In this document: positions 1 to 64,000 of the stretch, piece by piece
How the letters are laid out: every line of letters starts with the position of its first letter
Position numbering within the stretch: the stretch's first letter is position 1
NCBI GenBank assembly: GCA_015231795.1
Contig: JADGAX010000004.1
Span: 152,001 to 216,000 of the forward strand
Source of the DNA: Alphaproteobacteria bacterium
GTDB taxonomy: Bacteria > Pseudomonadota > Alphaproteobacteria > Rhodospirillales > WMHbin7
Reading direction: 5' to 3'
Length of the DNA: 64,000 nucleotides
Notes under the pieces: model-generated
The model's database searches: none
Told to the model about the DNA's origin: nothing
What the model saw: the letters and a program-made list of their open reading frames with translations, nothing else
Program-made: the position numbers and the translations under genes

Positions 1-1051
1 TCAGGCTGACTTCGCGGGCCGCCGCGACGACGCCCTCGGCGATGACGTCGCAACGCATGATGCCGCCGAAGATGTTGACCAGAATGCCTTCGACGTTCGG
101 GTCGGACAGGATGATCTTGAAGGCGGTGGTGACGCGCTCCTTGGTGGCGCCGCCGCCGACGTCCAGGAAGTTGGCAGGCTCGCCGCCATACAGCTTGATG
201 ATGTCCATGGTGGCCATCGCCAGACCGGCGCCGTTGACCATGCAGCCGATGGAACCGTCCAGCTTGATGTAGTTGAGCGAATGGCGGGCGGCTTCCAACT
301 CGGCCGGATCCTCTTCGCTTTCGTCGCGCATTTCTTCCACCGCCTTCTGGCGGTAAAGCGCGTTGTCGTCAAAGTTCATCTTGGCGTCGAGCGCGATCAC
401 CTCGCCCGCCCCCGTGACGACCAGCGGATTGATTTCCACCACCGAAGCGTCGAGGCCCAGGAAGGCTTCGTACATGCCCGAGACGAACTTGGTGAAAGCC
501 CCCACCTGCTTGCCCTCAAGCCCCAGCCCGAAGGCCAGCTTGCGGCAGTGATAGCCCTGAACGCCGGTCACCGGATCGATGGCCTGCTTCAGGATTTTTT
601 CAGGCGTATGGGCCGCCACTTCCTCGATCTCCATGCCGCCTTCGGTCGAGGCCATGATGGTGACCTGCGACGTGGCGCGGTCGATCAGCATGCCGAGATA
701 CAGCTCGCGCTTGATGTCGCAACCGGCCTCGATATAGAGACGCTTGACTTCCTTGCCGGTGGCGCCGGTCTGTTTGGTGACCAGTACGCCGCCCAGCATT
801 TCGTTGGCATGCGACTTGACCTCGTCGACCGACTTGGCCAGACGCACGCCGCCGCCCGAGCTTTCCTTGCCCTTGAACTTGCCCTTGCCGCGTCCGCCAG
901 CGTGGATCTGGCTTTTCACGACATAGACCGGACCCGGCAGAGACTTCGCCACATCCTCGGCCTCCTTGGCCGAATAGGCGACGCCGCCTTGCAGCACGGC
1001 CACGCCGTACTTGGCCAAAAGCTGCTTGGCCTGATACTCATGGATATTCAT
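1..1051 (-). CDS. sucC: Succinyl-CoA synthetase (ADP-forming) beta subunit, C-terminus cut by window edge
   Basis: This is the beta subunit of succinyl-CoA synthetase, which makes ATP (or GTP) from succinyl-CoA in the TCA cycle together with SucD. The product starts [12 protein letters not shown], the family start, and carries an ATP-grasp nucleotide loop HAGGRGKG at residues 50-57 and the late motif [10 protein letters not shown]. About 350 residues are visible; bacterial SucC is normally 385-400, so roughly 40-50 are missing at the window edge. It lies 28 bp downstream of mdh on the same strand, so the two are probably co-transcribed, and sucD is expected just outside. Identification is secure. 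Confidence 0.97.
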
Positions 1052-1079
1052 CTAAAACGTCTCCTTGCCCTTATTGATC

Positions 1080-2048
<969 letters not shown>

Positions 2049-2084
2049 TCAAAGCTCTGGGTTTCGGATGGAAGAGAATGCCTG

Positions 2085-2098
2085 TGCTTGATCAAGCA
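2085..2098. promoter_or_regulatory. 14-bp perfect palindrome upstream of mdh
   Basis: The sequence TGCTTGATCAAGCA is a perfect inverted repeat about 46 bp upstream of the mdh start codon, in the divergent region between mdh and the binding-protein gene. Its position suits an operator for a dimeric regulator. No specific regulator is recognised: it is not the spaced TTGAT-N4-ATCAA FNR box. Confidence 0.35.
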
Positions 2099-2125
2099 AG
2101 GCACCCCACTTATGGGTGGTGCCTT
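2098..2125. other. Stem-loop in the mdh / binding-protein intergenic region
   Basis: AAGGCACC at 2098-2105 pairs perfectly with GGTGCCTT at 2118-2125, with partial pairing inside the loop. No U-run follows on either strand, so it does not look like an intrinsic terminator. It could form in the mdh leader RNA or act as an extended operator next to the 14-bp palindrome. Confidence 0.35.
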
Positions 2126-2208
2126 ACTACCTCGTTTCCCTACCCAACGCAAGCACCTGGAAACGGCCAGGATGGACATTCCTGCCCCATCCATGCAACA
2201 TCAGGAAG

Positions 2209-3483
2209 ATGCTGACTTATTTCCGTTATTCCTTACGCCATGTAAAGCGCATTTCGCGGCCAGCCATCATATTGCTGGCCGCCCACGCATTTTTCTGCCC
2301 GCAGGCAGGCCAGGCTGCGGAAATCTTGAAGCTGGGCTTCGTAACCTCGCTCAGCGGCGGCACGGCCAATCGAGGCCAGGATTTCGCGGACGGATTCAAG
2401 CTGGGACTGAAAGGCCTGGGCGGAAGGCTTGGCGGGGTCGAGACGGATTTGATCCTAATCGACGACCAGGGCCAGCCGGAAGCCGCCGTCAAGGCTGTCG
2501 GGCGCATGATCGAGCGCGAGCATGTGCATCTGATCAGCGGACCTGCGTCGCCGGAGACCGTTCTGGCGGTTGCGGCAGCGGTCAAAACAGATGGCGGCCC
2601 CTTATTCGTCAGCCCCGCCTTCGGACCCGTCTCGCTGGCCGGAGCGGATTGCCGTCTGGGTTTCTTCTCGCTGGTTCCCTCGGACGACGTGTTTGCGGAA
2701 ACCTTGGCTCGCGCCTTGGCCAGTGAATCGCCGGGCGGCGCAGTGGCAGCCCTGATCCCCGCCAATGTCTTGCGGGCGGCTAGGCAGGCGGAAACCATGC
2801 GCGCCCTTCTGCCCGACCTGGAACTGCTTGAGACGGCGGCTGGCGAACTTGTTTTCGACAAATCCTTTCAGGCCATCAAGGCGAGCCAGCCCAGAAGCGT
2901 CGCGGTTCTGCTGGGCGGCGGCGTTGGCATTGGCTTTCTGCGCCAGATGCACGCCAAAAGTCTGAAAGGCGGCAAGACCGTTTACGTCGACTGGCCCTTG
3001 ATGGAACCAGCCCATTTGCAGGCCCTGGGCGAAGCCGCCATCGGTTTAAGGACGATTGCGCCCTGGGCCGACGATGCCGAGAACCCCATAAGCCACAAAT
3101 TCGCAACCGATTTCGAGGACGAATATAGAACGCCGCCGTCCAGTTTCGCAGCCCTCGGCTACGATCTGGCCCTGCTTCTCGATCAGGCCGTCAAGAACAT
3201 GGGCGGCCGGGTGGCCGAGCGCAGCCAGTTCGCCAAGGCCTTGGCCAATTCCCAAGTGCAAGGCGCCAGAGGGCCGGTCCGCTTCGCCAACAATCACTTC
3301 GCGCTAACCCCCTTGCATCTGCGCGAGGGGATGCGCGACGCCAAGGGACGCCTGCTGGCTGGCCGCAAGTCGGCTGTTGTCGCCAGCGTCGACCGACATG
3401 CGGGGGCCTGCCGCCTGACGGCGCCCGAGGCTCCGGCGCCAGAAGAAACCAGCAACGCAAAGAAGCCCGTAAAACGGCCTTAG
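2209..3483 (+). CDS. Periplasmic substrate-binding protein, branched-chain amino acid (Peripla_BP_6) type
   Basis: A secreted binding protein of the Leu/Ile/Val-type ABC transporter family. From the ATG at 2209 the product begins with a basic segment, a hydrophobic core (IILLAAHAFF) and a likely AQA-type cleavage site before AEILKLGFVTSLSGG, the typical first strand of the mature fold. The segment LILIDDQGQPEAAVKAVGRMI matches the family's first lobe. An in-frame start at 2116 would add 31 residues ahead of the signal peptide and is less likely. No permease or ATPase gene is adjacent on this strand, so it is either an orphan or a partner for the livHMGF genes 2 kb downstream. The proline/lysine-rich C-terminal tail is unusual. 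The ligand is unknown. Confidence 0.8.
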   Translation: MLTYFRYSLRHVKRISRPAIILLAAHAFFCPQAGQAAEILKLGFVTSLSGGTANRGQDFADGFKLGLKGLGGRLGGVETDLILIDDQGQPEAAVKAVGRMIEREHVHLISGPASPETVLAVAAAVKTDGGPLFVSPAFGPVSLAGADCRLGFFSLVPSDDVFAETLARALASESPGGAVAALIPANVLRAARQAETMRALLPDLELLETAAGELVFDKSFQAIKASQPRSVAVLLGGGVGIGFLRQMHAKSLKGGKTVYVDWPLMEPAHLQALGEAAIGLRTIAPWADDAENPISHKFATDFEDEYRTPPSSFAALGYDLALLLDQAVKNMGGRVAERSQFAKALANSQVQGARGPVRFANNHFALTPLHLREGMRDAKGRLLAGRKSAVVASVDRHAGACRLTAPEAPAPEETSNAKKPVKRP

Positions 3484-3485
3484 CT

Positions 3486-4418
3486 TTAGCGAAGGATGCC
3501 GCCAAAGCGGAAGAAATAGGATGGATGCAAGGGAGGCAGAGGGCCTTCCGCCGTCTCCAATCCGTTCATCAGTTGCGCCTCGGCGCCTTCGTGCAAATGG
3601 GTGTAAATCTCCTTGCACAGCCGCCGGGCCTGGGTTCCGGCCCATTTCTCGGGCAGCAGTTCGCTGGGCAGCAAGGGATCGCGCAGCAGCACCCGGCGAA
3701 AATCGTGCAGCATCAAGATGCGAAGCGCAAAAGCGGTGGCCGAATCTGGTTTCTCGCCCGCCGCCAACTGATCGAGAACCGGTTTGAAGCGGGACAGAAA
3801 GCCCTGATAGCCCTTGGACAGACCGTCCAGGTCCCAGCTTTCGCGCACCAGTTCCTTCAGGGCCTGCGCGCCTTGGGGACGCACATGGCGCGACTTCATC
3901 ACCACCACGTCGTCGATCATTTCATGCGTGTCCAGCGTGGCCGCCAGTTCGGCGGCGTCCGCATTGGGATGCGCCAGCAAGTTTGGCCCCACTTGGCCGA
4001 ACCCCTGCCAAGCCAGTTCGTTGCGCAGCAGGTCGCGCCGCTCGGTCGAAACGCCGCCTGTCAAAATCAGCACCAAATGCCAATCGCCGTCCCAGGCGAT
4101 TTCCAAGGGGGCGTAAATGCGCCGGTAAGCCGCCTCGAAGCGCCGCCAGCCGATTTCCGTCAGGCCATAGGTCGAACGCCGCCCGATGGGGGTCGCCTTC
4201 AGCCATTCGTCCTTGATCAGACGAAAAACCGCCGTGCGCACCATGCGCTCGGACATGCCCAAAGGCTCCATCAGCCCGATCAGGTTGCCCAGCCACACCG
4301 TGCCGCCATGCGGGCCGATGGCGTCGCCATAGACCGTGACGATCAGCGACTTGGCCCGGGGCTTCAACTCCGCAAGCAGCTTATGGGTAAGGGCGATCAG
4401 ACGGGGCTTGGCATTCAC
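3486..4418 (-). CDS. paaX: PaaX-family transcriptional repressor
   Basis: A 310-residue regulator resembling PaaX, the phenylacetyl-CoA-responsive repressor of phenylacetate degradation. The N-terminal winged helix contains the family segment LIGLMEPLGMSERMVRTAVFRLI followed by a G-R-R-S-T-Y wing. The middle segment IAWDGDWHLVLI is typical of the PaaX central domain. Length fits the family (about 300). It is transcribed divergently from the liv operon with a shared 210-bp region, and no paa catabolic genes are in the window. A role in controlling the adjacent transporter is an inference. It ends 3 bp from the convergent binding-protein gene. Confidence 0.85.
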   Translation of the reverse strand: MNAKPRLIALTHKLLAELKPRAKSLIVTVYGDAIGPHGGTVWLGNLIGLMEPLGMSERMVRTAVFRLIKDEWLKATPIGRRSTYGLTEIGWRRFEAAYRRIYAPLEIAWDGDWHLVLILTGGVSTERRDLLRNELAWQGFGQVGPNLLAHPNADAAELAATLDTHEMIDDVVVMKSRHVRPQGAQALKELVRESWDLDGLSKGYQGFLSRFKPVLDQLAAGEKPDSATAFALRILMLHDFRRVLLRDPLLPSELLPEKWAGTQARRLCKEIYTHLHEGAEAQLMNGLETAEGPLPPLHPSYFFRFGGILR

Positions 4419-4477
4419 GGCGAGAAAAACTTTCGAAACGAGGCGGCCACAAGAAACTCATACGCAGAATCAAACCT

Positions 4478-4505
4478 TTGACCAATAGGAAATCGTGTCC
4501 ATAAT
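4478..4505 (+). promoter_or_regulatory. Candidate sigma-70 promoter for the liv operon
   Basis: TTGACC at 4478-4483 is followed after 16 bp by CATAAT at 4500-4505, close to the TTGACA/TATAAT consensus. It points toward livK and would give a leader of roughly 115 nt. It lies in the paaX-livK divergent region, where a PaaX-type repressor could bind. Confidence 0.45.
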
Positions 4506-4628
4506 GCCCGATGCGCCGTTGGTCCGGCAATATGATACAGATTTTGCTAGCTTCAGGCAAAAAATTGCGGCAAAATGGTACTACAAAGCCGGATTAACGC
4601 GGCACGAACAAGTTTATGGGAGGATTGG

Positions 4629-5783
4629 ATGAGCATGAAATCGTGGAAAAACCTTGCCTCGGCGGCTGCCGTGGCCCTGACCGCCTCTTTCGGCGCGGCC
4701 CAGGCGGCTGAACCCATCAAGATCGGCGCGTTCCTGTCGGCTACCGGCCCAGCCTCGTTCCTGGGCGACCCGGAAAAGAAGGTGTTGGAAAAGTACGTCG
4801 CCGAATACAACAAGGCGGGCGGCATCATGGGCCGCAAGATCGATCTGATCCTTTATGACGACGCGGGCGCCGCCGACAAGGCCTCCAGCTTCGTCAAGCG
4901 CCTGATCGAGAACGACAAAGTCGATGTGATCGTCGGCGGTTCGACCACCGGCACCACCATGGCGGCCGTTCCCCTGGTCGAGGCGGCGGGCGTGCCCTTC
5001 ATTTCGCTGGCGGGCGCCGTCGTCATCATCGAGCCGGTGAAGAAGTGGGTCTTCAAGACCCCTCACACCGACCGCATGGCGGCTGAAAAGATCTTCACCG
5101 ACATGAAGAAGAAGGGCATCACTAAATACGCCATGATTTCCGAGAACGCCGGTTTCGGCAAATCGGGCCATGACGAAACCTTGAAGGTGCAGGGCAATTA
5201 CGGCATGACCCTGGTTGCCGACGAAACCTATGCCCCCAAGGACCCCGACGTCACGGCGCAGTTGACCAAGATCAAGAACACGCCGGGCGTTCAGGCCGTC
5301 ATCAATTGGGGCTTTGGCCAAAGCCCGGCAGTGGTGACCAAAAACTACAAGCAGCTTGGCATTTCGGCGCCCCTGTACCAGTCGCACGGCGTGGCCTCGA
5401 AGGACTATATCAAGCTGGCTGGCGATGCCGCCGAAGGCGTTCGTCTGCCCGCCGCCGGTCTGGTGGTGGCCAACCAACTGCCTGACAGCGACATGCAAAA
5501 GGCCGTCGTCGTGAAATTCCAGAAGGAATATCAGGCCGACTTCAAGGCCGAAGCCTCGACCTTTGCCGGTCACGCCTTCGACGGTCTGCAAATGGCGCTG
5601 GCCGCCATGCAGCGCGCGGGCGGAACCGACAAGGCCAAGGTCAGGGACGAGATCGAGAAGACCTCGGGCTATATCGGCACCGGCGGCACCGTCCATATGA
5701 GCGCTACCGACCATATGGGCCTCAATCTCTCGGCCTTCCACATGGTCGAGATCAAGAAGGGCGACTTCGCTCTTAGCAACTGA
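4629..5783 (+). CDS. livK: Branched-chain amino acid-type ABC transporter substrate-binding protein
   Basis: First gene of the livKHMGF operon and the periplasmic ligand-binding component. The chosen ATG follows a strong GGGAGG at 4618-4623. The product opens with a signal peptide (basic start, AAAVALTASFGAAQAA) cut near residue 26, then EPIKIGAFLSATGPASFLGDPE, the classic type I periplasmic fold start. The family segment DKASSFVKRLIENDKVDVIVGGSTTGTT is present. At 384 residues it matches LivK-like proteins. Many alphaproteobacterial members carry amides, short-chain or aromatic acids rather than Leu/Ile/Val, so the ligand cannot be named. Confidence 0.92.
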   Translation: MSMKSWKNLASAAAVALTASFGAAQAAEPIKIGAFLSATGPASFLGDPEKKVLEKYVAEYNKAGGIMGRKIDLILYDDAGAADKASSFVKRLIENDKVDVIVGGSTTGTTMAAVPLVEAAGVPFISLAGAVVIIEPVKKWVFKTPHTDRMAAEKIFTDMKKKGITKYAMISENAGFGKSGHDETLKVQGNYGMTLVADETYAPKDPDVTAQLTKIKNTPGVQAVINWGFGQSPAVVTKNYKQLGISAPLYQSHGVASKDYIKLAGDAAEGVRLPAAGLVVANQLPDSDMQKAVVVKFQKEYQADFKAEASTFAGHAFDGLQMALAAMQRAGGTDKAKVRDEIEKTSGYIGTGGTVHMSATDHMGLNLSAFHMVEIKKGDFALSN

Positions 5784-5858
5784 TCTCACGTCATTTGATG
5801 AGTGATCCTTCGCCCTGTTTGCAAGCAGGGCGAAGGAAACTCGACAAAGGGGCTATCC

Positions 5859-6734
5859 ATGCTTTCGGCCTTTCTCCAATTCCTGATTTCAGGGGTGACC
5901 GTGGGCGCCATCTACGCGCTGTGCGGCCTTGGATTCTCGATCATCTACAACGCCAGCCACGTGATCAACTTCGCCCAGGGCGAGTTCATCATGATCGGCG
6001 CCATGAGCGCCGTGGCGCTGGTCGATGCGGGCGTGCCCATGCCGCTGGCCATCGTGCTGGCCATCCTGGTCACGATGGCCGTGGGCGTTCTGCTGGAGAA
6101 ACTGGCCGTCGAACCGGCCAAGCGCGCCAGCGTCACCACGCTGATCATCATCACCATTGGCGCCTCCATTTTCCTGCGCGGTCTGGCCCAAGAAGTGTGG
6201 GACAAGAATTTCCATAAACTGGAACCCTTCACCGGCGAGGTGCCGATCAACCTTCTGGGCGCCGTCCTGATGCCGCAGACCCTGTGGGTTCTCGGCGTAG
6301 CGGTCATCGTCATTCTGCTTCTGGCTTGGTTCTTCAACCGCACGCTGGAAGGCAAGGCCATGCTGGCCACTTCGTTCAACCCGCTGGCCGCCCAATTGAT
6401 GGGCATCAACACCAAGCGGGTCCTCATGATCAGCTTCGCCCTTTCGGCGGCCTTGGGCGCCATCGGCGGCATCGTGATCACGCCCATCACCTTCACCGCC
6501 TACGACAACGGCATCATGCTGGGGTTGAAGGGCTTCTCGGCCGCCGTTCTGGGCGGCCTTGGCAACGGCATGGGCGCCGTGGTGGGCGGTTTGGTCGTCG
6601 GCATCGCGGAATCGATGGCGGCTGGCTACCTGTCCAGCGCCTATAAAGACGCCGTGGCCTTCGTCATCATCCTGGCCGTGTTGATCTTCCTGCCCAACGG
6701 ATTGTTCGGGCGCAAGGGAACGGAGCGCGTGTGA
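5859..6734 (+). CDS. livH: Branched-chain amino acid ABC transporter permease LivH
   Basis: An inner-membrane permease of the HAAT family, 291 residues from the ATG at 5859. The start LSAFLQFLISGVTVGAIYALCGLGFSIIYNAS and the segment NFAQGEFIMIGA are characteristic of LivH. At least seven hydrophobic spans are visible, and the cytoplasmic loop with PLAAQLMGINTKRV resembles the EAA-like coupling loop. It follows livK by 75 bp, and its TGA overlaps the livM start by one base. It forms the translocation pore with LivM. Confidence 0.95.
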   Translation: MLSAFLQFLISGVTVGAIYALCGLGFSIIYNASHVINFAQGEFIMIGAMSAVALVDAGVPMPLAIVLAILVTMAVGVLLEKLAVEPAKRASVTTLIIITIGASIFLRGLAQEVWDKNFHKLEPFTGEVPINLLGAVLMPQTLWVLGVAVIVILLLAWFFNRTLEGKAMLATSFNPLAAQLMGINTKRVLMISFALSAALGAIGGIVITPITFTAYDNGIMLGLKGFSAAVLGGLGNGMGAVVGGLVVGIAESMAAGYLSSAYKDAVAFVIILAVLIFLPNGLFGRKGTERV

Positions 6735-7672
6735 TGAAGGGCGTGTCTCGCTGGGCAGGACTTGGCGCCCTGGCCGTTTTTCTGGCCGTGCTGCCGCAAG
6801 CGCTGCCCAATAATTATTACGTCGACATCGCCGTGCTGGCCGGGTTCAACGCCATCATCTGCGTCGGCCTTAATCTTCTGATCGGCTATGCGGGCCAGAT
6901 CAGCCTGGGCCATGCGGGCTTCTTCGGCCTGGGGGCCTATAGTTCGGCGGTGCTGGTCACGCATCACGGCTGGTCGCCCGTGCTGGCGCTGCTGGCCGGC
7001 GCCGTCCTGGTGGGCTTGATCGCCTTTGCCATCGCGCGCCCGATCCTCAAGCTGAAGGGCCATTATCTGGCCATGGCCACGCTGGGCATCGGCATCATCA
7101 TTTCCATCGTCATCAACACCGAGGCGGGCGTCACCGGCGGACCCGACGGCATCGCGGCGGGTCCCTTCACCCTGGGCGGCTTTACCCTGCAAGGCGAGCG
7201 CGACTGGTATTGGGTGGTGGCCTGCCTGTTGCTGCTGACCATCTGGCTGGCCACCAATCTGGTCGATTCGCCGGTTGGCCGGGCCTTGCGCGCCCTGCAC
7301 GGCTCCGAGGTGGGCGCCGAAGTGGTGGGCGTCGATACCACGCGCTACAAGGTCATGGTCTTCGTGGTCTCGGCCGTCATCGCCAGCGTGGCGGGCAGCC
7401 TGTTCGCCCACTATGTTCCGCAACTGACGCCGACCAAGGCCGACTTCTTCAAGTCGATCGAGCTGGTCACCATGGTTGTCTTCGGCGGCATGGCCTCCAC
7501 TTTCGGCGCCTTGGTGGGCGCCGCCTTCCTGACCACCTTGCCGCAATTCCTGACCGTGTTCGAAGATTACGAGCCGATCATCCTGGGCGGCATCATGATG
7601 GGCACCATGATCTTCATGCCCAAGGGGCTGGTTCCGACCATCGCCGCCTTCATCCAGCGGAGGCGCTCATGA
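6734..7672 (+). CDS. livM: Branched-chain amino acid ABC transporter permease LivM
   Basis: Second permease of the HAAT transporter, 312 residues. The motif NLLIGYAGQISLGHAGFFGLGAYSSA is the hallmark LivM segment, and the coupling-loop region RALRALHGSEVGAEVVGVDTTRYK is clear. The start is an ATG sharing one base with the livH stop; a GTG three bases earlier is also possible. The 3' end overlaps livG by 4 bp (ATGA), indicating translational coupling through the operon. Confidence 0.95.
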   Translation: MKGVSRWAGLGALAVFLAVLPQALPNNYYVDIAVLAGFNAIICVGLNLLIGYAGQISLGHAGFFGLGAYSSAVLVTHHGWSPVLALLAGAVLVGLIAFAIARPILKLKGHYLAMATLGIGIIISIVINTEAGVTGGPDGIAAGPFTLGGFTLQGERDWYWVVACLLLLTIWLATNLVDSPVGRALRALHGSEVGAEVVGVDTTRYKVMVFVVSAVIASVAGSLFAHYVPQLTPTKADFFKSIELVTMVVFGGMASTFGALVGAAFLTTLPQFLTVFEDYEPIILGGIMMGTMIFMPKGLVPTIAAFIQRRRS

Positions 7673-8430
7673 CGCTCCTTCGGGTCGAAAACCTAAGCAA
7701 GGAATTCGGCGGCATTCATGCCGTGTCGGAATTGTCCTTCGTCATCAATCCGGGAACCATTCATTCGATCATCGGCCCCAATGGTGCTGGCAAGACCACG
7801 CTGTTCAACCTGATCACCGGCGTCTACACGCCCAGCCTGGGCACGATATTGTTCGACGACAAATCGACGGCGGGCAAGGCGCCCTACGAATTGGCCAAGC
7901 GCGGCATGTCGCGCACCTTCCAGAATTTGCAGATATTCTTCAACATGACGGCCATTGAAAACGTCATGGTGGGCAGGCATCTGCATCTGGACCAACGCTT
8001 CTTGCCCTCGCTATTGCGCCTGCCCGGCATTGCCAAATCTGACGCTCTGGCCCGCGAGAAATCGGCGGAACTGATGCGCTTCGTGGGCCTGGAAGCCTAT
8101 CTCGACGCCGATGCTGACGCCATGCCCTACGGCGCACTCAAGCGCCTGGAAATCGCCAGAGCCTTGGCGGCCGAACCCAAGCTGTTGCTGCTGGATGAAC
8201 CGGCCGCCGGATTGAACGCCACGGAAAGCCGCGAAATCGACGAGGTGATCGTGAAGGTGGCGCAAAGCGGCGTTACCGTGGTGCTGGTCGAACATGACAT
8301 GAAGATGGTGATGGGCATTTCAGACCATATTCTGGTGTTGGATTACGGCAAGAAGCTGGCCGAGGGCACGCCCACCGAGGTGCGCAACAACCCCGCCGTG
8401 GTGGCCGCCTATCTGGGGGGTGCCCACTGA
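7669..8430 (+). CDS. livG: Branched-chain amino acid ABC transporter ATPase LivG
   Basis: A cytoplasmic ABC ATPase of 253 residues that energises LivHM. The Walker A sequence GPNGAGKT is near residues 36-43 and Walker B is LLLLDEPAAGLN. The signature is the LivG-type YGALKRLEIARA rather than canonical LSGGQ, as expected for this subfamily. It starts at the ATGA overlap with livM and its stop shares one base with the livF start. Confidence 0.95.
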   Translation: MTLLRVENLSKEFGGIHAVSELSFVINPGTIHSIIGPNGAGKTTLFNLITGVYTPSLGTILFDDKSTAGKAPYELAKRGMSRTFQNLQIFFNMTAIENVMVGRHLHLDQRFLPSLLRLPGIAKSDALAREKSAELMRFVGLEAYLDADADAMPYGALKRLEIARALAAEPKLLLLDEPAAGLNATESREIDEVIVKVAQSGVTVVLVEHDMKMVMGISDHILVLDYGKKLAEGTPTEVRNNPAVVAAYLGGAH

Positions 8431-9134
8431 TGATGGAAATTCGCGGAATGGTCAGCCACTATGGCCGCATTCAGGCCCTTTCCGGCATCGACCTGAAGAT
8501 CGAAAAAGGCGAGCTGGTGGCCCTGGTCGGCGCCAACGGAGCGGGAAAAACCACCATGCTGCGCGCCATCTCGGGCGTGCAGCCGATGAGCCAGGGCGCC
8601 GTCTGGTTCGAAGGCCAGGACATCACAAGGCGCAAACCGTCCGATCGCGTCGCCATGGGAATCGCCCAGGTGCCGGAGGGCCGTCAGATTTTCGGGCCTC
8701 TGTCGATCGAAGACAATCTGAAGCTGGGCGCCTATCGCCGCCGAGGCCCAGACGTCGCCGCCGATTTGGAAAAGGTCTACGCCCAATTCCCGATCCTGAA
8801 ACAGCGCCGCGACCAGCCTGCGGGCAATCTGTCGGGCGGCCAGCAGCAAATGCTGGCCATTGGCCGGGCGCTGATGAGCCATCCCAAGCTGCTGCTGCTC
8901 GATGAGCCGTCGATGGGCCTGTCGCCCTTGCTGGTCGAGGAAATCTTTCGCACCGTGGTCGAACTGAAATCGCAAGGCACCACCATTTTCCTGGTCGAGC
9001 AGAACGCCACGGCGGCCCTGGCCATCGCCGATCGCGGCTATGTCTTGGAAACCGGCAAGGTCGTGCTGCAGGGCACAGGGCGCGAATTGCTATCCAACGA
9101 TCAGGTCAAGGCCGCCTATCTGGGCGGCGTGTAG
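8430..9134 (+). CDS. livF: Branched-chain amino acid ABC transporter ATPase LivF
   Basis: Second ABC ATPase of the liv operon, 234 residues. Walker A GANGAGKTT, signature LSGGQQQMLAIGRAL and Walker B LLLLDEPSMGLSP are all intact. The segment VPEGRQIFGPLSIEDNLKLGAY is typical of LivF. Its start codon shares one base with the livG stop, so it is coupled to livG and heterodimerises with it. It is the last gene of the operon; the next gene begins 71 bp downstream with its own ribosome-binding site. Confidence 0.95.
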   Translation: MMEIRGMVSHYGRIQALSGIDLKIEKGELVALVGANGAGKTTMLRAISGVQPMSQGAVWFEGQDITRRKPSDRVAMGIAQVPEGRQIFGPLSIEDNLKLGAYRRRGPDVAADLEKVYAQFPILKQRRDQPAGNLSGGQQQMLAIGRALMSHPKLLLLDEPSMGLSPLLVEEIFRTVVELKSQGTTIFLVEQNATAALAIADRGYVLETGKVVLQGTGRELLSNDQVKAAYLGGV

Positions 9135-9205
9135 CCCGCAGTAGCCAAACCCACCCCGTCGGGTATAGGCTTCGCTCCTTGGTGGAGCAAGCAGGGGACT
9201 TGACG

Positions 9206-10420
9206 ATGTTGGAAGGCAAAATTCTGGTGGCGCAGGGCGGCGGCCCGACGGCGGTCATCAACCAGTCGCTGGCAGGCGTGGTCATCGAGGCGCGCAAGTT
9301 TTCGACCGTGACGCAGGTTTACGGCGCCTATCACGGCGTGCGCGGCATCGTGAACGAAGACTTCATCGACCTGACGCAGGAAACCACCAACAATCTGGAA
9401 CTGGTGGCCAACACGCCCGCTTCCGCCCTGGGTTCCACCCGCGACAAGCCTGACTTGGCCTATTGCCAGGAAATCTTCAAGGTCTGCAAGGCCCACGAAA
9501 TCACCACCTTCTTTTATATTGGCGGCAACGATTCCTCGGACACCGCCCGGATCGTCTCGGAAGAAGCCAGCAAGGCTGGCTACAATCTGCGCTGCTTCCA
9601 CATTCCCAAAACCATCGACAACGATCTGGTGATCAACGACCACACGCCGGGCTTCGGCTCGGCGGCCCGTTTCGTGGCGTCAGCCTTCGCAGGCGTCAAT
9701 CTCGACAACCGCGCCCTGCCGTCCGTCTATATCGGCGTCGTCATGGGCCGGCATGCGGGCTTTCTGACCGCCGCCTCGGCCTTGGGCCGCAAATACAATG
9801 CCGACGGCCCGCATCTGATCTATCTGCCCGAGAAGAATTTCAGCCTGGACCGTTTCATCGCCGACGTGAAGCGCGTTCACGACGAGCATGGGCGCTGCAT
9901 CGTCGCTGTTTCCGAAGGCATTCACGACGAAACGGGCGAGCCGATCATCAGCAAGCTGATGCAAAAAATCGAACGCGACGCGCATGGCAACGTGCAATTG
10001 TCGGGCACCGGGGCGCTGGCCGACCTTCTGACCGATCATGTCAAGAAGACGCTGGGCGTCAAACGCGTGCGCGGCGACACGTTCGGCTATCTGCAACGCT
10101 CCTTCCTGGGTTGCGTTTCCGACGTCGATCAGCGAGAAGCCCGCGAGGTTGGCGAAAAGGCCGTGCAGTACGCGCGCTGGCGCGATTCGGACGGTTCGGT
10201 GGTCATCGAGCGCACCGGCTTCTATTCAGTGGAATATCACCTGAAGCGCCTCGACGAAATCGGCGGCAAAACCAAGGTGATGCCCGACAATTTCATCGTG
10301 CCCGAGGGCAACAACGTGACCCGCGACTTCCTGATGTATTGTCGCCCGCTGATCGGTTCGGGCATGCCCGACGCCTTCCATTTGCGCAATTACAGGGTGC
10401 CCAAAATCCTGAAGCAATGA
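9206..10420 (+). CDS. pfp: Pyrophosphate-type 6-phosphofructokinase
   Basis: A cytoplasmic phosphofructokinase interconverting fructose-6-phosphate and fructose-1,6-bisphosphate. The 404-residue product starts after AGGGGA at 9192-9197 and shows the nucleotide/PPi loop GGGPT (11-15), GGNDSSDTA (106-114) and PKTIDNDL (134-141). In E. coli ATP-PFK the equivalent positions are glycines (GGDGS and PGTIDND). Asp after the GGN and Lys in PKTIDND are the substitutions known to favour pyrophosphate over ATP. This makes a reversible PPi-dependent enzyme likely; biochemical specificity is inferred. It is probably monocistronic, with a terminator 70 bp downstream. Confidence 0.88.
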   Translation: MLEGKILVAQGGGPTAVINQSLAGVVIEARKFSTVTQVYGAYHGVRGIVNEDFIDLTQETTNNLELVANTPASALGSTRDKPDLAYCQEIFKVCKAHEITTFFYIGGNDSSDTARIVSEEASKAGYNLRCFHIPKTIDNDLVINDHTPGFGSAARFVASAFAGVNLDNRALPSVYIGVVMGRHAGFLTAASALGRKYNADGPHLIYLPEKNFSLDRFIADVKRVHDEHGRCIVAVSEGIHDETGEPIISKLMQKIERDAHGNVQLSGTGALADLLTDHVKKTLGVKRVRGDTFGYLQRSFLGCVSDVDQREAREVGEKAVQYARWRDSDGSVVIERTGFYSVEYHLKRLDEIGGKTKVMPDNFIVPEGNNVTRDFLMYCRPLIGSGMPDAFHLRNYRVPKILKQ

Positions 10421-10434
10421 GGTGATAGCCCGAT

Positions 10435-10552
10435 AAGGTGCCGAATGCCGTCTCATTAATGACGATTTACAGCGTTAAATAGGCGCGGGCAGAGTCTGTT
10501 ACGACTCTTTTTAGATGCGCTCGAACTGTGATAGAACAGTGAACGGCACCTT
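10435..10552. promoter_or_regulatory. Intergenic region with long-spaced inverted repeat
   Basis: AAGGTGCCG at 10435-10443 and its exact complement CGGCACCTT at 10544-10552 bracket the 152-bp region between pfp and the next gene, with the pfp terminator inside. The repeat could be a looping operator pair or chance; no regulator is identified. Confidence 0.25.
10491..10512 (+). terminator. Intrinsic terminator after pfp
   Basis: AGAGTC (10491-10496), a six-base loop, GACTCT (10503-10508) and a run of four further T give a short rho-independent terminator 70 bp after the pfp stop codon. Confidence 0.6.
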
Positions 10553-10572
10553 AAAGGCAGCTATTCGGAATC

Positions 10573-12240
10573 ATGTTGAACGCCACGGCGCAAACCGCCC
10601 CACCTCCTAATTTCAAGTGGGAATCGCAGCGCATCCTTATTTTGGATAAGGATGATCAGTTTCGATTCATGGCCCGAACCTTGTTCCAGCGCCAACGCAC
10701 CAGCGAAGTCCTGAGCACCTCCTCGATGGCCGAAGCGGTGCTGCATCTGATGGCGTCGCCGGTCAGCGCCTGTCTGGTCGGGGTGGCCGAAAACGAGCCG
10801 GGCGGCGTCGAATTCCTGCGCTGGCTGCGCGACCGCAAGGCAAGCCCCTGCCCGGATGTGCCGGTGACGGCCTTGACCGATTCCAAGAACCCCGCCTTCA
10901 TCCAGAAAATCTGTCGCTTCGGCATTGAGGGTTTGCTGCGCAAACCAGTCTCGCAGGAGGGGCTGACCAGACGCGTCAGCCAGATGATCATCGAACCGAA
11001 GCGCATGGTGATCGCGCCGGGCTATCTGGGACCCGACCGGCGGATCATTGACAACAGCGAGGCTTTTGGCGGACCAGAACGGCGACGCCCATCGGAACCT
11101 ATCTTGGCCGAGGATCGTCCAAGACCCGCCGTCGTGATGGCCCCCGCTGCAAAGCGGCCCGAGCCGCCCAAAGCCCCAACCACGCCAATCGCGCAAGCGC
11201 CAAAGCAGGCCAGCAATCCTGTTGCGCCCGTCCCCCTATCGCCGATCCCTGCGCCCGACAGGCCCAAGGCTCCGCAAGCGCCGCCCCTGACCGTTGCCGC
11301 CAAACCGGCGGCTGCGCCTGCAGCCCCAGTGTCCGCCGCGCCAAAACCAGCAACCCCAGCGGTCGCCGCGGCAATTGCCGCCTTGCCGCCGCTGCCCCCG
11401 GTACCGCAATTCAAGCAGGCTGCAGCGCCCGAAGCAAAGCCAGCGCCCGCCAAAACGTCGGCCCCGGCCCCCGTCGCCAAACCAGCCGCCGCCATTGCTG
11501 TCCACAAGCCAGTCGGCGCGGGCACGAAGCTGGAACTGGGCGAAGCGCCGCCCCTGGCCGCGAAAACCGCCGGGACAAAATTGGACATGGGCGCGCCGCC
11601 CGTTCAAGCAGCCAAACCCGCGATGGTTGCCGCCGCGCCAGTTCCGCCGCCCGCCGCCCCTGCCCCACCACCCAGGCCCAAGGTAAAGCCGGTCAAACTG
11701 GCCTTCGACCTGAACGGCGTTCTGGACGCGCACCGCACTTGGGTTCTGTCGCGCGGCACTGAAGGGGGACGGGCCGCCCTTTCCCGCCAGGTGATGGTGG
11801 GGGTCGATCTGTCGGGCGCCATTCTGACCCAGGCCGACCTGACCTATTGCCGCATGACGGGCGCGGAATGTTCCGAGGCCCGCCTGGACGGCGCCGATTT
11901 GCGCTATGCCGAGATGGCGGGGGCCGACTTGACCGAAGCGGTGCTGGGGGCTGCGCGCCTGCGCCACGTCAATCTGGAGGGCGCCAAGCTGAAAGGCGCC
12001 AATCTGCGCGGCGCCGATCTATCGGGCGCCGACCTGCGCGGCGCCGATTTGGAAGGGGCGCAGATGCATGGCGCCATCATGCTAGATACGATGATCAACG
12101 ACACCGATCTTTCCTCGGCCGAAGGTTTGACCCAGGCCCAGATCAACAAGACCAGGCGCAATATGCAAACCAAACTGCCGCCGGGCGTGCGCCTGAATCT
12201 GGGCGAAGACGAACCGGCCATGGCGGCGGCGGCGACGTGA
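10573..12240 (+). CDS. Degenerate receiver-domain protein with Pro/Ala linker and C-terminal pentapeptide repeats
   Basis: An unrecognised 555-residue multidomain protein. Residues about 18-140 resemble a CheY receiver (RILILDKDDQFRFMARTLF, then a terminal KPVSQEGL lysine). The phosphoacceptor region reads CLVGVAENEPGG, so the usual Asp is missing and it is probably a pseudo-receiver. A GPDRR motif follows near 155, as in several Rhodospirillales receiver proteins. Residues about 160-375 form a low-complexity Pro/Ala linker with a duplicated AGTKL(E/D)xG unit. The C-terminal 140 residues contain tandem A(D/N)LxG pentapeptides, which fold as a right-handed beta helix. The next gene overlaps by 4 bp, suggesting coupling. 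The function is unknown. Confidence 0.75.
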   Translation: MLNATAQTAPPPNFKWESQRILILDKDDQFRFMARTLFQRQRTSEVLSTSSMAEAVLHLMASPVSACLVGVAENEPGGVEFLRWLRDRKASPCPDVPVTALTDSKNPAFIQKICRFGIEGLLRKPVSQEGLTRRVSQMIIEPKRMVIAPGYLGPDRRIIDNSEAFGGPERRRPSEPILAEDRPRPAVVMAPAAKRPEPPKAPTTPIAQAPKQASNPVAPVPLSPIPAPDRPKAPQAPPLTVAAKPAAAPAAPVSAAPKPATPAVAAAIAALPPLPPVPQFKQAAAPEAKPAPAKTSAPAPVAKPAAAIAVHKPVGAGTKLELGEAPPLAAKTAGTKLDMGAPPVQAAKPAMVAAAPVPPPAAPAPPPRPKVKPVKLAFDLNGVLDAHRTWVLSRGTEGGRAALSRQVMVGVDLSGAILTQADLTYCRMTGAECSEARLDGADLRYAEMAGADLTEAVLGAARLRHVNLEGAKLKGANLRGADLSGADLRGADLEGAQMHGAIMLDTMINDTDLSSAEGLTQAQINKTRRNMQTKLPPGVRLNLGEDEPAMAAAAT

Positions 12241-12527
12241 GCGAACGTCCTAGCGGCATCGTCGTTTGCATCAACAACCGTTTCACGGCCAGCCGACCTT
12301 CCTGCGCGCTGGGCGGCTCGGAAGCCATCGCCGATGCTTTGGAACAGGGCCTTCTCGAGCGCGGCTTGGCGCTGACCGTTGAACGCTTGCATTGTCTGGG
12401 CGAGTGCGCCAAAGGCCCCAATCTGCGTCTGACCCCAGGCGGACGTTTCTTCCATCACACCAAACTGGCCGACGTTCCGGCCATCCTAGACGAGATCGAG
12501 AAAATTCTGAAGGATGGTTCGTTCTAA
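12237..12527 (+). CDS. Thioredoxin-like [2Fe-2S] ferredoxin
   Basis: A 96-residue protein beginning at a GTG that overlaps the previous stop by 4 bp (GTGA). Four cysteines are placed as in the thioredoxin-like [2Fe-2S] ferredoxin family: C-x11-C in CINNRFTASRPSC near the N-terminus and C-x3-C in HCLGECAKGPN near residue 60. This is the arrangement of Clostridium pasteurianum 2Fe-2S ferredoxin and NuoE. It probably carries electrons in the cytoplasm, but the partner is unknown. Coupling to the pentapeptide/pseudo-receiver gene is notable. It converges on the fliK-like gene with a 4-bp overlap. Confidence 0.85.
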   Translation: MSERPSGIVVCINNRFTASRPSCALGGSEAIADALEQGLLERGLALTVERLHCLGECAKGPNLRLTPGGRFFHHTKLADVPAILDEIEKILKDGSF

Positions 12528-14329
12528 ACTTCGACGCCGGGTTTGCGCTTCGATTTTGGAAAATCCAGCTTGGGCGTGTCGACGAAGCGGGCGCTGGCCT
12601 GAAACACCACCGTGCCTTGCAGACCCGAAGCCGAGGTGACGTTCTCGACGATGCGGTTAAGCCCAAAGCGCATCTCGCTGGGCAGGGCCGCAGGCGTGCG
12701 GATGATGAAATCGATCTTCTTTTCAGGCCCGCGCATCAGCCCGTCGATTTGCATGGGGCCGAGTTTCGATAAATCGAGATCGACGACGAATCGCGTGCCG
12801 CCGCCCTTGCCCTTCCTGCCGCCCTGTCCTTGCGCATCGTCCACCTCATCGGGCGTGTTGCGCACGTTGAGTTGAATGGCTTCGATATGCTGCCCATTCA
12901 TCATGGGAATGATGTGGCTGCTCCAATTGCCCGACGAGGTCGAGCGCGGACGCGCCGATATTTCCGCCAACTCGCCGAATTCGGATTCCAAGCGCTTGAC
13001 CAATTCCCGCCCGCTTTTGCGTTCGATCGATTCGATGGTTCTTTCGCCCAGCCAGGATTTGAGGTCGCCTTGGCGCACGGCCCCCATATAGGCCGCCATG
13101 TTGGCGGCCAAGCGCGGCGTCAGGCTGGGCAAGGCGGCCAGCAGCCGCTGAGCGCCAGACGGATCGCTGAACTTCAGCGCATCAAGCGTTTCCTCCATCG
13201 CAGGCCAAGCCGAAGAAGCGTAAGGCGTGCTTTGCGCCAGGGCGGCGTCCTTGACCGCCTGCGGGGGAATGGGCTGCCCCACCACCTCCAGCGTCAATTT
13301 CGTCCCCGGCGTCATCGGCCCGGCATTGATGGCCAGCAGCCCGGCATTGGTGGCCACGATCGGCTGCCCGTTCGACGTGTTGGGGGCCACGGTGCCGGTC
13401 AGAAGCAGCGGCGCAGCCGCCGGACGCTGACTGATATTGGGATTCTCGGGCGGCATGAACAATGTGGGCGAATAAGGCGCCCAGTTGTCGCGGCTGGTCG
13501 ACATCCAGGGCGTGGGCGCCACTGGCGCCGCCACCGGCGCTTGCTGCGGCGCAGGCTGCCTGCCTTGCATATTCATGCCGAATTGCAGCGTGGCGTCGCG
13601 AGCACCTTGCGACTCAGCTCCGGCCGTGGGCGCGGCAACAGCGCCAGCCGTTTGCGTGGCGACTGCTTGTGGTATGCCCGGTGCGGGTATGGCGCCCGTG
13701 GCCAAAGATGGATTGGTCTGCGCGGCCGCCTGCCCGGCCAGGGCCTGCGAGGCGGCAGGCGGCGTGACCGCCACGATGCGCACGGCAAGTTGGGTGCCAG
13801 GCTGCCAGGGTTCGGCCAAAGAGGTCTGCAAACCCTGCCCGGATTCGGTCGAGGCGAGAACCGTAGCGGGAATCCCCGCCATCGCCGGAGCGGTGGGCGT
13901 GCGCACCGTCGCCGCCGCGTCCGCCTGCAGCTGGGCGTTGTTTTGCGCGCCCGCCACGCCGGGAACGGCGTTGGGCAATTGCGTCGCCTGCGCCTGGGCC
14001 ACCGGCTGGCCATCGACCGCCATGATGCGAAACTGCGCCGACTGGTCGCCGATCTGATTGACCTGCAAGGTCAGTTGAGTTCCCACCGCCAGACTTTGCG
14101 GCACGGAAAGGCGCAATTGGAAATTGCCGGTGTCGGTAGACAGGGTCAGCAGGCCCTTGGCGTCGATCTGCGAGATGGTGGCGTTGAAGCTCGCCCCCGG
14201 CGACAGATTAAAGATATCCAGGGGAAGGGCGCGCGATTGCGCGCTGGCCGCCGTCGTCAAAGTCGTTTGCGCATTCTGAATGTCTTGAATGCGCTGCAAC
14301 AACTCGGGCGTGACGGCGGGAGGGATCAT
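12524..14329 (-). CDS. FliK-like flagellar hook-length control protein
   Basis: The last gene of the leftward flagellar operon, 601 residues. The N-terminal two thirds are rich in Ala, Pro, Gln and Thr, as in FliK molecular rulers. The C-terminal part (about 450-590), with HIIPMMNGQHIEAIQLNVRN and DLDLSKLGPMQIDGLMRG, matches the Flg_hook (FliK C-terminal) domain, which switches export specificity when the hook is complete. It overlaps flhG by 4 bp. A short N-terminal stretch (GTQLTLQVNQIG) is repeated later as GTKLTLEVVGQP, suggesting internal duplication. It could be a second FliK-like protein rather than the main one. Confidence 0.75.
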   Translation of the reverse strand: MIPPAVTPELLQRIQDIQNAQTTLTTAASAQSRALPLDIFNLSPGASFNATISQIDAKGLLTLSTDTGNFQLRLSVPQSLAVGTQLTLQVNQIGDQSAQFRIMAVDGQPVAQAQATQLPNAVPGVAGAQNNAQLQADAAATVRTPTAPAMAGIPATVLASTESGQGLQTSLAEPWQPGTQLAVRIVAVTPPAASQALAGQAAAQTNPSLATGAIPAPGIPQAVATQTAGAVAAPTAGAESQGARDATLQFGMNMQGRQPAPQQAPVAAPVAPTPWMSTSRDNWAPYSPTLFMPPENPNISQRPAAAPLLLTGTVAPNTSNGQPIVATNAGLLAINAGPMTPGTKLTLEVVGQPIPPQAVKDAALAQSTPYASSAWPAMEETLDALKFSDPSGAQRLLAALPSLTPRLAANMAAYMGAVRQGDLKSWLGERTIESIERKSGRELVKRLESEFGELAEISARPRSTSSGNWSSHIIPMMNGQHIEAIQLNVRNTPDEVDDAQGQGGRKGKGGGTRFVVDLDLSKLGPMQIDGLMRGPEKKIDFIIRTPAALPSEMRFGLNRIVENVTSASGLQGTVVFQASARFVDTPKLDFPKSKRKPGVEV

Positions 14330-15132
14330 GGCAGAGGCGAGCTCAAGAGTTGTTCGGCGATCGCCTCGACATCCTGCGCCGCTTCGGCATTGGGCGAGCG
14401 GATCAGGATCGGCGTTTGGCTGCGGATGGTGTCGCGAACCTTGGTGTCCCTGCGCACCACACCCGCCAGCGGGGGACTGAATTTCAAGAAGCCCTCGCAG
14501 GCTTTCTTCAGCGTGGCGAAGGTGCGCTCGCCCTCGCGCACGGAATTGGCCATGTTGATGACGATGCGCAGATCAAGCCCCGGACGCTCCATATGCATGA
14601 CCTTGATGAAGGCGTAGGCGTCGGTCAGCGATGTTGGTTCGTCGGTGCAGACCACCAGCACGGTAGCTGCCGTTTCCGCCAGCATGCGCACGGTTTTCTC
14701 GACGCCCGCCCCCAGATCGAGCACCACCTGGTCGTAGGCGCCGCTCAACAGCACCAGATCGTCGGTCAGAAGTTGCAAGCGGCTTAAGGGGATGTTGGCC
14801 AGGCTTCCCGAGCCTGAGCGCCCGGCGATGACGTCGAAGCCGCCTTCCGGAAAATTGGTGGCCGCTTGGTTCAGCGTCAGCCTTCCCGCGATCACGCCGC
14901 CCAGATCCTGCCTTGGCATCAGGCCCAATTGAATATCGACATTGGCCAGACCAAGATCGCCGTCGAACAAAAGCGCTCGTTGATTCTTGCGGGCCATGGC
15001 ATGGGTCAAGGTAATGGCGAACCATGTCTTACCCACGCCTCCCTTGCCGGACGCGATCGCCGTCATGTTGCGTCCCTTGGGCCTGGCCTGCGGACGATGG
15101 GCAAGCGTGGGGGTGATCGGCGGTATCGTCAT
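14326..15132 (-). CDS. flhG: MinD-like ATPase FlhG (FleN), flagellar number regulator
   Basis: A 268-residue ParA/MinD-family ATPase that acts with FlhF to limit flagellar number. The deviant Walker A GKGGVGKT is at residues 29-36, followed by DGDLGLANVDIQLGL, the MinD switch segment, and CTDEPTSLTDAYAFIKV further on. It overlaps flhF by 4 bp upstream and the fliK-like gene by 4 bp downstream, so all three are translationally coupled. It lacks an obvious C-terminal amphipathic helix of the MinD kind, although the final EAIAEQLL is weakly amphipathic. It probably acts at the cell pole. Confidence 0.9.
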   Translation of the reverse strand: MTIPPITPTLAHRPQARPKGRNMTAIASGKGGVGKTWFAITLTHAMARKNQRALLFDGDLGLANVDIQLGLMPRQDLGGVIAGRLTLNQAATNFPEGGFDVIAGRSGSGSLANIPLSRLQLLTDDLVLLSGAYDQVVLDLGAGVEKTVRMLAETAATVLVVCTDEPTSLTDAYAFIKVMHMERPGLDLRIVINMANSVREGERTFATLKKACEGFLKFSPPLAGVVRRDTKVRDTIRSQTPILIRSPNAEAAQDVEAIAEQLLSSPLP

Positions 15133-16136
15133 GTCAGGGCCTCGGAATAAGAGGGATGTTCGTGCAGGGCATTGGCCACCTGCTCGTCGGGATCGGCGAT
15201 CAGAAGGCGGGCCAGGGAAACGGGATTAAGCGCCACCAAACCGCTGGCGACATGCGGGCTGACGGCCACTTCGCAGAACATGGCTTCGGCACTTGCCGCC
15301 GCCGCCAGCACGGCACCCAATCGGCGCGTGGCGTCAAGCCTTGTCGCCAGCAGGCGCGTGACGCCAAGGCCAGCATAGATTTCGCCCATCTCGCTGGCTT
15401 CGGAAGAATCGCCGCCCGCCGCCATCACCATGATCGGCTCGGCCTTGCTGGCTTCCACCAGATCGGCCAGATAGGCATGATCGCGGTCCTGAAAGGGATT
15501 GAGGCCGGGCGAATCGATGAAGGTCAGATCGTAAAGACCGGCATTGTCTTCCAAAAGACGCTTCAAGGCTTCGGGGCCTCTTGCCACCTTCAATTCGATA
15601 TCCATGATGCGGGTGAACGATGCCAGTTGCTCGACCACGCCCGCGCGAACGGAATCGGTGGTGATGACGCCGACCCGCCTGCCCTTCATCACCGAGCGTG
15701 CGGCCAGCTTGGCCACCGTGATCGTCTTGCCGCCGCCGGGCGGCCCCAGCAAGATGAAAGGACGCGGCGCACTTTTATCGGGCAGCGGCGCAAAAATGAA
15801 ATTGGCGTCCAGCGCCGCGGCGCAGGCCATGACGGGATCTTCCGAATCCACCGCCGCCGCCGCCACCACCAAACGCTCGATCAAGCGTCCCGGCACGCCG
15901 TGAAACGCCAGGGCTTGGCGCACTGCCTCAGAGATGAAGGGGCGCATGCCGCCGCCCAGCATGCGCTCGATGGCGTCTTCCTCGGCGTCCGAGCTTTCCA
16001 GCGCCGCCGTGATATGCACCTCGCCCGTATCCGGGTCTTTCTGGGTCGAAACGATGATCGCCTCGTCGCCCAGCTCGCGGCGCACGGTCTGCATGGCCTC
16101 CGCCATGCCGGGAGCGGTAAACGTTTTAAGACGCAT
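15129..16136 (-). CDS. flhF: SRP-type GTPase FlhF, flagellar placement
   Basis: A 335-residue signal-recognition-particle-like GTPase that determines polar flagellar position. The N-terminus MRLKTFTAPGMAEAMQTVRRELG is the conserved FlhF start. The P-loop GPPGGGKT is at residues 131-138, then TTDSVRAGVVEQL (G2 region) and TFIDSPGL (G3), where DSPG replaces the common DTAG. It starts 174 bp downstream of flhA across a palindrome-rich segment and overlaps flhG by 4 bp. The GAGGGG seven bases ahead of the ATG supports this start. Confidence 0.93.
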   Translation of the reverse strand: MRLKTFTAPGMAEAMQTVRRELGDEAIIVSTQKDPDTGEVHITAALESSDAEEDAIERMLGGGMRPFISEAVRQALAFHGVPGRLIERLVVAAAAVDSEDPVMACAAALDANFIFAPLPDKSAPRPFILLGPPGGGKTITVAKLAARSVMKGRRVGVITTDSVRAGVVEQLASFTRIMDIELKVARGPEALKRLLEDNAGLYDLTFIDSPGLNPFQDRDHAYLADLVEASKAEPIMVMAAGGDSSEASEMGEIYAGLGVTRLLATRLDATRRLGAVLAAAASAEAMFCEVAVSPHVASGLVALNPVSLARLLIADPDEQVANALHEHPSYSEALT

Positions 16137-16314
16137 TATATCTGCCCCTCAAACGCCGGGCGTTCGCGCCGCTCACTTGGCTTGCGCGCGCATCGGCGCG
16201 CGGGGCCACAATGGCCCAGTCGCTCGCTTTCGCTCGCTCCGCATGGCCCCTCAAGCGCCGGAAGTCAGCGAAGCGAAAAGGCAGGATGCGGGTGATCGAG
16301 GCCACCGTCATCAT
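16126..16314 (-). CDS. Possible small ORF between flhA and flhF (62 aa), lying in a palindromic element
   Basis: An open frame of 62 codons starts at tandem ATGs overlapping the flhA stop and ends 11 bp inside flhF, so its placement looks operonic. The product is basic and low in complexity and contains a repeated RRLRG segment (FRRLRGH and ARRLRGR). The DNA underneath is strongly repetitive and palindromic, which suggests the frame is a by-product of an inserted repeat element rather than an old gene. No family is recognised. Confidence 0.3.
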   Translation of the reverse strand: MMTVASITRILPFRFADFRRLRGHAERAKASDWAIVAPRADARASQVSGANARRLRGRYNAS

Positions 16315-16323
16315 ATCTGCCCC
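16134..16323. repeat. Palindrome-rich element flanked by 15-bp near-identical direct repeats
   Basis: CATTATATCTGCCCC at 16134-16148 recurs with one mismatch at 16309-16323, so flhF and flhA are separated by a 175-bp repeat period. Inside are a second direct repeat (GCCCCTCAAACGCCGG at 16144 and GCCCCTCAAGCGCCGG at 16246), a perfect hairpin GGGCCA-CAA-TGGCCC at 16203-16217, a GCGCGC-rich inverted repeat, and CGCTCGC-TTT-CGCTCGC. This is what an inserted interspersed palindromic element would look like. No second copy was noticed in the window. Confidence 0.6.
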
Positions 16324-18470
16324 AGGGTTTTGATTTTCGCCTTGGGGTGGATTTCGCTTTGCGACATCACCACGGTCATGGGACGGAAGCGCTCGATGAT
16401 CGAGCGCACATAGGGCCTGATCATCGGACTGGTCAGCAGCACCGGCGTTTCGCCCTGCATGGCGAAACGCTCGAAATTCTGGCGCACCTTGGCGATGAAT
16501 TCCTGAAGCCTGGAAGGCGCCATCGACAATTGCTTTTCTTCGCCCGCGCCGATCAGGGACTCGGCGAAGGCCTGCTCCCATTCGGGGCTGAGCGTGACCA
16601 GCGGAATGAATCCCTGATCCGAAGTGTTCGAATCGCTGATCTGGCGGGCCAGGCGCGCGCGCACATGTTCGGTGATGGTCATGACGTTGCGGGTATGGCC
16701 GCAAGCCTCGGAAATGCCTTCCAGGATGGTGGGCAGATCGCGGATCGAGATGCGTTCGGTCAACAGGTTCTGCAAGGCGCGCTGGACGCCGCCCACCGTG
16801 ATCTGGCTGGGGATCAAGTCGCTGACCAGCTTCTGATGCTCCCTGTCCAACTCGTCCAGCAGCTTTTGCGTTTCGGCGAAGGACAGAAGCTCGCTCATAT
16901 TGTCCTTCACCACTTCGGTCAGATGGGTGGTGATCACGGTCGGCGGATCGACGACCGTATAGCCGCGGAACAAAGCCTCCTCGCGAGAGGTCAGGTCGAT
17001 CCAAAGCGCGGGCAGGCCGAAGGTGGGTTCGCGAGTCTTTTCGCCGGGGATGGTGATTTCCTCGCCCCTGGGGTCCATGACCAGCAACATGTCGGGACGC
17101 AGGTCGCCGCGGCCAGCCTCGACCTCCTTGACGTAAACGACATAGGCGTTGGCGGGCAGCTGCATATTGTCTTGGATGCGCACCGACGGCATGACGAAAC
17201 CCATGTCCGAGGCCAAGGCGCGGCGCAGGGCCTTGATTTGCTCGGTCAAGCGTTGGCCCTTGGGGCTGTTGATCAGCGACAGCAGCCCATAGCCAAGCTC
17301 CAGGCGAACCAGATCGATCTTGAGCGCCGACGAGATCGGTTCCTCGGCCACCGGCACTTCCTGTCTGGCCTGCGCCTCGGCGACCGCCTCTTCCTGTTCG
17401 GTCTTCACGCGCTGGGTTTGGTCGATCCGCCAAGCCAAGCCGCCGGTGACGCCGGCCAGAATGGCGAAGGGCAGGAAGGGCAGTCCCGGCATCAGGCCCA
17501 GGAAGGCGATCAGGAAGGAGCTGACGCCCAGCGCTTTGGGATAGCCGCCCAACTGGCGGGACAAGGCCTTGTCGGCGGTTTCGCTCAAACCCGCCTTGGA
17601 CACCAGAAGACCGGCCGAGGTGGAAACGATCAGCGCCGGAATCTGGCTGACCAAGCCATCGCCCACCGTCAATTGGGTATAGGTGTCAAGCGCCGTCATG
17701 AAGGGCAAGTTCATCTGCACGACGCCGATGAAGATGCCGCCCAGAACGTTGATGAAGGTGATCATCAACCCGGCCACGGCGTCGCCGCGCACGAATTTCG
17801 AGGCGCCATCCATGGCGCCGTAGAAGGAACTTTCCTCTTCCAGTTCCTTGCGCCGCTTCCTGGCCGTGTTCTCGTCGATCAGGCCCGACGACAGATCGGC
17901 GTCGATGGCCATCTGCTTGCCGGGCATGGCGTCTAAGGTGAATCGGGCGGCAACTTCGGCGATGCGGGTCGAGCCTTTGGTGATGACCACGAAATTGACG
18001 ATGACCAGGATGGCGAAGATCACGATTCCGATCACGAAATTGCCGCCCATCACGAAACCGGCAAAGGCCTCGACGACATGGCCAGCCGCATCGGTTCCTT
18101 CATGGCCCTTGGAGAGGATCAGGCGCGTGGTCGCCATGTTGAGCGCTAGGCGCAACATGGTGGCCAGCAGCAGCACGGTCGGGTATGAACTGAATTGCAA
18201 AGGTCGTTCGATGAAGATCGAGACCATCAAGATCAGCACGGCGAAGGTAATCGAAACGGCCAGCGCCAAATCCATCAGCCAGGGCGGCATGGGCAGGATC
18301 AGCATGACCAGAATCAGCACGACCGCCATGGCGAAGGCGATGTCGCCGCGGCGCATCGCCGCGGCAAAGCGGTTCATCGCCGGACCCCATGATCCCATGG
18401 TCACGCCTGCGCCGGCGCCAATGCCAGCGCCATCTTCCTCGGCAGCACCATCGATTGGCGCTTCGGCCAT
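16311..18470 (-). CDS. flhA: Flagellar export gate protein FlhA
   Basis: An integral-membrane component of the flagellar type III export gate, 719 residues, at the usual family length. The N-terminal half carries about eight hydrophobic spans starting around residue 40 and the FHIPEP-family segment YPTVLLLATMLRLALNMATTRLIL, plus the conserved cytoplasmic loop with EVAARFTLDAMPGKQMAIDADL. The soluble C-terminal half (SRL.. VRIQDNMQLPANAYVVYVKEVE, and a late PLVTLSPEWEQ) receives chaperone-substrate complexes. It starts 18 bp after flbD. Confidence 0.97.
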   Translation of the reverse strand: MAEAPIDGAAEEDGAGIGAGAGVTMGSWGPAMNRFAAAMRRGDIAFAMAVVLILVMLILPMPPWLMDLALAVSITFAVLILMVSIFIERPLQFSSYPTVLLLATMLRLALNMATTRLILSKGHEGTDAAGHVVEAFAGFVMGGNFVIGIVIFAILVIVNFVVITKGSTRIAEVAARFTLDAMPGKQMAIDADLSSGLIDENTARKRRKELEEESSFYGAMDGASKFVRGDAVAGLMITFINVLGGIFIGVVQMNLPFMTALDTYTQLTVGDGLVSQIPALIVSTSAGLLVSKAGLSETADKALSRQLGGYPKALGVSSFLIAFLGLMPGLPFLPFAILAGVTGGLAWRIDQTQRVKTEQEEAVAEAQARQEVPVAEEPISSALKIDLVRLELGYGLLSLINSPKGQRLTEQIKALRRALASDMGFVMPSVRIQDNMQLPANAYVVYVKEVEAGRGDLRPDMLLVMDPRGEEITIPGEKTREPTFGLPALWIDLTSREEALFRGYTVVDPPTVITTHLTEVVKDNMSELLSFAETQKLLDELDREHQKLVSDLIPSQITVGGVQRALQNLLTERISIRDLPTILEGISEACGHTRNVMTITEHVRARLARQISDSNTSDQGFIPLVTLSPEWEQAFAESLIGAGEEKQLSMAPSRLQEFIAKVRQNFERFAMQGETPVLLTSPMIRPYVRSIIERFRPMTVVMSQSEIHPKAKIKTLGQI

Positions 18471-18488
18471 TTAGGTCTCCTTCATTCC

Positions 18489-19835
18489 TTAAAGGCCAGC
18501 CCGCTCGCCCTCGCCGGGCGGCGGCACCTTGTAGCCTTCCTCGCCATACTGCTTCAGCTTGTTCCTGAGCGTGCGGATCGAGATGCCCAGGATATTGGCG
18601 GCGTGGGTGCGGTTGCCCAGGCAGTGATACAAGGTGTCGAGAATGAGGTCGCGCTCGACATCGGCAACCGTGCGCCCGATCAATCCCTGCGTCGTCTTGT
18701 CGGTAGCGACGGTCGCCTCGCCTTGCGATTGGCCGTCGCTATTGTTCAGCATGATCGCTTCGGGTCCGATCGTGCTGTTGGTGGCCAGCAGCACGGCGCG
18801 GTGCAGGGTATTTTCCAACTCGCGCACATTGCCCCGCCAGACATGGCGTTTCAGAAGATTGAGCGCCTCTTCGCTAAGGGGCCGCTCGGCGACGCTGTTG
18901 GCGGCGGCGTAGAACTTGGCGAAATGATGCGCCAGAATCTCGATGTCCTTGGGGCGCTCGCGCAAGGGCGGCAACAACAGCGTCATGACGTTGAGGCGAA
19001 AATACAGATCCTCGCGGAAGGTGCCCTTTTTGACTTCGTCTTGCAGCGCCCGGTTGGTGGTGGCGATGATGCGCACATCCACCTTGACCGGTTTCGATCC
19101 GCCCAAGCGATCGATCTCGCGCTCCTGGATGGCGCGCAGCAGCTTCGATTGCAGCCGCACGTCCATTTCGCTGATTTCATCGAGGAGCAAGGTGCCGCCT
19201 TGCGCTTCCTCGAACTTGCCCAGCCGTCTGGCGACAGCGCCGGTGAAAGCGCCCTTTTCATGGCCGAACAGTTCAGATTCCAGCAGCGTTTCGGGAATGG
19301 CGGCGCAATTGACCGCCACGAAGGGCTTGTCGGCGCGCTTGCTTTTTCTATGGATGTAACGCGCCATCAATTCCTTGCCGGTGCCGGACTCGCCGGTGAT
19401 CAAAATCGACGCGTCGGAAGGCGACACCTGATCGGCCAGTTTCAAGACTTGGGCCATCTTGGGATCGGCCGAGATCATGGCGTGGCTTTCCTCGGCCACG
19501 GCCGCCAGAACGGCGGCGATCAGTTCGGCGTCGGGCGGCAGCGGCACATATTCGCGAGCGCCCGCCCGGATGGCGCGCACGGCCGCCTGGGTGTCGGTCG
19601 AGGTGCCGCAGGCGACCACGGGAACGATGATGCGCTCGGCGGCCAGTTGATCGACCAGCCCCTTCACGTCCTGGCGGACATCGATCATCACCAGATCGGC
19701 GCCCTTGCCGGAGCGCAGAATCTCCAGCCCCGGCTCGATGTCGTCGGCATGCGTCACCTTGGCGCCGCGTCCGATGGCGATCTGGCTGGCGGCCCCGATC
19801 TGTCCACCCAAAGATCCGATGATGAGAAGGCGCAT
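18489..19835 (-). CDS. flbD: Sigma-54-dependent flagellar transcriptional activator FlbD
   Basis: A 448-residue NtrC-type activator of class III/IV flagellar genes. The N-terminal receiver-like domain keeps an Asp near residue 52 (LVMIDV). The AAA+ domain has Walker A GESGTGKE (148-155), the sigma-54-contacting loop GAFTGA (195-200), and Walker B LLLDEIS. A C-terminal Fis-type helix-turn-helix ends in NRTHAANILGISIRTLRNKLKQY. In Caulobacter, FlbD works with FliX; no fliX is in the window. It is embedded between fliN and flhA, so it is expressed with early structural genes. Confidence 0.94.
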   Translation of the reverse strand: MRLLIIGSLGGQIGAASQIAIGRGAKVTHADDIEPGLEILRSGKGADLVMIDVRQDVKGLVDQLAAERIIVPVVACGTSTDTQAAVRAIRAGAREYVPLPPDAELIAAVLAAVAEESHAMISADPKMAQVLKLADQVSPSDASILITGESGTGKELMARYIHRKSKRADKPFVAVNCAAIPETLLESELFGHEKGAFTGAVARRLGKFEEAQGGTLLLDEISEMDVRLQSKLLRAIQEREIDRLGGSKPVKVDVRIIATTNRALQDEVKKGTFREDLYFRLNVMTLLLPPLRERPKDIEILAHHFAKFYAAANSVAERPLSEEALNLLKRHVWRGNVRELENTLHRAVLLATNSTIGPEAIMLNNSDGQSQGEATVATDKTTQGLIGRTVADVERDLILDTLYHCLGNRTHAANILGISIRTLRNKLKQYGEEGYKVPPPGEGERAGL

Positions 19836-19858
19836 GGTAACCCCGTATCCTTGACAGC

Positions 19859-20185
19859 CTAGCTGCGATCCGCCTTGATGATTTCCGTCATGGTCACGCC
19901 GAGGCGGTCTTCCACGACCACCACTTCGCCGCGCGCCACCAGCCGGTTGTTGACGTAGATGTCGATGGCCTCGCCGACCTTGCGATCCAACTCCACCACG
20001 GCGCCGCGACCCAGCTTGAGAAGCTGATGCACCTGCATGGTGGCCTTGCCCAGCACGGCGGAAACCTGCACCGGAATGTCGTAGACGGCTTCAAGATCGC
20101 GCGACGAGCGCGGAATATCCGGCAGCTCGATATGTTCTTCCTCGGGATCGCCCCTCAGTTCGTTCAGTTCCAAATTGTCGGCCAT
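19859..20185 (-). CDS. fliN: Flagellar motor switch protein FliN
   Basis: A C-ring protein of 108 residues. The SpoA domain spans residues about 35-105 with IPVQVSAVLGKATMQVHQLLKLGRGAVVELDRKVGEAIDIYVNNRLVARGEVVVVEDRLGVTMTEII, a textbook FliN sequence in which NNRLVARGEVVV is diagnostic. It works with FliG and FliM in rotation switching and export docking. It lies 14 bp after fliH and 23 bp before flbD. No fliM is in this operon. Confidence 0.96.
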   Translation of the reverse strand: MADNLELNELRGDPEEEHIELPDIPRSSRDLEAVYDIPVQVSAVLGKATMQVHQLLKLGRGAVVELDRKVGEAIDIYVNNRLVARGEVVVVEDRLGVTMTEIIKADRS

Positions 20186-20199
20186 GACATCCTCCAGAT

Positions 20200-20916
20200 C
20201 TACTCTGCATCATCCGTTTGGGCTTCATCGCCCTCGGGCGCCAAATATCTTTCGACGACCGCATCCACTTCGGCCAGCAGGCGCTCGAAATCGCGCTCGG
20301 CGCCGCCATCGGCCCATTCAACCTTGCAATCGGTCGAGGCCAGCCCCGGCGCGCCGATCACCACCACGCGGCCTTCGAAGCCGCTTTCCGTGACCAGCCC
20401 GTCGATCTTGGCGCGCACGCCCTCCGTCAGTTCCTCGGCCACGCGCACGACGACGCGGGGTTCCTTGCCAAGGCGCATCAGGCAGTCGCGCAGCAGGCCT
20501 TCGATATCGCCCAGCCCTTCCCGTTTCGCCAATCCGGGGGCCAGTTTTCTAAGCAAGGCCTGAGCCACCTGGATGGAAGCCCGCTGATTGGCCTCGGCCG
20601 ACCTTTTTTCGGCGGCGAACAGGCCGGCCAGTTGCTCGGAAATCGCGCGCTCGGCGTTGCTTTCCAAAAAGGCCCGGCTTTCCTCGGCTTCGCGCAGGCC
20701 ATCCTCGCGCCCTTTCTGGTAGCTTTCCTCCCTGGCGAAATACAGCTCCTCTTCGGTAAACACGGGCGGCGGCGGCGGCTCGGGTTCGCTTGCCTCTTCG
20801 ACATCCTCGACCACGTTCTTCGGCTGCGGCTTGACCACCGGCTTGTCGAACGACAGATCGAACATGAATTTGCGCACCTGCGCCATTCCGGCTTCTTTCC
20901 CAGTTTGTACGGGCAT
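20200..20916 (-). CDS. fliH: FliH-like flagellar export ATPase regulator
   Basis: A 238-residue FliH-type stator/regulator of the FliI export ATPase, assigned by weak sequence features and strong context between fliG and fliN. The middle part from about residue 60 (EELYFAREESYQKGREDGLREAEE) is a charged, helical segment with small-residue repeats typical of FliH. The C-terminus resembles V-ATPase subunit E-like folds. The start chosen shares one base with the fliG stop (TAATG). An internal ATG 30 bp on (MAQVRKFMFD) has a better GGGAAAGAAG-type ribosome site and may be the true start. Confidence 0.85.
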   Translation of the reverse strand: MPVQTGKEAGMAQVRKFMFDLSFDKPVVKPQPKNVVEDVEEASEPEPPPPPVFTEEELYFAREESYQKGREDGLREAEESRAFLESNAERAISEQLAGLFAAEKRSAEANQRASIQVAQALLRKLAPGLAKREGLGDIEGLLRDCLMRLGKEPRVVVRVAEELTEGVRAKIDGLVTESGFEGRVVVIGAPGLASTDCKVEWADGGAERDFERLLAEVDAVVERYLAPEGDEAQTDDAE

Positions 20917-21935
20917 TAGTATACCAATTCGTCTTCGGCGCCGCCCTCGGAAATGACGATCTGGCCGCTGGCCGAAAGGTCTTTGGCCACCATCACGATG
21001 GCGGTCTGCGCCTCGTCGACGTCCTTCAGGCGCACGGGGCCAAGCGCTTCCATGTCTTCCTTCAGCATCTTGCCCAGGCGCTCGGACATGTTCTTGAAGA
21101 AGAGTTCCTTGACAGCGTCCGAGCCGCCCTTGAGCGCCAGCGCCAGTTTTTCCTTCTCGACGTTGCGCAGCAGGATCTGAATGCCCGAGGAATCGACGCG
21201 GGTAAGATCCTCGAAGGTGAACATGAGCTGCTTGATGCGCTCGGCCGATTCGCGGTTGCGTTCCTCCAGGGCCGACATGAAACGCGCCTCGGTGTTGCGG
21301 TCGAGGTTGTTGAAGATTTCCGCCATCACCTCGTGCGAGTCGCGCCTGGCGGTGCGGGCCAGATTGCTCATGAACTCCGTTCGCAGCGTCTTTTCAACGC
21401 CGTCCAGCACTTCCTTTTGCACAGCTTCCATGCGCAGCATGCGCATTACCACTTCCATGGCGAAATTCTCGGGCAGTAGCGACAAGACGCGGGCGCCATG
21501 GTCGGATTTGATCTTGCTCATCACCACCGCGACGGTCTGCGGATACTCGTTCTTCAGATAGTTGGCCAACACCTGTTCGTTCACATTGCCCAGCTTGTCC
21601 CACATGGTGCGGCCCGCCGGGCCGCGAATTTCTTCCATGATCAGGTCGACGCGGTCCTTGGGCAGGCCCTTCATCAGCAGGCGCTCGGTGCTTTCGAACG
21701 AGCCTACCAGCGAACCGGTCGAGGCCAGCTGGTCGGCGAATTCGATGAACAAGCGCTCGACCAAGGTGGCGTTGACCGAACCCAGATTGGCCATCACCTG
21801 CGAGAGTTCCTTGATTTCCTCGTCGTCCATGATCGAGAACAATCTCGAGGAATGCTGTTCGCCGATGGCCAGCATGAAGATGGCGGCCTTCTGCTGCCCG
21901 GTCAAAGTGCGAAAGTCTTCCTTGATGCGCGCCAC
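20916..21935 (-). CDS. fliG: Flagellar motor switch protein FliG
   Basis: The 339-residue torque-generating C-ring protein. Opening [37 protein letters not shown] matches the FliG N domain that binds FliF. The C-terminal domain has [33 protein letters not shown], containing the charged residues that interact with MotA. It begins 18 bp after fliF and shares one base with fliH. Confidence 0.97.
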
Positions 21936-21953
21936 GACCTAGCTCTCCCCGGC

Positions 21954-23597
21954 CTATGCTTCCTGATACATCCAATTGCGGATGATCGACAGCGCCTCTT
22001 CCGGATGCTTCTCGATGATCTCGCCGATTTTCTTGATCGACGACGCCTTGACCCGGCCTTCGACCTTGTCGATGTCGATAAGCTCGTCCAGGGATTCCAT
22101 CTCTTCTTCCATCGGCACGCCGGGCGCTGGCGGCATGCCCGGACCCGACAGGGCGGGCGACATGCCCGGCTCGGCCAAGAGCTTGCGCCCGGCCTCGCCC
22201 GCCGCCGCCGGCATGGTCTCGAAGGCCCTGGTGACCAGCGGGCGAACCACCAGCAAGATGACCAGGATCGCCACCACGCTCAAGACCAGAATTTCGGCCA
22301 TGCGCATGATCTGCGCCTGCTCGAAGCCGAAGATCAAATCAAGCGGCTTGTCGACTTCCGCATCGCCCTCGGCGAAGCGCATGTTCACGACATCGACTTG
22401 ATCGCCACGCTTGTCGTCGAAGCCGATGGCCGAGCGGACCAGGGTTGCGATCTGGTCCATCTCTTCTTGCTTGCGGGTTTCGTAGGCGCGCTGATCGCCA
22501 TCCTTATTATAGACGCCATCCACCAGAACGGCCACGGAAAGACGCTTCACCACGCCGGTTTCGCGCACCTGCTTGGTGACCTTCTTCGAGATTTCGTAAT
22601 TCACCAGCTCGTCGTTTCTGGCTTCCTTATTCTGATTCTTGGTAGCACCCGCGATGTTGGCGTTGGTGTCGGGCAGGTTCTGACCCACCGTCACCGGCAT
22701 GGATTCCTGATCTTGGGCCTGAACATCCTCGGTAATGGTGCGGGTCGAGCGCACGACCTGCGATTCCGGATCGTATTTCTCTTCGTTCACCACCAGTTGG
22801 TCGAAGTCGATATCGGCCCGGACTTCGGCCCGGACTTTTCCGAATCCGACCGTCTTTTCAAGCAGATCCTCGATCTGGCGGGCCAAACGCTGCTCGTAGG
22901 AAATGCGCATTTCCTCGGCATTGCGGTTCATCAACTGCTTGTCGTCCTCGAAGCCCCTGGCCAGCAGCGTGCCCTTGTCGTCGACGATCGAAATCTTTGT
23001 CGGCTGCAAGCGCGGCACGGCGGCCGCCACCAAATGCTGGATCGACGACACCTGCTGGGCGTTCAGGCGCCCGCCGCCATTCATTTTCAAGATGATCGAG
23101 GCGGAGGGTTCTTGCACCTCGCGCGAGAACATTTCGCGTCTCGGCATGACCAGATGCACCCTGGCCGTCTTGACGTTGCCGACCGTCTTGATCGAGCGGG
23201 CCAATTCGCCTTCCAACGCCCTGACCAAATTCAGGTTTTGCATGAAGCTGGTCGATCCCAGAGGATCGGATTTGTCGAAAATCTCATAACCTACCGAGCC
23301 GCCCGAGGAAGGCAGCGCCTGCTCGGCCAATTGCATGCGCAGCTTGCCCACCTGATCGGCGGGCACGAAGATCTGATTGCCGTTGCGGACTTCATAGGGA
23401 ATCTTCAGCCCATCGAGACGCTGGGCGACATGTCCGGCGTCTGACGCCTCCAAATCGCCGTACAGCAGCTCCATCGGCGCGGAACTGACGCGGGCCGCGA
23501 TGAAGATGATGAATCCGATCATGCCGATGGCCACGCCGACCATGGCGGCCAGACGGGCGGGTCCCAGATTGCGCAGCGATTGTAGAAAGGCGTTCAC
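21954..23597 (-). CDS. fliF: Flagellar MS-ring protein FliF
   Basis: The 547-residue M-ring protein that nucleates the basal body in the inner membrane. A first transmembrane segment lies near residues 19-38 (MVGVAIGMIGFIIFIAARV), followed by the YscJ/FliF ring-building motif domains (LYGDLEASDAGHVAQRLDGLKIPYEV) and PSSGGSVGYEIFDKSDPLGSTSF. A second membrane span occurs near 435 (EILVLSVVAILVILLVVRPLV), then the FliG-binding C-terminal tail. It is the first structural gene of the operon. Confidence 0.97.
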   Translation of the reverse strand: MNAFLQSLRNLGPARLAAMVGVAIGMIGFIIFIAARVSSAPMELLYGDLEASDAGHVAQRLDGLKIPYEVRNGNQIFVPADQVGKLRMQLAEQALPSSGGSVGYEIFDKSDPLGSTSFMQNLNLVRALEGELARSIKTVGNVKTARVHLVMPRREMFSREVQEPSASIILKMNGGGRLNAQQVSSIQHLVAAAVPRLQPTKISIVDDKGTLLARGFEDDKQLMNRNAEEMRISYEQRLARQIEDLLEKTVGFGKVRAEVRADIDFDQLVVNEEKYDPESQVVRSTRTITEDVQAQDQESMPVTVGQNLPDTNANIAGATKNQNKEARNDELVNYEISKKVTKQVRETGVVKRLSVAVLVDGVYNKDGDQRAYETRKQEEMDQIATLVRSAIGFDDKRGDQVDVVNMRFAEGDAEVDKPLDLIFGFEQAQIMRMAEILVLSVVAILVILLVVRPLVTRAFETMPAAAGEAGRKLLAEPGMSPALSGPGMPPAPGVPMEEEMESLDELIDIDKVEGRVKASSIKKIGEIIEKHPEEALSIIRNWMYQEA

Positions 23598-23630
23598 GGC
23601 AGGCCTCGATCAAGAACGTCGCAACGGCTT

Positions 23631-23650
23631 GCCCCTTGTCATCAAGGGGC
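23631..23650. other. Stem-loop in the fliF leader
   Basis: GCCCCTTG and CAAGGGGC form a perfect 8-bp stem with a four-base loop, about 35 bp upstream of the fliF start. No U-run follows on the fliF strand. It may act in the leader RNA or end transcripts from the small upstream gene. Confidence 0.4.
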
Positions 23651-23761
23651 TTTCCTAGCTTCGAGTCTGCTCCAACCGCGTGAAAAAGAGGTTAACGCCC
23701 GGCAATTTTTGCCGAGAACTGGGAAATTTTTTCCGCCCAGCTTCAAAGAGGGATCTGTGGC

Positions 23762-23968
23762 TTACGCCTCCTGCGAGGCCGCCAACATCGCCTTCCAAAC
23801 CCGCCCGGCCCGATCGGGCGAAATGTCGCCCGCCAGCACTGCCGCCGCCAGCATGTTGTTGCTAGGCAGCCTGGGTACGAAGGCCAGATTTTCCTGGCCC
23901 AGCTTTTCAACCAAGTCCAGAGCCGCCTCCAGGCGCGCCCCTTCGCGAAATTGCATCGATTCAGCCAT
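23762..23968 (-). CDS. Small conserved-looking hypothetical protein upstream of fliF (68 aa)
   Basis: A 68-codon frame on the fliF strand, product MAESMQFREG... ending MLAASQEA. It is mostly helical and contains no signal peptide or membrane span. An AGGAAAAGGA-like stretch lies ahead of the ATG. The position ahead of the flagellar operon suggests a link to it, but 164 bp and a stem-loop separate it from fliF. No family is recognised. Confidence 0.5.
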   Translation of the reverse strand: MAESMQFREGARLEAALDLVEKLGQENLAFVPRLPSNNMLAAAVLAGDISPDRAGRVWKAMLAASQEA

Positions 23969-24148
23969 GACCCGCTATCCTTTTCCTAACTTCGCGGCTT
24001 TTGCCGCTTTTGGTCGCTTTCATCTGATATGGGTCTCGCATCGGTCATCCACCAGACCGGCCAAAAGTTATACACAGAATATTTGCCCTACCCGCCCGGT
24101 TGCCGCAAAAATATGGCGATCCGGCGCAACTTCGGTTAGCTTCCGGCC

Positions 24149-24499
24149 ATGACCGGGAAACGCATCTATCATTTGTGCCGTCAGGCGGATTGGCTTTTGG
24201 CCGCCGCCAAGGGGGTCTATGAAGGTTCGGACCAGGACAGGTCGGACGGGTTCCTGCATTTTTCCACCAGCGATCAGATCGAGGAAAGTGCGGCCCGCCA
24301 CCGCGCGGGCGAGGCCGATCTGTTGATGCTGGTCGCCGATTCCGCCTTGTTGGGCGAGGCACTGCGCTGGGAGGCCTCATCTTCTGGCGAGCTTTACCCT
24401 CATCTTTACGCAGCCCTGCCCCTTTCCGCCGTTCTTGAAGTGGTGCCGCTTTCCCTGGGTCCCACGGGCGAGCACGAATTCCCCCTGCTGACGGACTGA
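24149..24499 (+). CDS. DUF952 family protein
   Basis: A 116-residue cytoplasmic protein of the DUF952 family. The start (RIYHLCRQADWLLAAAKGVYEGSDQDRSDGFLHFSTSDQ) has the family's conserved H-L-C/A and DGFIHxS motif, and the segment LRWEASSSGELYPHLYAALPLSAV is also typical. DUF952 resembles ADP-ribosyl-transferase/glutathione-S-transferase-like small folds, but no activity is established. It sits 4 bp before pyrD on the same strand and is divergent from the flagellar operon. Confidence 0.85.
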   Translation: MTGKRIYHLCRQADWLLAAAKGVYEGSDQDRSDGFLHFSTSDQIEESAARHRAGEADLLMLVADSALLGEALRWEASSSGELYPHLYAALPLSAVLEVVPLSLGPTGEHEFPLLTD

Positions 24500-24503
24500 T
24501 CCC

Positions 24504-25565
24504 TTGTTTGACATTTATCCGCTGCTTTGGCCGTTTCTGAAGCGCCTCGACCCCGAGGAAGCGCATCTGCTGGCCTTAAGGACCCTGTCTTCCGGCCTGT
24601 TTCCCAAGCTGGCGCACCCCGACCCCCAGATGCTGGGTCAGGACCTGTGGGGATTGCATTTCCCCAATCCGGTCGGTTTGGCGGCGGGGTTCGACAAAAA
24701 CGCCGAAGTGCCTGACGCGCTATTGAATCTGGGCTTCGGCTTCGTCGAGATCGGCACCGTGACCCCCCAGCCCCAGGCAGGCAATCCGCGCCCCCGCCTG
24801 TTCAGGCTGGCCGAGGACGAGGCCATCATCAACCGCATGGGCTTCAACAATGACGGAGCCATCGCCGTGCGGGGCAGACTGGCCCGCCACAAAAGCAGGC
24901 CCGGCATCATCGGCGTCAATATCGGCAAGAACAAGACCACCGAGGACGCCGCCGCCGACTATGAAAAAGGCGCCGTTCTGCTGGCGCCCATGGCCAGCTA
25001 TCTGGTGGTCAACATCTCGTCTCCCAATACGCCCGGCCTTCGCGCCCTGCAGGGCCGCGATGCGCTGTCGGCCCTATTGGGTCGCACCAAGGCGGCGCTG
25101 AAAACCGCCGTTCCCGAAAATTCGCCGCCCCTGCTGGTCAAAGTGGCCCCGGATTTGGAAAGCCAGGACCGCAAGGATATCGCCGACGTCGTTCTGGCCA
25201 ACGGCATCGACGGGCTGATCGTCTCCAACACCACCATCGCAAGGCCCGCCAGCCTGCGCTCGACACAGCGAGAAGAAACGGGCGGCCTTAGCGGCAAGCC
25301 TTTGTTCGCTCCCTCCACCGAGGTGCTGGCCGATTTTTACCGTCTGACCAAAGGCGCCATTCCCTTGATCGGCGCTGGCGGCATCACCTCGGGCGCCGAC
25401 GCCTACGCCAAAATTCGCGCCGGCGCCTCGCTGGTTCAGGTCTATTCGGCCCTGGTCTATAAGGGGCCGGGGCTGGTTGAGCGCATCAAGGGCGAGCTTT
25501 ATCATCTATTGCGCCGCGACGGATTCACGCAACTTGGTCAGGCGATCGGGGCGGACCATCGATGA
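24504..25565 (+). CDS. pyrD: Dihydroorotate dehydrogenase (quinone), class 2
   Basis: A membrane-associated FMN enzyme oxidising dihydroorotate to orotate with quinone in pyrimidine synthesis. At 353 residues with an N-terminal amphipathic extension (FDIYPLLWPFLKRLDPEEAHLLALRTL) it is class 2. NPVGLAAGFDKNAE, FVEIGTVTPQPQAGNPRPRLFRL and NISSPNTPGLR (catalytic serine) are all present, as are VKVAPD and IGAGGI. The start is a TTG, 4 bp after the DUF952 gene. It overlaps the HAD gene by 4 bp. Confidence 0.96.
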   Translation: MFDIYPLLWPFLKRLDPEEAHLLALRTLSSGLFPKLAHPDPQMLGQDLWGLHFPNPVGLAAGFDKNAEVPDALLNLGFGFVEIGTVTPQPQAGNPRPRLFRLAEDEAIINRMGFNNDGAIAVRGRLARHKSRPGIIGVNIGKNKTTEDAAADYEKGAVLLAPMASYLVVNISSPNTPGLRALQGRDALSALLGRTKAALKTAVPENSPPLLVKVAPDLESQDRKDIADVVLANGIDGLIVSNTTIARPASLRSTQREETGGLSGKPLFAPSTEVLADFYRLTKGAIPLIGAGGITSGADAYAKIRAGASLVQVYSALVYKGPGLVERIKGELYHLLRRDGFTQLGQAIGADHR

Positions 25566-26431
25566 GCGTCGATATTCTTCCAGGCATCGCGGTCCTGGCG
25601 GACCGCTATGACGGCTTCATCCTGGATTTGTGGGGGGTCATCCATGACGGAACCCAGCCCTATCCAGGGGCCGCCGACACGCTGTCCCGCTTGAAGGAAT
25701 TGGGCAAACCGACCGTGCTTTTGTCGAACGCGCCCAGGCGCGGCTTCGCCCTGATCGAGGCGATGGGCAAAATGGGCATCGGGCGCGATCTGTATGGTTC
25801 GGTCATGTCGTCGGGCGAAGCCGTCTATCTGGAACTGAAAGCCAGAACCGACCCCTTCTTCAAGAATTTGGGGCGGCGCATCTACCATCTGGGGCCGGAG
25901 CGCGACCGCAACGTCTTTGAGGGGCTGGATTACCGCGACGCTTCGCTAGACGAGGCGGATTTCGTCTTGAATACCGGGCCGGTCGATTTTTCGGAAACGG
26001 TCGCCGATTATGAGGACGTGCTGGCCAAGGCGGCGGCCAGGAACTTGCCGATGGTTTGCGCCAATCCCGATCTGACGGTGATCCGCCTGGGCGAACCCGT
26101 GGTCTGCGCGGGCGCTTTGGCCGAACGTTACCGCGCCTTGGGCGGCAGCGTGGTCCAACGCGGCAAACCCGATCCGGCCATCTACCCCGCCTGCCTATCG
26201 GCTCTGGGCCTGAAGCCGGGGCAGAAGGCGCTGGCGGTGGGCGACGGCCTGCATACCGACATCGCGGGCGCCAATGCGGCCGCCATCGACAGCGCGCTGG
26301 TGATAGGCGGCATTCACCGTTCCGAGTTGGGCATCGATTGGGGTCAGTCGCCAAGCCAAACCGACGTGGAGATGCTGATCAATCGGCATGGTGCGACGCC
26401 AACCGCGGTCATTCCTACCTTTACTTGGTAA
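25562..26431 (+). CDS. HAD-superfamily class IIA hydrolase (TIGR01459-like)
   Basis: A 289-residue HAD phosphatase of the alphaproteobacterial IIA subfamily. Motif I appears as DLWGVIHDG near residue 22, in place of DxDGV, and motif II as LSNAPRR. A cap domain follows, then motif III lysine in RGKPDPAIY and motif IV GDGLHTDIAGAN. The variant motif I with DLWGV is normal for this subfamily, whose substrate is unknown. Translation is coupled to pyrD. The last 11 codons are repeated as non-coding DNA after the first Sel1 gene (28569 on), so the gene's 3' end marks the edge of a tandem duplication. Confidence 0.9.
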   Translation: MSVDILPGIAVLADRYDGFILDLWGVIHDGTQPYPGAADTLSRLKELGKPTVLLSNAPRRGFALIEAMGKMGIGRDLYGSVMSSGEAVYLELKARTDPFFKNLGRRIYHLGPERDRNVFEGLDYRDASLDEADFVLNTGPVDFSETVADYEDVLAKAAARNLPMVCANPDLTVIRLGEPVVCAGALAERYRALGGSVVQRGKPDPAIYPACLSALGLKPGQKALAVGDGLHTDIAGANAAAIDSALVIGGIHRSELGIDWGQSPSQTDVEMLINRHGATPTAVIPTFTW

Positions 26432-26959
26432 GCCCGAGACAGACATAACCACCAATCCGTTTTTGTTCTTGACAATATTCTCCTGTTAGTCATAGGCTCT
26501 CTTCGAGCTTCCCGAGCCGTTCCGCCAGTCAGGATAACTTGAGCGCGCTGGCCAGCAGCGCCAAGCCCTGCCGATGGGGCGAGAACTCAGAGGCTTCCCA
26601 AGCCACAATCGTCAGCAACCATCCGCCGCAGGCGGCAATGGCGCGACAACCGCGCCTGTGCCGGATTGCCTGTGGCCGCCAATGAAGGACTATTTCACCA
26701 TGCTTCAATCCGCATTCAAAGTAAGGAAGGTGATCGGGGACGACCACAGCGTCGATCCCGACGACACCCTAAACACTAAACAGGCTCTCAATCGTCTGGG
26801 CTATTACAGCCCACCGCAAAGCTACGGTTTGACGCCCTATCCCGACCGGCTGATGTTCAATTCCTTAAAGGCCTTTCAGAAGGACGAGGGATTGAAGGTC
26901 GATGGCCTCATGCGCCCCGGAGGGCCGACAGAAGCCCAGATCGGCCAGCGGCTGGCGGA
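26396..26959 (+). repeat. Tandem cassette repeat, copy 1 (near-identical 5' module)
   Basis: This 564-bp segment recurs at 28569-29132, offset 2173 bp. The first 48 bp (HAD 3' end) carry a few differences. From 26444 to 26959 the copies appear identical, covering the promoter, leader and first 86 codons of the PG-binding gene. Similarity stops abruptly within that gene. Confidence 0.95.
26469..26497 (+). promoter_or_regulatory. Candidate promoter of cassette copy 1
   Basis: TTGACA at 26469-26474, a 17-bp spacer and ATAGGC at 26492-26497. The -35 is consensus and the -10 is weak. The same sequence is duplicated before the second cassette. A leader of roughly 200 nt separates it from the chosen start codon. 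Confidence 0.45.
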
Positions 26960-27197
26960 GAAAAAGGAATGGAAGCGCCCGCCTGATGCTCCACCTTATA
27001 ATCCGAACCTTACAGGAAATGCCTCGAATTGCCCTTTGCCTGAGGGTTGGCAGCGAACTGGAAACGGCCAGGCAATTGACCCTCATGGGACTTACTATAC
27101 CTGCAAAGAAGGCGGCCTCCTGGACAAGCTTCGCGGAAAACCGTCCGTGTGGGATCGCCGGAACCAGGGTATCCTTCAGTGGCCCAGCGAGAAATAG
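26700..27197 (+). CDS. Peptidoglycan-binding-like domain protein, cassette copy 1
   Basis: A 165-residue protein from the ATG at 26700, preceded by GAAGGA at 26684-26689; in-frame ATGs at 26682 and 26574 are alternatives. Residues about 20-80 (DDTLNTKQALNRLGYYSPP.. SLKAFQKDEGLKVDGLMRPGGPT) resemble the PG_binding_1 repeat fold. No signal peptide is visible, so it is cytoplasmic or exported by another route. The C-terminal 79 residues have two cysteines in a C..GW.R....D..G.YYTCK pattern. The first 86 residues are identical to those of the copy at 28873, and the rest is strongly diverged. It is followed by a hairpin and an exported Sel1 protein. The function is unknown. Confidence 0.75.
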   Translation: MLQSAFKVRKVIGDDHSVDPDDTLNTKQALNRLGYYSPPQSYGLTPYPDRLMFNSLKAFQKDEGLKVDGLMRPGGPTEAQIGQRLAEKKEWKRPPDAPPYNPNLTGNASNCPLPEGWQRTGNGQAIDPHGTYYTCKEGGLLDKLRGKPSVWDRRNQGILQWPSEK

Positions 27198-27206
27198 GTG
27201 ACTACA

Positions 27207-27234
27207 GTTCCCGGCAGGCTCGCCTGCCGGGAAC
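27207..27234 (+). other. Perfect 12-bp hairpin between the two cassette genes, copy 1
   Basis: GTTCCCGGCAGG (27207-27218), loop CTCG, and CCTGCCGGGAAC (27223-27234). It lies 10 bp after the PG-binding stop and 20 bp before the Sel1 start. No U-run follows, so it is more likely an mRNA stability or partial-termination element than a full terminator. An equivalent with a different loop is found in copy 2. Confidence 0.7.
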
Positions 27235-27254
27235 GTTCTTGTCGGAGGATCGCC

Positions 27255-28559
27255 ATGAAGATTTCACGAATTACCTTTGCCGTGTTTTTTGTCTTTGCCA
27301 TGTCCGCGTTTGACGCGCCATTGGCAGCCGACTTAACGACTTGGCTGCACCAAGCCATGGACACAAGGAAAAATCCATTCAAGAGCGCTGCAGATGCCAT
27401 GCAAAAGCAGAACGAAGGGAACATGCAGGCAGCGACTGCTGGCGACCCTTTTGCCCAATTTTGGATTTCGCATTCTTACACGCGCAAGGATTCCCCCTTG
27501 TTCGACATGTCCAAAGGCATCCGGTGGCTAAAGGAGTCCGCAGAAAGCGGGCACGCCGATGCACAGATTTTCTATGCTGGGCTTCTGGAGGGCAATCACG
27601 AACAGAAACTGTCCTGGCTCGGCAAGGCGGCGAGACACGGAAGCGTCGAGGCGCTGTTCCTGCTCGATGTTTTCGAAGTGCTGGATAAGTTGCCTCGCGG
27701 CGCGTTCGAGGCAAGCGGCTTGTTGGAAATGTCGGCAAGAGCCGGGAATGTCAAGGCGCTGGGAATATTGTGCCGCTACGGCATGATCTTCTCAGGCGCG
27801 ACAGATGGACATCCGATCCGCAATTGCGAGGATGCCGCCAAAGGGGGGTCTTCTGAAGCCATGCTTCGGCTCGGCATGCTTTACGAAAGGCGGATGGCGG
27901 ATTTCGACATCGTTCCAGGCGAATATGGCGACCTGACTTTGGCTAACTTCTATCTGCGCAATGACGCCAAAGAATATAGACGCGACATGAAGAAGGCTCA
28001 GTCGTGGTACGAAAGGGCTGCGGCGGCAGGAAACCCAAAGGCACAAGCCCGCCTCGCCCGCTTCTTGTCCCAGAATTTGGGCGGAACCTTTTCTCTTCAA
28101 CAGGCTTTCGAATGGGCAAAGAAGTCGGCTGCGCAGGGAGAAGCTGAGGGCTTGGCCCTGGCCGGCCTGATTTTGGTCAACGAGCGTTTGGGCGGCAAGG
28201 AAGCCAAGCAGGGCCTCGACTACTTGATCCGTGCGGCAGAGCGAGGCAATCCGGCAGCCATGATCGATCTGATTGTAATGTATGCGCACGGACAAGACGC
28301 GCCACGCGACCTCTCGATGGCTCTTGCTTGGTATTATTTATTGCAAGAGGAATTCGACATTGAGCGCGAAACGGAGGGCTACACGGATTACCTTCTGTTG
28401 CTCCCCCCCCAGCAGGCAATTGCCGATCTCAAGCAACTTGTCACCTCCGAAGCGGCGCTCAAGGGACGCCGGGCTGCCCAGGACCTGCGAGAGGACTTGG
28501 CTAGCAAGGGCTTCTGGCCCTTCCGCGCGCGCAGAGAAACTTACGCTCTGACCTATTGA
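27255..28559 (+). CDS. Exported Sel1-repeat (TPR-like) protein, cassette copy 1
   Basis: A 434-residue protein with a signal peptide (MKISRITFAVFFVFAMSAFDAPLAA) and a strong GGAGGA at 27244-27249, so the ATG at 27255 is preferred. From about residue 60 it is built of Sel1-like helical repeats (GDPFAQFWISHSY, WLKESAESGHADAQIFYAGLL, WYERAAAAGNPKAQARLARFLSQ, YLIRAAERGNPAAMIDLIVMYAHG). Sel1 proteins are typically scaffolds for protein-protein contact in the envelope. Compared with its paralogue at 29425 the N-terminal half is strongly diverged, the middle is similar and the last 36 residues are identical. Function is unknown; the partner is probably the preceding PG-binding protein. Confidence 0.85.
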   Translation: MKISRITFAVFFVFAMSAFDAPLAADLTTWLHQAMDTRKNPFKSAADAMQKQNEGNMQAATAGDPFAQFWISHSYTRKDSPLFDMSKGIRWLKESAESGHADAQIFYAGLLEGNHEQKLSWLGKAARHGSVEALFLLDVFEVLDKLPRGAFEASGLLEMSARAGNVKALGILCRYGMIFSGATDGHPIRNCEDAAKGGSSEAMLRLGMLYERRMADFDIVPGEYGDLTLANFYLRNDAKEYRRDMKKAQSWYERAAAAGNPKAQARLARFLSQNLGGTFSLQQAFEWAKKSAAQGEAEGLALAGLILVNERLGGKEAKQGLDYLIRAAERGNPAAMIDLIVMYAHGQDAPRDLSMALAWYYLLQEEFDIERETEGYTDYLLLLPPQQAIADLKQLVTSEAALKGRRAAQDLREDLASKGFWPFRARRETYALTY

Positions 28560-28568
28560 CCGAAGCTC

Positions 28569-29132
28569 ACGCCCACCGCAGTCATTCCCACCTTTACTTG
28601 GTAAGTTCGAGACAGGCATAACCACCAATCCGTTTTTGTTCTTGACAATATTCTCCTGTTAGTCATAGGCTCTCTTCGAGCTTCCCGAGCCGTTCCGCCA
28701 GTCAGGATAACTTGAGCGCGCTGGCCAGCAGCGCCAAGCCCTGCCGATGGGGCGAGAACTCAGAGGCTTCCCAAGCCACAATCGTCAGCAACCATCCGCC
28801 GCAGGCGGCAATGGCGCGACAACCGCGCCTGTGCCGGATTGCCTGTGGCCGCCAATGAAGGACTATTTCACCATGCTTCAATCCGCATTCAAAGTAAGGA
28901 AGGTGATCGGGGACGACCACAGCGTCGATCCCGACGACACCCTAAACACTAAACAGGCTCTCAATCGTCTGGGCTATTACAGCCCACCGCAAAGCTACGG
29001 TTTGACGCCCTATCCCGACCGGCTGATGTTCAATTCCTTAAAGGCCTTTCAGAAGGACGAGGGATTGAAGGTCGATGGCCTCATGCGCCCCGGAGGGCCG
29101 ACAGAAGCCCAGATCGGCCAGCGGCTGGCGGA
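28569..29132 (+). repeat. Tandem cassette repeat, copy 2
   Basis: Second copy of the 26396-26959 segment. It begins with a non-coding copy of the HAD gene's last codons (T-P-T-A-V-I-P-T-F-T-W-stop still readable), then the duplicated promoter, leader and first 86 codons of the PG-binding gene. Confidence 0.95.
28642..28670 (+). promoter_or_regulatory. Candidate promoter of cassette copy 2
   Basis: Identical duplicate of the copy 1 promoter: TTGACA, 17-bp spacer, ATAGGC. Each cassette can therefore be transcribed independently. Confidence 0.45.
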
Positions 29133-29370
29133 AAACGAAAGGGATAAGTTCAACAAACCTGTCCCGATGCCTTCACACCAGGGCAACAATCAAAAGGATT
29201 GCAATGCCTCGGGCCCGGGCTGGGATAGAATCGATGAATATACCGCCAGAGACTCAAACACTGGCGCAATCTACAAATGCAAGCCTAGACCCTGGTATGA
29301 TCCACGCGACAATTGGCAGGATACGGGGGAAAGAAACAAAAACCCGCTTCCTCCCTACCGACGCAAGTAA
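28873..29370 (+). CDS. Peptidoglycan-binding-like domain protein, cassette copy 2
   Basis: A 165-residue paralogue of the protein at 26700, with the same start and ribosome site. Residues 1-86 are identical, including the PG_binding_1-like part. After GQRLAE the sequence changes completely to a C-terminal half rich in Asn, Pro, Lys and Arg. It keeps only the C..GW.R....D..G.IYKCK frame, so two cysteines and the glycine-tryptophan pair are conserved. It has no signal peptide. The combination of DNA-identical 5' and diverged 3' halves suggests recombination or conversion acting on the first half only. Confidence 0.75.
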   Translation: MLQSAFKVRKVIGDDHSVDPDDTLNTKQALNRLGYYSPPQSYGLTPYPDRLMFNSLKAFQKDEGLKVDGLMRPGGPTEAQIGQRLAENERDKFNKPVPMPSHQGNNQKDCNASGPGWDRIDEYTARDSNTGAIYKCKPRPWYDPRDNWQDTGERNKNPLPPYRRK

Positions 29371-29377
29371 CCTTTTG

Positions 29378-29405
29378 GTTCCCGGCAGGCGCTCCTGCCG
29401 GGAAC
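29378..29405 (+). other. Perfect 12-bp hairpin between the two cassette genes, copy 2
   Basis: GTTCCCGGCAGG (29378-29389), loop CGCT, and CCTGCCGGGAAC (29394-29405). The stem matches copy 1 exactly although the flanking sequence has diverged. That suggests the stem is selected or belongs to a mobile repeat. Confidence 0.7.
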
Positions 29406-29424
29406 ACATTTTGCGGAGCACGTC

Positions 29425-30720
29425 ATGCAATTTTCCAAATGCCGTTTCCTTGTTGTCGCTCTTGCGGGCTTGCTCATATTCCAGCAAGCGGCTAACGCAG
29501 AGGACTATTCGACTGTTCTCTACGAATGGGAAAGCAAGACGCCCTCTGCCGACATCAAGCAGCAATTATGGAAATTGAACCAGGGCATGACGCCCTTTGC
29601 TGAAAATGGCGATCCGGCTGCGCAATTTTACCTTGCCCGTTCAAACGGCCACGACCTATCCCCGCTATATGACCAAGCCCAATCTCTCAACTGGTATCTG
29701 AAGGCGGCAGAAGGCGGGAATGTTTTCGCCATGCTGGAATACGCAGAGATGATTTCTGCCGATCCCACCCAGCAACAGATCGCGCGTAGCTGGCTCGAAA
29801 GAGCGGCGAGAATATTGCCGGATGAAGCCGCATTTTTGCTGAGGGCGGAGAGGATTATGAATAAACCCCTCATCAATCGCTATGAAGCTAGCCGCCTCTT
29901 GAATGACGCTGCAACCAAGGGCGATGTGAGCGCCATGGAGGTCTTGTGTCTTTCTTCCTCCAATATCTCCCGTTTCTCCCGCCGCCCTCTAAGCACCTGC
30001 GAGAGAGCCGCCGCAATCGGTTCTGTACCGTCGATGTTGCATTTGGGAATGCTTTATGAGGCGCGCATGGACGACTTCTTCGTTTCTCCGTCCAGGAAGG
30101 AAACGGCACTCTTTGCTCTGCGCGATGAAGCCAAGAGCTTCAAGCCCGACCAGAAGAAGGCGCGGCACTGGTACGCGAAAGCAGCCCAGGCGGGAAACGC
30201 CAAGGCCATGGCCCGTTTTGCCCGCCTTCTAGCCCAAGGTTTTGGGGGGAAAGCTGACATGGAGAATGCCCTGTCTTGGGCGCAAAGGGCAGCCGTTCAA
30301 GACGAGCCGGAAGGGTTTGCCGTGATAGGGCTGATTTTCTCCAACGAGCGGCTCGGCCATAAAGATGGTCAACGCGGCGTGGATTTGTTGTTGCGTGCCG
30401 CACAGCAGGGCAATGCGCCCGCCATGCTGAATCTCGTTGTCATGTACGCTCACGGCCAGGACGTGGCGCGTGATTTCCAGAAGGCCTTGGCGTGGGCCTA
30501 TCTATTGCAAGAGGAATTCAATTTGCTTGTTGCCATGGAAGGCTATGAAGGCCTTGTGCTGTTGGATGTCTCTCAGGTCTGGGGCGATCTGATCGCCCAG
30601 TTGCCGCCCGAAGCGGCGCTCAAGGGACGTCGGGCTGCCCAGGACCTGCGCGAAGACTTAGCCAGCAAGGGTTTCTGGCCCTTCCGCGCGCGCAGAGAAA
30701 CTTACGCTCTGACCTATTGA
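29425..30720 (+). CDS. Exported Sel1-repeat protein, cassette copy 2
   Basis: A 431-residue paralogue of the Sel1 protein at 27255. A signal peptide (FLVVALAGLLIFQQAANA) precedes a long array of Sel1-like repeats (WYLKAAEGGNVFAMLEYAEMI, WYAKAAQAGNAKAMARFARLLAQ, LLLRAAQQGNAPAMLNLVVMYAHG). Identity with the paralogue is low at the N-terminus, rises through the repeats, and is complete in the last 36 residues (from EAALKGRRAAQDLRED to ETYALTY). The ATG follows a GGAG sequence. It is probably periplasmic. Function is unknown. Confidence 0.85.
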   Translation: MQFSKCRFLVVALAGLLIFQQAANAEDYSTVLYEWESKTPSADIKQQLWKLNQGMTPFAENGDPAAQFYLARSNGHDLSPLYDQAQSLNWYLKAAEGGNVFAMLEYAEMISADPTQQQIARSWLERAARILPDEAAFLLRAERIMNKPLINRYEASRLLNDAATKGDVSAMEVLCLSSSNISRFSRRPLSTCERAAAIGSVPSMLHLGMLYEARMDDFFVSPSRKETALFALRDEAKSFKPDQKKARHWYAKAAQAGNAKAMARFARLLAQGFGGKADMENALSWAQRAAVQDEPEGFAVIGLIFSNERLGHKDGQRGVDLLLRAAQQGNAPAMLNLVVMYAHGQDVARDFQKALAWAYLLQEEFNLLVAMEGYEGLVLLDVSQVWGDLIAQLPPEAALKGRRAAQDLREDLASKGFWPFRARRETYALTY

Positions 30721-30730
30721 CCAACCGCGC

Positions 30731-30745
30731 ACGCCAACCGCAGTC
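30731..30745. repeat. Residual third junction of the tandem cassette
   Basis: ACGCCAACCGCAGTC just after the second Sel1 gene matches the first 15 bp of each cassette copy (26396 and 28569, one or two mismatches) and then diverges. It marks the far edge of the duplicated unit. Confidence 0.5.
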
Positions 30746-30805
30746 CGTACTAATCTCACCGGCGGAGGGGCGTTCACCTACTCCTCCGCCTATGGAGGGT
30801 TTAAA

Positions 30806-31291
30806 GTGCTCAAAGCATTTCTTCCGACTCTTAAACTCTTGTTGTTGGCCAGTCCTCTAGCCTGGGCCGATAGCCCTTCGTGTCCCGAAGACAAGCCACG
30901 CAATGGGATTGATTATTCCCTTCCTTGTTTTCTGCATAGCCCCATTGAGGAGGCCGATGCGAAGATTTTCTTTCCATCCGGAACGGCCCTGCTGACTTTG
31001 CAAGCCAAGGCCACGCTTGACCGTCAGACAACCATATTGCTTGCTTATCCTGAACTACTCGCCATCACAGAGGGATTTGTCGACAGCAAAGAAAGCCGCG
31101 CCTTGCAAACTCCCAGCAACCTTGCGCTTAAGCGAGCGCGGGCGGCTCGAGAATATTTAATTCAAAAGGGAATCGCCGAAGAGAGAATCGAGTCCGTCGC
31201 CAGCCCAACCCCCGCGCTCATTCCTAGGCAGGAAGACGAAAAAACGCTCGCCACCATGCGCTTCGTTAGAACCAGAACGCAGGAGCGCTGA
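30806..31291 (+). CDS. Small exported OmpA/MotB-like domain protein
   Basis: A 161-residue protein with a GTG start after GGAGGG and a signal peptide (LLLLASPLAWA). Residues about 50-150 look like the OmpA C-terminal fold: IFFPSGTALLTLQAKATLDRQTTILLAYP, then GFVDSKESRA in place of GHTD, LALKRARAAREYLIQKGIAEERIESVA. That fold binds peptidoglycan in many proteins, but the usual GHTD is altered here to GFVD, so binding is uncertain. It follows the Sel1 cassettes by 85 bp and may act with them at the cell wall. Confidence 0.75.
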   Translation: MLKAFLPTLKLLLLASPLAWADSPSCPEDKPRNGIDYSLPCFLHSPIEEADAKIFFPSGTALLTLQAKATLDRQTTILLAYPELLAITEGFVDSKESRALQTPSNLALKRARAAREYLIQKGIAEERIESVASPTPALIPRQEDEKTLATMRFVRTRTQER

Positions 31292-31302
31292 AAAGGAAAC
31301 CC

Positions 31303-31548
31303 TCAATGCACGCTTTGGGGTTCCAGTTCGTGCTGGCGAACGGCGGCGAAGGCGACGTCGCGCGAAGGGGCCATGCCGATCGGCGTGCCGTCGGCCGAGA
31401 AAATGGCCCATTGGCTGGCGCCACCCTCTTCGACCTTCCTGACGAAGGCCAAATTCTGCGCGCCCAAGGCGGCGAAATCCTGGGCGGTCAGCATCACGTG
31501 ATGCGCTTGCGCCTCAGGGATTGATTTGCTGCTTATCGTGTTTTTCAT
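31303..31548 (-). CDS. DUF1150 family protein
   Basis: An 81-residue cytoplasmic protein of the alphaproteobacterial DUF1150 family (LTAQDFAALGAQNLAFVRKVEEGGASQWAIFSADGTPIGMAPSRDVAFAAVRQHELEP). Family members are typically found downstream of small heat-shock genes, as here: its ATG shares one base with the Hsp20 stop. The function is unknown; context suggests a stress role. A GTG three bases earlier is an alternative start. Confidence 0.88.
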   Translation of the reverse strand: MKNTISSKSIPEAQAHHVMLTAQDFAALGAQNLAFVRKVEEGGASQWAIFSADGTPIGMAPSRDVAFAAVRQHELEPQSVH

Positions 31549-32024
31549 CACACAGTCTCCACGTCGATGGTCTTGGCGTCTTTCTTGACGCCGGCCTTGC
31601 GGTTGCCCGTCTGGCCGCCTTCGATCTTGATCGTGCGCACCCGGCTTTCCGGTTGCGGACGCATAAGGTCGATATGCAAAAGTCCGTTGTCGAGATGAGC
31701 GCCAAACACCTCGATGCCTTCCGCCAGGACGAAGCTGCGCTGAAACTGGCGGGCCGCAATGCCGCGATGAAGGAAAACGCGTCCCTCCACCTCGTCGGCC
31801 TGACGCCCCCTGACGGTCAACTGGTTGTCCTCGGTCGCGACCACAAGGTCGTCGAGAGAAAAACCGGCCACCGCCAGCGTGATGCGCAACCCGTTCTCGC
31901 CGACCTGTTCGATGTTGTAGGGCGGATAGCCATCGGCGGAGGCCTTGGATATCCTGTCCAGCACGCGCTCGAACTGATCAAAACCCAAAAGCAACGGACT
32001 ATTGAATACCGGCATGCGCGACAT
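31548..32024 (-). CDS. Small heat-shock protein, Hsp20/alpha-crystallin family
   Basis: A 158-residue ATP-independent chaperone of the IbpA-like class. The N-terminus LLLGFDQFERVLDRISKASADGYPPYNIEQVGENGLRITLAVAGF matches IbpA proteins. The alpha-crystallin domain follows, with LTVRGRQ and FLHRGIAARQFQRSFVLAEGIEV. AGGAGGA lies ahead of the ATG. The C-terminus lacks the usual IxI/V motif, instead ending in a charged KKDAKTIDVETV tail. It is coupled to the DUF1150 gene. Confidence 0.95.
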   Translation of the reverse strand: MSRMPVFNSPLLLGFDQFERVLDRISKASADGYPPYNIEQVGENGLRITLAVAGFSLDDLVVATEDNQLTVRGRQADEVEGRVFLHRGIAARQFQRSFVLAEGIEVFGAHLDNGLLHIDLMRPQPESRVRTIKIEGGQTGNRKAGVKKDAKTIDVETV

Positions 32025-32060
32025 AACTGCGTCCTCCTGATGAAGCGAGGGCGATTGGCT

Positions 32061-32087
32061 CGAAAGGCCCGCTGGGCAGCGCCTTCG
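32061..32087 (-). promoter_or_regulatory. Stem-loop in the Hsp20 5' leader
   Basis: CGAAAGGC (with one bulged A) pairs with GCCTTCG, and an inner GCTG/CAGC extends the stem, about 40 nt upstream of the Hsp20 start. Hsp20 leaders in rhizobia carry ROSE RNA thermometers. This hairpin does not clearly sequester the ribosome site, so a thermometer role is only a possibility. Confidence 0.3.
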
Positions 32088-32158
32088 AACGGCAGACCAT
32101 CATGGCCTGTTCCATACTATTTTGGTAAAGATATGCTTTGCGTCAAGATGGCCTGAAG

Positions 32159-33505
32159 ATGAACCCTGTTTTTCCCTTGGCATGGATTTTGGCGGGCGGT
32201 GCCGCCCTGGCCGCCTTTCTGACCCCCGCGCTGTGGAACGGCTATCCTTTCGTCTTCTACGATTCAGCCGATTACATCGAGGCCGCCTTCACCTTCGACA
32301 TGCCGCCTTTCCGCCTGCTGCCCTACGCTTTTCTTGTTTCGCTTGGCCGGGTTGCGGACAGTTTGTGGCCCGTGGTCCTGATGCAGATCGTGGCCTGTTT
32401 GCTGGTTCTGGTCCTCCTGGTCCAACTGGGCGGACGAAAAGGGATGCCGGGGCGGTTTTTGGCGGTTGCGCTGGGCACAGCCATTCTCACCCCCGCTTCC
32501 TGGTATGCGGGATTGATCATGCCGGACGCCTTCGCGGCCCCCGCTATTCTGACCGGGGTGCTGGTTTTGGCGGGCTGGAAGCAGCTGGGGCGGCTGAAAT
32601 ATCTGGCCCTGCTCTTGCTGCCGCTTTTTGGCATGGTCCATGCCACGCATCTCTTGGTGCTGGCGGGACTGAGCCTGATCGGTTTGATCCTATGGGCCTT
32701 GCGCCAGGCCCCCAAGCAGGCGGCGCTGGCTTTGGCGGGCGCTACGCTGATCGCCTGGCTGGCGGTGCCCAGCCTGCACGCCATGGCGCAGGGCGGCTGG
32801 TTCTACAACAAGGGCGGATCGGTTTTCCTGTTGGCCCGTCTGGTCTCGGGCGGCGTGATCCAAAAGGATTTGCCAAGCCTGTGCGCCGAGAAGCCCTATC
32901 TGATCTGCGCCATGCAAGATCGTCTGCAGGGCGACGAGAATGAATTTCTGTGGGGGCGTGGCGGCGTGTTCTTTGGGCGCGCCGGGTCCATCGATGTCTG
33001 GATGGTCGAGGCCCCGGAGCTGCTGAAACGAACCGTCTTGGCCCATCCCGCCGAAACAGCGGGTTTCATGCTGAGCACGGCAGCAAAGCAATTCTTCGCC
33101 TTCGGACCCGGCGACGTTTTCGACCCTATGTCTTTTCACATGCAGCGCTCCTTCGAGCGCCGCTGGCCCAGTCAGATCGAACAGCTGCAAAACGCCCGTC
33201 AGGAACATGGATGGAGCCAGGGCAAGGCTTGGCTTCAATATGTCGGCGTCGCCTCCATGGCGCTGGGCCTTTGCGGGCTGATGCTGATGCTGTTTCTGGC
33301 CGTTCGCGGCCAAGACCGGCCCCGGGCGCTGCTGGCCGGATTGATTCTGGCGGGGCTTGTCGGCAATGCGCTGGCCTGCGGGGGATTGTCGTCGCTGGCC
33401 GACCGCTATCAAGCGCGCGTGGCGTGGCTTGGCCTAGCCGTCCTGCTGGCGAACTGGGATTGGATTAGAGCTAGAATTTATACGCGACGCCCAAGCGCAG
33501 GCTGA
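32159..33505 (+). CDS. Multi-spanning inner-membrane protein of unknown function
   Basis: A 448-residue protein with about ten hydrophobic segments (for example AWILAGGAALAAFLTPAL, VVLMQIVACLLVLVLLV, LALLLLPLFGMVHATHLLVLAGLSLIGLILWAL, and three close to the C-terminus). A short loop after the first span (YDSADYIEAAF) carries acidic residues, as in GT-C glycosyltransferase-like membrane enzymes, and a soluble loop lies between residues about 240 and 330. This hints at a GT39/GT83-like fold but is not conclusive. It is divergent from hsp20 and its 3' end overlaps the convergent AMIN gene by 35 bp. Confidence 0.75.
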   Translation: MNPVFPLAWILAGGAALAAFLTPALWNGYPFVFYDSADYIEAAFTFDMPPFRLLPYAFLVSLGRVADSLWPVVLMQIVACLLVLVLLVQLGGRKGMPGRFLAVALGTAILTPASWYAGLIMPDAFAAPAILTGVLVLAGWKQLGRLKYLALLLLPLFGMVHATHLLVLAGLSLIGLILWALRQAPKQAALALAGATLIAWLAVPSLHAMAQGGWFYNKGGSVFLLARLVSGGVIQKDLPSLCAEKPYLICAMQDRLQGDENEFLWGRGGVFFGRAGSIDVWMVEAPELLKRTVLAHPAETAGFMLSTAAKQFFAFGPGDVFDPMSFHMQRSFERRWPSQIEQLQNARQEHGWSQGKAWLQYVGVASMALGLCGLMLMLFLAVRGQDRPRALLAGLILAGLVGNALACGGLSSLADRYQARVAWLGLAVLLANWDWIRARIYTRRPSAG

Positions 33506-34943
33506 TGTCGTTGGGGCTGATCTTACCCGTTCCGCCGGCGCTGTCGGTGTAGTTCATGCTGTTGTAGAAGACATAGCTGGCGTCGGTGCGCAAAAACCAG
33601 TTGTCGGTCATCAGATAGTCGAAGCCGACGCCGACCAGGGGGCCGTGCAGCGTCTTCGACTTGGAAACGCTGGGCGCGCCCGCATCGCCCGGTCGATTGC
33701 TGGCCAGCTTGAAGGACGAGGCCTGATAGCCGCCTTTCAGATAGATCAAGCCATCGTCGAACACCGGCGTGCCAATGCGAAGCGCGCCGCCGTAATTCCA
33801 CGACTTCGACAATTCATGCTTGCCATTGTCTATCTTCTGCTTGGCCGAAGCGTGGGCATAGGCCCCCGCCAGTTCGCCGCCCAAATACAGCGACCCCATT
33901 TGTTTGCCCCAGCCAAGGAACAATCCGCCCTCGGCGCCGTCCACCGTATGCGTTTTCGAACCGCGCACCGAATGCTTTTCCTTGGTCATCGCCAAGTCGT
34001 AACCCGCCTGAGCGCCCAGATAGAAGCCCGACCAATCGCGCGCCTTTTTGTAATCGGCGATGGGCGTCGGCGCCATAACGGGTTCGGCCCTTGCTGCGGT
34101 TGCGTCGGCCACCTGGGGGGTGGGCAAAGGTGCTGGCTGAGCTTCAGCCAGCTTGGGGGGCGTTTCCTTGGTCCACCAGAAGGCCATGCCGCCACGGCGC
34201 ACCTGAGCGCCCTGGGCATCGACCAGATCGATGACCAACTGATAGCCCTGGCCGTTGGCGGGATGCGGCTCGACCTGAACGATTTCGACCGGCTCGCTGG
34301 CCGAAAGGGTCACTTTCGATCCGCCATCGACGGCTTGATATTCGTAGCCGGTGATGCGACCGCCCGCCTTGGTCGACCCCTTGGCGGCGGTCTTCCAGGT
34401 TGCACCCGGCAGAACCACCGAAACCGATTTTCCGTCCTTGCCGACCGAATAGGCGAAATCGGTGCTGGCCGACAGATCAATGATGACGCGCGTTTTGTCG
34501 CCGCTGTGGCCGACCCTGAGACCCTGAACGGTCGCCAGAACTTCAGGCGCCATCAAGGGGGGGACATCGCCAACCGTCGCGGTACCGGCCCGACTGGGCG
34601 ACATGGGTTCGGGAAGCGGCCCTTCAACCTTGGGAACGGGGGACGCTGATGGCTTGGGCGGCTCTTCCTCGCCTTCCTTCACCATCGGCGGCGGGACGGT
34701 CAACGGCGCTTCGCCCTCGTTGCTGACCAATTGCACAGCCTGCGACATGGCCGGGCCAAAAGCGGTATCGATGATGGTTTCTTCGTCGTCGAAGGGTGCC
34801 AGCTCAAGGCTTGGCGGCATGGCCAGGGATATGCGCTCCAAGCGCGTGGGCGCTTCGCTTGCCAGACCCACAACGCCCGCTGCCGCGCCGCCAAGAGCGA
34901 CAGCTCCCAGCCCGGCCAGTATCAGCGATCTTGTGGATGACAT
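33471..34943 (-). CDS. Exported AMIN-domain protein with C-terminal outer-membrane beta-barrel
   Basis: A 490-residue protein with a signal-anchor-like N-terminus (SLILAGLGAVALGGAAAGVVGLA) and a Pro-rich spacer. Residues about 160-270 form an AMIN domain (VQGLRVGHSGDKTRVIIDLSASTDFAYSV.. VVLPG), the targeting module of envelope amidases and secretins. The final 170 residues look like an 8-stranded beta barrel of the opacity/Omp25 kind (WSGFYLGAQAGYD, LYLGGELAGAYAHA, PLVGVGFDYLMTDNWFLRTDASYVFY) and end in an aromatic residue, LRLGVAYKF. AMIN fused to a barrel is an uncommon architecture. The ATG at 34943 follows GGGGCGGAG. Confidence 0.75.
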   Translation of the reverse strand: MSSTRSLILAGLGAVALGGAAAGVVGLASEAPTRLERISLAMPPSLELAPFDDEETIIDTAFGPAMSQAVQLVSNEGEAPLTVPPPMVKEGEEEPPKPSASPVPKVEGPLPEPMSPSRAGTATVGDVPPLMAPEVLATVQGLRVGHSGDKTRVIIDLSASTDFAYSVGKDGKSVSVVLPGATWKTAAKGSTKAGGRITGYEYQAVDGGSKVTLSASEPVEIVQVEPHPANGQGYQLVIDLVDAQGAQVRRGGMAFWWTKETPPKLAEAQPAPLPTPQVADATAARAEPVMAPTPIADYKKARDWSGFYLGAQAGYDLAMTKEKHSVRGSKTHTVDGAEGGLFLGWGKQMGSLYLGGELAGAYAHASAKQKIDNGKHELSKSWNYGGALRIGTPVFDDGLIYLKGGYQASSFKLASNRPGDAGAPSVSKSKTLHGPLVGVGFDYLMTDNWFLRTDASYVFYNSMNYTDSAGGTGKISPNDISLRLGVAYKF

Positions 34944-35247
34944 GCGAATCGGCTCCGCCCCTACCAAAGTTAGTAGACTATGCGGGCCAAGCACACAATA
35001 TGTCAAGGGCTGAGGGGTTAAGATCGGTTAAGCAATCTGACGGGATTCGACGCTGCGAGACGGGGGGTCCCGGTCAGTCGAGCCAGTCGGATTCTTCGTT
35101 GTTGTAGGGCCACATGGGGCGCCTCTTTCGGTTGCTCGCATCTGCGATATTGCACTGCAGCATAATATAGGTCAAATATGCTGACTTATCCAGACTTATT
35201 GCCGACGGCCCCATTCCTCCTTAACTTGAAGAGAGGAAGGTGTTGAA
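34944..35247. other. 304-bp divergent intergenic region with a 13-codon micro-ORF
   Basis: This stretch separates the AMIN protein from pepP. The pepP side carries a GAGAGGAAGG ribosome site just before 35248. The left part is plain. The only coding candidate is a very short frame at 35074-35115. No tRNA, terminator or known riboswitch was recognised. Confidence 0.6.
35074..35115 (-). CDS. Possible 13-residue micro-ORF with a good ribosome-binding site
   Basis: On the minus strand an AAAGAGG sits six bases ahead of an ATG that opens a 13-codon frame, product MWPYNNEESDWLD, then TGA. The peptide is acidic with two tryptophans. A TTGACC with poorly matched -10 candidates lies further upstream on the same strand. 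It may be a leader peptide or a chance frame; it has the spacing of a translated ORF but no known relatives. Confidence 0.3.
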   Translation of the reverse strand: MWPYNNEESDWLD

Positions 35248-37023
35248 ATGACCGACAAACCAGACTTCGCCAAACGCCTGTCTTGCCTGCGCAGAGAGAT
35301 GAAGCGCCTGGGGATCGACGGCTTTCTGATCCCCAGCGCCGACGCCTTCCAGGGCGAATATGTACCCGCCTCCGACCGCAGGCTGGCCTGGATCTCCGGT
35401 TTTACCGGCTCGATGGGCCAATGCGTCGTCCTGTCCGCCAAGGCGGGGCTTTTCGTCGATGGGCGCTATACGCTTCAAGCCGCCCAAGAAACCGACGCCA
35501 AACGGTTTTGCCTTGTCCCCACTCAGGAGAAATCGCTTTCCGATTGGCTGGGCGAAAATCTGAAAGCCGGACAAGTGTTGGGCATCGACCCCTGGCTGGT
35601 TACGGCGAATGGATCAAGGCTGTTGGAAGATGCTTGCTCCAAGGCTGGCGCCAGCCTGCGTCTTTTGGACGCCAACCCCCTGGACGCCATTTGGAAGGAT
35701 CGCCCCGCCCCGCCAAACTCGCCGGTCGTAGCGCAAGACGTCAGGTTCGCGGGCGAGGAACAGGCGGCCAAACGCTTACGGGCCAGCCGGTTGCTGGCCC
35801 AGGCCAAATGCGATGCCGCCTTGATCGCTTCCCCAGAATCGCTCTGCTGGCTGTTGAATCTGCGGGCCGCCGACGTGCCCTATGCGCCCTTGCTGCGCGC
35901 TTTCGCACTGCTGCATGCCGATGCCAGCGTCGATTTATTCCTGGATCAAGACCGGCTGAAGACCAGCCTGGGCGACGGCGTGCGCCTGCACCGCCAGGAC
36001 AGCCTGATCTCGCAACTGAGCGCCCTGGGGCGCGCTCGAAAATCCATCAGCGTCGATCCGGCGCAAACGCCCCTGTTGCTGACGGACTGCCTGAAATTTT
36101 CAGGCGCCAGGATCGTTCACGGCCCTGATCCATGCCTGGGTCTTCGCGCCGTCAAAAACCCGGTCGAGATCGCCGGAGCCAGGGCGGCGCACCGGCGAGA
36201 CGGCGCCGCGCTGGTTCGCTTTCTAGCCAATCTGAAGGCGGGCGTCCGCGAAACGCAGGCCGCCAAGGCGGTCGATGCCGAGCGCGCCAAAGAGGATTTG
36301 GCGCAAGGCCCCAGTTTCGGCACCATCGCCGCCCAGGGCGCCAATGGAGCCATCGTGCATTACCGCGCAAGGCCCGGGCGCGACGCAAAACTCAAGCCCG
36401 GCAACCTGTTCTTGCTGGATTCGGGCGGCCAATATCTTGACGGCACCACCGACGTCACGCGCACGGTTTTCATCGGACCCGGTCAACCGACGGCGGACAT
36501 GAAACGCCTGTTCACGCTGGTCTTGAAAGGCCATATCGCGCTGGCGTCGGCGGTCTTTCCCAAGGGAACGCAGGGCGGCCAGTTGGATGCTTTGGCCCGC
36601 CAATTCCTGTGGCAAGAAGGGCTGGACTATGACCACGGCACCGGCCATGGGGTCGGCAGTTATCTGTCGGTGCATGAAGGGCCGCAGCGCATCGCCAAAT
36701 CGGGCAGCACGGCTGCTTTGGAAGAAGGCATGATTCTGTCGATCGAGCCCGGCTATTACCGGGCGGGCGTTCTGGGCATCCGCATCGAAAGTCTGGCGCT
36801 GGTCGTTGCGGCAAAGCGCTCTAAGAAGGGCGAGCGCGACATGCTGGCCTTTGAAATCCTGACCCAAGCGCCCATCGACAAACGCCTGCTGGCGCCCGGA
36901 CTTTTGACGAAGCCCGAGCGCCAGTGGCTGAACGCCTATCACCTGGGGATTAGACGGGCGCTCGGCTCTGGGCTGGAGGGGAAGCCAAGGGCTTGGCTGG
37001 AGCGGGCGACGACGCCGCTTTGA
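35248..37023 (+). CDS. pepP: Xaa-Pro aminopeptidase (M24B family)
   Basis: A cytoplasmic metallo-aminopeptidase of 591 residues that removes residues before proline. Three parts are seen: two creatinase N-like domains (start KRLSCLRREMKRLGIDGFLIPSADAFQGEYVPASDRRLAWISGFTGS) and the pita-bread catalytic domain. Metal ligands are present as DSGGQYLDGTTDVTRT (two Asp), GTGHGVG (His) and SIEPGYY (Glu). A final Glu lies in the C-terminal region. GAGAGGAAGG precedes the ATG. The C-terminus runs 74 bp into the convergent cytochrome b561 gene. Confidence 0.95.
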   Translation: MTDKPDFAKRLSCLRREMKRLGIDGFLIPSADAFQGEYVPASDRRLAWISGFTGSMGQCVVLSAKAGLFVDGRYTLQAAQETDAKRFCLVPTQEKSLSDWLGENLKAGQVLGIDPWLVTANGSRLLEDACSKAGASLRLLDANPLDAIWKDRPAPPNSPVVAQDVRFAGEEQAAKRLRASRLLAQAKCDAALIASPESLCWLLNLRAADVPYAPLLRAFALLHADASVDLFLDQDRLKTSLGDGVRLHRQDSLISQLSALGRARKSISVDPAQTPLLLTDCLKFSGARIVHGPDPCLGLRAVKNPVEIAGARAAHRRDGAALVRFLANLKAGVRETQAAKAVDAERAKEDLAQGPSFGTIAAQGANGAIVHYRARPGRDAKLKPGNLFLLDSGGQYLDGTTDVTRTVFIGPGQPTADMKRLFTLVLKGHIALASAVFPKGTQGGQLDALARQFLWQEGLDYDHGTGHGVGSYLSVHEGPQRIAKSGSTAALEEGMILSIEPGYYRAGVLGIRIESLALVVAAKRSKKGERDMLAFEILTQAPIDKRLLAPGLLTKPERQWLNAYHLGIRRALGSGLEGKPRAWLERATTPL

Positions 37024-37459
37024 CTTTTTTGAAGGCTTGCGAGATCAAGATCAGCGCGACATGGCCCAGCACGAAAGCCAGCGACAGGTTGGCGAAGCCC
37101 TCATGCAGATCGTCGCTGGGCAGATAGCCCGACAGCGAGGCTAGAACCGCCCCCATCAGCACGATCAGGCCCGAAGCCACGATCAGCAGATTGCGGCCCT
37201 GCAAGGCCTGCGGATCAAGATCAAGAAGCTGGCGGCGAAAGGCCTTGATCAATACGGCATTGGGCCAAGGCAGCGACCAGGGCGACCGTTCGGGGGCCAA
37301 CAGAGCGATCAGCAGCCGCCAAGCGCCAAGCCCGATCACGAACCAGCCCGAGGCGATATGCATGCCCATGGCGTCGTCGCCCGTCAGAAAGGCCACGATG
37401 TACGAGCCTGCGAACAGCCCGTGCCAGAACAGCAGCAGATTGAACGAAAGGTTGCGCAT
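36950..37459 (-). CDS. Cytochrome b561-type membrane protein
   Basis: A 169-residue membrane protein starting at an ATG that shares one base with the preceding stop. About four spans are visible (LSFNLLLFWHGLFAGSYIVAFL, IASGWFVIGLGAWRLLIALL, IVASGLIVLMGAVLASLSGYL, NLSLAFVLGHVALILISQAF). Histidines in FWHG, MHIASGW, LHEGFAN and LGHVAL are placed to coordinate two b-type haems, as in bacterial cytochrome b561 that passes quinol electrons to periplasmic acceptors. The tail is Pro/Ala-rich and overlaps pepP antisense. It is downstream of and coupled to a small His/Asp-rich exported protein. Confidence 0.85.
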   Translation of the reverse strand: MRNLSFNLLLFWHGLFAGSYIVAFLTGDDAMGMHIASGWFVIGLGAWRLLIALLAPERSPWSLPWPNAVLIKAFRRQLLDLDPQALQGRNLLIVASGLIVLMGAVLASLSGYLPSDDLHEGFANLSLAFVLGHVALILISQAFKKVKAASSPAPAKPLASPPAQSRAPV

Positions 37460-37590
37460 CAGTCGTCGTCCCGGTCGTGATCGCGGTCCGAGTGATGCTT
37501 GTCGCCGGACGGCAGGCCGCCGGAATAGGCCGCCCCGGCGCCCGCCAGGACGATGCCCAGAAGAATGAAGGCCAGTGTCTTTTTCAGCAT
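37459..37590 (-). CDS. Small exported His/Asp-rich protein (43 aa)
   Basis: A 43-residue protein with an AAGGAG ribosome site. A signal peptide or membrane anchor (MLKKTLAFILLGIVLAGAGAA) is followed by a short tail ending in DKHHSDRDHDRDDD, rich in histidine and aspartate. Such tails can bind divalent metals. It is coupled to the cytochrome b561 gene by a one-base stop/start overlap, so they probably function together at the periplasmic face. No family is recognised. Confidence 0.6.
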   Translation of the reverse strand: MLKKTLAFILLGIVLAGAGAAYSGGLPSGDKHHSDRDHDRDDD

Positions 37591-37661
37591 GGAAACGCTC
37601 CTTGGGAAACAATCTGGTCCCCAAGATAAGCAAACCCGGCTGAACGCAAGCTGAACCGGTT

Positions 37662-41425
<3,764 letters not shown>

Positions 41426-41449
41426 CGAATTCCCCTTAAGGCCGGACGG

Positions 41450-42256
41450 CTACCACAGCTTCCACCAGGACTTTTCTTTCTTGTCGGGACGAACCTTGAC
41501 GTTCTCGACATTTTCGTAGCTGTCGATATACCACTCGCTGCCAGGAAAATTGTGGCCCAGCACGCTGGCGACCTTCTTGGCCTCGTCGGCCAGTCCCAGC
41601 GACTCATAGCTTTCGACGAGGCGATGCAAGGCTTCCGGCACATGGGTCGTGGTCTGATACTGATCGACCACGACCTTGTAGCGGTTGATCGCCGCCAGGA
41701 AATGGCCTTGCTTCTGGTAATAGCGCCCCACGGTCATTTCCTTGCCCGCCAGATGGTCGCGGGTCAGGTCGATCTTCAACTGGGCGTCGCGCGCATAGCG
41801 GCTGGTGGGAAAGCGCGTCACCACTTCGGACAGCGACTGCAGGGCCAACTGGGTCATTTTCTGATCGCGCCCCACATCGGCGATCTGGTCGTAATAGCAA
41901 AGCCCCTTCAGATAATAGGCATAGGCGATGTTGCGGTGGCCGGGATGCAGCTGAATGAAACGATCCAGGGCCAGAATGGCGTCATCGTACTTGCGCGCCT
42001 CGTAGTTGGTGTAGGCGGCCTGAAGCTGGGCCTGGGTGGCCCAGGCCGAATAGGGATGTTGGCGTTCGACCTCGTCGAATTCCTTGGCGGCGGCGCCCAG
42101 ATTGCCCTTGTCCAATTGATCCATCGCCTGGTTGTAGATTTCCTCGACCGGGCGTTCGACATATTCCTCCTCTTTCGAGGCGCAGGCGGCAAGCGCCAGG
42201 AGACCCAGGGCGAGGGCAAGGGGACGGCGAAGAGACAAGGGCTGGTTCCTTTTCAT
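41450..42256 (-). CDS. bamD: Outer-membrane assembly lipoprotein BamD
   Basis: A 268-residue lipoprotein of the BAM complex that inserts beta barrels into the outer membrane. A lipoprotein signal with an LAAC lipobox places the lipidated Cys at residue 25. Five TPR-like repeats follow (YNQAMDQLDKGNLGAAAKEFDEVERQHPYSAWATQAQLQAAYTNYEARKYDDAILALDRFIQLHPGHRNIAYAYYLKGLCYY), matching the ComL/YfiO family. It is the first gene of the leftward bamD-recN-ligA group. Confidence 0.96.
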   Translation of the reverse strand: MKRNQPLSLRRPLALALGLLALAACASKEEEYVERPVEEIYNQAMDQLDKGNLGAAAKEFDEVERQHPYSAWATQAQLQAAYTNYEARKYDDAILALDRFIQLHPGHRNIAYAYYLKGLCYYDQIADVGRDQKMTQLALQSLSEVVTRFPTSRYARDAQLKIDLTRDHLAGKEMTVGRYYQKQGHFLAAINRYKVVVDQYQTTTHVPEALHRLVESYESLGLADEAKKVASVLGHNFPGSEWYIDSYENVENVKVRPDKKEKSWWKLW

Positions 42257-42361
42257 GGCACGCGACTATATCATGCCGGTAGCCCCCTGGGGCAAGAGGG
42301 GTTAACAGGCTTTGTTGGTTGGGCTATCATCCGGCCCAGCGAGTTCAGCCCGAGGCCAGCC

Positions 42362-42547
42362 ATGAAACCCGACCACAAAGACATCGTGACCGTTGAAACC
42401 GCCGTCGTCGGCTGCGATGGGGGCGAAGGTGCGCTTGGCCATCCCCTGGTCTTTCTGAAAATGGACGACAGCCGTCAGGTCGAATGCCCCTATTGCGGAC
42501 GCCTGTTCCAACTGAAGGATGGCCTGGCGCTTGATGGCGGCCATTAG
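42362..42547 (+). CDS. Zinc-finger domain protein (zf-CHCC, NDUFS6-like)
   Basis: A 61-residue protein of the zf-CHCC family related to complex I accessory subunit NDUFS6. The metal ligands are a Cys in VVGCDGG, a His in LGHP and the C-x2-C of VECPYCGRLF. It is divergent from bamD and ends about 5 bp before the preferred polA start, so it is probably co-transcribed with polA. Its exact function in bacteria is not established. Confidence 0.88.
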   Translation: MKPDHKDIVTVETAVVGCDGGEGALGHPLVFLKMDDSRQVECPYCGRLFQLKDGLALDGGH

Positions 42548-42551
42548 GCCG

Positions 42552-45296
42552 GTGAGCGTTCCCATCAAGCATCTGTATCTGGTCGACGGATCGGGCTTTA
42601 TTTTCAGGGCCTTTCACGGTCTTCCGATGATGACCCGTTCCGATGGCACGCCGACCAACGCCGTTTACGGCTTTGCCACCATGCTGTCTCGGCTGATGGT
42701 CGAAAGCGACGCCGATCACTTGGCGGTGATTTTCGACGCCGGACGCAAGACGTTCCGCAACGAGATCTATCCCGACTACAAGGCGCATCGACCGCCAGCG
42801 CCCGAGGAATTGGTGCCCCAGTTCCCCCTGATCAGGGAAGCGGTCGAGGCTTTCGGGGTCGCCCAGGTCGAGCTTGAAGGGTTCGAAGCCGACGATCTGA
42901 TCGCCACCTATGCCGCTTTGGCCCAAAGCCAGGGCGCCCAGGTCACCATCGTTTCCTCCGACAAGGACCTGATGCAGCTGATCCGCCCGGGCATCGGCCT
43001 TTTGGACCCGCTTAAAAACAAGGCGATCGGCGAAGCCGAGGTCATCTTGAAGTTCGGCGTCCCACCGAACAAAGTGGTGGATGTTCAGGCCTTGATCGGC
43101 GATCCCACCGACAATGTGCCGGGCGTGCCGGGCATCGGCGTTAAAACAGCGGCGGAATTGATCGGGCTGTACGGCGATCTGGACGGGCTGCTTGCCAAGG
43201 CAAGCGAGATCAAACAGCCCAAGCGGCGCGAAACCTTGCTGGCCAATCGTGACAAGGCCCTGATGTCGCGCGAGTTGGTGCGCCTGAAATGCGACACCCC
43301 CACCCCCTTGGGTCTGGAGGCGATGGAGCGCAGGCCGCCCGATCCCACCCGGTTGCGCGATTTCTTCAACCGCATGGAATTCCGCTCGTTACTGGCCAAG
43401 CTGGGACCCGCCTTCTCGGCGCCGCTGGCCCCCGCCGCGCCAAAGCCAGCCGCAACCGAGAGCGGCTACGAACTGATCCAAGACGAGGAACGCCTAAAGG
43501 CCTGGATCAGGGATGCGGCGAAGCAAGGCTTGCTGGCGGTGGATACGGAAACCACCAGCCTTGACGCCCTTGCGGCCGATCTGGTCGGCGTCTCGCTGGC
43601 GCTTGGCCCAGGCAAGGCCTGCTACATCCCGCTGGGCCATGAGGGTAAGGGGTCGCAAGGCGACCTGTTGAGCGCGCCCATCCCGCGCCCGAAGCAGATT
43701 CCGCTGGCGGCGGCGCTGGACATCCTGAAGCCCTTGCTGGAAGACGAGGCCGTCTTGAAGATCGGCCAGAACATCAAATACGACCGCCATGTGCTGGCAA
43801 GACATGGCATCGACGTTTTGCCCTTCGACGACACCATGCTGATCTCCTATGTGTTGGACGGCAGCCTGCACGGCCACGGCATGGACGAACTGGCCAAGCT
43901 GCATCTGGACCGCGACACCATCAAATTCGAAGCCGTCTGCGGCAAAGGCAAAGATCAGATCGGCTTCGCCCAGGTCGAAATGGACAAGGCGCTGGCCTAT
44001 GCCGCCGAAGACGCCGACGTCACCTTCTGCCTGCACCAGACCTTAAAGCCCCGTTTGGCCGCCCAGCGATTGACCGGCATTTACGAGGAATTGGAGCGTC
44101 CCTTGGTGCCGGTGCTGGGCGACATGGAGCGCCAGGGCATCAAGATCGACATGCAGCGCCTAAGTGCTTTGGGCGAGGATTTCGCCAAACGCATGGCGAT
44201 TTTTGAAGCCGAGGCCCAGGAGCTGGCCGGACGCCCCTTCAATATCGGCTCGCCCAAGCAGTTGGGCGAGGTCTTGTTCGACGAGATGAGCCTGCCGGGC
44301 GGCAAGAAAAGCGCTAAGACCGGGGCCTGGGGCACCGACGCCTCGGTGCTGGAAAGTCTGGCCGGCGAAGGTCACGCCCTGCCCGCCAAAGTGCTGGAAT
44401 GGCGCCAGTTGGCCAAACTGAAAAGCACCTATATCGACGCCCTGATCGCCATGGCGGACCGTCATCACCGGGTCCATACCAGCTTTTCGCAGGCGGTGAC
44501 CAGCACGGGCCGCCTGTCTTCGTCGGAACCCAATTTGCAAAACATCCCCATCCGCACCGAGGAGGGGCGCAAAATCCGCACGGCCTTCATCGCCGAACCC
44601 GGACATGTGCTGATTTCCGCCGATTACTCGCAGATCGAACTGCGCCTCGTCGCCCATGTGGCGGACGTGAAAGCATTAAAAGACGCCTTCGCCATGGGGG
44701 CGGACATTCACGCCAGCACGGCATCGCAGGTTTTCGGCGTGCCCATCGAAGGCATGGACCCCAGCCTGCGCCGCCAGGCCAAGGCGATCAATTTCGGCAT
44801 CATCTACGGCATGGGGGCCTTTGGCCTGTCGCAGCAATTGGGCATTCCGGTCGGCGAGGCCAGCCGCTTCATCGAGGCCTATCTGGCCCGCTTCCCGGAA
44901 ATCCGCATATATATGGAGCGCACCAAGGAGACGGCCAAGGCCAAGGGCTATGTCACCACCTTGTTCGGGCGGCACTGCCATACGCCGGGCATCGCCTCCA
45001 AAAACCCGAACGAGCGGGGATTCGCCGAAAGAGCCGCCATCAACGCGCCGATCCAAGGCGGGGCCGCCGACATCATCAAGCGGGCCATGATCCGCCTGCC
45101 CCCGGCCTTGCTGAAGGCGGGGCTGAAAACCCGTCTGCTGCTGCAGGTTCACGACGAATTGGTCTTGGAGGCCCCCGAGTCGGAGGCCCTAGAGGCCGCG
45201 GCCCTGGTCAAATCGGTCATGGAAGGTGCCGTCAGCCTGTCGGTTCCCCTGATCGCCGAAACCGGTGTCGGCACCAATTGGGGCGAAGCTCATTAA
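42552..45296 (+). CDS. polA: DNA polymerase I
   Basis: A 914-residue repair and Okazaki-fragment polymerase. The 5'-3' exonuclease domain starts HLYLVDGSGFIFRAFHGLP. The 3'-5' exonuclease domain is catalytically intact (LAVDTETTSLD), unlike many PolA proteins that have lost it. The polymerase domain has motif A ISADYSQIELR, motif B RRQAKAINFGIIYGMGAFGLS and motif C LQVHDELVLE. The GTG at 42552 is preferred because in-frame ATGs at 42519 and 42534 lie inside the previous gene, but these remain possible. Confidence 0.97.
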   Translation: MSVPIKHLYLVDGSGFIFRAFHGLPMMTRSDGTPTNAVYGFATMLSRLMVESDADHLAVIFDAGRKTFRNEIYPDYKAHRPPAPEELVPQFPLIREAVEAFGVAQVELEGFEADDLIATYAALAQSQGAQVTIVSSDKDLMQLIRPGIGLLDPLKNKAIGEAEVILKFGVPPNKVVDVQALIGDPTDNVPGVPGIGVKTAAELIGLYGDLDGLLAKASEIKQPKRRETLLANRDKALMSRELVRLKCDTPTPLGLEAMERRPPDPTRLRDFFNRMEFRSLLAKLGPAFSAPLAPAAPKPAATESGYELIQDEERLKAWIRDAAKQGLLAVDTETTSLDALAADLVGVSLALGPGKACYIPLGHEGKGSQGDLLSAPIPRPKQIPLAAALDILKPLLEDEAVLKIGQNIKYDRHVLARHGIDVLPFDDTMLISYVLDGSLHGHGMDELAKLHLDRDTIKFEAVCGKGKDQIGFAQVEMDKALAYAAEDADVTFCLHQTLKPRLAAQRLTGIYEELERPLVPVLGDMERQGIKIDMQRLSALGEDFAKRMAIFEAEAQELAGRPFNIGSPKQLGEVLFDEMSLPGGKKSAKTGAWGTDASVLESLAGEGHALPAKVLEWRQLAKLKSTYIDALIAMADRHHRVHTSFSQAVTSTGRLSSSEPNLQNIPIRTEEGRKIRTAFIAEPGHVLISADYSQIELRLVAHVADVKALKDAFAMGADIHASTASQVFGVPIEGMDPSLRRQAKAINFGIIYGMGAFGLSQQLGIPVGEASRFIEAYLARFPEIRIYMERTKETAKAKGYVTTLFGRHCHTPGIASKNPNERGFAERAAINAPIQGGAADIIKRAMIRLPPALLKAGLKTRLLLQVHDELVLEAPESEALEAAALVKSVMEGAVSLSVPLIAETGVGTNWGEAH

Positions 45297-45673
45297 CCAC
45301 TTTGTTAACTTTTAGCGCGAGTCGCGTTAAGGAGTTTGTCGATTCATTTTGAATCACGCCCATTCTTTTTTGAGGCAGATCAAATACAGGCAAATTAACC
45401 TTGGTTTTACCAACTATTGTGTATTTCAGATACATCATCCCCAAATTCTTGTTTCTATCCCGGATCGATAAAATTTGTGGAAAAAGTCTGTTTTTCCTTG
45501 CCCGACCCCTTCGAATCAAGGTAAGCAGCTTTGTCACAGATTGAAACAGTCCGTGTGGATGACCTCGCGGGTTTGGTTCATGGTTCAGCAACGAAGGGTT
45601 ACAAGGCTCCGCACCAAGGAGCTTAATTTGGAGAGGGAACACCCTCCCGCCCGCCTGAAGAAGGGGAAGACGC
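45297..45673 (+). promoter_or_regulatory. 377-bp leader region before the CHAP gene
   Basis: No gene was seen here. The first 190 bp are A+T-rich and start with a weak TTAAC...GTTAA hairpin after the polA stop. The region nearer the gene has two short hairpins (GCTCC-N7-GGAGC near 45617 and GAGGG-AACA-CCCTC near 45632) before the GAAGAAGGGGAAG ribosome site. It could be a long 5' UTR. No known riboswitch consensus was recognised. Confidence 0.4.
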
Positions 45674-46315
45674 ATGAGGGGTAAGAAGGCTTTGTTCGCC
45701 ATGGCGGCCGCGCTGATGATTGCGGCGGTCCCCGTCACTTCTCAAGCAGCTCCCAGCAAAAAAGCATCGGTCGAAAAGACCCTTCCCAAGAAATGGCAGT
45801 GCGTTCCCTTCGCCCGCCTGAATTCCGACATCACCCTGCGCGGTGACGCTTGGCGCTGGTGGAAAGCCGCCGAGGGTCTTTACGAGCGCGGCCAGCTTCC
45901 CCAGGTGGGATCGGTCATGGTCTTCAAGCAGCACGGCAAGATGAAGCGCGGCCATGTTGCCGTCGTGACCACGGTGATCGACGAACGCAAAATCTTGATC
46001 GATCACGCTAATTGGGACCGCGGCCGCAATAAGGGCAAGGTCAACACCCATGTCGCCGTGATCGACGTCTCGGAAGAGAACGACTGGTCGCAGGTCCGCG
46101 TTTGGTACGATCCGGTCAAGGATCTCGGCTCCAAGAGCTATCCGATCTACGGATTCATCTACTCGCCCGCCGAGGATGGCGTGGAAATCACCATGGCCAC
46201 CGACGCAGAGCTGCCCATGAAGGGCGAGCGTCTGGAAGCCGATCCCGCGCTGGCGCTCGAGAATGTGATGGACGGCGATCTGGCCGTCGGCGTCAGCGCC
46301 ACCGAAACGCCGTAA
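45674..46315 (+). CDS. Exported CHAP-domain amidase/peptidase-like protein
   Basis: A 213-residue secreted protein. A signal peptide (ALFAMAAALMIAAVPVTSQAA) is followed by a CHAP (NlpC/P60-like) domain. The catalytic Cys is in WQCVPFAR at residue 43 and the catalytic His in KRGHVAVVTTVI at residue 94, with LIDHANWDR after it. Proteins of this kind cleave peptidoglycan cross-links in the periplasm. The acidic C-terminal 50 residues are not part of the domain. A strong terminator follows. It appears to be a single-gene unit. Confidence 0.88.
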   Translation: MRGKKALFAMAAALMIAAVPVTSQAAPSKKASVEKTLPKKWQCVPFARLNSDITLRGDAWRWWKAAEGLYERGQLPQVGSVMVFKQHGKMKRGHVAVVTTVIDERKILIDHANWDRGRNKGKVNTHVAVIDVSEENDWSQVRVWYDPVKDLGSKSYPIYGFIYSPAEDGVEITMATDAELPMKGERLEADPALALENVMDGDLAVGVSATETP

Positions 46316-46340
46316 CGGCCACAATATTTTGAAATGCGAA

Positions 46341-46363
46341 GGGACCCCATTGGGGTCCCTTTT
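46341..46363 (+). terminator. Intrinsic terminator after the CHAP gene
   Basis: GGGACCCC (46341-46348), a three-base loop, GGGGTCCC (46352-46359) and TTTT. It is a strong stem followed by a U-run, placed 26 bp after the CHAP stop and between two convergent genes. Confidence 0.85.
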
Positions 46364-46398
46364 CGTTTGGCGGGTTCATCTCCCCCGGTTATGCGAAA

Positions 46399-46794
46399 TT
46401 ACCGCCCTTTGCCCGAGCGGCAATCCAGAAGCCAGACGTCATAGACCGGATGTTCCACCCCCGACAGGGCCGGGCTGGAGGCGAACATCCAGCCGCGAAA
46501 GACGCTTTGCGGCGTCTCATGGCGGCGCATGTCCCAAACATCAAGAAAGGCCGTGCTTTCGGGCGTTTCCTCGGCCGGGCGGCGATAGCAGACGCGCACG
46601 ATCATTTGCAGCGTGCCGAAGCGCAGCGTATCGCCCACCGGCGCCTCGATGGTCTGCACGCGGGCAGTGATCTTGTCCAGCGCTTGCAAGACGGCAAGCG
46701 GCATGGCCACATCGTCGGCCAGAACCGGCTTGGAAAACGAAATCCCCAGCGCCAGAGCGCCAAGCGGCAACAGCCGGAGAAGACAACGCGTCAT
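46399..46794 (-). CDS. DUF2155 family exported protein
   Basis: A 131-residue protein with a signal peptide (LLRLLPLGALALGISFSKPVLA). The body (LDKITARVQTIEAPVGDTLRFGTLQMIVRVCYRRPAEETPESTAFLDVW.. VFRGWMFASSPALSGVEHPVYDVWLLDC) is DUF2155, an alphaproteobacterial family with two conserved cysteines that could form a disulfide. The function is unknown. It overlaps the upstream mlaD-like gene by 4 bp, as commonly found in this class. Confidence 0.9.
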   Translation of the reverse strand: MTRCLLRLLPLGALALGISFSKPVLADDVAMPLAVLQALDKITARVQTIEAPVGDTLRFGTLQMIVRVCYRRPAEETPESTAFLDVWDMRRHETPQSVFRGWMFASSPALSGVEHPVYDVWLLDCRSGKGR

Positions 46795-47270
46795 TCCGGC
46801 TCGGCGTCCTTGGGCGGTTTGGCGGGATCTTCGGTCGCCAGGAAGATGATCTCGCCCACCAGTTCCTCCAGCGCCTTCTGGTCCTTGGTCTTGGCCAATT
46901 GGCCACCCGGCTCGAGGTTGGTTTTGGCGCTTCCCGGTTCGATTTTGACGTAGGTGTCGCCCAGAAGACCGTCCGAACCGATGCTGGCCTGGCTGTCGGC
47001 GGGCAACTTGATTTCGGCGGCGATCGACAGGCTTAGGACGGCGCTGAAGCTGATGGGGTCCAGTTTCTGGCCGGTAACGGTGCCGACCTTGATGCCGTTG
47101 ATGCGCACATCGGCCCCGGTCGGCAGGCCGCCGATCTTGGAAAAGCTGGCCGTCAACTCGTAGCCCTTGATCTTTTTCACATCGGCCGTGCCGTAGGCGA
47201 AAATGAGAAACATCGCGGCGGCCACCAGGACCACGGCGCCCAGGATGGTTTCGACGGGATTGCGGTTCAT
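46791..47270 (-). CDS. mlaD: MlaD-like MCE protein, second of two
   Basis: A 159-residue single-span MCE-domain protein. One N-terminal transmembrane helix (ETILGAVVLVAAAMFLIFAYG) precedes the MCE domain (YELTASFSKIGGLPTGADVRINGIKVGTVTGQKLD ... LGDTYVKIEPG), which forms hexameric rings carrying lipids across the periplasm. It overlaps its neighbours by 4 bp each way (DUF2155 and another MCE gene). No mlaE, mlaF, mlaB or mlaC is in the window. Confidence 0.92.
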   Translation of the reverse strand: MNRNPVETILGAVVLVAAAMFLIFAYGTADVKKIKGYELTASFSKIGGLPTGADVRINGIKVGTVTGQKLDPISFSAVLSLSIAAEIKLPADSQASIGSDGLLGDTYVKIEPGSAKTNLEPGGQLAKTKDQKALEELVGEIIFLATEDPAKPPKDAEPE

Positions 47271-47830
47271 GGCGAGCGTCCCTGTAATAAAATTGGCCCT
47301 GACGTGGGCAAGGAAGGCTGGTCGGCCGTTTCCGGCGCCGGCGCTGGCGGCGCCAGGGATTTGGCGAATTCGGCCCGTCTGGCCTTGGCCATGCCGACGA
47401 TCTTTTCCAGAAGATCGACCAGATCGACCGAATCCTGGGTATAGGTGATGGCGCTGCCCGCCTTGAGATTTTCGGCGTCGCCGCCCGGCTGCAATTCGAT
47501 ATATTTGGCGCCCAGCAAGCCGTCGGTATGGATCAAGGCCGAGCTGTCCTTGGGCAGTTCGACGCCGGGCTTCAAGCGCAAGGTCACGATGGCGCGGTAG
47601 GACTCGTCTAGTTTGTAGCCGGCCACCTTGCCCACCACCATGCCGGAAAGGCGCACCTGCGCCCCGTAGGACAGGCCATCGGTGCGCTTGAAGGTGGCGC
47701 GCACGTCGTAGCCCGGCTCCTCCTTCTTTCCGGTTCCGGAATAAACATAGGCCAGCAGAAGCGCCCCGGCGGCGATAACCGCGCCTCCGGTCAATGCTTC
47801 AACCCCGCGGCCAACCCGCATCAACGGCAT
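47267..47830 (-). CDS. mlaD: MlaD-like MCE protein, first of two
   Basis: A 187-residue paralogue of the adjacent MCE protein: N-terminal helix (ALTGGAVIAAGALLLAYVYSG), then an MCE domain (YDVRATFKRTDGLSYGAQVRLSGMVVGKVAGYKLDE ... LGAKYIELQPG). The C-terminal 60 residues end in a Pro/Ala-rich tail. The two MCE proteins share the same layout but are clearly diverged, so they may form mixed or separate rings. An ATG three codons on is an alternative start. Confidence 0.9.
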   Translation of the reverse strand: MPLMRVGRGVEALTGGAVIAAGALLLAYVYSGTGKKEEPGYDVRATFKRTDGLSYGAQVRLSGMVVGKVAGYKLDESYRAIVTLRLKPGVELPKDSSALIHTDGLLGAKYIELQPGGDAENLKAGSAITYTQDSVDLVDLLEKIVGMAKARRAEFAKSLAPPAPAPETADQPSLPTSGPILLQGRSP

Positions 47831-47858
47831 GAATGTCCCCCCATCGCGCTGCCGATCC

Positions 47859-48221
47859 TTAGTTGGGCCGCCAGGGCTGGTAATCGCCGCTGGCTTTTTC
47901 GCGTTTGCCGCCCATCAGATCATGCCCTGGCGGCAGATAGGCATGGGCGGAACCCGTCTTGTTGGCTTGGTGTTCCCTCTGCCAGCCCTTGGCGGGATCG
48001 GGAGTCAGGGGCGAATCGCTGGTGGCGTGCAGCCAAGCATGCCATTCGGCCGGAACGCGGCTGGAATCCTTGTCGCCCTTGAAGATCACCCAGCGCTTTT
48101 CACGGCGCAGCGATCCGGCGGCCGGTTTCCAGCTTTTGGCCTTGTAATAGCGATTCCCCTGGGAATCGGTGCCGACAAGCAGGCCCCGAAACAGGGTGTA
48201 AAGATGGGTGCCGATATCCAT
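47859..48221 (-). CDS. NDUFA12-like complex I accessory subunit
   Basis: A 120-residue homologue of NDUFA12 (B17.2), a supernumerary subunit of alphaproteobacterial and mitochondrial complex I. MDIGTHLYTLFRGLLVGTDSQGNRYYKAKSW matches the conserved start, and RRWVIFKGDKDSSRVPAEWHAWLHATSD is the family core. The ATG at 48221 is preferred over one 24 bp upstream. It heads the NDUFA12-MCE-MCE-DUF2155 group and supports an alphaproteobacterial assignment. Confidence 0.93.
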   Translation of the reverse strand: MDIGTHLYTLFRGLLVGTDSQGNRYYKAKSWKPAAGSLRREKRWVIFKGDKDSSRVPAEWHAWLHATSDSPLTPDPAKGWQREHQANKTGSAHAYLPPGHDLMGGKREKASGDYQPWRPN

Positions 48222-48357
48222 GAGACCCCTCGAGTCACAACGCAAAACGCAGGGACTATGGCATCGGAGCGCTTAATCGTCCAGAGGAACGAAGAAACTA
48301 CATGATGTGGGGTTAAGGGCGCGTTAACGCAAAATCTGGTTGCGCTTTGATCCGCTC

Positions 48358-48405
48358 TACCCTAGTCTTGTGGGTCTTGGGGGATACACCAACAATATCT
48401 TGGGA
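48358..48405 (+). promoter_or_regulatory. Candidate NrdR operator region upstream of nrdJ
   Basis: The 16-mer at 48390-48405 (CAACAATATCTTGGGA) matches the NrdR-box consensus acaCwAtATaTwGtgt well in its core. A weaker match ending CTTGTGG begins at 48358, 32 bp earlier, a spacing seen for paired NrdR boxes. They lie 50-95 bp ahead of the nrdJ start. The second match is poor, so this is tentative. Confidence 0.35.
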
Positions 48406-48454
48406 AAACCGGGATTCTCGTCCGAAATCACAGTCGATTCATAGAGGGGCCGCT

Positions 48455-51400
48455 ATGCGAATCGCTCGCTACTATACCACCGAAGGCAAGTCTGCATACG
48501 AAGGCATTGAGTTTCGCGAAGCGACAAGCGAGATCCGCAACCCCGACGGATCGGTGGTGTTCAAGCAAGACAAGATTCGCGTCCCCGCCAGTTGGACGCA
48601 GGTGGCCGCCGATGTGCTGGCCCAGAAATATTTCCGCAGGAAGGGCATTCCTGCCGTCACCAAGGCGGTGGAAGAAGCGGACGTCCCCAATTGGCTGTGG
48701 AGGCGCGAACCCGATCAGGCGGCGCTGGCCACCTTGGCCGAGAAGGAGCGGTTCGTCGGCGAGGACAGTTCCACCCAGGTTTTCGACCGCCTGGCCGGCA
48801 CCTGGACCTATTGGGGCTGGAAGGGCGGTTATTTCGACACCGAGCGCGACGCGCGCGCCTTCTTCGACGAAATGTGCGCCATGCTGGCCCGCCAGATGGG
48901 CGCCCCCAACAGCCCGCAATGGTTCAACACCGGCCTGCACTGGGCCTATGGCATCGACGGGCCTTCGCAGGGCCATCATTATGTCGATCCCTTCACCGGC
49001 ATTTTGCAAAAGTCGGAATCGGCTTACGAGCATCCGCAGCCCCACGCATGCTTTATCCAGTCGATCAGCGACGATCTGGTCAATGAAGGCGGCATCATGG
49101 ATTTGTGGGTGCGCGAGGCCAGATTGTTCAAATACGGCTCGGGCACCGGCACCAATTTCTCGCGCCTGCGCGGCGAGAACGAGCCGCTTTCGGGCGGCGG
49201 CAAATCGTCGGGCCTGATGAGCTTCCTGAAAATCGGCGACCGCGCCGCCGGAGCCATCAAATCGGGCGGCACCACAAGGCGCGCCGCCAAGATGGTGGTG
49301 GTCGACGCCGACCATCCCGACATCGAGACCTACATCAATTGGAAAGTCACGGAAGAGCAGAAGGTGGCCGCCCTGGTCGCCGGCTCGAAATTGGCCGACA
49401 AGCATCTGAACGAAGTGATGAAGGCCTGCCGCGAATGGGACGGCAAGGACGACGGTCAGCGCTTCGACCCCTTGGTCAACAAGTCGCTGAAGAAGGCGAT
49501 TCTGGGGGCGCGCCGGGCGATGTTGCCCGAGAACTACATTCAGCGCGCCATTCAGTTCGCGCGCCAGGGCTTCACCGCGATCGAATTCCCGGTCTACGAC
49601 ACCGATTGGGATTCGGAAGCCTATCTCACCGTTTCGGGTCAGAACTCCAACAATTCCGTGCGTCTGACCGACGGTTTCATGCAGGCGGTCTTGAACGACG
49701 GCGATTGGAACCTTCAGCGGCGCACCGACGGCAAGGTGGTCAAGACCTTGAAGGCCCGCGACCTGATGGATCAGATTTCCGCAGCCGCCTGGGCCTCGGC
49801 CGATCCCGGTCTTCAGTTCGACACCACCATCAACGACTGGCACACCTGCCCGGCATCGGGGCGCATCAACGCGTCCAACCCGTGCTCGGAATACATGTTC
49901 CTGGACGACACCGCCTGCAATCTGGCGTCGTTGAACCTCGCCACCTTCAAGAACGCCGACGGCAGTTTCGACATCAAGGGATTCGAACATGCCTGCCGCC
50001 TGTGGACATTGGTTCTCGAAATCTCGGTGATGATGGCGCAGTTCCCGTCCTCGAAGATCGCCGAACTGTCCTATCAGTTCCGCACGCTGGGCTTGGGCTA
50101 CGCCAATCTCGGCGGCCTGTTGATGTCGATGGGCCTGCCTTATGACAGCGACCAGGGCCGCGCCATGGCGGGCGGCATCACGGCGTTGATGACCGGCATT
50201 TGCTATGCCACCTCGGCCGAGATGAGCCAGGAGTTGGGCAGTTTTCCGGGCTATGACGCCAACCGCGAGCATATGCTGCGCGTCATCCGCAATCACCGGC
50301 GCGCGGCGCGTGGCGACTTCCAGGGCTATGAGCGCCTAAGCACCGCGCCGATGCCCATGGACGCCGCCAATTGCCCCAACCAAACCTTGGTGGCCGCAGC
50401 CCGCAAGGCCTGGGACCAGGCTTTGGAACTGGGCGAAGCGCATGGTTTCAGAAACGCCCAAGTCAGCGTGATCGCACCCACCGGCACCATCGGCTTGGTG
50501 ATGGATTGCGACACCACCGGCATCGAACCCGATTTCGCCATCGTCAAATTCAAGAAGCTGGCGGGCGGCGGCTATTTCAAGATCATCAACCGCATGGTGC
50601 CCGACGCCCTGAAGAAACTGGGCTACAGCCAGGAACAGCGCGACGCCATCGCCGCCTATGCGGTGGGACACGGGTCGCTGGCGGGCGCACCCTTCATCAA
50701 TCACCAGTCGCTGGCCGCCCTTGGCTTCGACGAAGCGGCGCTGTCCAGGCTGGAGGCCGCGCTGGCCAACGCCTTCGACATCAAGTTCGCCTTCAACAAA
50801 TGGACGCTGGGCGAAGAATTCTGTCTGGAAAAGCTGGGCTATACCCGCGAACAGATGGACGACATGACCTTCGACATGTTAAGCGCCCTGGGCTTTTCCA
50901 AGGCCGAAGTCGAAGCCGCCAACACCTATTGCTGCGGCGCCATGACCATTGAGGGCGCGCCGCATCTGAAGCCAGAGCATCTGCCCGTCTTCGATTGCGC
51001 CAACGCCTGCGGACGCATCGGCAAGCGCTATCTGTCGGTGGACAGCCATATCCGCATGATGGCCGCCGCCCAGCCTTTCATCTCGGGCGCCATTTCGAAA
51101 ACCATCAACATGCCCAACTCGGCCAGCGTTTCGGAATGCAAGGAAGCCTATATGCTGTCCTGGCGGCTGGGGCTGAAGGCCAACGCGCTTTATCGCGACG
51201 GCTCCAAGCTCTCGCAGCCTTTGTCGGCGGTCTATCTTGAAGAAGAAGCAGAGGAAGCCGAAGCCGCGCCGCAGCCGGTATCGATGGCGGCCCGCACCGA
51301 GCAGGTGGCCGAACGCATCGTCGAGCGCATCATCAAGCAGGCCCAGCGCAGCCGCCTGCCCGACCGGCGCAAGGGCTATACCCAGAAAAGCATCGTCGGC

Positions 51401-52135
51401 GGTCACAAGGTTTACATCCGCACCGGCGAGTATGAAGACGGCAAGTTGGGTGAAATCTTCATCGACATGCATAAGGAAGGTGCGGCCTTCCGCAGCCTGA
51501 TGAATAATTTCGCCATCGCCATTTCCATCGGCTTGCAATATGGCGTGCCGCTGGAAGAATTCGTGGAGGCCTTCACCTTCACCCGCTTCGATCCTTCGGG
51601 CATCGTCGAGGGCAATTCGGTGATCAAGATGGCGACCTCGATCCTGGATTACCTGTTCCGCGAATTGGCGGTTTCCTATCTGGGCCGCAACGATCTGGCG
51701 CATGTCGAGATCGACGATTTGAAGCCCGACAGTCTGGGCAAGGGCCATGCCGAGGGCGATCTGTCGGAACGGCCCGGCATGGGCGCCAATCTGGGCGCGG
51801 TGGTCGAGCGCATCACCAGCCACGGCTATGTGCGCAACAACTTCTATGTGTTGAACGGCGGCATGGCGACCAAGGCCAAAACGGTGGAAGCCGAGGCGCA
51901 TCTGGCCCAAGCCGTGGGCGCCGAAGTGATGCTGGATGCTGGCATGCAAGCCAGCGCCCAGGTGGTGAGCCAGGCCACCATGACCGCCTTCGATTCCAAG
52001 CTGGACCAAATCCGCATGGCCCGCATGAAGGGCTATGAGGGCGACGCCTGCGGCGAATGCGGCAACTTCACCTTGGTGCGCAACGGCACCTGCCTGAAGT
52101 GCAACACCTGCGGCTCGACGAGCGGGTGTTCGTGA
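48455..52135 (+). CDS. nrdJ: Adenosylcobalamin-dependent ribonucleotide reductase (class II)
   Basis: A 1226-residue class II reductase making deoxyribonucleotides with B12 radical chemistry. The ATG at 48455 follows AGAGGGG. Visible motifs include [61 protein letters not shown] (active-site cysteine) and [21 protein letters not shown]. The C-terminal tail holds a cysteine-rich zinc-like motif (CGECG.. [11 protein letters not shown]), as in the long alphaproteobacterial NrdJ. The bluB gene for the lower B12 ligand is found 7 kb downstream. Confidence 0.97.
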
Positions 52136-52167
52136 GGGGTTAGGCTTGAAGCGGGAAGGGGCGGCAG

Positions 52168-53511
52168 ATGAATACACCATCCGCCCCTCGTCCCGTTCTT
52201 ATTCCCCCTGAGTTTGATTCCAGCAACCCTTTTGGCGAAGATGTTTTCAGCCGCAAGCAACTTGCGGATCGGTTGACCGGCTATATCGACCGACTGAGGG
52301 ATGGCTGCGTTATCGCCATAGATGCCCCCTGGGGTGAGGGCAAAAGCTGGTTCGGCAGGCGTTGGGCAGAACAGTTGAAAAGCCAAGGCCACAAAGTTGC
52401 CTATATAGACGCCTTCAAGCATGACCATGTTGAAGACCCCTTCGTCATGGTCTGCGCCGAAATCATCAATGCACTTGGATCAAAGAAGGCTGCCAAAGTC
52501 AAAAAATCCGGCCTGAAGGTTGCCAAGGCCCTGGCACCGACGGCACTGAAAATTGGCATCAATGCAGTCGGTCGCCTTGTTGGAACTTCTGATATTTGCG
52601 GCGAGGTTGGCAAAGCCGTTGAGGACGTGAGCGCCAGCGCGGCGGACGCTGCAAAGGACTATTTCTCAAAACGGTTTGAAGATTACGAAGCCGCTAAGAA
52701 GAGTGTTGATGGATTTGCCGAAACGCTCGCCGAAGCAGCAGATGCCGAGGAGAAGCCTATCATCATTTTCATCGACGAGCTTGACCGCTGCCGCCCCGAT
52801 TTCGCCGTCCGCACCATCGAACGTATCAAACATTTCTTCGACGTGCCTAAGGTCATCTTTGTCCTGCTTCTCAATCGCCAGCAATTGGAAGCTGCTGTCT
52901 GTGGTGTTTATGGTGAGAAGACGGATGCCGCAACCTATCTTGGTAAGTTTGTTCACCTATTTCTGCGATTGCCAAAGCGAAACAGCCTTTATCAAACTTC
53001 GCAAAACCACAGCATCCAGTACTGTAGGCATCTCGCACGAATCCTTGGTTTCCAGCCGACTAACGAAGTGAGCAATTTCACAGAAACCTTTGGAACCATA
53101 GCCACCCTTCTCGATTTTTCGTTTCGCCATCTTGAGCGTGGATACACTTTACTTGCCTTGGCTGGTGCAAATGGAGAAGAGATATCATTTTTGGCTTGGC
53201 CTGTTGCCCTTAAGGTTGCAGAGCCGGATATATTTTCAGGAGTTCTTCTTGGCAAGGCGGAGGCTCACAAGCTGGCTGGCGACTTAATTGAAAACAAACT
53301 GACACAGTTGCAGGAAGAAACTACCCAACGCGATTTAAAGATGTTTAGGGACCTTCATCGTGCACATCAAACAGAGAGTTTCAGTCATTTTCCGGAAGAA
53401 ACCACCGAGATTCTTAAATACCTTAACTCGCGTGTTTACCGCTTTAGCTTTAGGGATTTCAGTAAATTTCTCCCATATTGGTGTCAGCGAGTGGATTTTG
53501 ATATCGACTAA
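52168..53511 (+). CDS. KAP-family P-loop NTPase
   Basis: A 447-residue STAND-like KAP NTPase. Walker A is APWGEGKS (53-60) and Walker B IIFIDELDRC (199-208), the KAP signature. The helical stretch at about 115-165, between the two, is moderately hydrophobic but may not span a membrane. The coding sequence is more A+T-rich than its neighbours, especially after 52900, suggesting acquisition. KAP proteins include phage-exclusion factor PifA and are enriched in defence islands. It begins 32 bp after nrdJ and is followed by a MntA/HepT pair. The role here is inferred. Confidence 0.88.
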   Translation: MNTPSAPRPVLIPPEFDSSNPFGEDVFSRKQLADRLTGYIDRLRDGCVIAIDAPWGEGKSWFGRRWAEQLKSQGHKVAYIDAFKHDHVEDPFVMVCAEIINALGSKKAAKVKKSGLKVAKALAPTALKIGINAVGRLVGTSDICGEVGKAVEDVSASAADAAKDYFSKRFEDYEAAKKSVDGFAETLAEAADAEEKPIIIFIDELDRCRPDFAVRTIERIKHFFDVPKVIFVLLLNRQQLEAAVCGVYGEKTDAATYLGKFVHLFLRLPKRNSLYQTSQNHSIQYCRHLARILGFQPTNEVSNFTETFGTIATLLDFSFRHLERGYTLLALAGANGEEISFLAWPVALKVAEPDIFSGVLLGKAEAHKLAGDLIENKLTQLQEETTQRDLKMFRDLHRAHQTESFSHFPEETTEILKYLNSRVYRFSFRDFSKFLPYWCQRVDFDID

Positions 53512-53627
53512 GGCGACCTGCCGCCAATGCTGTACGCTAATACCAACTTCCCATTGTTTCTTCGATTTGCGCCATTCTTCGTCCTGACGTATGATGAGCG
53601 GCAACATACCAATGCGGATTTACGGTC

Positions 53628-53927
53628 ATGCGCCCGTCGATTGCCCTTGCCAGTGATGCCAACCGAAAGGCGCTTGCCAAGCTTTCGGAACGTCACCGGC
53701 TGACCAACATTCGGGTTTTCGGCTCGGTGGCGCGTGGCGAGGACGGAGAAAGTAGCGACCTTGATCTGCTGGTCGATCCTCTGCCCGATCTCACCACCCT
53801 CTTTGACATAGTGGCCCTGAAGTCCGAGGCGGAATCTCTGCTGGGCGTTCCGGTCGATGTACGAACCCTTGAAGACCTTCACGTCAGCATCCGCGCCCGC
53901 GTGCTTGGCGAGGCGAAACCCCTGTGA
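53628..53927 (+). CDS. mntA: MntA-type nucleotidyltransferase antitoxin
   Basis: A 99-residue minimal nucleotidyltransferase. The motif G-S-x10-D-x-D is exact: GSVARGEDGESSDLD at residues 32-46, followed by LLVDPLPD. In characterised MntA/HepT pairs the antitoxin AMPylates and silences the HEPN toxin. It overlaps the next gene by 4 bp. An alternative start was not seen, and the ribosome site is weak. Confidence 0.88.
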   Translation: MRPSIALASDANRKALAKLSERHRLTNIRVFGSVARGEDGESSDLDLLVDPLPDLTTLFDIVALKSEAESLLGVPVDVRTLEDLHVSIRARVLGEAKPL

Positions 53928-54307
53928 CGGCGAACGGCCAGCGGTTTACCCTGAAGGACCTTTTGGGTTTTCTGCTGCAAGCCATTGAGCGCGTTGACGA
54001 GGATACGGATGGACTTTCCAAAACCCAGTTTCTCGCCGATTCCCGCCAAGGGCGACAGATCAGGGACGCAGTGGTTCTTAATCTCGGAACGATGGGGGAA
54101 GCGGCTGACGACATCCGAAAGCAATTTCCCTTGTTTGCTTCGCAGCACCCGGAAATCCCGTTAGGTCAAATCTGGGACATGCGTTGTCATCTGTTCCATG
54201 GCTATCACTCCATCAACTACGACGTCGTCTGGACCACTTGCCGCGCCGCCGTTCCCGATCTTGAGCGTCAAGTTCGTGCGGCGCTGGGCGAGATAGACAA
54301 TGCCTGA
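53924..54307 (+). CDS. hepT: HepT-like HEPN toxin (DUF86)
   Basis: A 127-residue helical protein of the HepT family. The RNase active-site motif R-x4-H-x-Y is intact as RCHLFHGY at residues 87-94. The start is a GTG that overlaps the antitoxin stop (GTGA), so translation is coupled. Segment VLNLGTMGEAADDIRKQFP is typical of the family. Together with MntA it forms a type II/VII toxin-antitoxin module next to a KAP NTPase. Confidence 0.88.
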   Translation: MTANGQRFTLKDLLGFLLQAIERVDEDTDGLSKTQFLADSRQGRQIRDAVVLNLGTMGEAADDIRKQFPLFASQHPEIPLGQIWDMRCHLFHGYHSINYDVVWTTCRAAVPDLERQVRAALGEIDNA

Positions 54308-54322
54308 AGTGGCTTTTCCGGT

Positions 54323-55369
54323 ATGACTCTCCGTTCCGCCTTCAAACTCATCGCCGTCAATCTGGGCCTGCTGCTGGCGGGCGCGGTGGCGGTCGAGCTG
54401 ATTTTCGGCGACTGGTTCGCCGACGGCCTGTCCTCGCTGAATGTCCAGCGCGACTATCAAATCCGCTATTCCGCCCAGGGTCTGTACGAGGGGGCGGGCG
54501 AGATCGTCTATAAGCGCGACCGCTGGGGTTTCAGGGGCGAATACGGGGGCGACCCAGCCCAGATCGAGCTGCTCACCATCGGCGGCAGCACGGCCAACCA
54601 GATTTATCTGCGCGACGATCAAACATGGCAGGCGGTGCTGGGCCAGGCCCTCAATCTGCGCATCGCCTCGGCGGCCATCGACGGCCAAAGCAGCATCGGC
54701 CATCTGGCCGCCTTCGAACGCTGGTTCCCCCAAGTGCCCAACCTGAAACCCAAATGGGTGCTGGCCTATGTGGGGCTGAACGACATTCTGGTCGGCGACA
54801 GCGCCAATGCCGACCGGCTGGAGCATTTCCCTTCGGCTCAGCACCATATCCGGCGCAAGAGCGCCATTTACCGGCTGGTTCAAACCGTCAAAGGCGTGCT
54901 GGCCGCCAACAAGGGGCGCATGGTTCACCGCAGGGTCGATTTCGAGACTGCCCGCTGGACAAACATTCCGACGCGCCAAGACTGGCCCCAGGCCCGCGCC
55001 CAGGCGTTGGAAGCCTATAAGGGCCGCATCCGCGCCCTGCTGGTCCATATCCGCGCCTTGGGGGCAACGCCCATTCTGGTCACGCAACGCCATGGCGATT
55101 GGCGCCAGCTTCCCAATGGCGCGGTCGAGGGCGTCGTCGAGGACAAAGCCGTCACCAACGGCGTCGATCATCACATTCTCATGAACCTTTACAACCAGGC
55201 CACGCTGGATGTTTGCCGGGTGGAAGGGGCAATCTGCCTTGATCTTGCCAGCGAGCTTGTATTCGAGGCGGGCGACTTCTACGATCTGGTCCACAACACG
55301 CCCCCGGGTGCGGCCAGGATCGGCCATTGGCTGGCGGACAAATTGAAGGACATCGTCGCAAAACCATGA
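54323..55369 (+). CDS. Exported or membrane-anchored SGNH-hydrolase-like protein
   Basis: A 348-residue protein with an N-terminal hydrophobic anchor (FKLIAVNLGLLLAGAVAVELIFG) and SGNH blocks: block I IGGST with Ser at 89, block II Gly in AIDGQSS, block III GLND with Asn near 153, and block V D-x-x-H as DLVH near 317. GDSL/SGNH enzymes are esterases or O-deacetylases of envelope polysaccharides. The substrate is unknown. Its stop overlaps the next gene by 4 bp. Confidence 0.82.
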   Translation: MTLRSAFKLIAVNLGLLLAGAVAVELIFGDWFADGLSSLNVQRDYQIRYSAQGLYEGAGEIVYKRDRWGFRGEYGGDPAQIELLTIGGSTANQIYLRDDQTWQAVLGQALNLRIASAAIDGQSSIGHLAAFERWFPQVPNLKPKWVLAYVGLNDILVGDSANADRLEHFPSAQHHIRRKSAIYRLVQTVKGVLAANKGRMVHRRVDFETARWTNIPTRQDWPQARAQALEAYKGRIRALLVHIRALGATPILVTQRHGDWRQLPNGAVEGVVEDKAVTNGVDHHILMNLYNQATLDVCRVEGAICLDLASELVFEAGDFYDLVHNTPPGAARIGHWLADKLKDIVAKP

Positions 55370-55827
55370 GCGCCGTCGAAGACAAACTGGCCCAACAAGG
55401 CATTGCCCTGCCCCAGGCCGCGGCCCCGGTGGCCAATTACGTGCCCTTCGCGCTGTCGGGAAACCTGCTGTTCATGGCCGGGCAATTGCCGCTGAAGGAT
55501 GGCAAGTTGCTGGCCGTGGGCAAGCTGGGCGCCGAAGTCGGGCTGGAAGACGGCCAGCTTGCCGCCCGCCAATGCGCCATCAATCTGCTGGCCCAGGCCA
55601 AGGCGGCGCTGGGTGACCTTAGCCGCGTCAAACGCGTTGTGCGGCTGGGCGTTTTCGTGGCGACCACAGCACAATTCACCGACCATCCGAAGGTGGCCAA
55701 CGGCGCTTCCGACATCATGGCCCTGGCCTTCGGCGATGCTGGCAAGCATGTCCGCACCACGGTCGGCTGCCCATCGCTGCCGCTTGACGCCGCCGTTGAA
55801 GCCGACGCAATCTTCGAATTCGAATGA
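55366..55827 (+). CDS. RidA/YjgF family protein
   Basis: A 153-residue member of the RidA-like family (YjgF/YER057c/UK114), which hydrolyses reactive enamine/imine intermediates. The segment FALSGNLLFMAGQLPLKDGKLLAVGKLG and later HVRTTVGCPSLPLDAAVEADAIFEFE match the subfamily, with the Arg of HVRTTVG in the position of the RidA catalytic arginine. It is coupled to the SGNH gene by ATGA and leads into the SH3 lipoprotein. Its substrate was not deduced. Confidence 0.9.
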   Translation: MSAVEDKLAQQGIALPQAAAPVANYVPFALSGNLLFMAGQLPLKDGKLLAVGKLGAEVGLEDGQLAARQCAINLLAQAKAALGDLSRVKRVVRLGVFVATTAQFTDHPKVANGASDIMALAFGDAGKHVRTTVGCPSLPLDAAVEADAIFEFE

Positions 55828-55841
55828 GGGGGAAACCGAAC

Positions 55842-56357
55842 ATGCGCCTAGTCGCGACCGCTATCATGATGCTGGGCCTTGCCGCCTGCGCCCAGACGCC
55901 GCCAGCCGTGGAAAGAGCGCCCGAGAACCTGATGGCCGTGCTTTCCGCCACCACCACGGCCCGCGTCGCCCCCGACAGCAAATCGGCCAAGGTGATGGTG
56001 CTGCCCGCAAACACCTTGATCGCCATCGAGGACGGGGCCGACGGCTGGTATCTGGCGGGCCTTGAGGCCTACGGAGATTTCGGCAAAGGCTGGCTCTACC
56101 ACGATTTCCTGACCATCGACCCGCCCCGCAAGAAGGATGGCGGCACTTGGTCCCTGCCCGCCATCATGAGAAACGATGCGCTGCTGCGCGACGGCCCCGG
56201 CACCTGGGCGGGCAAGCTGGACAGTTTGAAGGCTGGCACAAGGGTGCGCGTGGTCGAGCGCCAATTGGACTGGTATCGCATCGATGAACCCAAGGCGGGC
56301 TGGATCAAGCACGACACCGCCTATATCGATGTCCGCACCTATCTGAACGCTAGGTGA
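55842..56357 (+). CDS. Lipoprotein with two SH3-like domains
   Basis: A 171-residue lipoprotein with a lipobox ending LAAC near residue 15. Two bacterial SH3-like units follow: TTTARVAPDSKSAKVMVLPANTLIAIEDGADGWYLAGL.. WLYHDFL and AIMRNDALLRDGPGTWAGKLDSLKAGTRVRVVERQLDWYRIDEP.. WIKHDTAYID. SH3b domains usually bind peptidoglycan or ligand peptides. GAGGGGG is 10 bp before the ATG at 55842; an upstream ATG at 55824 is less likely. It is the third gene of the SGNH-RidA-SH3 group. Confidence 0.8.
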   Translation: MRLVATAIMMLGLAACAQTPPAVERAPENLMAVLSATTTARVAPDSKSAKVMVLPANTLIAIEDGADGWYLAGLEAYGDFGKGWLYHDFLTIDPPRKKDGGTWSLPAIMRNDALLRDGPGTWAGKLDSLKAGTRVRVVERQLDWYRIDEPKAGWIKHDTAYIDVRTYLNAR

Positions 56358-56360
56358 TTT

Positions 56361-56768
56361 TTATTCCGGCGGCACGGGCCGGGGCCTGCGGTTTTCGTCG
56401 ATGGCGACATAGGTGTAAACGCCTTCGGTGACCTTCACCACCTCGTCGCTGTTGAAGCGGCGCACCCAGGCTTCGACCCGCACCGCGATCGAGGTGCGCC
56501 CCACCTTCAAGATGTCGCAATAGCAGGTCAGCTGATCGCCCACGAAAACCGGCTGGTGAAAGGTCATGGAATCGACAGCCACCGTGGAGACCGTGCCCCT
56601 GGCCCGGCGATTGGCGCAAGTGCCGCCCGCCAAATCCATCTGGCTCATCAGCCAGCCGCCGAAAATCTGGCCGTGCGGATTGGTGTCGGCGGGCATGGCG
56701 ATGGCCCGCATCCAGATGTCGCAACGCGGCATGCCGCAGTGAAGATCGCCAGGATTCCGGTCGCTCAT
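56361..56768 (-). CDS. yciA: Acyl-CoA thioesterase, YciA family
   Basis: A 135-residue hotdog-fold thioesterase that hydrolyses acyl-CoA. The YciA motifs are clear: RAIAMPADTNPHGQIFGGWLMSQMDLAGG with the catalytic Asp/Asn region, then VDSMTFHQPVFVGDQLTCYCDILKVGRTSIAVRVE. The ATG at 56768 is preferred. It is convergent with the SH3 lipoprotein, 3 bp apart. Confidence 0.92.
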   Translation of the reverse strand: MSDRNPGDLHCGMPRCDIWMRAIAMPADTNPHGQIFGGWLMSQMDLAGGTCANRRARGTVSTVAVDSMTFHQPVFVGDQLTCYCDILKVGRTSIAVRVEAWVRRFNSDEVVKVTEGVYTYVAIDENRRPRPVPPE

Positions 56769-56875
56769 CGACTTACCCACAAAAAGTTGTTGGCCCACAA
56801 GATGTTGTTAGTATTTTCAAGGCTACCACGAGATATCCTTGAAGTGCTATCGCTTGATTTCTATAATCCGCCGCC

Positions 56876-58864
56876 ATGTCTGATCTATTCCAAAATCTAG
56901 CCCCCAAGGGCAGCGCCTACACCGCCAAGGATATCGAGGTTTTGGAGGGGTTGGAACCCGTCCGGCGCCGTCCTGGCATGTATATCGGCGGCACCGACGA
57001 GCGCGCTCTTCACCATCTGGTCGCCGAAGTGCTGGACAACGCCATGGACGAGGCCCTAGCGGGCCACGCCACCTGGATCGATCTGGTGCTGGAAGCCGAC
57101 GGATTCGTCACCGTGCGCGACAACGGGCGCGGCATTCCCATCGATCCGCATCCCAAATTTCCCAAACAATCGGCGCTGGAAGTGATTCTGACCACGCTGC
57201 ATTCGGGCGGCAAATTCGGCAGTGACGCCTATAAAGTGTCGGGCGGCTTGCATGGCGTGGGCGTATCGGTGGTCAACGCCCTGTCCGATTCGCTGGTCGT
57301 CGAAGTGGCCAGGGACAAGAAGCTTTACCGCCAAGCCTTTGCGCGCGGCAAAAGCCAAGGCAAGCTGGAATCCCTGGGTCCCGTCAACAACCGGCGCGGC
57401 ACGCAAGTGCGCTTCCATCCCGATCCCGAAATCTTCGGAAGCCGGGCGATTTTCAAGCCCGCCACCATGTACCGCATGGCGCGCTCGAAGGCCTATCTGT
57501 TTCGCGGCATCGAAATCCGCTGGTCTTGCGACCCCGCCCTGATCCGCGATGGCGAAAGCACGCCTGCCAAGGACACACTGCATTTCCCCGGCGGCTTAAG
57601 CGATTTCCTGTCGGCGGCGCTGGCGGGCAGAGCGCTGGTGGTGCCCGCCATCTTCGCGGGCCAAGCCCCCTTGGCCGACGACATGGGGCAGGTGGAATGG
57701 GCCGTCGCCTGGCCCGCCGATGAAGAGAATTTCCTGAATTCCTACTGCAACACGGTGCCGACGCCCGAAGGCGGCACGCATGAGCAGGGATTGCGCTCGG
57801 CCCTGGGGCGCAGCTTGCGCGCCTATGGCGAGATGGTGGGCAACAAGAAAGCCTCGCAGATCACCGCCGACGACGTGATCGGCGGCGCCGCCGCCGTGCT
57901 GTCGCTGTTCATCCGCGATCCGCAATTCCAGGGCCAGACCAAGGAAAAGCTGGCCACCGCCGAGGCGACGCGTCTGGTAGAGACCGCCATCAAGGACCAT
58001 TTCGACCACTGGCTGACCTCGGACCCGCAGGCCGCCCGCCTGCTTTTGGAAAAATGCATCGAAAAGGCCGAGGATCGCGCCCGCAAGAAGCAGGCCAAGG
58101 AAACCAAGCGCCAGTCGGCAACCAGGCGCTTGCGCCTGCCCGGCAAGTTGGCCGATTGCACGCGCACTACGGCGGGCGGCACCGAACTGTTCCTGGTCGA
58201 GGGCGATTCGGCAGGCGGCTCGGCCAAGCAGGCCCGCGAGCGCGAAACCCAGGCCGTGCTGCCCTTGCGCGGCAAGATCTTGAACGTCGCCAGCGCCACG
58301 GCTGAAAAGCTGCACGGCAATCAGGAACTGAAGGATCTGATCGAGGCGCTGGGCTGCGGCACGCGCGCCAATTACGACGACGAGAAGTTGCGCTACGAGA
58401 AAGTCGTCATCATGACCGACGCCGATGTCGACGGCGCGCATATCGCCTCGCTGCTCATGACCTTCTTCTATCAGGAAATGCCCAAGCTGATCGAGAACGG
58501 GCATCTGTATCTGGCCTTGCCGCCGCTTTATCGTTTGATGGCGGGCAAACTAAGCGCCTATGCCCGCGACGACGCCCACAAGGAAGAACTGCTGGCCAAG
58601 GAATTCAAGGGCAAGGGCAAGGTCGAGATCAGCCGCTTCAAGGGCCTGGGCGAAATGCCGCCCATGCAGTTGAAGGAAACCACCATGAACCGCAAGGGCC
58701 GCACGCTGTTGCGCGTGCGCTTGGCGCATGGACGCAACGAGGAAGATATCGAGGAAGCCAAGGAAGTGGCGCGCATGGTCGACACTTTGATGGGCAAGCG
58801 CCCGGAGCTGCGCTTCCAGTTCATCCAGGAACGCGCCAAATTCGTGCAGGAACTGGATGTTTAG
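56876..58864 (+). CDS. parE: DNA topoisomerase IV subunit B
   Basis: A 662-residue topoisomerase subunit separating replicated chromosomes. The GHKL ATPase domain shows EVLEGLEPVRRRPGMYIGGTDERALHHLVAEVLDNAMDEA and GGKFGSDAYKVSGGLHGVGVSVVNALS. The TOPRIM region has LVEGDSAGGSAKQARERETQAVLPLRGKILNV and IMTDADVDGAHI. The length (about 660, versus about 800 for GyrB) and FDHWLTSDPQAARLL favour ParE over GyrB. Confidence 0.92.
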   Translation: MSDLFQNLAPKGSAYTAKDIEVLEGLEPVRRRPGMYIGGTDERALHHLVAEVLDNAMDEALAGHATWIDLVLEADGFVTVRDNGRGIPIDPHPKFPKQSALEVILTTLHSGGKFGSDAYKVSGGLHGVGVSVVNALSDSLVVEVARDKKLYRQAFARGKSQGKLESLGPVNNRRGTQVRFHPDPEIFGSRAIFKPATMYRMARSKAYLFRGIEIRWSCDPALIRDGESTPAKDTLHFPGGLSDFLSAALAGRALVVPAIFAGQAPLADDMGQVEWAVAWPADEENFLNSYCNTVPTPEGGTHEQGLRSALGRSLRAYGEMVGNKKASQITADDVIGGAAAVLSLFIRDPQFQGQTKEKLATAEATRLVETAIKDHFDHWLTSDPQAARLLLEKCIEKAEDRARKKQAKETKRQSATRRLRLPGKLADCTRTTAGGTELFLVEGDSAGGSAKQARERETQAVLPLRGKILNVASATAEKLHGNQELKDLIEALGCGTRANYDDEKLRYEKVVIMTDADVDGAHIASLLMTFFYQEMPKLIENGHLYLALPPLYRLMAGKLSAYARDDAHKEELLAKEFKGKGKVEISRFKGLGEMPPMQLKETTMNRKGRTLLRVRLAHGRNEEDIEEAKEVARMVDTLMGKRPELRFQFIQERAKFVQELDV

Positions 58865-58915
58865 GGTCCTGCTGAGATTTTAGTTGGGTCCGTCCCCAAT
58901 GCCGGGGTTTGCCCC

Positions 58916-58932
58916 ATACCAAAATTTGGTAT
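58916..58932. promoter_or_regulatory. 17-bp palindromic operator of the parDE toxin-antitoxin operon
   Basis: ATACCAAA-A-TTTGGTAT is a perfect inverted repeat centred about 37 bp ahead of the parD start. A TATATT -10-like sequence overlaps its right edge. ParD-family antitoxins bind such repeats with ParE to repress their own operon. Confidence 0.7.
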
Positions 58933-58960
58933 ATATTGGCATCGATTACGGAGGTGCCAG

Positions 58961-59206
58961 ATGGCGCGCAACACGTCGGTCTCGCTTGGCGAGCATTTCG
59001 CAGACTTCATTGACGCCCAGGTTCAGACCGGTCGCTACGGCTCGGCCAGTGACGTTGTGCGAGCGGGCCTGCGGCTTTTGGAAGAGCACGAGGCCAAAGT
59101 AAGAGCGCTTCGCGAGGCGCTTATCGCCGGAGAGGAGTCCGGCCCACTGGCGCCGTTCGACAACAAGGCGTTCCTAAAGCGCATGCGGACTAGGCATGCC
59201 CGGTAG
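58961..59206 (+). CDS. parD: ParD-family antitoxin
   Basis: An 81-residue ribbon-helix-helix antitoxin. The N-terminus [50 protein letters not shown] is a classic ParD/CopG-type DNA-binding fold. The C-terminal half (about 50-81) wraps the toxin. It ends 11 bp inside the parE toxin gene. A GGAGGTG ribosome site precedes it, and a palindromic operator lies upstream. Confidence 0.93.
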
Positions 59207-59495
59207 CCGCCACGCTTATCAGCTTTCCCCACGAGCGGTCACCGACCTCGAAGACATCTGGCTCTATACGTTCAAGAACTGGTCGCTAGAGCAGGCGGAT
59301 GGCTATCACAACGCCATCGTCGATGCAGTCGAGGGACTGGCGGCGGGCAGAAAGTCCGGTCGTCCGGTCGATATCCGCGAGGGTTATTTCAAATATCCGG
59401 TCGGCTCCCATCTGGTGTTCTACCGCTTTACCGAATCTGGCCTTGCCATCGTCCGCGTCCTGCACCAAAGCATGGATGTGGGGCGGCACCTATAG
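59196..59495 (+). CDS. parE: ParE/RelE-family toxin
   Basis: A 99-residue type II toxin of the ParE branch. [70 protein letters not shown] is the family signature. ParE toxins poison DNA gyrase, and this one shares its name only by chance with the neighbouring topoisomerase IV gene. Its end abuts bluB, with a 6-bp convergent overlap. Confidence 0.92.
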
Positions 59496-60203
59496 GTGAC
59501 CGTCTATTTTCCCTTCCAGTTGGCCTTTCAGCCAAGCGGGTGCCTCATTCCCCCAGCGGTCCTGATGCACCAATGTTTCCAGCGGCAAGCGTTGGCGCCA
59601 GCCCGCCAGTTCCAGCTCGGGCTTGTCCAGAAAATGGGTGACATAGCCGATGCATAGATAGGCGACGGGCACGACGCGCTCGGGGATTCCCAGCGTTTCC
59701 TTCAACGCCTTGGGGTCCATGATCGACACCCAGCCCACGCCCAGCCCCTCGGCCCTGGCGGCCAGCCACAGATTCATCACGGCGCAGACCGTGCTGTATT
59801 CGTCCATCTCGGGAATATGGGTGCGCCCGATCACCACCTTGCCGGCACGGTCGGGATCGCAGGTGACGCACAAATTGACGGGGGATTCCAGAATCCCTTC
59901 CAGCTTCAGGCGGGCATAGGCCGCCCCCTTTTCGTCTTCGAACATGGACCTCGCCTCGGCGTTGGCCTTGTCGAACAGGCCCTTCACCCGAGCGCGAAGA
60001 GCCGTATCTTGGACCAGCAGAAAACTCCAAGGCTGCATAAATCCCACCGAAGGCGCATGATGCGCCGCCATCAAAAGGCGGGCCAATACGTCGTTGGGCA
60101 CCGGATCGGGCTTGAACTGGGCGCGCACGTCGCGCCTGGAAAAGATGGCGCGGTACAACCCCTTGCGGGCGTCGTCGTCGAAGGCATAAGAGGCGTCGGT
60201 CAT
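59490..60203 (-). CDS. bluB: 5,6-Dimethylbenzimidazole synthase BluB
   Basis: A 237-residue flavin-cannibalising enzyme that converts FMNH2 to 5,6-dimethylbenzimidazole, the lower ligand of vitamin B12. The nitroreductase-like core carries RAIFSRRDVRAQFKPDPVP, LLMAAHHAPSVGFMQPWSFLLVQD and RAEGLGVGWVSIMDPKALKETLGIPE, which are BluB features. The start is uncertain; ATGs at 60203 and 60215 are both plausible. No cobalamin riboswitch was seen ahead of it. It supports a B12-prototrophic lifestyle that would feed NrdJ. Confidence 0.92.
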   Translation of the reverse strand: MTDASYAFDDDARKGLYRAIFSRRDVRAQFKPDPVPNDVLARLLMAAHHAPSVGFMQPWSFLLVQDTALRARVKGLFDKANAEARSMFEDEKGAAYARLKLEGILESPVNLCVTCDPDRAGKVVIGRTHIPEMDEYSTVCAVMNLWLAARAEGLGVGWVSIMDPKALKETLGIPERVVPVAYLCIGYVTHFLDKPELELAGWRQRLPLETLVHQDRWGNEAPAWLKGQLEGKIDGHL

Positions 60204-60437
60204 GGCGCGGATCATACTCCGATCGCGACGCTTGGGGAGACGATTTATGCCTAGCGGCAAGTCCTGCCCGCCCCCTCTTGGCGGTTTACCGAGCGGACAA
60301 GACCCAACCGCTTGATCTTATGCCCTTCGCCACCGCGACAAGGCTGGCACGCCCGATGCACCGTCCGATTCCCGAAGGCCTGGATAGGCGCCTTTTCCCC
60401 GAAAAACCGTCCAGGACCGGCAAGACAGGAGGCGGCC

Positions 60438-60638
60438 ATGGGCTATCCGTTATTCGATTCCGAGTTCACGAACTGGCAAGGCGACCTCGAGACTAGGCTG
60501 AAAGAAGGCTTTGGCCGCTCGATCCGCGATTTGGGCGTTGAAGGAAAGACGCTCCTGGATCACTATTACGCCGGAGTTTCGGTCTTCGGCATGCTGGATG
60601 AAATTATCCGCCAGCACAGGCCGTTGCGTTTCGGGTGA
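60438..60638 (+). CDS. Small hypothetical protein (66 aa)
   Basis: A 66-residue cytoplasmic protein (start MGYPLFDSEFTNWQGDLE) with a strong AGGAGG at 60428-60433. It is charged and likely helical, with a D-x-L-E-T-R-L-K-E-G segment and no signal peptide. It lies 34 bp ahead of the next gene on the same strand, so the two may be co-transcribed. No family is recognised. Confidence 0.6.
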   Translation: MGYPLFDSEFTNWQGDLETRLKEGFGRSIRDLGVEGKTLLDHYYAGVSVFGMLDEIIRQHRPLRFG

Positions 60639-60672
60639 TTTGGTCGGGTCCGATCATCCAAGGGGGAAGAAC

Positions 60673-61869
60673 GTGGGCGTGAGTTCGGTGTTTCGTTTGC
60701 TGGCTGGCAGTTTTGTCGTCCTGGGGCTTTCGCTTGCCCCGATTTCATCGCAAGCGCAAACCAAGCCGACCGCAGCCCCACCGGCCAAGGCCAGCGAAAA
60801 GAACGTCTTGCAGCCTCCGGCCGCCAAACCGCCAACCGCAGCCCCGCAAAGGGCGTCGCCCCCACAAGCCACGCCAGCCCCGCGCGCGGCCGTCGAGACC
60901 AGGGTCATTCCGGCCTTTGTGCCCCCTGGCCCCCCACCCATGGCGGAGACGGATTTTAGAAAACCGGTCTTGGCCGTTCTGAAGGCGGCGCAGGCCATGA
61001 ATCCCGAGGAAGACGCCGCCCGCTGGGTCGATGCGGGTCCTTGCTGGGTATGGATCGGCATGAAACGCGATCAAGCCTGGGCGAAATACCGCTTTGCCTA
61101 TGAAGGCGCTTGCCGCCAGGGTAGGGCCGATGGAAAAGGCCGTTTGAAGGTCGAGAACCAGGATATCCAGGGCAAATGGGTTCCCTTGTTCGATTACGAA
61201 ACCAACTTCATCGGCGGGGTTCCCCTGGGCGACGCCATCGAAAGCGGCAGCGCCAAACTGGCGGTCGGCCTGCCCAACCGCTCGGTCCTGTCTTGGATGG
61301 GCGCCAGCCTGAACGAGGAAAGCGAAGTCTTTACCGTGGGCAAGGCCGACGATCAGGGCCGCGTGGTGCCTTGCGCCGCGCAGGGCATCATGGCGGCCGC
61401 CCTGGCCACCGACATCGGCGGCGAGCGTTTCAAAAGCCTTCTGCGCCGTTCTGTCTCGGTGGTCGCTTCGCAGTGCCCCGACCGACTGCGCAATCTATGG
61501 CTAGCAACTTTGGTGCCTTCGGAAGGACTGGTTCTTTCCAGCCGACAGGGTCTGGCGGGCGCCGAGCCGGTGCTGGCCCAGGCGGAAATTCGCGAAGGGC
61601 TGATCTATACCTACAGCCAACGCTTCGCGTCACCTCCGGCCCTGGCCCCGCAAGGAACGCCGGTTCCGGGCGCCCAACCGCTGGCCTGGACGCCGCCGAT
61701 CGAGGAGTTGGACCACCAGCTTCTGCTGGTCGTCGCCCTGCCCGTTTTCCTGCTGTTGCTGCTGTTGGTGGCGATGCGCATCGCCTATGCCTCGACGCGC
61801 CAAGTCATCGGTCCCGCCCCTGCGCCCGCGGTCAAGACGAAGCCAGCCAATAACGCAAAACGGCGCTGA
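60673..61869 (+). CDS. Exported, C-terminally anchored protein with MORN-like segment, function unknown
   Basis: A 398-residue protein starting at GTG after AGGGGGAAG. A signal peptide (LLAGSFVVLGLSLAPISSQA) is followed by a Pro/Ala/Lys-rich spacer of about 70 residues. A globular part contains a MORN-like stretch (EGACRQGRADGKGRLKVENQDIQGKWVPLFDYETNFIGGVPLGDA). One transmembrane helix near the C-terminus (LLLVVALPVFLLLLLLVAMRIAY) leaves a short Pro/Ala/Lys tail. Several cysteines occur in the periplasmic part. No known family. Its 3' end overlaps a convergent hydrolase gene by 38 bp. Confidence 0.7.
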   Translation: MGVSSVFRLLAGSFVVLGLSLAPISSQAQTKPTAAPPAKASEKNVLQPPAAKPPTAAPQRASPPQATPAPRAAVETRVIPAFVPPGPPPMAETDFRKPVLAVLKAAQAMNPEEDAARWVDAGPCWVWIGMKRDQAWAKYRFAYEGACRQGRADGKGRLKVENQDIQGKWVPLFDYETNFIGGVPLGDAIESGSAKLAVGLPNRSVLSWMGASLNEESEVFTVGKADDQGRVVPCAAQGIMAAALATDIGGERFKSLLRRSVSVVASQCPDRLRNLWLATLVPSEGLVLSSRQGLAGAEPVLAQAEIREGLIYTYSQRFASPPALAPQGTPVPGAQPLAWTPPIEELDHQLLLVVALPVFLLLLLLVAMRIAYASTRQVIGPAPAPAVKTKPANNAKRR

Positions 61870-62530
61870 TTGCGATCGGTTGCTCCAGGGGCGGCAGATG
61901 CCCGCTTTTTTCCACCACGACCAGTTTGGCGCCGGGGATCAAGGCCGCCATCTCGCGATGGATCTCGAAGGGGGTCAACTGATCCTGTCGCCCGCAAAGA
62001 ACCAGGGTCGGGCACGCGATGCGCTCGAGATCGGCCCGCCCATCGACGCGCCCCATGATCGCTTTTTGCTGACGGATGAAGGCGTCCATCCCCACGCGTT
62101 CGGCCATGGCCAGAACGGTTCCCGCCACCTCGGGACGCTGCAAATGATCGGGATGGACCAGCATGGGCAGCAGGCGGGGGGTTACCCCCTTGAAATTGCC
62201 GGTCTGCGCCAAATCGATCAAGCCCAGCCTTCTTTCCTTGGCCTCAGCCGTATCGGGTTTGAAACTGGTGTCGAGCAGGGCCAGGCGCGTGATTCTTCCC
62301 GGCGCTTGGCGCATGATTTCCTGCGCCACATAGCCGCCCATCGACAGGCCCAGAAGGGCGAAGCGGGGCGGCGCCGAGGCCAGAACCCGGCTGGCCATCG
62401 CCTTGATGGCGTCGTCTTGCGTCAGATCGGCCACCTCGAAATGCGCAAGGTCAGAAAGGCTCTCCACCGCCGGGGCGAACAGATCGCCGTCGCACAGCAG
62501 GCCGGGAAGCAGCACGACCGGTTGGGTCAT
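61832..62530 (-). CDS. Alpha/beta-fold hydrolase
   Basis: A 232-residue alpha/beta hydrolase. The oxyanion segment LLPGLLCDGDLF and nucleophile elbow GLSMGG near residue 62 are clear. The acid is in CGRQDQLTP and the histidine in EKSGHLPP. It resembles small esterase or BioH/RsbQ-type hydrolases; the substrate is unknown. The 3' end overlaps the convergent gene by 38 bp. The isochorismatase-like gene is 10 bp upstream on the same strand. Confidence 0.88.
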   Translation of the reverse strand: MTQPVVLLPGLLCDGDLFAPAVESLSDLAHFEVADLTQDDAIKAMASRVLASAPPRFALLGLSMGGYVAQEIMRQAPGRITRLALLDTSFKPDTAEAKERRLGLIDLAQTGNFKGVTPRLLPMLVHPDHLQRPEVAGTVLAMAERVGMDAFIRQQKAIMGRVDGRADLERIACPTLVLCGRQDQLTPFEIHREMAALIPGAKLVVVEKSGHLPPLEQPIAISAVLRYWLASS

Positions 62531-62540
62531 GGGTCGTCTC

Positions 62541-63083
62541 CTACTTGATCAGGGCGGACAGTTCCTTGAATTCAGGCGTTCCGGCGCAGCCCATCCATTC
62601 GAACAGAACCATTTCGACGGTCACGATATCCACCCCGTTCTTCTGCAGCCGCTGCTTGGCCGTCTCGATGCTGGCCGGTTGGCGCGAGGAACAGGCGTCG
62701 AGGGCGACGAACACGTCATAACCCGCCGCACGAAGCCCCAGCGCCGTCTGAGTGACGCAGATATGGGATTCGATGCCCGCCAAAACCGCCTGAGGCCGCC
62801 CGAATGCGGCCACGCGCTCCAAGAACCCCGCTTCGCCGGTACTGGCGAAATGCATCTTGGTAAACAAGGCGTCGTCGGGAATGAAGGGCCTTAGATCAGC
62901 CTGGGTCGGCCCCAGTCCCTTGGGATACTGCTCGGTCACGATCAAGGGGATGCCCAGGCGACTGGCCGCCCGCATCAAGATAGCGGCCCCCCAAAGCACT
63001 TGACGGGGTTCGGCCATCACCGGCAACAGCCGTTCTTGAATGTCGATCACCGCCAAAAAAGAGCGAGAAGCGTCTAGAAGCAT
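62541..63083 (-). CDS. Isochorismatase-family hydrolase (YcaC-like)
   Basis: A 180-residue cysteine hydrolase. The catalytic Asp lies in FLAVIDIQERLLP, the Lys in LFTKMHFAS and the nucleophilic Cys in AGIESHICVTQTA. These three residues are in the order of the isochorismatase fold. The start at 63083 is preferred because a longer frame would include unlikely sequence. It is upstream of the alpha/beta hydrolase, so they may form a two-gene operon. The substrate is unknown. Confidence 0.88.
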   Translation of the reverse strand: MLLDASRSFLAVIDIQERLLPVMAEPRQVLWGAAILMRAASRLGIPLIVTEQYPKGLGPTQADLRPFIPDDALFTKMHFASTGEAGFLERVAAFGRPQAVLAGIESHICVTQTALGLRAAGYDVFVALDACSSRQPASIETAKQRLQKNGVDIVTVEMVLFEWMGCAGTPEFKELSALIK

Positions 63084-63192
63084 CGCAACCCCCGAAAAGT
63101 TAACCACATAGGTTATAGGCCTATTGTCCGGTTCATGGCCCGTCGCCGCAAGAAGTGTAGCGTTAACCCGATTCGAAAGGTATAGTCTCATA

Positions 63193-63243
63193 ATGACGTT
63201 TATTCTGAACGAGATGGATGTTTCTAGCGTGCTGAGACGTTGA
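63193..63243 (+). CDS. Possible 16-residue leader ORF coupled to the DUF2336 gene
   Basis: An ATG at 63193 opens 16 codons (MTFILNEMDVSSVLRR) ending in a TGA that shares one base with the ATG of the next gene (TGATG). The ribosome site (AAAGG, 13 bp ahead) is weak. It could be a coupled leader peptide or chance. Confidence 0.25.
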   Translation: MTFILNEMDVSSVLRR

Positions 63244-64000
63244 TGAGCGTGAAAAGCGGCCTATCCGAGGCGGATGTCCAACGCCTGCTTGCCGACCCCT
63301 CAGCAGAGGCGCGGGCCGATACGGCAGCCAAGCTGGCCGAGGGCTTCAACGCCCGCACCCTGACCGATTCGGAACGCCGCCTAGCCGAAGACATCTTCCG
63401 CATCATGATGCACGACGCCGAAGAGCGCGTGCGCCGCGCCCTTTCCCTGCATCTGAAAAGCAGCCCCGAAGTTCCCCGCGACGTGGCCCTGAAGCTGGCC
63501 CATGACGTCGAGACGGTGGCGGTTCCGATGCTGAAATATTCGGACATCCTGACCGACGAAGACTTGATCGAGATCGTGCAAAGCCAAGGCACCGGCCATC
63601 AACTGGCGATCGCCAGCCGCCCCAAAGTGTCTGAATCGGTTTCCGAAGCCCTGGTCGAAACCAAGAGCGCCGTCGTCGTGGAAACCTTGGTCGCCAACGA
63701 GGGCGCCGAAATTTCCGAAAACTCGCTGAAGTCCGTGGTCGACGCTTTTGGCGACAATGAAAGCGTGCAAGACAAGCTGGCGCACCGGGCCAAGCTGCCG
63801 ATTACGGTGGCCGAGCGCCTGATGGCCAGGGCGTCCGAGAATTTGCGCCGCTATCTCCTAAGCCGCCCGGAGATGACCGCCGAGCAGGCCGACATGGTGG
63901 CGCTGCAAAGCCGCGAACGCGCCCTGCTGGGCTTGGCTGGCGACTATGAGATGGGCGACGTCGAATTGCTGGTTCGCCATCTGCACCGCAACGAACGCCT
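63243..64000 (+). CDS. DUF2336 domain protein, 3' end beyond the window
   Basis: The first 252 residues of a protein with the DUF2336 fold, a helical repeat family abundant in Rhodospirillales. Visible segments include LSEADVQRLLADPSAEARADTAAKLAEGFNA and RIMMHDAEERVRRALSLHLKSSPEVPRDVALKLAHDVETVAVPMLKYSDILTDEDLIEIV, which resemble HEAT-like repeats. No catalytic motif is visible. The gene continues past the window edge. Its function is unknown. Confidence 0.88.
   Translation, partial: MSVKSGLSEADVQRLLADPSAEARADTAAKLAEGFNARTLTDSERRLAEDIFRIMMHDAEERVRRALSLHLKSSPEVPRDVALKLAHDVETVAVPMLKYSDILTDEDLIEIVQSQGTGHQLAIASRPKVSESVSEALVETKSAVVVETLVANEGAEISENSLKSVVDAFGDNESVQDKLAHRAKLPITVAERLMARASENLRRYLLSRPEMTAEQADMVALQSRERALLGLAGDYEMGDVELLVRHLHRNER

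Follow-up and report, generated by a model that had tools for sequence, protein, structure and literature searches.

The locus lies in what we call the window, the whole 64,000-nucleotide stretch analysed here, which comes from a 3.63-Mb genome in 23 contigs (G000). Between nrdJ, which encodes a class II ribonucleotide reductase, and a gene for an SGNH hydrolase we found three genes and no others: one for a KAP-family P-loop NTPase (hereafter KAP), followed by mntA and hepT, which encode a minimal nucleotidyltransferase and a HEPN ribonuclease (Table 1). The initial annotation had described this arrangement, placed it among housekeeping genes and linked its parts to defence, and in all three respects our analysis agrees with it. 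It had also proposed that the three genes form a compact anti-phage unit. This is not borne out: KAP and MntA/HepT do not co-occur in the other KAP places searched, and the relatives compared have at most one of the two units at the site.

Table 1. Features of the nrdJ-SGNH interval and its two flanks, in positions of the window.
Feature	Position	Strand	Evidence and remarks
nrdJ, class II (B12-dependent) ribonucleotide reductase	48347..52135	+	NF005736, 2191.9 bits; left core flank
Segment private to G000 among the genomes compared (KAP insert)	52136..53564		BLAST chains, DNA alignment, repeat test
KAP-family P-loop NTPase, 447 aa	52168..53511	+	PF07693 E 1.7e-36; PDC-S20; phrog_8614
Element TTGCGC, 17-nt spacer, TATGAT	53567..53595	+	by eye from alignments; 32 bp before mntA
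MntA-type minimal nucleotidyltransferase (antitoxin)	53628..53927	+	PF01909 1.1e-11
HepT-type HEPN ribonuclease (toxin)	53924..54307	+	PF01934 3e-16; GTG start overlaps MntA stop
SGNH/GDSL hydrolase	54323..55369	+	PF13472 5.6e-10; right core flank

The site could be compared in four other genomes: the MAG WMHbin7 (G001), a groundwater MAG (G002), Rhodospirillaceae bacterium LM-1 (G003) and a groundwater MAG of another genus (G004). LM-1 bears the name Ca. Magneticavibrio boulderlitore in the available part of PMC12724286. Since ten of the 11 collinear blocks that it shares with the window are 86-94% identical (the other, a short one, is 69% identical), G000 is probably a second species of that genus. 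The nrdJ proteins of G000 and G003 are 97.8% identical, and the SGNH proteins of G003, G002, G001 and G004 are respectively 92, 84, 78 and 64% identical to that of the window. The comparison is restricted to one family, as grouped by our genome search, because no nrdJ lies within 1.5 kb of the SGNH relatives from other families. No SGNH relatives were found in viral contigs. In a limited literature search on this kind of site, none of the papers listed mentions nrdJ.

The two small genes are recognisable by their motifs. MntA contains G32-S33-x10-D44-x-D46, kept in three orthologues, and HepT contains R87-x4-H92-G-Y94, present in both of its orthologues, so that the motifs had rightly been called intact. 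They match the signatures GSX10DXD and RX4HXY, and the accessible text of PMC7641770 describes HepT as an RNase that MntA silences by attaching AMPs to the RX4HXY tyrosine. Both proteins miss the NCBIfam equivalog cut-offs, with 40 of 60 bits for MntA (NF047752) and 22.3 of 60 bits for HepT (NF047751). They are thus best described, from motif and Pfam matches, as MntA/HepT-like and outside these equivalogs. In a sequence search of the PDB, HepT had no match and the entry found for MntA was 1wot, a putative minimal nucleotidyltransferase. MntA is 93% identical in G001 and G002 (dN/dS 0.08-0.13) and HepT 86% identical in G001 (dN/dS 0.05), values which indicate that both genes are under purifying selection (dN/dS 0.05-0.13). 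The dS of HepT between G000 and G001 reaches 1.93, well above that of MntA (0.61) and nrdJ (0.43), and part of HepT may therefore have been exchanged. Judging from the motifs and from the characterised pair, MntA and HepT probably make up a working toxin-antitoxin pair like those that NCBIfam words as type VII. The 3.6-Mb genome of G000 has five HepT-like genes, each adjoining a nucleotidyltransferase match.

KAP scores 126.4 bits against PF07693, for a cut-off of 20, and its Walker A and B motifs are intact. Among 60 aligned sequences, G56, G58 and K59 of Walker A and D203, E204, L205, D206 and R207 of the Walker B region are invariant. Its best PADLOC match is the candidate family PDC-S20 (7.8e-79, residues 15-395, which leaves out the final ~50 residues), and its phage family is phrog_8614 (2.6e-79), a family of unknown function. 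The name PDC-S20 did not turn up in the literature searched. The PDC-S20 profile is positive in 16 of 385 genomes of the class and in 33 of 398 genomes of the phylum. We found no hydrophobic stretch resembling a membrane span, the highest 19-residue Kyte-Doolittle mean being 1.39; the structural model is helical there, with low confidence at 138-155. In the AlphaFold model (mean pLDDT 83.2, pTM 0.81) the comparison with solved structures puts RdrA of RADAR at the top (Z 16.6, 305 residues, rmsd 4.8), and six further RdrA entries (Z 13.9-14.8) stand at the same level as ORC/Cdc6 (14.8), with plant NLR ATPases at 12-13. Foldseek also places RdrA first, with query TM-scores of 0.34-0.46 and an rmsd above 10. 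Defence families missing from the VIA-align list, the source of the Z scores, are not excluded by it. The predicted fold fits a STAND-like oligomerising switch, and its resemblance to RdrA is weak. The KAP profile gave one doubtful match in the PDB sequence search (Nup205, 0.0083).

KAP differs from its surroundings in base composition. Its GC is 49.4% and its GC3 0.51, for a window GC of 61.1% and values of 61.2% and 0.81 in nrdJ. HepT (56.2%, 0.63) departs less and MntA (60.9%, 0.67) hardly at all in GC, so that the lower GC once ascribed to the block holds mainly for KAP, less for HepT and not for MntA. On the left, the segment private to G000 starts at most 32 bp from the nrdJ stop. On the right, homology to G001 and G002 resumes at ~53564-53566, about 53 bp past the KAP stop, and the piece private to G000, among the genomes compared, is thus KAP alone. 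No 9-bp direct or inverted repeats were found at these edges, and since nothing but KAP, MntA and HepT lies between nrdJ and SGNH we rejected insertion by a recognisable element. MntA is common to three species and HepT to two. From this we infer that KAP is a recent low-GC insert and MntA/HepT an older resident. The order of arrival can be no firmer than this, because four genomes show both flanks and no empty site was found.

Could KAP be a housekeeping NTPase of the host, tied to ribonucleotide reduction? It starts 32 bp past the nrdJ stop, on the same strand. Yet it has no match at E 1e-5 in G001-G004 (87, 81, 99 and 98% complete), three of which (G001, G003, G004) do show nrdJ. At 40 nrdJ loci belonging to other families of this order, the first five downstream ORFs of at least 60 aa match none of the five proteins of the window at 1e-4, the downstream region being shorter than 600 bp at four of these loci. 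The low GC of KAP and the occurrence of its relatives in viral contigs and on plasmids also speak against such a role, which we find hardly credible.

The element preceding mntA lies just past the right edge of the insert. Its hexamers and their spacing are identical in G000, G001 and G002, the spacer being partly variable, and the pattern, which was picked after the fact, has one match in the window where 0.01 is expected. It is a possible promoter of mntA, with a poor first hexamer. A scan for the sigma-70 consensus between 52000 and 54400 returned 0 sites, and no terminator-like sites were found in the same region.

The two flanking genes, nrdJ and SGNH, are conserved in G000, G001, G003 and G004 and lie collinearly there, and what they enclose differs in all four. 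It differs again in G002, whose contig starts within the site, with the SGNH flank only and no nrdJ match found. Where G000 has KAP and MntA/HepT, G001 has a reverse-strand MNT followed by MntA/HepT, without KAP. G002 has a reverse-strand MNT, an ORF with an R-x4-H stretch and an MntA, next to which HepT is almost entirely deleted. In G003 we found an AAA ATPase and a DUF4276 protein, which match the PADLOC models HEC-01A (5.6e-191) and HEC-01B (6.1e-95; L042 4527-6418), and in G004 a pair of MazE-like and PemK-like proteins. The recognised cargo is thus of toxin-antitoxin or candidate-defence type in five out of five genomes, with the G002 ORF and a short G003 ORF unassigned. Each genome has two or three recognised genes here, spanning about 0.6-2.2 kb in the genomes that show both flanks, and in G003 and G004 the final cargo gene overlaps, by eye, the start codon of SGNH. 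Naturally, this picture comes from five genomes in two genera, at least three of them MAGs, and from both flanks in four. The nrdJ-SGNH interval of relatives, which the initial annotation had proposed to inspect for an empty site, is occupied in all four. No genome other than G000 has both units there: G001 has MntA/HepT and no KAP, G002 has only MntA, and G003 and G004 have neither unit. Some details of the individual sites can be added. The reverse-strand ORF of G002 (L043:259-861) has no Pfam match beyond a doubtful one (0.15), and only its R-x4-H stretch, seen by eye, would make it HEPN-like. In the same genome HepT is deleted after ~13 codons (L043 1450-1502) and MntA is kept, i.e. an antitoxin without toxin. 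The short ORF of LM-1 stands between nrdJ and the candidate defence pair HEC-01A/B.

A tempting reading of the window is that KAP, MntA and HepT work as one defence unit, with KAP as the infection sensor and HepT as an RNase effector held in check by MntA. The genes lie on the same strand, 116 bp separate the KAP stop from the MntA start, and this gap has neither a terminator-like site nor a consensus promoter. STAND-like NTPases and HEPN RNases are, moreover, common parts of defence systems. We found no trace of such a unit in the other genomes searched. Families of HepT-like proteins and nucleotidyltransferases were looked for in 46 genomes, made up of the 44 distinct ones positive for PDC-S20 and two more from the KAP search. 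They provide 49 KAP places, i.e. 18 rows from the class at E 1e-30 and 35 rows from the phylum at E 1e-40, six of them shared, and two further rows (G083, G053); ten weak rows, with E of 5.8e-11 and weaker, were left out. HepT or MNT lies within 10 kb of KAP in only one of these places, that of the window itself. At least seven of the 49 are within ~1 kb of a contig end, where neighbours could be missed. The search does detect pairs, since in the same genomes 20 of the 22 HepT matches have an MNT within 600 bp.

The same holds beyond cellular genomes. KAP relatives are encoded in 322 candidate stretches of viral contigs, and HepT was found in none of the 50 such records searched (out of 80 kept from the 322; the search covered HepT only, and records may be fragments). 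They are rare on plasmids (6 of 72,556 records) and in phages (5 of 50,697). In the contexts seen for five of the six plasmid matches and one of the five phage matches, the neighbours are integrases, a TIR protein, an SOS-response peptidase, an HNH endonuclease, a second KAP and a transposase, with no annotated MntA/HepT, although these gene tables may be incomplete. Among all the contexts examined for HepT and MNT, PDC-S20 has no recurrent partner of either kind, and co-occurrence of KAP with MntA/HepT was not seen beyond the window. Together with the MntA/HepT of G001, which stands without KAP, and with the element before mntA, which is retained in species lacking KAP, these results make a single three-gene unit very improbable. 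G000 encodes a second KAP (C5, 32% identical; L046 8678-10637), whose neighbours look by eye like housekeeping genes. Its contig has no HepT match and the closest MNT is 37 kb away. Beside it lies a reverse-strand ORF that resembles, by eye, a helix-turn-helix antitoxin.

Independent modules might also be of no use to the host. MntA/HepT would then act as a selfish addiction module and KAP would be a stray gene of phage origin, in a gap that happens to tolerate inserts. HepT relatives are indeed found on 1,405 plasmid records, KAP relatives in the viral contigs, and G002 has lost HepT but kept MntA. There are other small indels nearby, such as the parDE pair at 58961-59495, absent from G003 and G001. 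Relative to G003 the 64 kb of the window show seven gaps larger than 250 bp, so turnover of small cargo is common here. Yet the low dN/dS of MntA and HepT, the intact motifs of KAP and the recurrence of recognised toxin-antitoxin or candidate-defence cargo at the site in all five genomes are at odds with a lack of benefit, and we regard this explanation as rather unlikely. The nrdJ-SGNH gap stands out from the other indels by having a different toxin-antitoxin or candidate-defence set in each genome. As for these other indels, the ParD/ParE pair (PF03693 2.1e-34, PF05016 2.3e-19) lies 3.6 kb past SGNH. Past the gene that ends near position 56353 of the window, LM-1 has a 3.3-kb insert (L175 7153-10498) with a 551-aa ORF that by eye resembles a lysozyme joined to a peptidoglycan-binding part. 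The segment 28564-30880 is missing in LM-1. An ORF in this segment (29425-30720) ends in a repeat of the C-terminus encoded by the gene at 27198-28559, and by eye a Sel1-repeat-like protein looks to have been duplicated locally.

We therefore favour, with a probability of roughly 0.7, two independent modules, MntA/HepT and a single-gene phage-defence KAP, placed in a small cargo hotspot that lies between nrdJ and SGNH and has no integrase. MntA/HepT would have been resident first, the HepT RNase being silenced by MntA through AMPylation of the RX4HXY tyrosine, as the motifs suggest. KAP would be a later arrival that came by itself. The nrdJ transcript may extend into it, given the 32-bp gap in which no terminator-like site was found. 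Upon sensing infection, the STAND- or RdrA-like ATPase would oligomerise, and either the infection or the cell would be stopped. Recombination between the conserved flanks could exchange the cargo. To judge from replacement at the edges of genes and the absence of border repeats, no integrase of its own would be involved. That KAP is a one-gene phage-defence NTPase is the most likely reading of its sequence, PDC-S20 being only a PADLOC candidate family. One might speculate further that the space between the nrdJ stop and the SGNH start is an integrase-free exchange slot of this lineage, which in every genome seen holds one or two tiny defence or toxin modules traded by recombination between the flanks, and that the soluble PDC-S20 KAP is a one-gene, RdrA-like, ring-forming defence NTPase. 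This we put forward tentatively, as a bolder proposal with the odds against it, not least because most RdrA entries tie with ORC/Cdc6.

These results correct the three-gene reading, tempting yet wrong, and provide a worked example of adjoining defence genes that are unrelated tenants of one site. They also draw attention to PDC-S20, a lone NTPase found repeatedly in both bacterial genomes and viral contigs, as a candidate for one-gene phage defence. With PDC-S20 the KAP of the window shares the profile match and the single-gene format of ~450 aa. Its likeness to PifA and QatA is restricted to the KAP domain (5.9e-16 and 4.6e-12), far weaker than the match to PDC-S20. It reaches 45.5 of the 600 bits of the NCBIfam QatA model, and neither MntA, HepT nor SGNH matches the models of the Qat partners, so that we do not assign it to the Qat or PifA systems. 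With RdrA it has 16% identity at about half the length, and the RdrB gene of RADAR is not beside it, its neighbours being nrdJ, MntA, HepT and SGNH. Tmn is a one-gene system. According to the available text of PMC11846954, it is an anti-phage protein of the KAP family with two transmembrane segments. The window KAP shares the family and a putative defence role but lacks these segments, which rules it out as a Tmn.

The MntA/HepT of Shewanella oneidensis (SO_3165/SO_3166), as presented in part of PMC7641770, has the same motifs and the same adjoining of a small MNT protein and a HEPN protein. In contrast with it, the pair described here stays under the NCBIfam equivalog cut-offs and is known from its sequence. 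The parts are of known kinds, and the site adds a small new case to the core defence hotspots. The core defence hotspots cDHS1 and cDHS2 of Pseudomonas aeruginosa harbour defence cargo that varies while the core genes around it stay fixed, with lower GC and, in the passages available from PMC10250203, often no mobile gene. The nrdJ-SGNH site resembles them in these features, and has two or three recognised genes per genome in five genomes of two genera.
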